Shown piece after piece: positions 1 to 34,308 of a stretch of 34,308 nt of DNA. The notes beneath the pieces are model-generated. The model searched no databases. It worked only from the letters and a program-made list of their open reading frames with translations, and was not told the origin of the DNA. Position numbers and translations under genes: made by a program. Source of the DNA: a virus; the IMG/VR virus record IMGVR_UViG_3300049484_000235, positions 1-34,308 of that record. One strand, written 5' to 3'. The first letter of the stretch is position 1, and each line of letters begins with the position of its first letter.

Positions 1-1
1 C

Positions 2-424
2 GACAGGCCGTTTCACGGGATCGAGATCCTGCCACCTCTGGCCGCCAGTGCAGGACGGCGGCTGGAAGTGACCGGGCTGGCCCCGGGGATGCACGCTTGC
101 TGGAAGCGCCCCGATGAGCTGGTTCAGGCCGGAATGCTGGGATACAAGATCGTGCAGGGTGGGGGCGTTCAGACCTTCGCGCAGAAGGGGGACGGAACCC
201 ACCGAGTCGGGGCCTTCGGAAAGGATGAACTCATCCTCATGGAGATCCCGCAAGAGAAGTTCGAGGCAATCGAGGCAGAGGCCGGAGCGAAATCCCGAGC
301 CCTCATCGAGAACCAGTCGAACAAGTCAGAGGATGCCATCAGGGCCGCTGGAGGGGTTCCCTTCAAGCCCAAGGATAATGATGGCGTGGCTTGGCGAGAC
401 TTGGGTACCGAAGGAGGGCAGTAA
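2..424 (+). CDS. Phage protein of unknown function, N-terminus cut by window edge
   Basis: The frame is open from the left edge (first full codon at position 2) to TAA at 422-424, giving 140 visible residues. A GTG at 68 could be read as a start, but codons upstream of it stay open with ordinary composition (DRPFHGIEILPPL), so I treat the gene as truncated by the window. The visible part is mixed alpha/beta in character, with a charged, Glu/Ala-rich stretch in the middle and no recognised motif. It ends directly before the ATG of the decoration-like gene and lies upstream of the major capsid gene, so a head-assembly role is plausible from position only. Confidence 0.6.
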   Translation, partial: DRPFHGIEILPPLAASAGRRLEVTGLAPGMHACWKRPDELVQAGMLGYKIVQGGGVQTFAQKGDGTHRVGAFGKDELILMEIPQEKFEAIEAEAGAKSRALIENQSNKSEDAIRAAGGVPFKPKDNDGVAWRDLGTEGGQ

Positions 425-916
425 ATGCCAAACCCCAACAACCCGCATGGGTTCGTAGCAGAGTTCTGTTTCGGCAGTGGGGCGATCCCCATGTGGTACG
501 GCACGCTGAAGAGCGCGGCCGCTGTCACGGACGGGGATGCAATCAAGGCGACCGTCGGCCTTCTGATGAAGGTTATGACGGTGGCCACCGACGATGCGAA
601 GATCGTCGGGATCGCGGCCGAGACCAAGACGGCCCCCACCACGGCAAGGGATACCCTGATGTTCGTGCCCGCTCTTGAGAGCATCGTGTTCTCGGGCCAG
701 TACGGGTCGACGGGCGTTCAGCTCACGCAGGGCATCATGTACACGGCGAAGAATCTGGGGCCGTCTGGTCTCGGCACGGGCGTCATGCGGCTGTCCACGG
801 GGACCAGCTCGGTGGCGTGTATCATCGGCCTGAAGAGGACGAGCGCGTTCGGCACGTTCGGCGAGGCGCTGTTCATCTTCGGTGTGTCGCGGATGTCGGG
901 CCGCGGAATCTACTAG
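425..916 (+). CDS. Putative head decoration / minor capsid protein
   Basis: 163 residues. The ATG follows the previous stop with no gap. The protein is rich in small and beta-forming residues, and its central stretch (about residues 33-75: a VTDGDAIKAT-like turn, then an IVGIAAET strand) resembles the small decoration or head-fibre proteins that phages encode next to the capsid gene (DUF2190-like: a value that is set, then allowed to approach a default). No catalytic motif is seen. Its position 15 bases before the major capsid gene fits a capsid-stabilising protein. The family assignment is by eye and could be wrong; virion location is likelier than the exact role. Confidence 0.5.
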   Translation: MPNPNNPHGFVAEFCFGSGAIPMWYGTLKSAAAVTDGDAIKATVGLLMKVMTVATDDAKIVGIAAETKTAPTTARDTLMFVPALESIVFSGQYGSTGVQLTQGIMYTAKNLGPSGLGTGVMRLSTGTSSVACIIGLKRTSAFGTFGEALFIFGVSRMSGRGIY

Positions 917-931
917 GAATAGGAGATTTCG

Positions 932-1846
932 ATGGCCATTGCGAATACCAAGACTTTCTCGTATCTTCAGGATCCGACCTATCGGAAGATCTTCCTGAAC
1001 AAGTACGAGAAAGAGCCGAGCTGGTTCGACAAGCTCTTCAAGATCGAGACCGTGACCAAGGGGAACTGGGTGGCAGAAGCCATGCTCAGCCCCCTCGGTG
1101 GGTCGCGCCTCATCATGGAAGGGAACCCTGTCGAGTTCGACACGGCGGTGCAGGGATACCCGGTCAAGAAGTACTTCAACAAGTACGGGCTGGGTTTTCA
1201 GGTCACCGAGGAAATGCAGGACGACGACCTGTCGGGTCTGATGAAACAGCTCCCGAGTGAGCTGGGCACCTCGCTCGCGTATGCGCGAGAGACCACGGCG
1301 GTCGACCTCCTGAACAACGGCATGACGGCGGCCCTCTACACGGGCATGGACGCGAAGGCGATCTTTGCGGTGAACCACACCACGCTGAAGGCCCCGGCGG
1401 TCACTCAGGCGAACACCACGTCGAGCGGTGCGGCCCTGAGCGAGACCAGCCTTCAGGCGGCTCTGGACATCATGAGCAACTGGCTCGACGAGGCGGGTCG
1501 CCCGATCCACTTCGTGCCCAAGTACCTCGTGGTTCCGATGGGCCTTCGGTGGATGGCGGAAACCCTGCTCAAGACCAGCGGTCGCCCGTTCTCGGCGAAC
1601 AACGACGTGAACGCGACCACGAATCTGTGGCCCGGGATCCAGCCGTTCGTGCATCCGCTCCTGACCTCCACCACGGCGTGGTACATCCTGTGCGAACAGC
1701 ATGATCTGCGCTTCACTTGGAGGAAGACGGCCAAGTTCGAGAGCGGCGACGATTTCTCGACCGGCAACGCCCTGTTCAAGACGACCGCACGGTGGGTCGT
1801 GTGGGCGTATGACTGGAGAGGCGCGTTCCGAAACGCTGGCGCGTAA
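932..1846 (+). CDS. Major capsid protein (HK97-fold, Mu gpT-like)
   Basis: 304 residues; ATG preceded by a clear SD (AATAGGAGATTTCG). The middle and end resemble the Mu gpT-type major head subunit family. A helical stretch (TEEMQDDDLSGLMKQLP, near residue 92) is followed by IFAVNHTTLKAP, an ALSETSLQAALDIM helix, then FVPKYLVVPMGLRWMAE, where this family has a conserved 'P..LvvP..L...A' segment, and a C-terminal domain ending in WRGAFRNAGA. No N-terminal scaffold or protease region is visible, so the coat is probably used without a long delta domain. It sits between the decoration-like gene and small unknown genes. The call as major capsid is good; the exact subfamily is inferred. Confidence 0.8.
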   Translation: MAIANTKTFSYLQDPTYRKIFLNKYEKEPSWFDKLFKIETVTKGNWVAEAMLSPLGGSRLIMEGNPVEFDTAVQGYPVKKYFNKYGLGFQVTEEMQDDDLSGLMKQLPSELGTSLAYARETTAVDLLNNGMTAALYTGMDAKAIFAVNHTTLKAPAVTQANTTSSGAALSETSLQAALDIMSNWLDEAGRPIHFVPKYLVVPMGLRWMAETLLKTSGRPFSANNDVNATTNLWPGIQPFVHPLLTSTTAWYILCEQHDLRFTWRKTAKFESGDDFSTGNALFKTTARWVVWAYDWRGAFRNAGA

Positions 1847-1858
1847 GGGAGGCCCCAG

Positions 1859-2149
1859 ATGACGCACTATCCCGATGGGATCTGCCAGATCGCCAGTTTC
1901 GTGAAGGGAGGGGCATCGGCAACGATGTCCCTGCCCGGAATCGAGATCGGCGACAAGGTGATCTCGGTGTCGCGGCTGAGGGCGGCGTTCGGAACCGGCG
2001 GAAGCTGGGGATCGTTCGCCACGCTCACGGCGTCCAACTTCAGCGTGTCGGCCGTCAACAGGATCTACAAGAAGGGGGGCGCACCGCTCACCTTCACGGG
2101 GATGGTCCTGCTGGTGAACTGGGTCGACAAGAACATGACGACGCCGTAA
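1859..2149 (+). CDS. Small protein of unknown function downstream of the capsid gene
   Basis: 96 residues with ATG after the SD AAGGGAGGCCCAG. The sequence is rich in Ser, Gly, Thr and Val and predicted to be mostly beta, with an IEIGDKVISVSRLRAAFG segment suggesting a small beta-barrel. I recognise no family. It is the last gene before a strong hairpin, so it probably belongs to the capsid transcription unit and is likely a structural component. Confidence 0.6.
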   Translation: MTHYPDGICQIASFVKGGASATMSLPGIEIGDKVISVSRLRAAFGTGGSWGSFATLTASNFSVSAVNRIYKKGGAPLTFTGMVLLVNWVDKNMTTP

Positions 2150-2152
2150 AGG

Positions 2153-2178
2153 AAGGGGACGGGCAACCGTCCCCTTTT
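2153..2178 (+). terminator. Rho-independent terminator-like hairpin after the capsid genes
   Basis: A perfect 10-bp inverted repeat (AAGGGGACGG / CCGTCCCCTT) encloses the tetraloop GCAA, a GNRA loop, and continues into TTTA. It begins 3 bases after the stop codon of the preceding gene. The T-run is short (five T counting the stem), so termination may be partial, which is often used to make capsid genes more abundant than those downstream. Confidence 0.65.
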
Positions 2179-2181
2179 ACT

Positions 2182-2412
2182 ATGGGCTATACCATTCAGA
2201 CCATCAGCTACACGGGGGAAAAGGGAACGGCTCTCACCATCGACATGATGGAGGCGAGCAACATGACGAAGGGCCCGGCCGGATTCAAGATCTGGCGGGA
2301 GTGCCCCGTGTGCGCGCTGGACTATCCCGAGGAGAAGATGACGAGGATAGCGGGCAAATGGTATTGCATCCCGAATGGGTGCTTTCGGGATACGGACCAC
2401 AGGTGGAAATAA
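2182..2412 (+). CDS. Small Cys-rich (zinc-knuckle-like) protein
   Basis: 76 residues from the ATG at 2182, or 49 from an in-frame ATG at 2263. The second start is preceded by GGAGG with an 8-base spacer, whereas the first lies just after the terminator-like hairpin with no SD of its own, so I favour 2263 slightly. The C-terminal half carries ECPVC and, 17 residues later, YCIPNGC: four cysteines suited to bind one zinc ion. The protein otherwise shows no family signature. It is followed immediately by the next gene (stop and ATG abut). Confidence 0.6.
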   Translation: MGYTIQTISYTGEKGTALTIDMMEASNMTKGPAGFKIWRECPVCALDYPEEKMTRIAGKWYCIPNGCFRDTDHRWK

Positions 2413-2706
2413 ATGGCACAGGTTGCGTTCAGCTTTGCCACCAGCGATATCATCAAGGTAACGTCTGGTGCTTCCATGGGATCCATCACTGGGAACTTCA
2501 TCATTCAGGGTTTCCGCTTTCAGGGATCGGCCAAGGGGATCGGGGCAAGGGTAACGTGCCTGAACTCGGGGCGAACCATTTTCAATCAGGTCACAGCCTT
2601 GACCAACGGTAGCCTTGACATGTTCTTCCCGCAGAGGCCGTACCGAGCGTGCGGTGGAATGAACGTAGTGATGAGTTCGGGGGAGATGGAAATCTACCTG
2701 ATGTGA
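2413..2706 (+). CDS. Small putative structural protein, unknown
   Basis: 97 residues; ATG directly after the previous stop, with AGGTGG upstream. The sequence is beta-rich with many Ser, Gly and Phe and no charged helices (for example GNFIIQGFRFQGSAKGIG), a pattern common in small virion beta-sandwich proteins. Nothing identifies a family. It lies between the capsid genes and the head-tail adaptor, which suggests a virion role. Confidence 0.55.
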   Translation: MAQVAFSFATSDIIKVTSGASMGSITGNFIIQGFRFQGSAKGIGARVTCLNSGRTIFNQVTALTNGSLDMFFPQRPYRACGGMNVVMSSGEMEIYLM

Positions 2707-2714
2707 GGTGAACC

Positions 2715-3647
2715 ATGGCTTGGAATCTTCAGCAGATGGAGGCCGAGCTGTGGGAGATGCTGGGAGAGCCCAGTGATGTTGACCCCACGGTATTCGGAAG
2801 TGCGGGAGAACTGAAACTCAGGCGGTGGCTCAACGAAGGCCAGCGCCGAATCGCCAACTGGAAGTTCCCAGATGGGCACCTCATCCGTTTTCCTTGCTTG
2901 TACCAGAGCATGTTCTGGCAAGCCGTCGTGAAGACGGGGACTCTCCTCTCAGGCTCTACCACCTCGGTGATCTTCGATGGGGCTGATGCCCAGATCGGTA
3001 CCGAGGATGACAGGTACAATGGCTGGAGGGTGGAGATCACGGGTGGCACGGGCGCGGGCCAGAGCGCCATCATCATGGACTATGCGGGTGGTGCCAAGGC
3101 CGGGACGCTCAACAAGACTTGGGGTACCGCTCCCGACAACACCAGCGTCTATTCCATGACGAAGAAGTTCGCCATGCTTCTCCCTTCCGTCAATCCTTGG
3201 GTCACTGAGCATATAGAGCTGAGTCCTGTCGATTCCGTGGTCGACATCATGAAGATTGAGGATGTCGAGGATCTGACCACTCTGGATGAGGGGGACAGGA
3301 CCGAGACGTACATAGGAACTTTTGAGGATATCGGGAATCCCATGTCGTGGTACTTCTATGGGAATCAGGTGGTGTTCGATGTTGCGCCATCGGAGAGCCG
3401 CTGGTACAGGATTGAATACTACAAGCAACCCGCCGAGATGACGCTGGCTACTGATATCCCTGAGATTCCCGAGGGGTGGCATCAGGGCATCGTCATGTGG
3501 GCAAGGTGGTGGGGCTTTGCGAGGGCGCAGGAAACTGCTATGAGCTACAGCTCCAAGCGTGACTTCACCGAGTACCTCCAGACCATGAAGCAGAGTCTGG
3601 AGATGAGGTTCGAGCGCACGGGCGGCTCGGCCCAGCCGGAGGTGTAA
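2715..3647 (+). CDS. Putative head-tail adaptor (neck) protein
   Basis: 310 residues. The N-terminal 50 residues are helical and resemble the start of neck or adaptor proteins that dock on the portal ring (a LRRWLNEGQRRIANWK segment, similar in pattern to T7 gp11-type proteins). Residues 75-150 form a beta-rich insertion (RVEITGGTGAGQSAIIMDY), and the C-terminal third returns to a helix with a conserved-looking SWYFYGNQVVFDVAPS strand pair before it. This helix / beta insertion / helix layout and the position between head and tail genes support the call. The exact family is not certain. Confidence 0.5.
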   Translation: MAWNLQQMEAELWEMLGEPSDVDPTVFGSAGELKLRRWLNEGQRRIANWKFPDGHLIRFPCLYQSMFWQAVVKTGTLLSGSTTSVIFDGADAQIGTEDDRYNGWRVEITGGTGAGQSAIIMDYAGGAKAGTLNKTWGTAPDNTSVYSMTKKFAMLLPSVNPWVTEHIELSPVDSVVDIMKIEDVEDLTTLDEGDRTETYIGTFEDIGNPMSWYFYGNQVVFDVAPSESRWYRIEYYKQPAEMTLATDIPEIPEGWHQGIVMWARWWGFARAQETAMSYSSKRDFTEYLQTMKQSLEMRFERTGGSAQPEV

Positions 3648-3648
3648 C

Positions 3649-4356
3649 GTGGCCATAGTGACATGGGATGCTGGGTTCGAAGGCACTCCCGCTGGAGTCG
3701 ACTCTCCGGGATACGGTGACGACAAGATCAGGGAGTTCAAGGAGAACACCCGCTACCGTGCTGGCAAGGAGCATTGGAGCTACTCGACCTCGGCCATCGA
3801 CGGAATGCATCGGCAAGGATCAGCCCTTGCCTACCACACCAACACGACTCCCGTCAATCTTCCGGACGGAACGGCTCTGGGAACGGATGTTCGTTCCCTT
3901 GGTCGACTCTGGGTCAAGGCATCTTCAAGGAACTTGCTCGCATGGGTGGGAGGTTCCTTTGGGGGAATCCTTCGAGAGCTGACCCGAGTGAGCATTCAGG
4001 GAACGCTGGCCATTGGGGCAAATGTCGTCCCCCCGATCATGTTCCCGAGGACGGTCACGATTTCCCGAATCATCGCCCGGGTTGGTACCGTGCCCGGGAC
4101 CACGGGAAACCCGGTCTACATCGACGTGATGAAGAGAGCCAACACAGGGGCGGCCTCGGCTTCCGTCTTCTCTGCGGTGGCCAATCGACTCACCCTCTCA
4201 ACGTCGGCATACAACTGCTTGAGGACAGTTGGACAGATGTCAGCGACGAAGTTGAGCATCACGCCTCTGTCGTGGCTCCAGATTGATCTTGATGCAGTGG
4301 GTGGCACCACGAAGGGTGCCAATCTTGCCATCGAGATTGAGGCACTGATAAAGTAA
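3649..4356 (+). CDS. Tail appendage protein with N-terminal adaptor-like segment
   Basis: 235 residues, starting with GTG one base after the previous stop; GGAGGTG lies 5 bases upstream. Residues 17-65 (GYGDDKIREFKENTRYR, then a SYSTSAIDGMHRQGSALAYH-like stretch) match a short module often seen at the beginning of phage tail-fibre or appendage proteins. The remaining ~150 residues are a Thr/Ala/Val-rich beta-sandwich. The gene overlaps the next one through TAATG, so the two are probably translated together and may assemble on the same appendage. Confidence 0.5.
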   Translation: MAIVTWDAGFEGTPAGVDSPGYGDDKIREFKENTRYRAGKEHWSYSTSAIDGMHRQGSALAYHTNTTPVNLPDGTALGTDVRSLGRLWVKASSRNLLAWVGGSFGGILRELTRVSIQGTLAIGANVVPPIMFPRTVTISRIIARVGTVPGTTGNPVYIDVMKRANTGAASASVFSAVANRLTLSTSAYNCLRTVGQMSATKLSITPLSWLQIDLDAVGGTTKGANLAIEIEALIK

Positions 4357-5420
4357 TGGCCAGAGTAGGGACTCTCTATCAGAGGCTGATTGACTCTTTT
4401 TATTACGTGGGAGACGCCTTAGTAGCGAATCAGACGGGAGTTGTTGTCGTAAATGATGATCTCATTCTTGAGATAAGAGATACGGGAATATATTATTTCG
4501 GAACAAACGTTCTTTGGTCCTCTTCTCCTTCTGGATTTGTTCTTGCATACAACAATACTTCTTACGTAGCAAACGTTACGGCGTATGGTTATTACATATA
4601 TCTTCCGGGAATAAATACTTCAACCAAGCAGATAAGATTGTATCAGTTGGACACAAGAACAAAGTCATTCACTACTTTGGGTACTTGGACTTGGACCACA
4701 AGCCAACTTGGATGGGAAATGATGGGACCACCCAAGGGAACTGGGACTCATGGTTGTTTCTGTGTTGCTTTCAACGATGGGAGTCCCAGATACTATGTCT
4801 ATGATGTTGATCTTGTAAACGGTACAACTACTCTTAGGGCAAATATCTACTCTTTGTATACCCAACCGATCAAAGACATTACGGATGATCATATAAGCAA
4901 CTCCGTTGATGATGATGGTTACGTTTACATAACTACGGAGTCAGGATATAATGAATATTTTAGAAAGAGTCCCATAGCATCTGCTTGGTCTATGACTCTC
5001 ATAGATAGCAATGCAGACGCCTACATATATGTCTCAATAGGAGAGGGGTATCACTCTCGAAGTGATACATCAACATTGATACACAATCAAGCAAGATCTA
5101 CTTCATGGAATGTTGGTTTTACGGTTTATGGAGGAAACTTCATTGGAATGGACGGAACAAGCAAGGTGTGCTTGCTGTTGCTTTCGGATGGTTTATATGT
5201 AGCAAGTCTTGCAGTTGGAGGAGGAGTAACGAAGACAAGATTGAACTCCACTGCTCCTATTGCATGGAGAGGGGCAACTTTGTCGAGTAGGGCAATAATG
5301 GATAGTGGTTCTGGGTACACAGACGATTACCCAAACAATATCTATTATACCTATGGAAAAGCCGGAACTGGTAATAAGATGCTGTTTAGGTTCAACTTGG
5401 GGAAGAAGGATGTTGTGTGA
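4356..5420 (+). CDS. AT-rich putative receptor-binding / tail spike protein
   Basis: 354 residues, ATG sharing its A with the preceding TAA. The protein is almost entirely beta: repeated short Tyr/Thr/Gly/Asn-rich strands (GIYYFGTNVLW, YVYDVDLVNGTTTLRANI, GYVYITTESGYNE) resemble beta-propeller or spike domains that bind cell-surface sugars. Base composition differs sharply from the rest of the window: the line at 4441-4500 has 19 G+C in 60 against 36 in 60 at 9481-9540. This suggests recent acquisition from a different source, as is common for host-range genes. The function is inferred from composition, fold style and neighbours. Confidence 0.5.
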   Translation: MARVGTLYQRLIDSFYYVGDALVANQTGVVVVNDDLILEIRDTGIYYFGTNVLWSSSPSGFVLAYNNTSYVANVTAYGYYIYLPGINTSTKQIRLYQLDTRTKSFTTLGTWTWTTSQLGWEMMGPPKGTGTHGCFCVAFNDGSPRYYVYDVDLVNGTTTLRANIYSLYTQPIKDITDDHISNSVDDDGYVYITTESGYNEYFRKSPIASAWSMTLIDSNADAYIYVSIGEGYHSRSDTSTLIHNQARSTSWNVGFTVYGGNFIGMDGTSKVCLLLLSDGLYVASLAVGGGVTKTRLNSTAPIAWRGATLSSRAIMDSGSGYTDDYPNNIYYTYGKAGTGNKMLFRFNLGKKDVV

Positions 5421-5686
5421 GTGACACTACATCGCACATTGAGGCCATAGAGCTGGAACACAAGCCCGGGTCGGTGGACCAGAAGTCCGAGGCCCCGGGC
5501 AAGTTCCCTTTCTCGGCATTCGAGTTCACCGAACCTTCGGTGGCTGACCCCCTGATCACTCTTCTGGACGCTTGGGTGATGAAGTTCGGTCCGCTTCGGC
5601 TCGGTTCAAGGAGTGTTACGGTTTCCACGAGTGCCGCATCTGGTACCCCTGTCGATGGGGATCTGTGGTTGCAGAGGGAAACGTAG
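5417..5686 (+). CDS. Small tail-region protein, unknown
   Basis: 89 residues from a GTG start overlapping the previous stop by GTGA, so translation is likely coupled to the AT-rich spike gene. Base composition returns to the GC-rich norm. The C-terminal half (a SRSVTVSTSAASGTPVDGDL-like stretch ending LWLQRET) resembles the 'GTP..GDLWL' phrase found near the ends of phage fibre domains. It may be a chaperone or small subunit of the appendage; I cannot assign it to a family. Confidence 0.5.
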   Translation: MSDTTSHIEAIELEHKPGSVDQKSEAPGKFPFSAFEFTEPSVADPLITLLDAWVMKFGPLRLGSRSVTVSTSAASGTPVDGDLWLQRET

Positions 5687-5687
5687 C

Positions 5688-6779
5688 ATGGCGCACGACT
5701 TCAGTGTGGGATCGGGAGGCTCTTACAAAAGAATCCGGCCATGGTGGATCGGGGCCGGAGGCTCTTGGAAGAAAGTCCTTGCGGCCCATGTTGGAGTTGG
5801 CGGCGCTTGGAAGCTGTTCTACTCGGAGATCCCCTACGGGATGATTGTCCAGTTCGACGCCGCAGTTCCTGCTGGTTGGTCCGAGCTGAGTTACTCTCTG
5901 TTCCCTCTCGGAGCTTCAGCGGCTGGCTCAGTTGATCTCTACTCCGATACCCACGAACATTCTGCATCGGTAACGAACGCTTTCGCGGCACCTAATAGTG
6001 AGAACCCCGCGAGCACTGCAATCCTGCGCGACAACGCTATCATCCATCACCATGCGAACCACGATTACAGTCACACGCACGGATCGACGAACCATAGGCC
6101 GTATGCTCTGGACATGAAGGCTGGGGTAGCTTCAACTGCTCTCTCAATACCGACATCGGCAAGGTTGTTGTACTACGGGACGAGCGCTCCTACTGGTTGG
6201 TCGGATTTCTCTTACACCAACGGAAGGCACCTTGCGTGGACAACTGGGGCATACGGAACCAGCGGAGCGACTACTCATTCGCATTCCCATGCTGATTCTA
6301 ACTACGATGATACTTACGATCTCAGGCAGTACCATCTCACCTCGTATCAAGATGCCGCTCACCACGAGAATCACAAGCATACGGTTCCCGCGCACTCAGG
6401 GCTGAACGAGCCTCCTTCGATAAGGCTTCACATGATCTATCCGTCCAGTGAAGCCTTCACGATACCGTCGAACGTGGTTGCCTTCTTCACGGGGGACATC
6501 GTTCCCTTTGGATGGTCTGTGTACTCGGAGGCTCTTGGAAGGTTTATCAAGCTGTACAATACAGGTTATGGGACGACGGCTGGGTCCAGTTCCCATTCTC
6601 ATGATGAAGACATTATATCGGGTAACTTCACAGCGGCGTGGTTCAGGAGAGGTCAATCAGCCCCATCAACCACGATGGTTACTGAGACGCACTCACATGA
6701 TGTGGTAGGACCGCACACAGCAGTAGCGAACAACCTGATGCCCTTGTGCAGGGAGTTCCTGATTTGCAAGAAGGATTGA
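5688..6779 (+). CDS. Tail fibre with three collar-type repeats and six His-x-His motifs
   Basis: 363 residues from ATG 5688 (AGAGGG upstream); an earlier in-frame ATG at 5613 would overlap the preceding gene and has no support. Residues 7-45 hold three short GxGGxWK-like units typical of fibre attachment regions. Three segments (about 48-68, 155-180 and 260-286) follow the tail-collar pattern: hydrophobic strand, then P.GW (PAGWSEL, PTGWSDF, PFGWSVY). They are interleaved with metal-binding HxH motifs at residues 89/91, 129/131, 197/199/201, 229/231, 303/305 and 335/337. In T4 short and long tail fibres, HxH motifs bind metal along the trimer axis. A trimeric, metal-stabilised fibre is therefore likely. 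Confidence 0.7.
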   Translation: MAHDFSVGSGGSYKRIRPWWIGAGGSWKKVLAAHVGVGGAWKLFYSEIPYGMIVQFDAAVPAGWSELSYSLFPLGASAAGSVDLYSDTHEHSASVTNAFAAPNSENPASTAILRDNAIIHHHANHDYSHTHGSTNHRPYALDMKAGVASTALSIPTSARLLYYGTSAPTGWSDFSYTNGRHLAWTTGAYGTSGATTHSHSHADSNYDDTYDLRQYHLTSYQDAAHHENHKHTVPAHSGLNEPPSIRLHMIYPSSEAFTIPSNVVAFFTGDIVPFGWSVYSEALGRFIKLYNTGYGTTAGSSSHSHDEDIISGNFTAAWFRRGQSAPSTTMVTETHSHDVVGPHTAVANNLMPLCREFLICKKD

Positions 6780-6789
6780 GGAGGAAGAT

Positions 6790-7137
6790 ATGACAATCGA
6801 CTTGGCCGATGGAACGAGCTTCACGATCTCTTCCATCTCTCATGGACTCTACCCGAAGAGGTTCGTCCAGATCGGGATGGTCGTCACGCAGACGCCCGGA
6901 CAGATTGCCGTTGATCCCGACACAATCGAGATGTTCGGGGTCCACTACCAGCTGTACTACTCGGCGGCAGATCCCGCAAAGAAGGCAACCTGTCTTGCCC
7001 TTCTTGGGAAGAACCTCGCCTTTATCCGGCAGTGGATTCTGGACCAGTGGCCGCTCTTCAAGACAGATCCAGATTCCTGTGATGACACTTTGAAGCCAAT
7101 CTTCGAGTACGTGGCAAGAATAGGAGTGAAGGCGTAA
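6790..7137 (+). CDS. Unknown protein between the tail fibre and lysis genes
   Basis: 115 residues, ATG after GAGGAGGAAGAT. The N-terminal half is beta-rich (ADGTSFTISSISHGLYPKRF) and the C-terminal half helical (KATCLALLGKNLAFIRQWILDQW). I recognise no domain. Its stop overlaps the next ATG as TAATG, which ties it to the lysis cassette by translation, but nothing in the sequence marks it as a lysis gene. Confidence 0.6.
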   Translation: MTIDLADGTSFTISSISHGLYPKRFVQIGMVVTQTPGQIAVDPDTIEMFGVHYQLYYSAADPAKKATCLALLGKNLAFIRQWILDQWPLFKTDPDSCDDTLKPIFEYVARIGVKA

Positions 7138-7412
7138 TGGCTGACCCCGCGAAGAGTATCAACGGCAACACGAGGTTCATCATCACGACCCTGATCACGG
7201 GGATGCTCACCATTGGTGGATGGGCCTTCGGGATCGTCCAGTTGGTGAGGGCCAACCAGATCATCGAGGTGAAGAAGTCAGCAGAACTTGCCCTTGAGCA
7301 ATCGAAAGAGAACAACGCTGAGCTTCTGGTTCTGAAGTCCCAGTTCAGCAACATCGACAGTCGCTTGGAGGACATCTATGACCTCCTTGCCAAGCACATG
7401 GGGATCAGATGA
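7137..7412 (+). CDS. Small membrane protein with coiled coil, lysis-cassette member
   Basis: 91 residues. Residues 13-36 form one hydrophobic helix (a FIITTLITGMLTIGGWAFGI core), followed by a charged coiled coil (EVKKSAELALEQSKENNAEL) to the C-terminus. A single N-terminal membrane anchor with a long coil is the shape of an inner-membrane spanin or a holin regulator, and it lies immediately before the endolysin gene, overlapping it by four bases. No outer-membrane spanin partner with a lipobox was found nearby, so spanin remains only one possibility. Confidence 0.55.
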   Translation: MADPAKSINGNTRFIITTLITGMLTIGGWAFGIVQLVRANQIIEVKKSAELALEQSKENNAELLVLKSQFSNIDSRLEDIYDLLAKHMGIR

Positions 7413-7849
7413 ACACCAGCATCGACATGCTCGATTCGAGGCTGATCGCCATTGCCAAGGCGTTCATCGACGAGCTTATCCGGCTGAAGATTCCCCATGT
7501 CTTGTGGTGTACAATCCGGACGACCGACGAACAGGTGGCCCTCTACTTCCAAGGTCGGGCCTCGCTTCGCATGGTGAATATCCTGCGGAAGAAGGCCAAG
7601 ATGCGGCTCCTTTCGGAGAAGGAGAACGGGATCACGGTCACCGAGCGGGATGGCGTGAACGACTTCTCGAACCACCAGATGGGCTTGGCCCTCGACGTGG
7701 TTCCCAGAGGGGGATACGGCCAGCCGGTGTGGCCTTCCGCAACAGACCCCCGATGGCTTACAATCGCGGAGGTAGGGGAAAAGCTCGGGCTGAAATGGGG
7801 CGGCCGTTGGTCGTCGCCCGACTTCCCCCATTACGAGTTGGAGGTGTGA
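7409..7849 (+). CDS. Endolysin, L-alanyl-D-glutamate / D,D-peptidase, family M15
   Basis: 146 residues. This is a zinc peptidase of the VanY/T5-endolysin type that cuts the peptide stems of peptidoglycan at lysis. Seen directly: TIRTTDEQVALYFQGR (35-50), the usual substrate-binding region of this family; SNHQMGLALDV with zinc ligands H89 and D96; and SPDFPHYEL with the third ligand H141 and the likely catalytic D138. The length is typical of a single-domain M15 endolysin with no cell-wall binding domain. There is no signal peptide, so it needs a holin, and three small membrane proteins follow immediately. Confidence 0.9.
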   Translation: MNTSIDMLDSRLIAIAKAFIDELIRLKIPHVLWCTIRTTDEQVALYFQGRASLRMVNILRKKAKMRLLSEKENGITVTERDGVNDFSNHQMGLALDVVPRGGYGQPVWPSATDPRWLTIAEVGEKLGLKWGGRWSSPDFPHYELEV

Positions 7850-7850
7850 T

Positions 7851-8033
7851 ATGGATCGGAAGAAGTGGGGCAACATCCTGATCATCACCGGCGTGGTCTC
7901 GGCCGTCGTCGGTGTGATCCTTCGGTTCACCAACGTGAGCCCCGACTGGATCAATCAGGGTGTCGCCATCGTGGCCGCCGTGGCTGGGATGCTGGGCGTT
8001 CCGCTCGCCTTCATCCCCAAGGCGAACCCGTAG
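7851..8033 (+). CDS. Two-helix membrane protein, holin candidate
   Basis: 60 residues; ATG one base after the endolysin stop, with GGAGGTG upstream. There are two hydrophobic helices (about residues 8-24 and 36-54) joined by a short turn with N and C termini of positive charge, which is the shape of a class II holin. Neighbouring the endolysin supports this. The next two genes are also small membrane proteins, so which one forms the lethal hole cannot be decided from sequence. Confidence 0.55.
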   Translation: MDRKKWGNILIITGVVSAVVGVILRFTNVSPDWINQGVAIVAAVAGMLGVPLAFIPKANP

Positions 8034-8035
8034 CC

Positions 8036-8257
8036 ATGGCCGAACTCCTGACAGCCCTCCTCTACTTTGCGATGACGTTCTTTGCCATCGCCTCGTTCGG
8101 GATGGGCGTGTGGGCAATAGCCGCTGTCAGGGGAAAAGTGAAGACTGCCCCATCCAAGGATTGGTGGATCATCGCCTTCTGCACATGGGGCATCTTCATC
8201 ACCCTCGTCATCGTTGCTATCTGGGCATGGGGTAAGGGTTACAACCCTTACATGTAG
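8036..8257 (+). CDS. Two-helix membrane protein, holin or antiholin candidate
   Basis: 73 residues starting at ATG 8036; a longer in-frame reading from 7865 overlaps the previous gene and lacks support. The protein has two hydrophobic helices (about residues 3-30 and 43-66), the second rich in Trp (WWIIAFCTWGIF). No SD is evident, so translation probably relies on re-initiation two bases after the previous stop. The C-terminus is short (WGKGYNPYM). It may act with the previous protein as a holin/antiholin pair. Confidence 0.55.
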   Translation: MAELLTALLYFAMTFFAIASFGMGVWAIAAVRGKVKTAPSKDWWIIAFCTWGIFITLVIVAIWAWGKGYNPYM

Positions 8258-8265
8258 GAGGGACC

Positions 8266-8544
8266 ATGAAAGGCGACAGGAAGTTCTTGGTGGCAGTCCT
8301 CTACGGGGTTGGGATGATCGCGGCCCTTGTCCTGATCATCGTCCTCAAGCAGTTCACCCCCGAGAACTTCAAGGTGTGGCTGGGTGCCCTTGGAGGGATG
8401 TTCACCCTCTACAACGCGGCAAACGTGGTGAGCAAGTTCTCACCGGAGGCAACCAATGGCAAAGAAGAAGAAAAGCCCGAAGCGTCCCCCGCATCGGGAG
8501 GGAAAAGAAAAGGGTTGTTCGGGAAAATGATCAAGGGGAAATAG
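8266..8544 (+). CDS. Membrane protein with basic C-terminal tail, lysis-cassette member
   Basis: 92 residues; ATG after a strong SD (TAGGAGGGACC). A hydrophobic helix at residues 7-27 and a weaker one at about 36-52 are followed by a highly charged tail (KEEEKPEASPASGGKRKG, then GKMIKGK). Strongly charged cytoplasmic tails are common in phage holins and regulate their timing. It is the third small membrane protein in a row after the endolysin. Confidence 0.5.
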   Translation: MKGDRKFLVAVLYGVGMIAALVLIIVLKQFTPENFKVWLGALGGMFTLYNAANVVSKFSPEATNGKEEEKPEASPASGGKRKGLFGKMIKGK

Positions 8545-10395
8545 ATGGGTGATCCCAACGAGTTCTTCGTACCCGCGAGACCTCAGAACATTGCGATGCG
8601 TCCCCTCGACAAGGGGATCTTCCTCAATGTGTCTCCCGTTCTCATCCCCCAAGGTGGGGCTCTTGACATTGCCAACATGCACATCATTCAGGGGGGACTC
8701 AAGAGAAGGGCCGGAGTTGATGAGTTTGCGGTAAACAGCGCGGGCGTTCAGCAACCTCTGAGCTTCGGGGTTCGCGGGTGCGGAACTCTTTGGCGGACCG
8801 ATGGTACCTCAGCTGTCACCTTCTGGGACACCAAGATGCTCTATACGTTCAGCTCTGGTGTATGGAACAAGAAGCTCTGGCAGTACCAGACGGGAACCTG
8901 TTCCGTGACCGCCCTCTCGGTTACGGGAACCGGAACTGGCTGGCTCTCGGTAACTACCAAGGTTCAAGCAGGAGATCTCATCAGCTTCGGGGCTCCCCGA
9001 TCCGGAATCAGGAGGATATCTGCTGTAGCCACCGGAACCAAGATCTTCATTGACTCCACTCCCGGGGGTTCCGCAGGAACAGGGAACTACAAGATTCGTC
9101 GATGCTTTGGGGCGATTCCTCCCTACATGGTGGATGTCTCAGTTATTGATAACCAGCTCATCTTCACTGACTCCACTCGACCTCCCTTCAGCTTTGATGG
9201 GACGACCTTCACCGAGTGGGCCGCAACCCACCATGCTTCGATCACCAAGCTGGTAGCCAGCTCGATCTGTTTCTTCAACAACAGGACGTGGCTGGGTAGA
9301 ACCGTCGAAACCGCTGGCGGAACCACCGACTACCGCCAGCGCATCCGTTGGTCGAGGACCACGGCTCACGCGAACTTCACGGATGCGGCCGCCGCCGACA
9401 CCCAGTGGATCAACCTTCCCTACTCCAAGGGATGGATGATGCGCTTTGCCCCCATGGGTGACATGCTCGCGGCCTTCTTCTCTGACGCCATCTACCTCGG
9501 GGTAGCCACCAACATCCCCGGGCTCCCTCTCATGTTCAACAAGCTGGAGACCGGCGGGATCGGCCTGATGGGCATGGGAGCTGTCGGCTCCTTCCTCGGA
9601 ACCATCTTCTTCGTAGGCAACGACGACATCTACATGCTGAGGTCGCAGGGGATCGAGCGAATCGGAACCCCCGTCGTCAAGAAGACCATCCTGACCTGTA
9701 ACAATCCCGACTACATCAGGGTCGCCGTCGATCCCCTGAACGACAGGATCTGCTTTGGCTTCTCCGAGAATGGCGAATCCATTGCGAAGGTCTGGTCCTA
9801 CTTCTACAAGTCGAAGGCATGGACCTACGATGAGATCGAATGCACCATGCTGGGGCTCCTCGACATGACCTCGGGTCCGACATGGGATACCCTTGGAGGT
9901 CTTATCAGTCCGGTGAACTGGGATGTTGGCATCGGAGCCAAGTACACCACATGGGACTCGATGAAATCCATCTCCGCAGGATTTCGTCTGGTCTTTGGAA
10001 AGGCCAACGGCACCGTCTTCCAGCTCTCGACCTCTGATCCCCAAGACAGCCCCGGAACTCCGATCCCTGTCCGCTTGGAGTTTGGTGACTATGACTACGA
10101 TGATGCCGACACCGAAAAATGCTGGATCAGGTTCGGGTTGAAACTTCGGGAGGCAACCGCCACCCAGCTGAACCTGCTCACCGAGGTCTCCAGCAACAGG
10201 GGAATCAGCTGGAAGAACGTGGGAACGCTTGTCATCAGGGTCGGGGAGGACGAGGGCTATGTCAACTTCAGGCAGTCGGGAGCCATGATCCGATTGAGGG
10301 TGACCTCTTCAGATGTTACGGTTCCCTACACCATAGATGAAGCGGTGCTTCGCGTAAGGGGGAAGGGCCTTGAGACCCGAGCTGTTTCTTCCTAA
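8545..10395 (+). CDS. Tail nozzle / tail-closing protein (P22 gp10-like role)
   Basis: 616 residues, ATG adjoining the previous stop. The start (RPLDKGIFLNVSPVLIPQGG then a DIANMHIIQGGLKRRAGV stretch) matches the opening of podovirus nozzle-type proteins, which begin with a strand that recognises the tail hub and introduce the gene as 'G.LKRR.G'. The body is beta-rich with repeating blades (ITKLVASSICFFNNRTWLG, MLAAFFSDAIYLG, FLGTIFFVGNDDIYML), in the manner of a beta-propeller. It precedes a GNAT-like gene and three ejection genes, the same order as P22 gene 10 onward. The match to P22 gp10 is by layout and fold style, not by a sequence search. Confidence 0.6.
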   Translation: MGDPNEFFVPARPQNIAMRPLDKGIFLNVSPVLIPQGGALDIANMHIIQGGLKRRAGVDEFAVNSAGVQQPLSFGVRGCGTLWRTDGTSAVTFWDTKMLYTFSSGVWNKKLWQYQTGTCSVTALSVTGTGTGWLSVTTKVQAGDLISFGAPRSGIRRISAVATGTKIFIDSTPGGSAGTGNYKIRRCFGAIPPYMVDVSVIDNQLIFTDSTRPPFSFDGTTFTEWAATHHASITKLVASSICFFNNRTWLGRTVETAGGTTDYRQRIRWSRTTAHANFTDAAAADTQWINLPYSKGWMMRFAPMGDMLAAFFSDAIYLGVATNIPGLPLMFNKLETGGIGLMGMGAVGSFLGTIFFVGNDDIYMLRSQGIERIGTPVVKKTILTCNNPDYIRVAVDPLNDRICFGFSENGESIAKVWSYFYKSKAWTYDEIECTMLGLLDMTSGPTWDTLGGLISPVNWDVGIGAKYTTWDSMKSISAGFRLVFGKANGTVFQLSTSDPQDSPGTPIPVRLEFGDYDYDDADTEKCWIRFGLKLREATATQLNLLTEVSSNRGISWKNVGTLVIRVGEDEGYVNFRQSGAMIRLRVTSSDVTVPYTIDEAVLRVRGKGLETRAVSS

Positions 10396-10840
10396 AGGCA
10401 TCTACCCTGCCCGTTTCACGGTTGCCAAGCTCAAGCAGTGGTGGCCCGAATGCACCACGCTCAAGGGGATAGGACTGAAGACCGAGGATCATTTCGCCGA
10501 GTGGATCACCTCCCCCCAGACCATCGTCTTGGAGATGGATGGTGGAGCCATCTTCTTCTATGATATGGTGTGGGGGGTGAGGGCCAGCTTCATGGCCCTG
10601 ATGTTCGATGGGAAGCTGAGCATGAGGACGGGGCTGGTCAAGGACGCACTCCTCTGGGCGTTTCTCACCTTCAACCTCCAGCGCATCGGAATCCAAGTCC
10701 CGTCCTCTTTTCTTGCGTTCACACGTTGGGCAAAGAAGCTGGGCTTCACCGACGAGGGTCGGCTTCGCCACTGGGACAGGGTGGAGGGCCATCCCTGTTC
10801 TCACATCCTGATGTCGATTCTTGCTGAGGAGGCACAGTAA
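10370..10840 (+). CDS. GNAT-like phage protein (P22 gp14 / DUF2824-like)
   Basis: 156 residues from a TTG start at 10370 overlapping the nozzle gene by 26 bases, with GGGGGAAGGG just upstream. The pattern is that of an acetyltransferase fold: a mid-protein strand pair (IVLEMDGGAIFFYDMVWG), a helix-strand-helix centre, and a C-terminal stretch (TRWAKKLGFTDEGRLRHW) like the 'a.k.GF...g' end of GNAT domains. P22 gp14, found at the same relative place, is a member of DUF2824 and needed for assembly or infectivity. Whether this protein has enzyme activity is unknown, since the acetyl-CoA loop is not clear. Confidence 0.55.
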   Translation: MRPELFLPKGIYPARFTVAKLKQWWPECTTLKGIGLKTEDHFAEWITSPQTIVLEMDGGAIFFYDMVWGVRASFMALMFDGKLSMRTGLVKDALLWAFLTFNLQRIGIQVPSSFLAFTRWAKKLGFTDEGRLRHWDRVEGHPCSHILMSILAEEAQ

Positions 10841-11685
10841 TGCCAGATCCCGACGCCCCCCGAAGGACTCCGAATCCCGGCCCCGGGGCATACAATGCCC
10901 CCTACATGAATGATCCCCTCTCCTCTGCCAACTACGGCCAGAACGGCACTCCTTGGTGGCTGTCCACCGATTGGGGTGGAGTAGGGGATGCCCTCACGAA
11001 CGCGGCCGGTCTGTTTGGTGGTGGTGGGGGAGCCCCCATCCCGACCGGTTACGAGTGGCAGACCTACGGTGGGGGCTATGGTCCCGGAGGTGGGAACCTC
11101 AATCCCTACTCGGATGCCCTCTATGGCAACATCAACAACATGTTCATGGAGCAGGGTATCGCTGGTGGGTACAACCAGTGGATGAACCAGCTGATGCCTG
11201 AACTCACCAAGATGTCGGCTCAGGCCGTCCAGCCCTACAACCAGCAGATGTCCGAGCAAGCCCGACGCATGGCTCAGAAGAGCATGGAGGATCTGGGTTC
11301 CCAGTTCGGAGCTGGGATCAACTCGGGGGCGTTCACGGGAGCGGCCGCTGATTCGGCTTCGAACCTCTTCCTGCAAGCCGGGCTCGCGGGGGAACAGCAG
11401 AGGCTGGGACTTCTTGGAGACTGGTCGGCGCGCTCCATGGAGGGCATGAACAACCAGTGGGGCAACATGCTCGGCTACATGTACGGCGAAGGTGCGGCCC
11501 AGCGCGTGGCCCCCACCCTCACTCCGACCTATGCTCAGCCCAAGAAGCCCGGGCAGTGGGACTGGGGTGGCTTCGGTCAGGGGGCCATGGCAGGAGCTGG
11601 CATTGGAAACAGCATCCTCCCCGGTTGGGGCGCTCTCATCGGCGGCGGTCTTGGGGCTCTCGGTGGGGCTTTCGGTCTGATCTAA
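10840..11685 (+). CDS. Ejection (internal virion) protein with glycine-rich hydrophobic end
   Basis: 281 residues; ATG overlaps the previous stop (TAATG) and follows GAGGAGGCACAG. It is rich in Gly, Gln, Asn, Met and Ala. The first ~95 residues are glycine- and proline-rich, residues 105-205 form an amphipathic helical region with many Gln and Met, and the last ~35 residues are a glycine-zipper hydrophobic stretch (GQGAMAGAGIGNSILPGW and beyond). Such tails insert into membranes in podovirus ejection proteins (compare P22 gp7). Its place as the first of three large proteins after the GNAT-like gene fits the role. Confidence 0.6.
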   Translation: MPDPDAPRRTPNPGPGAYNAPYMNDPLSSANYGQNGTPWWLSTDWGGVGDALTNAAGLFGGGGGAPIPTGYEWQTYGGGYGPGGGNLNPYSDALYGNINNMFMEQGIAGGYNQWMNQLMPELTKMSAQAVQPYNQQMSEQARRMAQKSMEDLGSQFGAGINSGAFTGAAADSASNLFLQAGLAGEQQRLGLLGDWSARSMEGMNNQWGNMLGYMYGEGAAQRVAPTLTPTYAQPKKPGQWDWGGFGQGAMAGAGIGNSILPGWGALIGGGLGALGGAFGLI

Positions 11686-11695
11686 GGAGGACATC

Positions 11696-14074
11696 ATGGC
11701 ACAGGTAGTACAGCCGGGCGTCGTTCAGGGGATGGATCCCGCACAGCTCTGGCAGGCTCAGCAGGCCCTGAACCTTCAGCGTCAGTCGCTGATGCAGAAC
11801 ATGGCCCAGAACCAGATCAACCAGTCTCAGGTCAGGAACCAGAAGAAGGCACAGGAGTTCACGGCCTACGACAAGGTTACTCAGGGCCTCATCGACGCAT
11901 CCAACGGAGACCTGATTCTGGCCATGGGGATCAATCCCGGCCTCTTCAAGTACGGCTTCATGAAGTTCTCAGGAATGAGCGCCGATCAGGCCGAGATTGC
12001 CGTCGAGAACATCAGGCAAGCTGGGATCCAGAATCCCGATGTCATCCAGAAGCTCCGCTTCAAGGATGTTCTCCTTGATCCCAATCTCCCTGCCTACCTT
12101 CGTCAGAGTCAGGGCCAGACTCAGGCGGATAGCGGAGTCGGGAAGCAGAACGCCAGCCTCAAGGGGGAAACCAAGCCCGCAACGACCACCCCCAAGCCCG
12201 CAACCGTTACGCCGGTTGATGCCGAGCTGACTCCCCCCCAGACTTCCCGAGGTCTCCGCGACAATCTCATAAAGGCCGCTACTGACAACCAGCTCTACAT
12301 GGCTGGATCCAGTGGATCAACCAGCAGGGGTATGTCTACCTTTGCAAGTGACCGCGCTCCCTACACCGGTGATCCTCTCTACAAGAAGGATAGGGCGGCA
12401 GAACGAAGCGCTGACTTCGCACAGAGGGTGAATGCCGATGGTTCCCTGAGAAGGTTCATCGACGAGTGGTCGGCCAAAGGGAACAACCTCGGAGCTGTTG
12501 CGACCAAGGGCCTCGAAGCCTACATCAATGCCACGGGAACCGATGAGGAACTGAAAACTATCTATGGGAGTCTCTCCCCCGAAGAGATTGCAGAACTGCG
12601 GAAATCTGGAAACATCGAGTGGGGGCAGTACTCGCAGAACGCAGTCGGAAAATCAATCGAGCAGACCTTCGGCATAACCAAGACTCGCCAGAACGTTGAC
12701 GCCGAGAGAACCCCTAAGTATCAGGTTCCCAACAGCCCTCGCAATCTCAATGCTCCCCCGGACCCCCTGAAGCCGCAGGGAACCAACAAGACCTTTCCCA
12801 TAGGAGTTCCTCAGACAGAGGAAAAGCCCGTCTCTCAGCTTGCCTCTGGTGACATGCTTGCCCAAGCCCCCTTTGTGAGTGATGCAGGAAACTCCCCAGA
12901 ACGTGCCGCATTCCAAGCGGCACCTCAGCTGGGAACCTATCAAGGGAGAGCTGAAGACACCGAGGTTCCCGACCCCTCTTCCGTTCCGGGTGGCCAGACC
13001 TTCGAGCCCTACGGTGCCTCCAAGATTGCCCGGTCCCTCGGAACAATCCTTGGGCTCGGGACCAACGCCATCCCCGACATCGAGGCTGGTCTCATTGCCG
13101 CTCGCAACGTACCCGGAGTCAAGGCATTCGAGTCGGTTGCCACTACCAATCCCGACAAGGCAAAGGCCAGCCCCATGACGCCTCGAATCGGGGAAGCCCT
13201 TCGTCAGGCTGGTCAGAAGGTCCGAGCCTCCATGGCCATCGCGGCTCAATCCCTTCGCGGAGAGGTTCCCTTCAACGAACCGACCCGCAAGGCATGGCGC
13301 GATTCCCAGCTCCAGATAGAGAACACCAAGGCCGAGGACTTCCTCGGTCAGTACAAGATTGCCTCCGACCAGATGCTGGAACGGATGGACAGGATCTACC
13401 GCAATCCGAAGGGGGCCGAGGCCAGCTATCAGGATTTCGTGGCCCATGCCCTTGCTGGCGGCGAAGGCTACCTCAACAAGAAGAACATGGACAACGCGGT
13501 GGATTCCCTCATCGCTCAGGTGAACCAGTGGGCCGCCCAGAATACCCTTGCCAACAGGGAACTGGACCTCAAGGACAAGTGGGCCACGGCAGAGCTTGCC
13601 GCCACGGCCATGAAGAGCGCATCCAGCTCCACTCCTCCCGGGATGGATCCCGAACTCTGGAAGATGATCAACAAACAGGTTGAGACCATGATGAAGAACG
13701 CCACCGACAAGAACGGGAGGGTCTCCAACAACGGGCTCATCGAACAGCTTCAGGTTGGCAACAACCAGCAAGTCTGGGACATGTACAACATCGGGGTCTA
13801 CCGACTCTTCGGCGGTCAGGGAAGCACCTCCAGCAAGGGCTATCAGGCTTGGGCTGGTCCCGCTGGTTTAGGCAACTTCGCCCGTGGAATCCTTGCTTGG
13901 GTGTTCCCCGGCAGTCGTTGGGCACAGACGAAGTACCTTCAGGAGTTCGGAAACGTTACCACGTTCAACCCCAGCGTCGATGTCACGCAGAATGAGCAGG
14001 GCTACGATTCGTCCAAGGATGCCCAGTACCAGCAGTTGCTTGCCGATCTCTCGCGCACCTTTGGTCTGAAGTAG
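11696..14074 (+). CDS. Ejection (internal virion) protein, 792 residues
   Basis: ATG after TAAGGAGGACATC. The N-terminal 60 residues are a Gln/Asn-rich helix (LWQAQQALNLQRQSLMQNMA), residues ~155-185 are a Pro/Thr-rich linker (TKPATTTPKPATVTP), residues ~225-330 are helical and charged, and the C-terminal half is again helical with few cysteines. No catalytic motif is visible. In size, composition and place it corresponds to the second ejection protein of P22-like phages (gp20). It would be packaged in the head and delivered into the host envelope with the DNA. Confidence 0.55.
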   Translation: MAQVVQPGVVQGMDPAQLWQAQQALNLQRQSLMQNMAQNQINQSQVRNQKKAQEFTAYDKVTQGLIDASNGDLILAMGINPGLFKYGFMKFSGMSADQAEIAVENIRQAGIQNPDVIQKLRFKDVLLDPNLPAYLRQSQGQTQADSGVGKQNASLKGETKPATTTPKPATVTPVDAELTPPQTSRGLRDNLIKAATDNQLYMAGSSGSTSRGMSTFASDRAPYTGDPLYKKDRAAERSADFAQRVNADGSLRRFIDEWSAKGNNLGAVATKGLEAYINATGTDEELKTIYGSLSPEEIAELRKSGNIEWGQYSQNAVGKSIEQTFGITKTRQNVDAERTPKYQVPNSPRNLNAPPDPLKPQGTNKTFPIGVPQTEEKPVSQLASGDMLAQAPFVSDAGNSPERAAFQAAPQLGTYQGRAEDTEVPDPSSVPGGQTFEPYGASKIARSLGTILGLGTNAIPDIEAGLIAARNVPGVKAFESVATTNPDKAKASPMTPRIGEALRQAGQKVRASMAIAAQSLRGEVPFNEPTRKAWRDSQLQIENTKAEDFLGQYKIASDQMLERMDRIYRNPKGAEASYQDFVAHALAGGEGYLNKKNMDNAVDSLIAQVNQWAAQNTLANRELDLKDKWATAELAATAMKSASSSTPPGMDPELWKMINKQVETMMKNATDKNGRVSNNGLIEQLQVGNNQQVWDMYNIGVYRLFGGQGSTSSKGYQAWAGPAGLGNFARGILAWVFPGSRWAQTKYLQEFGNVTTFNPSVDVTQNEQGYDSSKDAQYQQLLADLSRTFGLK

Positions 14075-14085
14075 AGGGAGGGAGC

Positions 14086-17000
14086 ATGGCTCCGTCGCTT
14101 CAACAGCTTGAGAATGATCCTCGTTTCCGGAAGCTCCCTTACGGGCTTCAGCAACAGCTTCGAGCCCAGTGGGCGAACAAGTACCTCACTTCGGATTCTC
14201 GATTCCAGCAACTTCCTGACCAGCTCCAGCAGGATTTCGTCGAGAAGCTGATCTCGGCTCCCCCCAAGTTCTCCGATCCAAACGTCCAGAGCTTCTTCAA
14301 CGCAACAGAAGAGTATCGGGCCAAGACCGGCAAAGATTACACGACGGGGATGAAGTTGCAGGATTTTGCCACGGGGATCTACAATGGGTTCTCCCTTGCC
14401 AAGCTCGCATCCCGTCTCGAATCTGTTCTCCTCGAAAAGGTGTTCACCAATGCTGACCCGAACCTGAAAGCCTCAGCCCGCCTTATGTGGGATCGGGAAG
14501 AGCAGACCAAGTGGCGTCAGTATTACCGTGGCCAGATGGGTCAGGACATGCAGAAGATCAACGCCATGGACATGCTCTCTGGTGTTGGTGGCGCTCTGGG
14601 ATTCGCGGGTGAGATGATGTCGATGCTCGCCTTTGGTGGAACGCCCGCCGCAGGGCGTGGCCTCGCGGCTCCTGCCCTCAAAGCCCTCGAAAAGAAGTCG
14701 GCTGACATCGCCCTCAAGTTTGGCTCTGCCCGCATCGGCAACTGGGTAGCCAAGTCGGCCCTGCCCAACCTCGTCCACTCACTCACGGCATCCAGCGTAT
14801 TCCAGATGGGTATGGAAGGGGCCAAGGCCGCCCTCACCGAGAGCAACGGAAAGCCCAGCTTTTCCAAGGTGGCATCTGCCGCCGCCCTCGGATACGGAGC
14901 TGGTGCCCTCGGGGATCTCATCTTCTTCGCGGCCACTGCCCCTCTTGCGGCGGCCGCCAAGGGAGTCGGGAAGGTCTTCACCCTGAAGAAGGCATCCAAG
15001 TTCCTCAAGGACATGGGTCTCGAACAGACCGAGTTCAAGGAAGTCCTGAAGTCCTACGCCAACGGCGACCACATTGACCGCAACATCATCGAGAGGGTGA
15101 GAAAGCTGGCCCCCGAATCCGCCGATCAGCTCCTCGCCTACGAGGCCCACTTCCGCACCCTCCGCAACTTCGAGACCATCGACCCCGAAGATCCTGCCCT
15201 CAAGAAGCTCGACGCCTTCAAAGCTGGCTGGCACGCCGAGGTCGACCCGGCCACAGGCAAGTGGACCATCAACCACCTCTTCGACAAGAACATCGTGAAA
15301 GAGTTCAACGACGGGGCCGCGCTCCTGAAGTTCCTCGAAGAGCCCGCTTCCAACTGGATTCAGGCCCTGACCCCCGACACCCAGCTCGGCCTGAACAAGG
15401 CCATGACTGACCATGCCTCCAAGCTGAAGGCCCTCGAATCGGCCACCGCTGGGGCTATGTCCAACAGCTACTACATCCGCCAGAAGGTTCGTGCCACCCT
15501 CGGTGCCGACGATCCCACCCTTGCCACGATTCAGGCCAACCTCCTGAAACCCAAGGGTGCCTCCCGTTCCCTCGTCGATACCGATCTCGTCCAAGCGGCA
15601 CGGCTCCAGCTCAAGCGCAAGGGCCTCCCCAACTGGGACACGATCAAGATTGGATCTGGCGTCACCGATCCGGGCGGCTACGACCTGTTCATCAAGCGGC
15701 CCACCACCATCCCCAATGCCAAGGCCGAACTCGACTTCGTTTCCGAGTTCATCGAGAAGGTGGACCTGTACGGGACGCGCCACCTCGCAAGCGGCAGAGT
15801 AACCCCCACCACTGCCGAAGCAACCGAGGCGCGGGTCGCCGCCGGAGCAGTCGAGAGCCCCGAACTCCCAGCCCGAGCCGCCTCCCGAGCCCCCGCAACC
15901 AAGCCAGAAGCCTCCGTAGTTGATCTCAATGTCCCGAAAACTCAAACTGGCGAGATACACCCTCTCGTAAAGAAGCTCCCCGCCAAGTACCACCAGATGA
16001 TTTCCGAGATCGACGTGGACGAGACTTCTGGTCAGATGGGTGGTTCCAAGTACTACGCCTATGCCAAGAAAGGTTACTACTTCCCCAGTAGCGATTCCCC
16101 TCACACGGCCACTGGTAGGAACTGGAAAGAACTCCTTGAAGAGATCAAGGACATGCGGCTTGAGCTTCCCACCGAGGGAAAGTGGCTCAACCCGTCCGAG
16201 TCTGTCATCAGCGATTTCTTGGATGGGAACCTGAACGAGGGCCAGTGGATACAGGTACGGAAGGTCGCCAGATCCACCAGCCGGGAAGAGTTCACCTCTC
16301 TCATGTCCAAGGTGGGGACAGGTCTCAGCGAACTCGACATCGACAAGCTCTACCTTCTCTCCCGCATTGAGAGTCCCCAGCCCTCCATGACCAAGATGGT
16401 CTCCGAGCTGGGTCAGCCCGGCTACCCCGTTGCCCGCAAGGTGATGGACGGCTACATGGAGCTGAGGCGAACCATGTCCGACAACAGCGTCACCGGGACG
16501 TGGAACGTGTTCACGAATGGAGACGTTCCCCTTCCCAATGAGGCTGTCACGAAGCTGGCCCGAAGCACCGGCAAGTACACGGACGCGGCTCTTGCCCACA
16601 TTGAAGATCTCGTCAGGAAGAATCCCGAGAAGTATGTCCAGTACTACAATCCTTCCCTTGCCTTGGATCCCGTTCTGATCGACGTGAAACGGGTCATGAA
16701 GGGCGGCCTCTCGGAGTACGCCGAGCTGGGGAGAACGGAGAGCGGGAGGATTCCGGGCCAGCCGAAGGCTGGCTACAAGCGGGCTGAGGTTCCGAGCGAC
16801 GTGCCGGACTCTCGGATCAAAACCGGGAGCTACGAACAGCCGGGTGGGGAATCTTTGTTCAAGGCTGGTCCGAAAGCTGGCCGGGAACCGATTGCTGGGG
16901 TCACCGACAGGGTTGAGGCTCCGAAGCCCGTTGAGGTTGTGGCGAAGGTAAAGAGCCCCGCCGAGGAGTTCGACAACTTCGTCAGGGAGAACGCCAAGAA

Positions 17001-19842
17001 GGCTGGCCGTGACTTCGCCCGGGCCTACTACAAGCTGGTGGGGTACACGGATAGCTGGGCGAACTACGCCGCCACCAAGATGAACCTCAAGATCGAGAAG
17101 GGACCGAAGGGGAACTACGCTCTCTTGGAACAGGGCAAGCCACCTCAGACCTTCGACAGCTTCGAGAAGCTGACCCGTGAACTTCTGGTTCGGAGCAACG
17201 ATTTCCACGCCATCCATGCCTCGCTGAAGGAACAGGGCATCACGCTGGCCGCCCGTGATCTGCCGGACGGCTCGGTCATGTACGTTGCGAAGACAGCCCC
17301 CGGTGGGCCCATCGGGGACAAGGGCCGTGTCCTCGATGTAAAGGTGAATGTGGAGGCTGGGGTTGGTCGCGCCAACGTGCTGGCCGAGAGCAAGAACCTC
17401 CGCGAGGTCGTCGACCATGAGCTGGTGGATTGGCAACCGAAGGCAGGAGCCTTCATCGGACCCGAGATCACCTATGTATCTTCGGATTTCGGGCAGATTG
17501 AGTACATCCAGAACGTGGCGACGGGCGATTACCAGACCATCCTGCGCCACATGTCGTCGTTCAAGAAGGCAGAGAACCCGAACAGGGTCTTCATTTCGCA
17601 GGGGAAAGAAGGAACCATCACCTTCTCGGGGCCCCAGTACGGGTACGAGCTGAGCATCCCCGAGGTCGGCTTCCGAATGAACTTCGAAAGCAGGGCCGAT
17701 GCCCTGTCGTGGATGAAGAAGGGCTGGAGTTCCTACGACGTTCTGGATCGCATGGCCGACATGAAGGGCTACCGAGTCGAGATGGGAAGCGGCGGCTGGT
17801 ACGTCTGGAACGAGAAGAACCACTTCTTCGCCAAGCATCTGGCTCAGGTTCGCTCCATCATGGAACAGGCACCGCTCCCCGAGTGGGCTCCCGAGCTTCT
17901 GGGCAAGGCTCCCGCATCCTCCATCGTTCGACCCAAGGTAGAGCAGGGCATGTTCAGGCCCGAGGTCTTCGAGCCCTTCCGTGGCACCAAGAACAACCCG
18001 CTCGTCCATGTCAACCACAGGTGGCGGCCGCTCGACGCGTGGCTCGAAGCGTCCCTTGCCAACGGGATGGACGCCGAGGGTGTGGCCATGTTCAAGGCTC
18101 TGGAGCTGGGCCGTCGTGGGGCGCACAGCGACCAGTTCCGCGTCAACCAGATGACCTCCACTATCTTCAAAGATCCGAACTCGCCCAAGCCGAAGCTGGT
18201 CAGCGAAGAGGCCCGTCGTCGCATCTTCACCTACATGGATGCCTACGATGTTCACAAGGCCGAGGTGATCCGACAGTACAAGGAGCTGGGGAAACCCCTT
18301 CAGGACTGGGAGATCAAGATCGCCGACACGAACGCGGAGTGGCTCGACAGCTTCTTCGAGAAGTTCGGGATCTCCCGCGAGATGAAGGTCCGCAACTACA
18401 TCTCGCACATCCGCAACATGTCGAAGGATGAGATCCAGAAGCTGTTCCGTGGCACCAGCTCCGAGATCATGCACAGGCTGGGAGCCCCCCGCCAGATCGC
18501 AGAGTTCTTCAAGAACGCCCGATCCGACGACATCATGGTGCTGGCCAAGGACATGGACGCCTACTCGGTCACCATGAAGTACACCGCCATCGGGCATCGG
18601 GCTCTCTGGATGGGCGAGAGCGTGGGAAAGATCAAGGCATGGTCAGAGGCCATCGGCAAAGATCCCAACGCGACGCCTGTCCAGAAGGCGGCGGCTTGGC
18701 GAATGGGTGCCTACGTTGATGACGTGATGGGAATCCATACGGCGGGCGAAGAGCAGATCCGCCAGATGTTCACGCAGATGGGCCTGAACATGGGCATCAA
18801 GAATGTCGATGTCATGAAGAACCTGTACTCAACCCTGTACTCTGCCTCCTACCTCGTGAACATGGGGTGGCGGCCTTGGTCTGCTGTCCGAAACCTGTTC
18901 CAGATCTGGACCACGCTGGCTCCTCGCTTCGGGAACGCGGCCACCGCTCGCGCCTTCGAGTACGTCGTGGCCCATGCAGATGAGGTCACCGAATACCTCA
19001 AGACCAAGGGTCACCTGTTGGAGGAGCTTCCTGTCATCGGTACCGAGATGATCGGAAACGAGACCACCATGGCCAAGTTGCTCCACAAGGGTCTTGGTGC
19101 GTTCAAGAACGCCGAAGACGTGGCCCGTGGCACCGCTTGGGCCACAGCCAAGGTCCAGTGGGACGATGCCACCAAGCTCTTTGCGAGGGCCAAGGAGCTT
19201 GGCAACACCTTTGACAGGGCCAGTGCCGTCTTCCTCGATACATCTGGTGTCAATCTGGTCAAGGAGTCGACCCAGCGCGAGGTCATGGGGTTCCTCCGTG
19301 AGAACAAATGGAACGAGGCATTCGACGCCTACGCTGGCGAAGTCATCAACGAGACCATGTTCGCCTACGCCTCGGGCCTCGGGCCTTCGGCCTACCGGGG
19401 AGTGGTGGGTCGTGCCTTCGGGACGTTCGGAACGTACCCCGCTTGGTACATTGAGAACTTCAAGAGGGGATTGAAATATGGATCGTTCGCCAACAGGCTG
19501 GGATTTGTCGCCCGCTTCTTCGGAAACGGTCTCTCACTGTTCGCTGGGTTTACTGCCCTCGGAATCTCAGCGAAGGATTTTCTGCCGTGGGTGCCGATGC
19601 AGTTCTCAGGCGGACCCTACTACAAGTTTGCCAACAAACTGCTGGCGGCCACCGGTTCAGACTACGCCGCTCGTCAGGCCCGAGGAGAGATGAAGCGGGA
19701 GCTTCCCAGATTGCTTTTGCCTGTCACCCAGCTCCGAAACCTCCAAGATGCCCTCACCCATCTGGATGCAGGAAACATCACGGAAGCGGTAGCGGCTGTC
19801 ATGTCGGTCCCTGTCATCTCGCAGGGGGACGCTTCCAAGTAG
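14086..19842 (+). CDS. Giant ejection / internal virion protein, 1918 residues
   Basis: The largest gene here, ATG after AGAGGGAGGGAGC. Residues 1-60 hold two related units (DPRFRKLPYGLQQQL, DSRFQQLPDQLQQDF), a helical pair frequent at the start of phage ejection proteins. Residues ~150-260 are Ala/Gly-rich and hydrophobic, probably membrane-interacting. Low-complexity linkers lie near residues 570-620 and 875-960 (PARAASRAPATKPEA; PGESLFKAGPKAG-like). The last 250 residues contain FGTFGTYPAWYIENFKRGL and a hydrophobic stretch (RLGFVARFFGNGLSLFAGF). I see no lysozyme catalytic signature. It resembles the largest internal proteins of podoviruses (T7 gp16, P22 gp16 in role). Its stop abuts the tRNA-like element on the other strand. 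Confidence 0.6.
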   Translation: MAPSLQQLENDPRFRKLPYGLQQQLRAQWANKYLTSDSRFQQLPDQLQQDFVEKLISAPPKFSDPNVQSFFNATEEYRAKTGKDYTTGMKLQDFATGIYNGFSLAKLASRLESVLLEKVFTNADPNLKASARLMWDREEQTKWRQYYRGQMGQDMQKINAMDMLSGVGGALGFAGEMMSMLAFGGTPAAGRGLAAPALKALEKKSADIALKFGSARIGNWVAKSALPNLVHSLTASSVFQMGMEGAKAALTESNGKPSFSKVASAAALGYGAGALGDLIFFAATAPLAAAAKGVGKVFTLKKASKFLKDMGLEQTEFKEVLKSYANGDHIDRNIIERVRKLAPESADQLLAYEAHFRTLRNFETIDPEDPALKKLDAFKAGWHAEVDPATGKWTINHLFDKNIVKEFNDGAALLKFLEEPASNWIQALTPDTQLGLNKAMTDHASKLKALESATAGAMSNSYYIRQKVRATLGADDPTLATIQANLLKPKGASRSLVDTDLVQAARLQLKRKGLPNWDTIKIGSGVTDPGGYDLFIKRPTTIPNAKAELDFVSEFIEKVDLYGTRHLASGRVTPTTAEATEARVAAGAVESPELPARAASRAPATKPEASVVDLNVPKTQTGEIHPLVKKLPAKYHQMISEIDVDETSGQMGGSKYYAYAKKGYYFPSSDSPHTATGRNWKELLEEIKDMRLELPTEGKWLNPSESVISDFLDGNLNEGQWIQVRKVARSTSREEFTSLMSKVGTGLSELDIDKLYLLSRIESPQPSMTKMVSELGQPGYPVARKVMDGYMELRRTMSDNSVTGTWNVFTNGDVPLPNEAVTKLARSTGKYTDAALAHIEDLVRKNPEKYVQYYNPSLALDPVLIDVKRVMKGGLSEYAELGRTESGRIPGQPKAGYKRAEVPSDVPDSRIKTGSYEQPGGESLFKAGPKAGREPIAGVTDRVEAPKPVEVVAKVKSPAEEFDNFVRENAKKAGRDFARAYYKLVGYTDSWANYAATKMNLKIEKGPKGNYALLEQGKPPQTFDSFEKLTRELLVRSNDFHAIHASLKEQGITLAARDLPDGSVMYVAKTAPGGPIGDKGRVLDVKVNVEAGVGRANVLAESKNLREVVDHELVDWQPKAGAFIGPEITYVSSDFGQIEYIQNVATGDYQTILRHMSSFKKAENPNRVFISQGKEGTITFSGPQYGYELSIPEVGFRMNFESRADALSWMKKGWSSYDVLDRMADMKGYRVEMGSGGWYVWNEKNHFFAKHLAQVRSIMEQAPLPEWAPELLGKAPASSIVRPKVEQGMFRPEVFEPFRGTKNNPLVHVNHRWRPLDAWLEASLANGMDAEGVAMFKALELGRRGAHSDQFRVNQMTSTIFKDPNSPKPKLVSEEARRRIFTYMDAYDVHKAEVIRQYKELGKPLQDWEIKIADTNAEWLDSFFEKFGISREMKVRNYISHIRNMSKDEIQKLFRGTSSEIMHRLGAPRQIAEFFKNARSDDIMVLAKDMDAYSVTMKYTAIGHRALWMGESVGKIKAWSEAIGKDPNATPVQKAAAWRMGAYVDDVMGIHTAGEEQIRQMFTQMGLNMGIKNVDVMKNLYSTLYSASYLVNMGWRPWSAVRNLFQIWTTLAPRFGNAATARAFEYVVAHADEVTEYLKTKGHLLEELPVIGTEMIGNETTMAKLLHKGLGAFKNAEDVARGTAWATAKVQWDDATKLFARAKELGNTFDRASAVFLDTSGVNLVKESTQREVMGFLRENKWNEAFDAYAGEVINETMFAYASGLGPSAYRGVVGRAFGTFGTYPAWYIENFKRGLKYGSFANRLGFVARFFGNGLSLFAGFTALGISAKDFLPWVPMQFSGGPYYKFANKLLAATGSDYAARQARGEMKRELPRLLLPVTQLRNLQDALTHLDAGNITEAVAAVMSVPVISQGDASK

Positions 19843-19956
19843 TGGCACCGGCTGGGATCGAACCAGCAACGACGGGGAGGGATCAGGTCGTATCCGGAGT
19901 GGTCCTGTCCCCTTGAGAACGTACCCGCCAGTTACCCTATTTTACACCACGGTGCC
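19843..19956 (-). tRNA. tRNA-like element 1, 113-114 nt, abnormal central part
   Basis: On the minus strand the two ends form a perfect 7-bp acceptor stem (GGCACCG with CGGTGCC) plus discriminator A at 19843, next to a perfect 5-bp T stem with a canonical T loop (GCTGG-TTCGATC-CCAGC). The middle, about 80 nt, does not fold as a normal D arm and 5+7+5 anticodon arm. The best local hairpin is GTTC-TCAAGG-GGAC, and a further GGAT/ATCC stem could be a long variable arm. No anticodon can be assigned. Its 3' end touches the stop codon of the giant virion gene on the opposite strand. It could be a diverged tRNA, an interrupted tRNA or a tRNA mimic. Confidence 0.45.
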
Positions 19957-19961
19957 AAAGT

Positions 19962-19979
19962 GGGGAGGGGCGGCTCCCC
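19962..19979 (-). other. G/C-rich hairpin 5' of tRNA-like element 1
   Basis: A 6-bp inverted repeat (GGGGAG / CTCCCC) with a 6-base loop ends five bases before the 5' end of tRNA-like element 1 on the minus strand; the five bases are ACTTT. It has the same core and the same placement as the hairpin before element 2. It could be a weak terminator or a processing structure. Confidence 0.45.
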
Positions 19980-20059
19980 CTGCCTTATCATCCAACCCTG
20001 ATCCGTCCCGGTCGTTGGTCTGATCATCCGCCCATGACCCCTTAGAGAAGTATAATGTC

Positions 20060-20074
20060 TCCCCCAACGGGGGA
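20060..20074. other. Small hairpin directly 3' of tRNA-like element 2
   Basis: TCCCCC-AAC-GGGGGA on the plus strand, six base pairs with a 3-base loop, immediately beyond the discriminator base of element 2. It has no T-run on either strand, so terminator function is doubtful; it may mark the 3' processing end. Confidence 0.4.
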
Positions 20075-20141
20075 CGGACCACGGGGGAATCGAACCCCCC
20101 GACCAAGATTCTACGGTCTCTGTCGCCTACCAAGGTGGCCC
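20075..20141 (-). tRNA. tRNA-like element 2, 67 nt, shortened D arm
   Basis: The acceptor stem is complete (GGGCCAC with GTGGTCC, one G-T pair) and the T arm is perfect (GGGGG-TTCGATT-CCCCC). The part between resembles a tRNA from the D loop onward (TTGGTAGGCGACAG) but is about 9 nt short, so only a 2-bp D stem can form. The anticodon-arm candidate is a 4-bp stem (GAGA/TCTT) around an 8-base loop CCGTAGAA. That contains GTA, the Tyr anticodon, but lacks the invariant T33. No CCA is encoded. It could be a degenerate or unusual tRNA-Tyr-like gene, or a non-translating mimic. Confidence 0.45.
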
Positions 20142-20145
20142 AAGA

Positions 20146-20169
20146 GGGGGGAGGCTGGTGGCTCCCCCC
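20146..20169 (-). other. G/C-rich hairpin 5' of tRNA-like element 2
   Basis: A perfect 8-bp inverted repeat (GGGGGGAG / CTCCCCCC) with an 8-base loop. On the minus strand it is followed by TCTT and then the first base of tRNA-like element 2. It repeats the arrangement in front of element 1. Confidence 0.5.
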
Positions 20170-20235
20170 AAGCTCAGTTGAACTGGGTTCGCATGGTCCC
20201 TTTACCCCCAAGCACCTCCCGCATCAGAATCAAAC
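20170..20235. other. Non-coding stretch between hairpin and operon end
   Basis: Sixty-six bases in which I find no supported gene on either strand. It contains a short palindrome (CAGTT-C-AACTG on the minus strand) but no acceptor/T-arm pair like those of the two neighbouring tRNA-like elements. Confidence 0.5.
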
Positions 20236-20252
20236 GTAGGCCAACGGCCTAC
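20236..20252 (-). terminator. Terminator-like hairpin at the end of the leftward operon
   Basis: GTAGGCC-GTT-GGCCTAC on the minus strand: a perfect 7-bp stem with a 3-base loop, followed by GTTTGATTCT. It overlaps the stop codon of the last leftward gene. The T-tract is interrupted, so efficiency may be moderate, but its place at the operon end supports the call. Confidence 0.55.
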
Positions 20253-20413
20253 CTCTTCGGACATCTCTTGATGTACCGAATAGCCATCTTCCCCAGAACG
20301 CGGGGGTGGGAACACGAGGTCTTCGATCCCCGACCCCCAGTCGAGAGAGCGAGATAGCGACAGTCGGAACATCCGAACTTCTGCATGATCCGCATCGTGG
20401 TCTTCGTCATCAT
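20249..20413 (-). CDS. Small Cys-rich protein, 54 residues
   Basis: Too short for most gene finders. It starts at ATG 20413, overlapping the previous stop as ATGA, with AAGGGGAAGC upstream, and stops at TAG 20249-20251. The residues spell a compact zinc-binding pattern: GCSDCRYLAL near the start, SCSHPRVLGKMAIRYI in the middle and a final KRCPKR. Four to five cysteines and one His suit a single zinc site. The translation reads as a real protein, with an aromatic core and basic end, and it is the last gene of the leftward operon. Function unknown. Confidence 0.7.
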   Translation of the reverse strand: MMTKTTMRIMQKFGCSDCRYLALSTGGRGSKTSCSHPRVLGKMAIRYIKRCPKR

Positions 20414-20553
20414 GAGCGCTTCCCCTTGGGCTTCCTGCCCGTGGCAAGAGACTTGCCCGTCTTGGCCTGAGCTATGCGGGCGGCCTTCCCCTCGCTCATG
20501 CCTTCCTTCTTCATGGCCTCGTACATCTTGTGGACCTTCGTGTTCTTGGGCAT
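20410..20553 (-). CDS. Small basic protein, 47 residues
   Basis: ATG at 20553, after GGAGGAATAG, with no gap to the preceding stop. The sequence is helical and basic: MPKNTKVHKMYEAMKKEGMS then GKAARIAQAKTG, ending in KRS. This 'KMYEA.kk.G.se.kAARIAqa.tG' layout is recurrent in short proteins from phages and plasmids, whose role I do not know. It overlaps the next gene by ATGA. Confidence 0.7.
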   Translation of the reverse strand: MPKNTKVHKMYEAMKKEGMSEGKAARIAQAKTGKSLATGRKPKGKRS

Positions 20554-20928
20554 CTATTCCTCCTTCTCGATGATGGTGCGGTTGACCTTGACCAGATCGA
20601 ACTCACCGACGGGCTGATAGATGATGGAGAGAAGCCGCTTCTCTTTCAGCTTCAGCTCTTCCTCGGTGAGATTGAGACCAACAGCGGCATCACCCTCGTC
20701 CTTGCCGACGGCGGTGTGTTCGCTGAGAACGTGACCGTTCTTGCGGTCAACCAGATAGATCTTGAACAGCGTCATCGTTTCTTCCTTTCGTTTCGGTTTG
20801 ATTCTCGGTACGGCATCCCCGATCATCAGGGAACTCGTGGTTGCGAACGACTGGCCAAACACCCCCTTCCAATCATTCAAAGTTCCTTGGAACCCGAGAC
20901 CGTATGGGTTGTAGTCTCGGATAGCCAT
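20554..20928 (-). CDS. Small unknown protein; internal start at 20775 likely
   Basis: The frame from ATG 20928 gives 124 residues, but an in-frame ATG at 20775 has a much better ribosome site (GAAAGGAAGAAACG) and begins a clean 73-residue protein: FKIYLVDRKNGHVLSEH, a strand and helix, then NLTEEELKLKEKRLL and a strand QPVGEFDLVKVN. The upstream 51 residues (YNPYGLGFQGTLNDW and on) have normal codons and lie one base after the helicase stop, so a longer product is possible. No family is recognised. Confidence 0.6.
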   Translation of the reverse strand: MAIRDYNPYGLGFQGTLNDWKGVFGQSFATTSSLMIGDAVPRIKPKRKEETMTLFKIYLVDRKNGHVLSEHTAVGKDEGDAAVGLNLTEEELKLKEKRLLSIIYQPVGEFDLVKVNRTIIEKEE

Positions 20929-20929
20929 A

Positions 20930-22303
20930 TCATGCGCTCACTGCCCATACATAGACCTCCCGTCCGTTGGTCGATGCCCAGTTCTTCTGTTCCCCATCGA
21001 GGACAATCTTGATCTTGCCCTCTTGGAAGAGCTGGTTCATGGCCTGTGTCAGTTCCTTGGCATTGGTCCAACGGATCGTCGTAAGAACCTCACGACGATT
21101 CACCCTCGTCCCGTCCCTGATCTTTGCCTCGGCCAGACGCAGATGCCTGTGGTATTCAGAACCGCCCACGGCGTCGAGTGCTTCCCACGAGCGCCGATAG
21201 GTAGCGTTGAGGATCGTGAGGGATTCCTCGAAGTCACTGAGGGTAATGATGTTTCCCTCTTCGTAGCGATTGCACCGGATCAGCATTGCCAGTTTCAGCA
21301 ACGTGTTGTCCATCCGGTACAGGAGCTTGGACTTCTCCCCTCCCCCGATGAGGGTTTTTCGGAACTCGTGGTACCATTGCTTGTAAACCTCCAGAGCGCT
21401 CGGCTCAAACTCAAAGCATCCCCTGTGATGCGACGCAATCCATGCCAGCCGCTCACAAAGCTCCTTCGTTGTGGGGGCTCCCTCGACAGGGGCTGGAATG
21501 GGGAACTCTCTGCTCGACATGGGCTCGTACACGATGATGACGCGGGACATGAAGCCCTGACCAAAGGCCGCATCATTGATCGACATCTGGAGTCCATCTT
21601 CGGTCGTTCCCCCAAGGAATGAAACGTAGCTGTCCCGAAGGGTTATAGTTCCGTGGGCCATCGAGTTGTATTCCCAGATGTCGTGGCAATCATAGATGTC
21701 CATGAGAAGACCGATAAGCCCCTCGTTGTATTTCTGCTTGCCAAGGAATGTTTCCAGCTCGGGTACGATCACGCTCACCTGAGACCCATGTTCGACGGTC
21801 ACGATGCGGGAACCATTCTGGACGCTGGTCTGCTTGGGCTTCATCAGTTCCAGCAGTTTCTCGGGTGTCGCCTTGTTTTGAATCACGCGAGGCGTCTTCA
21901 TCTCGCGGATGAGAGGGCTCTGGATCTCGTCGGGAAACTCCCGAAGGATCTTGCCAGTGAGCGAGGCAATCGTGGTCTTCCCGCAGATGCGCGGAGGTGC
22001 CACCATGATGACGTAGAGGTTTCCGAAGAGGGGCTTGGGAAACCACTTCAACCATACGTCACGCCGAACAACCGAGGAAAGAAGATAGATAGCGTTCCAG
22101 CACGAGAACGAGGTAGGGGTCTCCATGCCACGGGTGGCATACACGAAGTCACGGATGAATCCTCCCTTCCTCGGAAGGTGGATATCCCAAGGGTCGGGAT
22201 TCCACGACGGGGGACCATCGTTCTCATCAAGGAGACAGGGGATCCAGCTTTGCCCAGCATTTTCCACAGGTGATGACGATGGGGAAGACCGCGTTGTGGC
22301 CAT
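20930..22303 (-). CDS. DUF3987-like replicative helicase / ATPase
   Basis: 457 residues; ATG 22303 lies inside the 3' end of the polymerase gene but is preceded by AAAGGGAG. A P-loop (VAPPRICGKTT, residues 101-111) and a Walker-B-like strand (VSVIVPELETFL, 177-186) mark a nucleotide-binding core. The sequence SYVSFLGGTTEDGLQM and then FGQGFMSRVIIVYEP resembles the sensor region of DUF3987-type phage helicases. C-terminal residues ~390-455 look like a winged helix that could bind DNA. Coming straight after the polymerase, it probably unwinds template during replication. No primase is visible in the window, so priming must be supplied elsewhere. Confidence 0.65.
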   Translation of the reverse strand: MATTRSSPSSSPVENAGQSWIPCLLDENDGPPSWNPDPWDIHLPRKGGFIRDFVYATRGMETPTSFSCWNAIYLLSSVVRRDVWLKWFPKPLFGNLYVIMVAPPRICGKTTIASLTGKILREFPDEIQSPLIREMKTPRVIQNKATPEKLLELMKPKQTSVQNGSRIVTVEHGSQVSVIVPELETFLGKQKYNEGLIGLLMDIYDCHDIWEYNSMAHGTITLRDSYVSFLGGTTEDGLQMSINDAAFGQGFMSRVIIVYEPMSSREFPIPAPVEGAPTTKELCERLAWIASHHRGCFEFEPSALEVYKQWYHEFRKTLIGGGEKSKLLYRMDNTLLKLAMLIRCNRYEEGNIITLSDFEESLTILNATYRRSWEALDAVGGSEYHRHLRLAEAKIRDGTRVNRREVLTTIRWTNAKELTQAMNQLFQEGKIKIVLDGEQKNWASTNGREVYVWAVSA

Positions 22304-24992
22304 TGATTTTGAACTCCCTTTCCATCAGCGGCCTGACAATGCTGGCCACTTCCAACTGAGCGCCATCGTTCACTTCGAAGATAAGCTGATCGTGAACCTG
22401 ACAGATGATGGGAATCCCTTCTTCATAGATCCTGATGGTGGCCGTGTTGATGATATCGGCGGCTGTCCCCTGAATCGGTGTGTTCAATCCCTCCTTCAAG
22501 ATGTCGTTCTGGTTTCCGAAAAAGGTTCTCACCCTTCCGAATGCGTTTGAAATCCTACGCTTCTCAAGAACTTCGGATCGAGTTCTTTCATACCATTGCA
22601 TGTAATCAGGATGAAGTCGGCGATATGTTTCGTCGACTTGTCGGAAGCGTCCGAGCGTGAGACCCGAATCAGGAACTTCGGCCAGCACTCGCTCGAAGAT
22701 GCCCTCCACACTTCCACCGTAGTTCCGTCCGAATATGTATATCTTCGCCGCCTTTCGGAAGGCTTTCCACTTGGGATGATCCGGCCCGATGCCGAAGAGC
22801 GCTTTCGTGTTTTCGTCATGGATGTTGAGTCCCTTCTCAAACATGGAGAGCATCAAGCGATCATTGCTGATATAAGCAAGAACGCGAAGCTCAAGGTTGG
22901 AGTAATCTGCCGAGAGAAGAACGTTTCCCTCGTCAGCCGTGAACACTACGCGGGCCGATTCCGGTTGGTTCTGGAGGTTCGGTTTCTTGCACGAGAGCCG
23001 CCCGGTGGTTGTTCCATGAATGAGGAACTGGGGATGGACCCTTCCATCGTCTGCGATGGGGAACTTCGTGTAGGTGCTGAGGAGCTTGTCGATCCCGTTG
23101 TACTCACGCAACTTCGAGACGAACTCGGTGCCCCTCTTGAGATCCTCGCGCTCAGCAAGATGCTCAGGAGTTGGTCTTCGGAACCTGTCAATGAGAGCGA
23201 TACGATTACTCGATTCGCGCACCAAGGACAGCAGAGTGTCATCTGCGACCGAGGCCCCTCGTGTGGCCGTTCCCTTTCTTCGTGCTTGAGGGAAGAGGGG
23301 TCGAACGGTTCGGACTCCTCGCAGTCGCTGGAGTTCTCTGTAGACCTTGGTGTTGGTGCGTCCCACCCGCTTGGCGATCTCCTCCTCCGCTGTATCAAGA
23401 CGACGATTTGAAAGACCAAATACGCAAAACCTAAGATCGTCATCAGAGCTAAGACTGACAGCATCAGATCCGAGAATCTCATGGCACTCAGCACCAAGCG
23501 CCTCCTTCTGCGTTTCCAGCTCCTTCTTCCACTGCTCCACCCGATAGGGGGACACCTTCATCCCCCTCTTCTCCATCTCCATGATGGGCCTGATCATCTT
23601 CATGGATATGTTGTAGTAGGAATCCTTTGCCCCCGAATCTTCCAGATCCTTGAGCAATCCCGGAAGCACTTGGAGCAGGACCACCGAGTCCCTCGCATTG
23701 TAGGTGAACACAGTTTCGGGAGGCATCAGGTCCAGTTGCATGTCCCGATTCAGCATCTCTCCCTTCCAGTAGGGCGTCTTCCCGTAGATCGACACGATGA
23801 AGCCGAGATCGTGGGGAAGCTCGGGACTGATAACGTGGTGCATCAGCATCACGTCATGGGTCAGGTTTCCGATTCTGAATCCGAAGTGTTCGAGCCATCC
23901 GATGTCGAACTTGGCGTTCTGGAATACGGTTGGATTCTCTCTGAGAACTGATCGAACGCTCTCTGCAAGGTCTCTGGAGTAAGAGCTATTGCTGGGGTCA
24001 AGAAAGCTGTAGGGTACAACAACTGCCTCAGTTTCTGACCCAGCCAATCCAATACAGAAGATCCGTCCGCTCCCTCCGGGATTCCAGCCAATCGTCTCAA
24101 TATCGACACCAACCGTCTGGCGTCGTTCGGCCCAAGAATGCAGGAGAGAAACTGATCTCTCGGTGAACTCTGAAGATCGTTCAGCAGTTCCCTCGTTATC
24201 CTGAATGCGGATACCGTTCGGGGGATTGTCCCGTTCGGTGTTTCCACTGTGGGTATCGAGATACGGATCTCCTCCGCATTCGTTTGGAAGTCCGTGTTGG
24301 TTGTTATCCTGACTACCCGATCCATAATCTCCCAAGATGAGAAAGATCTCGGCGGGGGGATGATACCCATCTGTTGAAGTTCCGAGTTCCTGAACCTTTC
24401 CAAGGTCTGCTCCCATAACTGGTCGAAGGATATGGGCCGAGGGTCCACCTCCCGAGTAGGCTGAGCCGGTACCTCGGGCGATGGTCTTCTCCTTGGAGTA
24501 GAGGATCGCGGCCGGATGGTAAGTCGGGACAATGGGGATGCTGGATCCACGCTGAACTGGGTTATAGAGGTAAATGGATCCTCTTGCCTTCGAGATCGCC
24601 TCCCTAATACCAAGGGCTTCCGCCGCCGTATTGCCGAGAGTACAGATGACACGGAGTCCACGAGAAGCGACATCCAGTATCTCCGCTTCAAGTCCCGGGC
24701 GGCAACAACGGAGAGCTTCTTCAGCTTCAGGAGTTGAGATCTGGTTAGAGGGAGGTCGGCATGACAATACGTTCGTGACGTGACAACCGGCACGTCGTAT
24801 TCCAGCTGACGCAAGAGCGCGTCCAAGCTCCGAACCTGCGGGCCCAACAAAAGGATGACCCGTTCGTTCTTCTTCTTCACCCGGAGCCTCCCCAATCAGC
24901 ATGATTCGAGGAGAGTCACAGGTGTCAGCCCAGACTCTCCTCTTGTCGCGTAGCGGACATAGCTCGCACTTGGAGATCCCCGTCCTGTTCAT
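22227..24992 (-). CDS. Uracil-DNA glycosylase / DNA polymerase I (family A) fusion
   Basis: 921 residues from ATG 24992, which overlaps the previous stop as ATGA; a longer frame from 25073 has no support. Residues 1-170 form a family 4-like uracil-DNA glycosylase: Fe-S cysteines C9, C12, C78 and C96/C97, motif GEAPGEEEERTGHPFVG (34-50) and PTYHPAAIL (156-164). After a ~110-residue linker comes a 3'-5' exonuclease with D297, E299, D363, Y431 and D435 all present. The polymerase domain has motif A ADYSNLELR (D696, E701), motif B RKAAKIYIFGRNYGG (R746, K750, F754) and motif C VHDQL (H867, D868). All catalytic residues of polymerase and proofreading are intact. It is the replicative polymerase; the glycosylase part may remove or sense uracil. 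SPO1-type phage polymerases have a similar extra N-terminal domain (from memory). Confidence 0.92.
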   Translation of the reverse strand: MNRTGISKCELCPLRDKRRVWADTCDSPRIMLIGEAPGEEEERTGHPFVGPAGSELGRALASAGIRRAGCHVTNVLSCRPPSNQISTPEAEEALRCCRPGLEAEILDVASRGLRVICTLGNTAAEALGIREAISKARGSIYLYNPVQRGSSIPIVPTYHPAAILYSKEKTIARGTGSAYSGGGPSAHILRPVMGADLGKVQELGTSTDGYHPPAEIFLILGDYGSGSQDNNQHGLPNECGGDPYLDTHSGNTERDNPPNGIRIQDNEGTAERSSEFTERSVSLLHSWAERRQTVGVDIETIGWNPGGSGRIFCIGLAGSETEAVVVPYSFLDPSNSSYSRDLAESVRSVLRENPTVFQNAKFDIGWLEHFGFRIGNLTHDVMLMHHVISPELPHDLGFIVSIYGKTPYWKGEMLNRDMQLDLMPPETVFTYNARDSVVLLQVLPGLLKDLEDSGAKDSYYNISMKMIRPIMEMEKRGMKVSPYRVEQWKKELETQKEALGAECHEILGSDAVSLSSDDDLRFCVFGLSNRRLDTAEEEIAKRVGRTNTKVYRELQRLRGVRTVRPLFPQARRKGTATRGASVADDTLLSLVRESSNRIALIDRFRRPTPEHLAEREDLKRGTEFVSKLREYNGIDKLLSTYTKFPIADDGRVHPQFLIHGTTTGRLSCKKPNLQNQPESARVVFTADEGNVLLSADYSNLELRVLAYISNDRLMLSMFEKGLNIHDENTKALFGIGPDHPKWKAFRKAAKIYIFGRNYGGSVEGIFERVLAEVPDSGLTLGRFRQVDETYRRLHPDYMQWYERTRSEVLEKRRISNAFGRVRTFFGNQNDILKEGLNTPIQGTAADIINTATIRIYEEGIPIICQVHDQLIFEVNDGAQLEVASIVRPLMEREFKINGHNAVFPIVITCGKCWAKLDPLSP

Positions 24993-25549
24993 TTCTCCAG
25001 CCTCAGCTTGATGGTCGGATTGATGAGGACGGGCTCCACGAACTCTTCCGAACCCGAGATGAGAACGCCCCACGGAGACTTTGACTTACGGACAAAGCTG
25101 ACGGCCGTAGGAAGACTGGGGGCAAGGACATATGCCGGGGGATTGTTGGGAGGAAGCGGGGGTTCCGGATCTCCCGGGCTCTCAATCCTGTGCCTCAGCT
25201 CGTTACAGGCAAACCTCAGCCAAGGGGTGACGGGATCGGTGGAGACCACCAGCCAAGTGGCCATCGTGAACCACGGCGGATAGGTCTGCCCATCCGAATG
25301 CACCCGGACTCCGTAGCCAAAGTCCCGCAGGGCTTTGACAAACGCGAACATGAGGTCGTTATCCTCCGAGGCGAAGTCGCCGCCGAGAGTAACGTGCTTC
25401 AACGGTGAAGAGCCAGTGAACTCTACGATGCGGCGGACCACCTCAGAGGGCGGTATGGGTGTGCCCTCGCCGAACATCACCCATACCGTGCAGATTCCCT
25501 CTTGGGGGCCACCACGAACGGGAGTGAACGTGATGGCCGCGATGTTCAT
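24989..25549 (-). CDS. Radical-SAM-fold (QueE-like) protein lacking the Fe-S cysteines
   Basis: 186 residues; ATG 25549 overlaps the preceding stop (ATGA). The first 120 residues follow the half-barrel of small radical SAM enzymes such as QueE: an opening strand, a PPSEVVRRIVEF helix, then HVTLGGDFASED (compare the usual TGGEP turn), FVKALRDFGYGVRVHSDGQ and WLVVSTDP. The CxxxCxxC cluster motif is absent; only C20 and one later Cys (in the RFACNELRH region) remain. A radical reaction is therefore unlikely, and the protein may bind a nucleobase or partner instead. The remaining ~65 residues are Pro-rich. It sits immediately upstream of the polymerase. Confidence 0.45.
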   Translation of the reverse strand: MNIAAITFTPVRGGPQEGICTVWVMFGEGTPIPPSEVVRRIVEFTGSSPLKHVTLGGDFASEDNDLMFAFVKALRDFGYGVRVHSDGQTYPPWFTMATWLVVSTDPVTPWLRFACNELRHRIESPGDPEPPLPPNNPPAYVLAPSLPTAVSFVRKSKSPWGVLISGSEEFVEPVLINPTIKLRLEK

Positions 25550-25932
25550 GCAACCCCCACGGGGAAGAACTTCCGAACATCGTTGATGGGATCACCATCG
25601 TACATGCGGACCGTCACCGATCCCCATGCCTGTTTCGCCACGAAGTCATCGGGATCCCATCCGTCGGGACCGACGGGAACCTCGAAGGCTTCCAGCACGT
25701 TGTTCAGGTCGCGGCTCTTGGGATCGACCCAGATGGTCTTCGGAACGCCGAAGCCATTGGGGGAACCCCACTCCTGATCCGGACCGTCCATGACAATCAT
25801 CTCCAGCTTCAGAGTCTGATTGCCCTTGGGGCTCTTGCCCATGGTCGCCTTCTGCACTTCGAGCAGATAGCGATCCGTCTTGAGAACCTTGCGAGGTTCC
25901 ACCGCATCGGGAATGACACCAACCTTGGCCAT
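25546..25932 (-). CDS. OB-fold-like ssDNA-binding candidate (DUF669-like)
   Basis: 128 residues. I place the start at ATG 25932, which follows GGAGGCCAAT at ideal spacing; a start at 25968 would overlap the ATPase end without a ribosome site. The pattern DRYLLEVQKATMGKSPKGNQ, then LKLEMIVMDG, KTIWVDP and LNNVLEAFEVP, a DDF turn, and a final strand (TVRMYDGDPINDVRKFFP) is that of DUF669-type proteins that accompany phage recombination ATPases. It is placed directly after a Sak4-like ATPase. Single-stranded DNA binding is inferred from this pairing and the fold pattern. Confidence 0.55.
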   Translation of the reverse strand: MAKVGVIPDAVEPRKVLKTDRYLLEVQKATMGKSPKGNQTLKLEMIVMDGPDQEWGSPNGFGVPKTIWVDPKSRDLNNVLEAFEVPVGPDGWDPDDFVAKQAWGSVTVRMYDGDPINDVRKFFPVGVA

Positions 25933-25964
25933 ATTGGCCTCCTTCAATGGGATATCCTTACGGG

Positions 25965-26714
25965 TCAACGACCCGCAACAGCCGCTTCTACAGGAGCGAA
26001 GTAGGGAGCAAGAGTATCATACACGGGATTCACGACGCGCTCGGGAAGGCCGAAGCGGGTCTTGCTCTGGCGGAACCACTTGTGTGGCTTGGTCCATGCG
26101 ATGTACTCCTTCCGCGCATCATCGTATTCGAGGTAGTAGACCTCGTTGGCGAACTGGGTCATCTCCTTGGGGGCTTGCCTTCCCGCCACCGAGGGGCTCT
26201 CGATGATCTGGCCAGTCAGCTCATCCTTCTCCAGATTCGTGTTCACCGTGTAGATGATGTTGACAGGCAGATCCTGTGCGAACCTGAGAAGGTTGATCAG
26301 GCGACGACGATGCACCCGGAAGTCGGGAAGCGACATGACTTCCTCACCCTCGCTCGTCTTGCCCTGCCTCGGGAACTTCACCAGCTCCAGCTCCATGAGA
26401 TCCGAGAGGGAGGTGAGGGAATCGAAGACGAGGTATCGGATGTCGGCGAAATCCTTGGACCCTGCCTTGATTGCCTTCATCACTTCCATGCACTGGTTGT
26501 ATGCCTTGTCGTAGGCATTGATCTGGAAGTAGGGGAACTTGCGTCCTGCGTGTGCCGCACCACCCAGCCCCCTGTCCGAGTCAATCACGAAGATGTTGGG
26601 GAATGACGTGGCCACCCATGTCTTTCCCGAACCCGATCCACCCGCGAGGATGATCCTGTTGTAGAGAGAATCCTTCTCCTCGGTTGTCTTCACGAAATCA
26701 TAATCGAATGGCAT
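25965..26714 (-). CDS. RecA-fold recombination ATPase (Sak4-like)
   Basis: 249 residues starting at ATG 26714, sharing bases with the previous stop (TAATG); upstream in-frame extension is not supported. Walker A GGSGSGKT is at residues 25-32, followed by the short TSFPNIFVIDSDRG turn seen in Sak4-like proteins, and Walker B YLVFDSLTSL at 94-103. A VNIIYTVNTNLEKDELTG strand follows. Such small phage RecA-fold proteins promote single-strand annealing or strand exchange with a partner SSB. The gene lies between an Fe-S nuclease and an OB-fold-like gene, an arrangement typical of phage recombination modules. Confidence 0.75.
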   Translation of the reverse strand: MPFDYDFVKTTEEKDSLYNRIILAGGSGSGKTWVATSFPNIFVIDSDRGLGGAAHAGRKFPYFQINAYDKAYNQCMEVMKAIKAGSKDFADIRYLVFDSLTSLSDLMELELVKFPRQGKTSEGEEVMSLPDFRVHRRRLINLLRFAQDLPVNIIYTVNTNLEKDELTGQIIESPSVAGRQAPKEMTQFANEVYYLEYDDARKEYIAWTKPHKWFRQSKTRFGLPERVVNPVYDTLAPYFAPVEAAVAGR

Positions 26715-27064
26715 TAGATATCCTTTACCTCGAAGCGAATGATCGTCGCATTTGGATCGACCAGTGCTTCGCTCTTCGACTTGGGGGCTCCCTGAAGCGG
26801 GATACCGTATCCCTGCCCCTGACCTTGTGGTACCAGAAGATACCTCCGACGATTGTAGATGATGATGGGGTTGCCCCTGTCGAGGATTGCCCAAAGATCC
26901 TCGTCGATCACGACGAAGGTGAGGGGTGGGATCGAAGTCCCCGCAATGAGGAAGCTCCTCATCAACATCATGTCCAGATAGAACTTGATGTCGTCGTCGT
27001 CAAGGGCTGGTAAACGGGAGCATAAGCTGAGCAGGATCAGGATTGGAAGCAGGAACCTCTTCAT
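26714..27064 (-). CDS. Small exported protein of unknown function
   Basis: 116 residues, ATG 27064 with AAGGAGCTACCGC upstream, starting inside the end of the nuclease gene. Residues 1-21 form a classical export signal: KR, then the hydrophobic FLLPILILLSL, then a polar end before LPALDDDD. There is no clear lipobox. The remainder is beta-rich with an Arg-rich turn (IIIYNRRRYLLVPQGQG). A secreted protein inside a recombination module is odd. It may act in the periplasm, for example on superinfection or the host envelope; nothing in the sequence says which. Confidence 0.65.
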   Translation of the reverse strand: MKRFLLPILILLSLCSRLPALDDDDIKFYLDMMLMRSFLIAGTSIPPLTFVVIDEDLWAILDRGNPIIIYNRRRYLLVPQGQGQGYGIPLQGAPKSKSEALVDPNATIIRFEVKDI

Positions 27065-27965
27065 TGCGGTAGCTCCTTATGGCGCTGGGATCCAGCGCGA
27101 TGAGGCCGTTCTTCTCGGCCCAACTGGTCTTTCGGAATCCCGACGGGATTCCTTTGAGATCCCACTGACGGCACACGCCAGCGTACTCGCACGGTCGATA
27201 GTAGGAGGTACACCAGCTGGTGTTTCTGTCAAAGAGCTGGAGGGGATCATACCCCTTCTCCAAGGCTTGGGTCTTCTGCGAGATCTCGGTGAGCAGACCC
27301 ACCATCATCCTTTCGAACTGAGCAATATCACGACTGGTCCTGAAAATGATGTCACCCCTCGAACAACTAATCTTCGACTGCCTCTGGTACATGATGTCTG
27401 GTATGAGCCCAGCGATGTTCCATTCGGGGTGGAGCTTCCTCGCTCCCCAGATGTACATCGTCGCCTGATCTCCCAAGGCGACGCCGTTCTCGGTGACTTC
27501 CGTCGAGAAGCCCGTGGTCTTGGTCTCATAGATGTAGCTCTCTTCGTGCCCTCGGGGCTGGAGGATGGCGTCGCAACGGAACGTTACGGCAAATCCATTG
27601 GGGAGGGCAACTTCCATGGGCTCCTCAACAGCGAGGATATGGTGAGATATACGATCAGAGCGGCCAAAAGTATCAATCCAACGATCAAGAAGAAGGGGAC
27701 CACGGTTCTCGTCCGCAAGGTACGTCTCGTCATCCTCGTACTGCGACCGCATCTGGGACAGGTTATCAACAAAGATCCGTCTCGCCTCGGTCTCATCACC
27801 TGTTCGATAGAAGGTGGCTTTCGCTTCATGCATGGCTCCCCCGAAGCTCAATGCCTTCGGCGTCTTGTCGGGCTCGATGCCCATGACATACCGTAGGAAG
27901 AACTTCCATCGGCAGTTCTGGTACAGGTTCCAGAAATGGAATCCGGATCTCGTTTCCTCACTCAT
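27000..27965 (-). CDS. Cas4/AddB-type Fe-S PD-(D/E)XK nuclease
   Basis: 321 residues, ATG 27965 after GAGGTAAACG, overlapping the previous gene by 8 bases. The RecB-family nuclease motifs are in order: H46 (GGAMHEAK), D132 (FRCDAIL), E147-x-K149 (YETKTTG) and Q167...Y171 (QATMYIWG). Cysteines C18, C252, C259 and C265 follow the one-plus-three pattern that holds a 4Fe-4S cluster in Cas4 and AddB. It likely resects DNA ends for the neighbouring ATPase and OB-fold-like protein. The C-terminus PAQLMLPF resembles a beta-clamp-binding hexapeptide. The final 65 bases also encode the start of the exported protein. Confidence 0.85.
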   Translation of the reverse strand: MSEETRSGFHFWNLYQNCRWKFFLRYVMGIEPDKTPKALSFGGAMHEAKATFYRTGDETEARRIFVDNLSQMRSQYEDDETYLADENRGPLLLDRWIDTFGRSDRISHHILAVEEPMEVALPNGFAVTFRCDAILQPRGHEESYIYETKTTGFSTEVTENGVALGDQATMYIWGARKLHPEWNIAGLIPDIMYQRQSKISCSRGDIIFRTSRDIAQFERMMVGLLTEISQKTQALEKGYDPLQLFDRNTSWCTSYYRPCEYAGVCRQWDLKGIPSGFRKTSWAEKNGLIALDPSAIRSYRNEEVPASNPDPAQLMLPFTSP

Positions 27966-28164
27966 CGTTTACCTCGACTTCTTGATCAGCAATGCGCGGT
28001 CGATAGCCCTTCTTGGTGGCCATCTTCTGTGGCTTCACCACCTTTGCATATCGCTCCCGTTGCCATCTGCGCCTGTTGTCCCAGACCCTGACGATATGCA
28101 TGATGTTCTCTTCACCAAGCCGCTTGATCAGATCAGCGAACTGCTTGGAAATATGCAAGCTCAA
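27958..28164 (-). CDS. Small basic protein, first gene behind a promoter
   Basis: 68 residues from a TTG at 28164, which stands six bases after AAGGAGG; a TTG at 28170 directly abuts that sequence and is less likely. No ATG is available. The protein is helical and basic (NRRRWQRERYAKVVKPQKMATKKG) with an acidic end, which suits nucleic-acid binding. It is the first reading frame downstream of the promoter at 28189-28217 and overlaps the nuclease start by eight bases. Confidence 0.55.
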   Translation of the reverse strand: MSLHISKQFADLIKRLGEENIMHIVRVWDNRRRWQRERYAKVVKPQKMATKKGYRPRIADQEVEVNDE

Positions 28165-28188
28165 TCTCAACCTCCTTCATTCTCGACG

Positions 28189-28217
28189 ATTGTACCACAA
28201 AGCGGTTTCAATGTCAA
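28189..28217 (-). promoter_or_regulatory. Sigma70-type promoter, TTGACA-17-TACAAT
   Basis: On the minus strand the -35 box is TTGACA (28212-28217) and the -10 box TACAAT (28189-28194), 17 bases apart and with TGG directly before the -10 (extended -10). The -35 box overlaps the stop codon of the DUF115 gene. It would drive the nuclease-ATPase-polymerase operon. It closely resembles the promoter at 31867. Confidence 0.8.
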
Positions 28218-29350
28218 GGTTTTTTTTCAATGGCTTGGACTTTTATTCCATCGGCTTTCTGGAAAAAAATGTTTTTCTTCGTTCCTTCCTTTGGAGGTTC
28301 CGCGATTTTTGCGGGCGCGGTAAGCGGCATCACTCGGATGACACCCCCTTCCCCCTCTTCCAGCTTCACCCCGAACTCAGCCAGCACCCCATCGTACTTG
28401 GCTTCAATGTCCTTTGGTTCTCCCAGTTCGAGCTTGCCCATCTTCAGGGCAGGAGCCAGCTCTTCTGGCCTGATGTACCCGCTTACCTCCTCGGGCCTGA
28501 TGATGCCACGGCTCACGCTGTACACCGTGGTCGCCTCGGTTCGGGCCAGCAGGAAGAAGTTCTGCTTGTAGATGGCCATCTCTTCCGTGGTCATACAGCC
28601 AGCTCTCGACCTACGCATTGCCGAACGTGTCTGGAGCGGGGGATCAGGCTGTCGGACCCATGCTCCGCCCTCCCAGTTGAACTGGGCGCACCGTGCCCTG
28701 CCATCCACGAATCCGAAGTCCACCCCAGCAATCACCATCGGGGCGCAACCGAGAAGCGTGGCAAGCTCGGCTTGCGTGTTCACCGTGCATCCTGCGTTCA
28801 CCAGACCGAAATCAATGAAGTCGTACATCTTCGGGTACACGTTGTCGAAGAAGTCGTATCCCATCTGCATGGGACGGAAGAAGCGCACCGGCCCCTTCCA
28901 GTTCTTCAGGATCTCGGGCGAGATCGAGGGGTGGGTCACCAGCATGGTCTCCCCCCAATCGTAGCCCGGGGCTCCCATGGCTTTCCATGTGTCACCGTTG
29001 GAGTCGAGGCAACAGATGAAATCCGGATTCCTTCCAGTCGATGCGACGGTCTTGGCGTTGGTCGCCCCGCAGATGATCACGCCCGGGAAATCCTTGATGA
29101 AGGGGAGCATGTCGTCGAGGGAGGGACCGGAGCCCACCACCAGAACCGGGACCATGGGACGCTTGATGATGGACGAAACACAGATGTTCTGGTAGGTGCC
29201 GGTGCCGAAGACCAGATCCTTCTTCAGCTTCTTGGCCATGGCCTTGATATAGGGGCGGTTCTCAACGGCGTAGTTGATCCATGTCGGGAGCCAGTGGGCG
29301 ATGGTGATCTCGTTCTGGCTGATCTTCCTGTCCTTCGTTTCCGATTGCAT
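28214..29350 (-). CDS. DUF115 / MptE-like protein
   Basis: 378 residues starting at ATG 29350, after GAGGGGAGACTG and overlapping the stop of a 40-residue gene by TGATG; the frame is open further upstream but without a start site. Residues 68-80 (VPVLVVGSGPSLDD) and 91-118 (VIICGATNAK, then RNPDFICCLDSN) form the nucleotide-binding core of the MptE-like (6-hydroxymethylpterin diphosphokinase-like, PF01973) family, also found in motility-associated Maf proteins. The C-terminal ~90 residues are Pro/Lys/Glu-rich. Known members transfer pyrophosphate to a pterin or act in glycan pathways. Its substrate here is unknown; the radical SAM gene upstream is a likely partner. Confidence 0.7.
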   Translation of the reverse strand: MQSETKDRKISQNEITIAHWLPTWINYAVENRPYIKAMAKKLKKDLVFGTGTYQNICVSSIIKRPMVPVLVVGSGPSLDDMLPFIKDFPGVIICGATNAKTVASTGRNPDFICCLDSNGDTWKAMGAPGYDWGETMLVTHPSISPEILKNWKGPVRFFRPMQMGYDFFDNVYPKMYDFIDFGLVNAGCTVNTQAELATLLGCAPMVIAGVDFGFVDGRARCAQFNWEGGAWVRQPDPPLQTRSAMRRSRAGCMTTEEMAIYKQNFFLLARTEATTVYSVSRGIIRPEEVSGYIRPEELAPALKMGKLELGEPKDIEAKYDGVLAEFGVKLEEGEGGVIRVMPLTAPAKIAEPPKEGTKKNIFFQKADGIKVQAIEKKP

Positions 29351-29472
29351 CAGTCTCCCCTCTCGTCGAATGGATTCGGCTTGTGATGTCGGCGATAGCT
29401 GATGAGATCGGCTATCGCCTTGGCCAATGGCATCATCACCACGGCTATGCAGAGTATCCACAGGAAGGACAT
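29350..29472 (-). CDS. 40-residue membrane protein between radical SAM and DUF115 genes
   Basis: Found by reading the gap between the two enzymes: ATG 29472 to TGA 29350-29352, 40 residues. The first ~22 residues are one hydrophobic helix (SFLWILCIAVVMMPLAKAI) and the rest a basic, polar tail (ISYRRHHKPNPFDERGD). It overlaps the radical SAM stop by 28 bases and the DUF115 start by TGATG, so all three are translated together. The continuous coupling and sensible translation argue that it is real. It may anchor one of the enzymes at the membrane. Confidence 0.6.
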   Translation of the reverse strand: MSFLWILCIAVVMMPLAKAIADLISYRRHHKPNPFDERGD

Positions 29473-30497
29473 ACGTCGTGATCCGTCTCGTAAAGCATTC
29501 GACACGACGGACATCGGTAGTTCGACGCATTGAACGATGCCCCCTTCCTCTTGAGAACCTTGGAATAGAACTGGTTGTAGTAGTCCTCGTGATAGTAGAT
29601 CGTGTCGGTTCCCAGCTTCTTGTTCCTGAAGTTCAGCACCCCGTCAAAGCCGTCGCCCGTGTACGCGAAGCCGCACCTGTCGCAGGGATAGGGGAACTGG
29701 CCCTTGTTCTGGAGATCACGGAACTTGGTGTAGGGTTCCGAGTTGTACAACTCGATGAGGTTCTCGGTGCGACCCAGCTTGGGCATGGGCCACGCGAACT
29801 CGTTCACCATGTGGGTGTTGTAGTCGCAGGGGATGAGCTGTCCGTCCCAACGGATGGCCATGAACATCTGGTCCATGAACCGACAAGGATGGGTCCGGAC
29901 ACGGGGAGCATCATCGTTGGTAAACATCCGTCCAATGCAAACATAGTCGATGCCATGGTCAAGCCAATACGATATGTACTCTTCTCGTTCGGCATAGTCC
30001 TGACCTCTTTCGCAGAGCTTGGTTGCGATGTCGATCTTGGAGCCCTTCTTCTTCTTCAGCTCCATGAAGCGGGTCACTGTCTCTTCCACGATCTTGCGGT
30101 CGGAGCCCGGGCGGGTCTTCTCAATGCTCGGAGACCTCGTATCGAAGAGTCCGTCAATCGAGAAGATCACCTGATAACAGGTGGAGTCCGGATCGGTGAT
30201 GCGCTGGAACAGCTCTTCGTTCCAGATGTGGGCATTGGTCGTGATGTAGTGGCGGATCTTCTTGCCAATCGTGTACTTGATCATATCGGTGTACTCGGGA
30301 TTGAGGAGCGGCTCACCGATCATCCACGGACAGATCGTGGTCGGAAAATCTATCCTATCCACGATGGACTTGTAGAAATCGAACGACATGTACGAAGCTC
30401 TCTTGTCCTCGTACTGGTTTATGGGGCATCCGAGACATTTCAGGTTGCACTCACCTGAAGACTCGATGATGACCACGCGAGGGATCTTATGAAGCAT
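29445..30497 (-). CDS. Radical SAM enzyme with SPASM-like end and zinc ribbon
   Basis: 350 residues; ATG 30497 after AGGAGGAAAGCCG. The cluster motif is C17-x3-C21-x2-C24 (ECNLKCLGC), followed by MIGEPLLNPE at the usual GGEP place, TTNAH and IFSIDGLFD. The second half has paired cysteines typical of a SPASM or twitch domain (HPCRFMDQMFMAIRWDGQLIPC and PCDRCGF), which would hold extra Fe-S clusters. The C-terminal 25 residues form a zinc ribbon (RCPSC and VCPSC). Such enzymes modify peptides, sugars or cofactors. The substrate is not evident; it is followed by a small membrane protein and DUF115. Confidence 0.85.
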   Translation of the reverse strand: MLHKIPRVVIIESSGECNLKCLGCPINQYEDKRASYMSFDFYKSIVDRIDFPTTICPWMIGEPLLNPEYTDMIKYTIGKKIRHYITTNAHIWNEELFQRITDPDSTCYQVIFSIDGLFDTRSPSIEKTRPGSDRKIVEETVTRFMELKKKKGSKIDIATKLCERGQDYAEREEYISYWLDHGIDYVCIGRMFTNDDAPRVRTHPCRFMDQMFMAIRWDGQLIPCDYNTHMVNEFAWPMPKLGRTENLIELYNSEPYTKFRDLQNKGQFPYPCDRCGFAYTGDGFDGVLNFRNKKLGTDTIYYHEDYYNQFYSKVLKRKGASFNASNYRCPSCRMLYETDHDVCPSCGYSA

Positions 30498-30756
30498 CGG
30501 CTTTCCTCCTGTAGTATTCGGCGATTGATATGGCGTCTGCGAGTTGTCGCATTATGCCCCCAATGGTTGCCTGACTGAGGCGATATCCTTCCATCTTGGA
30601 TAAGCCGATGAACTGTTCCTTCACCTCGCCCAGATGGTCAGCCACCCAGTCTCCTTCTCCCTTGGCAAGATTCGCCCGGCTCATGAACATGTAGGCGTTC
30701 GAGAGCCGGGCGGATATCTTCAGTTCGGGATCACTCGAACGAGATTCGCTTGACAC
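30487..30756 (-). CDS. Small helical protein, 89 residues
   Basis: GTG start at 30756, 26 bases inside the previous gene; the ribosome site is weak, so coupling is likely. The protein is predicted all-helical (LSNAYMFMSRANLAKGEGDW and GIMRQLADAISIAEYYRRK) and ends in 11 bases of overlap with the radical SAM start. No family recognised. It could be an accessory subunit of the enzyme that follows. Confidence 0.55.
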   Translation of the reverse strand: MSSESRSSDPELKISARLSNAYMFMSRANLAKGEGDWVADHLGEVKEQFIGLSKMEGYRLSQATIGGIMRQLADAISIAEYYRRKADAS

Positions 30757-30967
30757 TTTCTATGTGTTCCTGACCGAGGGAGAAGGCGCTGTCCATGTCA
30801 TAGTAGAGGGTGTCCCCCTCCTTCTTGACCTGAACAAAGCGAAGCAGGGTGGCCTTCTTCAGATCCTTGTTCGCAACGGTGATGACCAGAACCTCGGACA
30901 GGTTGGCATTCTCGGGAATATCGAAGGTCTCGAACTCCTTGTCCCCCACGACCGCGATGAGTTTCAC
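30731..30967 (-). CDS. Small protein, 78 residues
   Basis: GTG 30967, four bases after AAGGAGG and overlapping the previous stop by GTGA; a longer reading from 30994 ignores this ribosome site. The residues look like a small alpha/beta protein (KLIAVVGDKEFETFDIPENA, then VLVITVANKDLKKATLLRFV and a YYDMDSAF strand). I do not recognise a family. Confidence 0.6.
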   Translation of the reverse strand: MKLIAVVGDKEFETFDIPENANLSEVLVITVANKDLKKATLLRFVQVKKEGDTLYYDMDSAFSLGQEHIESVKRISFE

Positions 30968-31188
30968 TTGTCCTCCTTGTGGGGGGTGTACCACTTGGAC
31001 TTGGGGAAGGTCTGGAAGATATTGAAGTGGAAGACGAAGAAGGCAATGGTCGTCGACTCACAGCTCCTCTTCATCTTCTTCACTCCCTTGAAGTTTGCCG
31101 TCTTGTTGTACACCACCCGCATGAAAGCGAGGGGGAACGCGACGAACTCCTTGTCGATCCATGCCCTGAACCTGACGTTACGAAACAC
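30964..31188 (-). CDS. Small basic protein, 74 residues, also the 3' part of the transglycosylase frame
   Basis: GTG 31188 with GGGAGG five bases upstream gives 74 residues: basic and aromatic (FRNVRFRAWIDKEFVAFPLA; FFVFHFNIFQTFPKSKW). It lies in the same frame as the lytic transglycosylase ORF, which has no stop before it. The good ribosome site and the 11-base overlap with the 59-residue gene before it argue that it is made as a separate protein. Function unknown. Confidence 0.55.
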   Translation of the reverse strand: MFRNVRFRAWIDKEFVAFPLAFMRVVYNKTANFKGVKKMKRSCESTTIAFFVFHFNIFQTFPKSKWYTPHKEDK

Positions 31189-31773
31189 AGTCACCTCCCG
31201 TGATGTCGAAGACGAACCTCTCCCACGAGGGTGTCTTCTGATTTTTCCAGACCGCCTTGAATCGAGGACGGGCAAGTACGGCGGCGAGTCGCTTGCTTTC
31301 CTCGTCATCGAAGACCACGGTAATGAGATCGTCTTCATACCTCCTTGTTTCTGGCATCCAACTGCTCCCTCAAGTTGTTGAAGAATACGGAGAACCGACC
31401 GAGCGTATTCTCTACCTCGTCGAGTGACTCCTCCAGAGTTGTAATAAGAGAGCGCGTCTGATTGGCCATGCTCACGCACGAGACCGTAAAGGTAAGAACT
31501 TCCGTACAGAGCGTTTGCACTTGGGCGAGAACGGAACTGAGGGTGCCATCGGGAGTTGAGTTGGAAGAGTCCGTAGTCGGATGATCCGTCTTCGTATTGG
31601 CGTTGGGCTCTGACATTGAACTGACTCTCTTTCTCGCATACTGCGATTGCCAGAAGCGGGTCACTGTGAAGCGGGTCACTGTGGGCGGCTACCTCGGCCG
31701 CCGTCCAGACCAGATCCACCACCATCGGATCTCGTCCCAGCAGTGCCGCTACCATCAGGATGGTGGCTGTCAT
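30964..31773 (-). CDS. Lytic transglycosylase-like ORF without its own stop codon
   Basis: 269 residues from ATG 31773, which overlaps the stop of a 29-residue membrane peptide (ATGA). Residues ~38-130 form a lysozyme-like transglycosylase (SLT) domain: catalytic E49 in CEKESQFN, GLFQLN at 69-74, and SYYNSG at 109-114. The domain ends near residue 138, after which the frame stays open through ~50 residues that read as out-of-frame shadow (SMTRKASDSPPYL) and then into the 74-residue protein starting at 31188. Either a long fusion is made, or a stop codon has been lost. Two tandem HSDPL units lie just before the domain. Confidence 0.65.
   Translation of the reverse strand: MTATILMVAALLGRDPMVVDLVWTAAEVAAHSDPLHSDPLLAIAVCEKESQFNVRAQRQYEDGSSDYGLFQLNSRWHPQFRSRPSANALYGSSYLYGLVREHGQSDALSYYNSGGVTRRGREYARSVLRILQQLEGAVGCQKQGGMKTISLPWSSMTRKASDSPPYLPVLDSRRSGKIRRHPRGRGSSSTSREVTVFRNVRFRAWIDKEFVAFPLAFMRVVYNKTANFKGVKKMKRSCESTTIAFFVFHFNIFQTFPKSKWYTPHKEDK
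31178..31357 (-). CDS. Small protein nested against the transglycosylase 3' end, 59 residues
   Basis: ATG 31357 with GAGGGAG seven bases upstream, TAA at 31178-31180. The residues read as a real protein: RRYEDDLITVVFDDEESKRL, then LARPRFKAVWKNQKTPSWER and FVFDITGGDC. It uses a different frame from the transglycosylase ORF and occupies the stretch where that ORF looks meaningless. It overlaps the next gene by 11 bases. Function unknown. Confidence 0.65.
   Translation of the reverse strand: MPETRRYEDDLITVVFDDEESKRLAAVLARPRFKAVWKNQKTPSWERFVFDITGGDCVS
31653..31682 (-). repeat. 15-bp perfect tandem duplication inside the transglycosylase ORF
   Basis: GAAGCGGGTCACTGT occurs twice in direct succession on the plus strand (31653-31667 and 31668-31682). 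On the coding strand it adds the five residues HSDPL a second time without changing frame, just before the catalytic domain. Confidence 0.95.
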
Positions 31774-31859
31774 CTAACCCCTGCCAACACCACCCATGCC
31801 AAGAGGATGAGTAGCACCACCGATGCTCCTATGAAAACCAACGTGGCCACTCGATCCAT
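31770..31859 (-). CDS. 29-residue membrane peptide, holin-like
   Basis: ATG 31859 to TGA 31770-31772. A short basic start (MDRV) is followed by one uninterrupted hydrophobic helix (ATLVFIGASVVLLILLAW, VVLAG) and a terminal Arg. It overlaps the transglycosylase start by ATGA. There is no SD; the start lies about where transcription should begin from the promoter at 31867. A single-helix peptide before a cell-wall enzyme fits a pinholin or anchor, but this is inference from size and place. Confidence 0.6.
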   Translation of the reverse strand: MDRVATLVFIGASVVLLILLAWVVLAGVR

Positions 31860-31866
31860 GTTCGGA

Positions 31867-31895
31867 ATCGTACCACGTTTCGGCTTTTTTGTCAA
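31867..31895 (-). promoter_or_regulatory. Sigma70-type promoter, TTGACA-17-TACGAT
   Basis: Minus strand: -35 TTGACA (31890-31895), 17-base spacer with an A-run, -10 TACGAT (31867-31872) preceded by TGG. It shares CCTTGACA and CGTGGTAC-like or TTGTGGTAC-like ends with the promoter at 28189. The first ATG lies 7 bases past the -10, so the message may be leaderless. Confidence 0.7.
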
Positions 31896-31905
31896 GGTAC
31901 TCTTT

Positions 31906-32178
31906 TCAAACATGCCGGTTCCTCCTTCTCTCGTCGTCCTCATCTGTCAGAGCATCTATGGCCACGCTTGTCAGTCGATCCATGAAGATCGGAGACAGTA
32001 TGTCCACCAAGTTCTCGCTCTCGGAAAGGAATACCTCCTTGATGTTGAAGCTGGGAGTCGATCCGGGATCACCGGTGCCGTCTCCGTAGTTCATCACAGG
32101 CTTCTCCCCCGGGTACCAGTCACCCGTGAGTTCCCACGACATGCCATGGTACCTGAGATCAATGGTTCTCTCACTCAT
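31906..32178 (-). CDS. Small phage protein, 90 residues
   Basis: ATG 32178 after GGAAGGAGGAGGCTG and overlapping the previous stop by one base; the longer frame upstream is another gene's shadow. The residues form beta-hairpins with a loop rich in Gly and Pro (YHGMSWELTGDWYPGEKPV, then GDPGSTPSFNIKEVFL) and an acidic helix at the end (SPIFMDRLTSVAIDALTDED). This strand-strand-acidic-helix layout is frequent in short phage proteins of unknown role. Confidence 0.65.
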   Translation of the reverse strand: MSERTIDLRYHGMSWELTGDWYPGEKPVMNYGDGTGDPGSTPSFNIKEVFLSESENLVDILSPIFMDRLTSVAIDALTDEDDERRRNRHV

Positions 32179-32360
32179 CAGCCTCCTCCTTCCCCGAACT
32201 CTTTGTCCCACCATGCACTGATGGCCCACCTGATGTTGGACCAAAAGCCGTCCCTCCACTTCCACCACATGTGGAGGGAAAACTTGAGGATGCCCCATGA
32301 GCGGCGGGGATAGAACATCCCCTTGTGAACGTAGAGAACGTTGCCCCATCTGTCCTTCAT
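32178..32360 (-). CDS. Trp-rich basic small protein, 60 residues
   Basis: ATG 32360 with GGAGGAAGT upstream; overlaps its neighbours by four bases and one base. The sequence is unusually rich in Trp and basic residues (FSLHMWWKWRDGFWSNIRWA). It could be amphipathic and bind a membrane interface, but no family is recognised. An upstream extension of the frame to 32576 is a shadow of the next gene. Confidence 0.6.
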   Translation of the reverse strand: MKDRWGNVLYVHKGMFYPRRSWGILKFSLHMWWKWRDGFWSNIRWAISAWWDKEFGEGGG

Positions 32361-32794
32361 ACTTCCTCCAGCTTGGCCTTGGCGGCGGCGACCCAGCAAG
32401 TGCAGTCTGCCTCGACAGTCCAAGTTTCGTCCTCGAGCCCTTTTATCGCACCGCACCAATAGGCATGACCACTTTCGCCCACCGCCTGCCGCAGTACCGC
32501 GAGAAGGGAGGATCGGTCGGCCTCCAACGGGCACAAGGCATTCCCGTAGTCGTCGCCCCTCATGTCGTGAAGGCACTGAGTTGCGGCAAGCACGCTCTCC
32601 CGCTCGCGGGCGTCGGCCTTGAGAGCTTTGAACACGTCGGCATATTCCTTCGCGGTCATCGGGTAGAACACATCGCCATTCTCGTCGGTGTACTTCTCCC
32701 GCGCCTCCTCCAGTTCCCGGCGCAGGGTGGCGTTCTCGTTCACCAGTTTGGCTATGTATTCTCCATCGGATTCACAATCAATCCTGTTGATCAT
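32357..32794 (-). CDS. Coiled-coil protein of unknown function, 145 residues
   Basis: ATG 32794 after GGAGGAACAGAA, overlapping the previous stop by ATGA. Residues 12-40 form a charged coil (KLVNENATLRRELEEAREK). Five cysteines, four of them in the C-terminal half (CLHDM, ALCPLEADR, YWCGA and DCTCW), may bind metal. Similar small 'coil plus Cys' proteins occur in many phages, mostly uncharacterised. Confidence 0.65.
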   Translation of the reverse strand: MINRIDCESDGEYIAKLVNENATLRRELEEAREKYTDENGDVFYPMTAKEYADVFKALKADARERESVLAATQCLHDMRGDDYGNALCPLEADRSSLLAVLRQAVGESGHAYWCGAIKGLEDETWTVEADCTCWVAAAKAKLEEV

Positions 32795-33162
32795 TTCTGT
32801 TCCTCCTTGGGGATGTCACCCCAGCCGAGCTTCTTGAACACGTCGGTGACCGATATCTCCTTGGTCTGTTCGATCTGCTCCTCGGGATCAAAGCCCGTGG
32901 TCTTGTTCCAGCGGTCGATCATCTTGTTGAACAGCTCCTTCTTGATGGGGAAGGGAGCATCGTTGGAGATGGTCAGGACAAAGCGGATGCCGCACTCCGG
33001 GTCGATACAGGTGACCATGAGATCCCGTACCAGCATCATGGAACCAGTGACAGGCATGGGGATCAGGTGAATCATCTCCCCATAGCCACCGTCCTTGCCA
33101 CAGGCAGGGCACTTGCCCATCTTCTTGATCCGTATCTTCTTGGGCTTGCTCTCATCAGGCAT
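32791..33162 (-). CDS. Zinc-finger-like small protein, 123 residues
   Basis: ATG 33162 lies in the end of the previous gene. The N-terminal 15 residues are Lys-rich (KPKKIRIKKMGK), followed by CPACGKDGG and, 32 residues later, CIDPEC: four cysteines for a zinc ribbon. The second half is alpha/beta with RFVLTISNDAPFPIKKEL and an acidic-basic helix. It could bind nucleic acid. Its stop overlaps the next ATG (ATGA). Confidence 0.65.
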   Translation of the reverse strand: MPDESKPKKIRIKKMGKCPACGKDGGYGEMIHLIPMPVTGSMMLVRDLMVTCIDPECGIRFVLTISNDAPFPIKKELFNKMIDRWNKTTGFDPEEQIEQTKEISVTDVFKKLGWGDIPKEEQK

Positions 33163-33397
33163 CGTTGGCCTCCATTCTCTTCAGCTCATGCCGTCTCTGC
33201 ATGGCACGTTGTGTGTCCATCACCTTCTTGTGATCCCAAGTGTAGGCACAGTGGCCAAGGAACTCCAAGAAGTCGGGACGATGGGAGCCTCCGACTTCTT
33301 CCGAGGGTTCCCACCTTACACCGAGGGGACTGGCAACGTAGAAGTTTTTCATCTTGGGGTACAGGTCAGCGAGCATCTGTAATCTGGCATCCGTCAC
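33155..33397 (-). CDS. Small unknown protein, 80 residues
   Basis: GTG 33397, six bases after AAAGGAGG. The residues read as a small globular protein (MLADLYPKMKNFYVASPLGV, WEPSEEVGGSHRPDFLEFLG) with a charged C-terminal helix (MQRRHELKRMEAND). It overlaps the following gene by eight bases. No family recognised. Confidence 0.6.
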   Translation of the reverse strand: MTDARLQMLADLYPKMKNFYVASPLGVRWEPSEEVGGSHRPDFLEFLGHCAYTWDHKKVMDTQRAMQRRHELKRMEANDA

Positions 33398-33563
33398 AGG
33401 AAACCTCCTTTATCTCTACGGTCTGTAGCCATGTACGGTCATGGGATCTTCCGCCTGCGCACCACATCGAAGATCCCATGTCCCGAACCATCATATCATA
33501 GGATGAGGTATCCACCCATGATTCTCGTCCGCATATTCGGCACTTGCAGTGGAAGCGGGGCAG
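33366..33563 (-). CDS. Candidate Cys-rich protein with a possible CTG start
   Basis: The stretch between two genes is open on the minus strand from directly after the previous TAA to TGA at 33366-33368: 65 codons. It reads RFHCKCRICGRESWVD near the start, CAGGRSHDRTWLQ in the middle and SCDGCQITDAR at the end, a plausible zinc protein. No ATG precedes the first cysteines; the first codon is CTG, with AAAGG six bases upstream. A start at the later ATG pair (33491 or 33488) would lose the first three cysteines. It would overlap the next gene by 32 bases. Without it this would be the only sizeable gap in the operon. Confidence 0.45.
   Translation of the reverse strand: MPRFHCKCRICGRESWVDTSSYDMMVRDMGSSMWCAGGRSHDRTWLQTVEIKEVSCDGCQITDAR
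33440..33480. repeat. 12-bp perfect inverted repeat
   Basis: CATGGGATCTTC (33440-33451) and GAAGATCCCATG (33469-33480) are perfect reverse complements separated by 17 bases. It forms a strong hairpin in RNA from either strand, inside the candidate CTG-start gene. No T-run follows, so it is not a simple terminator. It could be an operator, a regulatory stem, or chance within coding sequence. Confidence 0.8.
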
Positions 33564-33770
33564 TTATACCTTTACTTCCACTTCCCTGATCTGGTGTTCC
33601 TCGCCCAGTCGGGTGATGACCCAGACCTTGCGCTTCCTGCTGGTGTCATCTTGAAGCGTATCGAAGTGGATGATCACGGACTGCCCCGGGATCAGGCCAT
33701 CCACCTCAGTCACGATGACACGGCCGTCCGTGGGATTGTGGATCATGTCGATGCTAATCACCTGAAACAT
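33564..33770 (-). CDS. Small beta-rich protein, 68 residues
   Basis: ATG 33770 with GAGGAGACAGGAG upstream, overlapping the previous gene by 17 bases. The protein is mostly strands (VISIDMIHNPTDGRVIVTEV, SVIIHFDTL, KVWVITRLGE), suggesting a small beta-barrel. Function unknown. Confidence 0.65.
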   Translation of the reverse strand: MFQVISIDMIHNPTDGRVIVTEVDGLIPGQSVIIHFDTLQDDTSRKRKVWVITRLGEEHQIREVEVKV

Positions 33771-34179
33771 CTCCTGTCTCCTCGTATACCATGACCACGA
33801 GGCGGATCGGATCGGTCCGAGATTCGGGCTCGATGGTAAAGGAACGACGCCACGTTTTCCACTGGCTCCTCTTACTCTTGATCAGTTCCCAGCCCACCTC
33901 ACGGCGGGTCCATGGTTCCAGTTGGATGTCGAAAAACTTCATGATCTTGGAACAGGCGGCGGGAACCTCTGCCTTGGATACGGTGGGGATGAACACCGCC
34001 GTTGTCTGACAGGACCAGCTCTCGGCCATGCAGACAGGGGTGGACGAGAGGGTAAACTCCCCGTCGATGTCCTTGAAGGACTCCACCTTTGTCAGCATTT
34101 CGAGGATGAAACTCTCGGTGTCAAGGTTGGCATCGAGCGCTTCGTAGCATCGGAGCATTGCCTCTTGGTTGTAGATCAT
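33754..34179 (-). CDS. Unknown protein, 141 residues
   Basis: ATG 34179, after GGAGGTAGCCCCGA and overlapping the preceding stop as ATGA. The N-terminal part is helical (LDTESFILEMLTKVESFKDI), the centre has strands with two cysteines (STPVCMAESWSCQTTAVFIP), and the C-terminal half is basic and Trp-rich (SKRSQWKTWRRSFTIEPESR). No domain recognised. Confidence 0.6.
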   Translation of the reverse strand: MIYNQEAMLRCYEALDANLDTESFILEMLTKVESFKDIDGEFTLSSTPVCMAESWSCQTTAVFIPTVSKAEVPAACSKIMKFFDIQLEPWTRREVGWELIKSKRSQWKTWRRSFTIEPESRTDPIRLVVMVYEETGDVSGD

Positions 34180-34308
34180 TCGGGGCTACCTCCGTTCTCG
34201 AAGGAATGACAGGTGTCGATATGGGTATGCTCCGAGATGATCTCCCATGCCCGGACACGACTGCCCTTGGGGACCAGCGTCATGATGATCTTCTCCACGG
34301 CATCGGAA
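34176..34308 (-). CDS. Unknown protein, N-terminus beyond the right edge
   Basis: The last 43 codons of a leftward gene: open from the right edge to TGA at 34176-34178, overlapping the next ATG. The visible residues are ordinary globular sequence (KIIMTLVPKGSRVRAWEIIS, then HIDTCHSFENGG). Nothing more can be said without the rest of the gene. Confidence 0.6.
   Translation of the reverse strand, partial: SDAVEKIIMTLVPKGSRVRAWEIISEHTHIDTCHSFENGGSPE

Follow-up and report, generated by a model that had tools for sequence, protein, structure and literature searches.

The closest described relatives of the locus treated here are the Maf flagellin glycosyltransferases, whose central domain is pfam01973 and is similar to the sialyltransferase Cst-II (PMC11339370), and, among phage-borne systems, epaA-epaB, a sugar-modifying prophage gene pair in Acinetobacter (PMC12053666). 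Virion glycosylation in phages is little explored, and the Pfam name of PF01973 would lead annotators to call the phage members of this family pterin pyrophosphokinases. As far as the literature could be searched, no described pair connects a phage radical SAM enzyme with DUF115, MptE or virion modification, and no described case of a radical SAM enzyme paired with a Maf-type transferase was found.

The window, i.e. the whole stretch of DNA that was analysed, is an IMG/VR virus record of 34,308 bases. Genes for head and tail proteins lie on its plus strand. The minus strand carries a radical SAM enzyme and a DUF115 (PF01973) protein next to each other, and its further genes are those for an exonuclease, a Sak4-like protein, a DNA polymerase of family A and a primase (Table 1). 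An earlier note on this DNA had described a coupled trio of a radical SAM/SPASM enzyme, a 40-residue membrane protein and a DUF115/MptE-like protein. The frames, both enzymes and their families were confirmed at these positions, with the 40-residue frame as a possible gene only.

Table 1. Positions of the features discussed in the text; coordinates refer to the window unless a locus is given.
Feature	Coordinates	Strand	Profile match or remark
Family A DNA polymerase with N-terminal uracil-DNA glycosylase domain	22227-25073	-	PF03167
PD-(D/E)XK exonuclease	27000..27965	-	PF12705
Second promoter, near-identical, TTGACA-N14-TGGTACAAT	28189..28217	-	overlaps DUF115 stop codon
DUF115 protein, 378 aa	29350-28214	-	PF01973 83 bits
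Possible 40-aa single-pass membrane protein	29472-29350	-	open frame, one hydrophobic stretch
Radical SAM enzyme, 350 aa	30497-29445	-	PF04055 38 bits, PF13186 32 bits
89-aa ORF, overlaps radical SAM start	30487..30756	-	no assigned function
87-aa ORF, start possibly further in	30731..30994	-	no assigned function
ORF with SLT lysozyme/transglycosylase domain	30964..31773	-	PF01464 28.7 bits, over cut-off
Extended -10 promoter TTGACA-N14-TGGTACGAT	31867..31895	-	upstream of the unit ending with the radical SAM/DUF115 pair
~88-aa protein	L110:6156-6419, L109:6962-7237, L106:4507-4761		

The DUF115 gene starts with ATG behind its own Shine-Dalgarno sequence (GAGGGGAG), and the motif GSGPSLDD occupies residues 73-80 of the protein. 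A model built from 12 phage homologs (pLDDT 76) showed its highest similarity to Maf (5MU5) with a Z of 21.6 over 241 residues, followed by the M. jannaschii MptE/HPPK (8SD5) as second-best fold match with a Z of 14.0; for the sialyltransferase CstII a Z of 10.6 was determined. 5MU5 was also the only significant match of the protein in the PDB by sequence (phmmer, E 2.4e-11). The alignment of the model to 5MU5 is confined to residues 237-514, and the N-terminal Rossmann-like domain as well as the C-terminal domain of Maf are missing from the 378-aa protein. Since these outer domains are lacking, we do not claim that the protein is a Maf, only that it works like one. The protein had been described as either pyrophosphokinase-like or glycan-associated; with Maf as the nearest fold, the glycan side of this description is strengthened and a pyrophosphokinase becomes less likely, so that a putative Maf-like transferase is the better reading of the model.

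Other phage DUF115 proteins are about 25% identical overall and 27-38% in the core. Phage homologs that are alignable over most of their length adjoin genes for CMP-sugar synthetase, PseB/PseC-like or NeuB-like proteins (loci L015, L017-L020 and L023-L025, gene names read from the sequence and not from profile hits). In these metagenomic phages, the nonulosonic-acid-type genes beside DUF115 often adjoin terminase and portal genes. None of the three phage DUF115 proteins scanned matched a family of PHROGs v4. Since the DUF115 proteins of the phages with the radical SAM enzyme diverge strongly and do not form a supported monophyletic group, one shared substrate for them is not assured.

The radical SAM gene starts with ATG behind a strong Shine-Dalgarno sequence (AGGAGG) and overlaps the upstream 89-aa ORF by 11 nt. 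The SAM-cluster motif CX3CX2C (C17, C21, C24) is invariant in nine sequences, the PF04055 match lies over the cut-off, and the fold matches of the model are radical SAM enzymes, which fits membership in this superfamily. Four auxiliary cysteines, namely C205, C224, C272 and C275 (C-X18-C ... C-X2-C), are invariant as well. Since this gives seven invariant cysteines in total, the pattern fits an enzyme of the twitch type with one predicted auxiliary [4Fe-4S] cluster. The extra Fe-S cysteines of the first description are thus present, although in a twitch pattern: a full SPASM enzyme would comprise seven auxiliary cysteines including CX2CX5CX3C, and was rejected despite the PF13186 match, as only four are conserved. 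The zinc ribbon reported before was likewise found (CPSC-X11-CPSC at the C-terminus), but in the window copy only, as it is absent from all relatives aligned. An assignment as prokaryotic viperin (pVip) was rejected with 20.2 bits for NF038283 at a cut-off of 180 and 27 bits for the PADLOC pVip model.

Together with the window, 14 other IMG/VR contigs make up the radical SAM family, at identities of 41-46%. They were recovered by scanning a fixed-spacing motif pattern over IMG/VR, which gave the 45%-identical homolog L053, and by alignments starting from L053, which gave the further members. Single-protein searches found nothing with the radical SAM enzyme in the phage collection, viral contigs or genome contigs, and nothing with the DUF115 protein in the phage collection or viral contigs; at E<=10 the phage collection contained generic radical SAM matches only and no DUF115. 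The aligned members are characterised by the signatures CxLxCxxC, GEP, CERGQD(W/Y), C-X18-C, C-X2-C and YTGxG, and also by DxYNxxxS. The best cellular match in about 790 sampled Pseudomonadota and Spirochaetota genomes amounted to ~100 bits, compared to >400 bits that phage members reached with a profile of this kind. Since the sampled cellular genomes give only this low score, the enzyme looks like a phage family, as judged from the sequences compared.

By a PDB sequence search, the closest solved relative of the radical SAM enzyme is BtrN (E 6e-5), a twitch-type dehydrogenase of aminocyclitols. The AlphaFold model (pLDDT 66.8, pTM 0.70) showed structural Z values of 11.8 for SuiB, 11.4 for DesII, 10.7 for both SkfB and BlsE and 9.6 for BtrN, and does not tell peptide-acting from sugar-acting enzymes. 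Distant cellular relatives sit in glycan clusters (L102, L103). In a Spirochaetia genome (L092), a distant relative directly follows a PEP-mutase/nucleotidyltransferase-like gene of the phosphonate type, as read from the sequence.

No small ORF common to the surroundings of the radical SAM gene in all phage groups was found, as would be expected for the precursor gene of a RiPP maturase. A protein of ~88 aa lies near or beside the radical SAM gene in two otherwise different groups, that of contig G835 and the terminase-portal type, and is possibly a third component or a transferred passenger. Second, different radical SAM genes occur near the family gene in contigs G025 and G026 (L081:7184-8524, L082:11074-12117), and that of G025 scored 57 bits with the PADLOC viperin model. 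Four radical SAM genes are clustered near baseplate genes in the Campylobacter phage F379 (L031).

The third member of the proposed trio fared less well. The 40-codon ORF overlaps the end of the radical SAM gene by 28 nt and has one base in common with the start of the DUF115 gene. The frame is open and has a hydrophobic stretch, but it has no Shine-Dalgarno sequence and is not conserved: no counterpart was found at the same place in the relatives, and profile searches gave no family match. Its codon score of 0.06-0.09 bits/codon compares to 0.27 +/- 0.21 for real genes and -0.27 +/- 0.18 off-frame. The score thus lies in between, and the ORF may be a gene, which we list as putative. As a conserved component the peptide was rejected, since it is absent in the relatives; a 51-aa membrane ORF of G026 is unrelated and located elsewhere.

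A connection of the two enzymes is supported by their co-occurrence. Seven contigs >30 kb carry the radical SAM gene (the window, G012, G015, G025, G026, G834 and G835), and six of them carry PF01973 (all except G012), which was detected by one uniform search in G015, G025, G026, G834 and G835. In G012, a protein of 206 aa matches PF01973 over nearly the full length but weakly (E 0.0015), which this search missed. The radical SAM contigs of 23 kb or less showed no PF01973, which is uninformative at such length. None of the 24 control viral records carried PF01973, neither the 13 polymerase-related records nor the 11 phages with an unrelated radical SAM enzyme. With the window left out and G012 counted as negative, Fisher's test gave p=4e-5 (5/6 vs 0/24) and, against the 14 controls >30 kb, p=4e-4 (5/6 vs 0/14), values which overstate independence, as the radical SAM contigs represent only a few phage groups. 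G834 and G835 were recovered after the hypothesis had been set, and both carry PF01973. This supports the claim that the enzymes belong together and makes a modification pathway the natural reading. The association of the radical SAM enzyme with DUF115 in phages is real and not random.

The radical SAM enzymes of G834, which belongs to the terminase-radical SAM-portal type, and of G835, a contig of the window type, share 74% identity, although the two contigs represent different phage groups; a separate PF01973 gene is present in each. Based on this identity across groups and the separate PF01973 genes, the radical SAM gene has moved between phages that carry a DUF115 partner.

The gene order showed a different picture. 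Only in the window are the two genes adjacent; in the relatives the distance between them is about 2 to 21 kb. In all four window-type viruses with a DUF115 gene (the window, G025, G026 and G835), this gene lies upstream of the exonuclease gene, from which only one or two small genes separate it. The radical SAM gene varies in position: in the window it immediately precedes DUF115, in G026 and G835 it stands between the exonuclease and Sak4 genes, in G025 it is found among virion genes, and in G015, G834 and their short relatives between terminase and portal. Co-occurrence is therefore the conserved feature, and adjacency as well as the 40-aa ORF are peculiarities of the window genome. The coupled unit of the earlier note, which had itself named unlinked enzymes in relatives as evidence against its reading, is accordingly not obligatory: the neighbourhoods in the relatives count as such evidence with respect to adjacency, but not with respect to co-occurrence. 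The former pyrophosphokinase-like, coupled trio is reinterpreted here as a twitch radical SAM enzyme and a Maf-like transferase, which co-occur and are not always linked.

The pattern TTGACA-N14-TGGTACRAT of the two promoters has two matches in the window compared to 0.03 expected, and none of 100 shuffles contained two matches. The second promoter is likely to drive the replication unit of exonuclease, Sak4 and polymerase. The first ORF after the other promoter contains the SLT domain in its first ~120 residues; its 3' part overlaps other ORFs, so that its true end is uncertain. The polymerase is present as two separate ORFs in G026 and G835, and in G026 the pieces flank a 191-aa ORF.

The virus vir526 (BK063670) is related to the window and mostly syntenic; the polymerases share 32% identity over 97%, and the kinship extends to capsid, primase, exonuclease and Sak4. 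The annotated host of vir526 (L002) is Methanomicrobiales. Among the relatives of vir526, murein transglycosylase genes are present in the window and in G026, and sigma-70-type promoters in the window. With its SLT gene of the murein type and its two promoters, which resemble those of sigma-70, the window suggests a bacterial host for the virus. An archaeal host, as hinted by the annotation of vir526, is not supported, as the same features point to bacteria. Neither enzyme was found in the 13 polymerase-related records, i.e. vir526, a Manatee Spring phage and 11 IMG/VR contigs recovered via their polymerases, and therefore the pair is accessory.

Since both genes are retained in related viruses, also at a great distance from each other, we tentatively favour a phage-encoded two-enzyme decoration pathway, in which a sugar-like group is made or altered and is attached to a protein, and would give this reading a little less than an even chance. 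We infer the transferase activity, the donor, the acceptor, and the radical SAM reaction with its order relative to the transfer as follows. DUF115, as a stand-alone Maf core domain, would transfer an activated sugar to an acceptor protein in the cytoplasm. The donor would most likely be a CMP-activated nonulosonic acid or a similar compound from the host pool; such a host-supplied donor is required, since the window contains no recognised nucleotide-sugar biosynthesis gene. The acceptor would most likely be a structural protein of the virion and less likely a surface protein of the host; a virion target is suggested by the position of the radical SAM gene among head or virion genes in other phages. 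The twitch enzyme would use a 5'-deoxyadenosyl radical and its one auxiliary Fe-S cluster to oxidise, epimerise or otherwise change the sugar, or a precursor of it, and the group that is attached would thereby be unlike the host's own. For the radical SAM substrate we lean to the sugar side, since BtrN is the best sequence relative and the distant cellular relatives stand in glycan clusters. Several points count against this pathway: the window lacks recognised nucleotide-sugar genes, the radical SAM model fits peptide- and sugar-acting enzymes alike, the DUF115 partners are too divergent for one substrate to be assured, most phage DUF115 genes in nonulosonate clusters occur without this radical SAM enzyme, and the radical SAM contigs, coming from few phage groups, are not fully independent. 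In its fullest form, the proposal would be an undescribed, horizontally exchanged phage system, in which the twitch enzyme produces a modified sugar that is new, or else acts on the acceptor residue, and the stand-alone Maf-like core attaches the sugar to a virion protein; this we consider possible and rather doubtful.

In a protein-first variant, the radical SAM enzyme would modify an amino-acid side chain in a protein of the phage, be it from the virion or not, and DUF115 would then glycosylate this protein or, without being a transferase, recognise it. SuiB, SkfB and anSME-type enzymes modify amino-acid side chains, and the structural neighbours of the model include such peptide-modifying enzymes (SuiB, SkfB) at equal or higher Z. 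The location of the radical SAM gene inside the head-gene block in several phages and the missing nucleotide-sugar genes of the window would agree with this, whereas the closest solved sequence relative, BtrN, is a small-molecule enzyme and, unlike for a RiPP precursor, no small ORF is conserved beside the radical SAM gene across all groups. Altogether, this variant is unlikely. A route to a pterin- or nucleotide-like compound, such as a hypermodified base or a cofactor, with DUF115 as a pyrophosphokinase of the MptE type, is improbable, since Maf is the much stronger match (Z of 21.6 compared to 14.0) and the sole significant one by PDB sequence search, and since the SLT gene and the two promoters point to a bacterial host. 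In addition, no pterin or deazaguanine genes were noticed in an unsystematic look at the radical SAM contigs. In line with such a route would be that phage radical SAM enzymes such as QueE have 7-deazaguanine precursors derived from pterins as substrates, that PF01973 takes its name from MptE, that the M. jannaschii enzyme is the second-best fold, and that the related vir526 is annotated with a methanogen host.

To our knowledge, Maf enzymes have protein acceptors and do not act on polysaccharides, which argues against a masking of the cell surface, i.e. that the pair alters the glycan of the infected host cell and, for example, blocks further infection. The radical SAM gene among late head genes in other phages speaks against it as well. 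Prophage pairs that change the nonulosonic acid of the host surface are known from epaA-epaB (PMC12053666), and in the window the pair belongs to an operon of the early region, at a distance from the structural genes; nevertheless, surface masking is considered hardly probable. Finally, the two could be unrelated auxiliary genes that became neighbours in the window by accident, which would explain why they are adjacent in the window only, why their order is shuffled in relatives and why vir526 and similar related viruses lack both. Compared to this, the co-occurrence in 6/7 contigs (7/7 with the weak match) against 0/24 controls, including the prospective 2/2, makes mere chance very improbable.

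In the fullest form of the proposal, the phage would bear a glycan not found in its host. The pair also indicates what the PF01973 proteins of phages may do. As the two-gene association is common to several phage groups, it is directly testable.

In comparison with known systems, MptE, the archaeal 6-hydroxymethylpterin diphosphokinase (8SD5), shares the Pfam family and the overall fold (Z of 14.0) with the DUF115 protein, but the match is weaker than that to Maf, and the window belongs to a phage whose promoters are of the bacterial type and which encodes a murein transglycosylase. The twitch enzymes BtrN and SpeY, and structurally BlsE and DesII, have in common with the radical SAM enzyme the motif CX3CX2C, one auxiliary cluster by cysteine pattern and a length of about 330 aa, while the phage family has signatures of its own (CERGQD, YTGxG, DxYNxxxS) and the window copy an extra zinc ribbon. 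The phage nonulosonate clusters (L015, L017-L020, L023-L025) contain a homologous DUF115 that is alignable over most of its length, but differ in having their own CMP-sugar or Pse/Leg-type genes and in lacking this radical SAM family; G018 (L023) and G021 (L024) showed distant radical SAM matches only. With epaA-epaB (PMC12053666) the locus would share the principle that two genes carried by a phage alter a nonulosonic acid, whereas the epaA-epaB pair consists of a cytidylyltransferase/aldo-keto reductase and an oxidoreductase instead of a radical SAM enzyme and a Maf-like protein, and its target is the host capsule. The closest resemblance is to the Maf flagellin glycosyltransferases (5MU5, Magnetospirillum), with the PF01973 core, a GSGPSLDD-type motif, a fold Z of 21.6 and the location of phage relatives beside nonulosonate genes. 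Compared to Maf with about 630-700 aa, the DUF115 protein comprises 378 aa without the N- and C-terminal domains, and it is phage-borne and partnered with a radical SAM enzyme.
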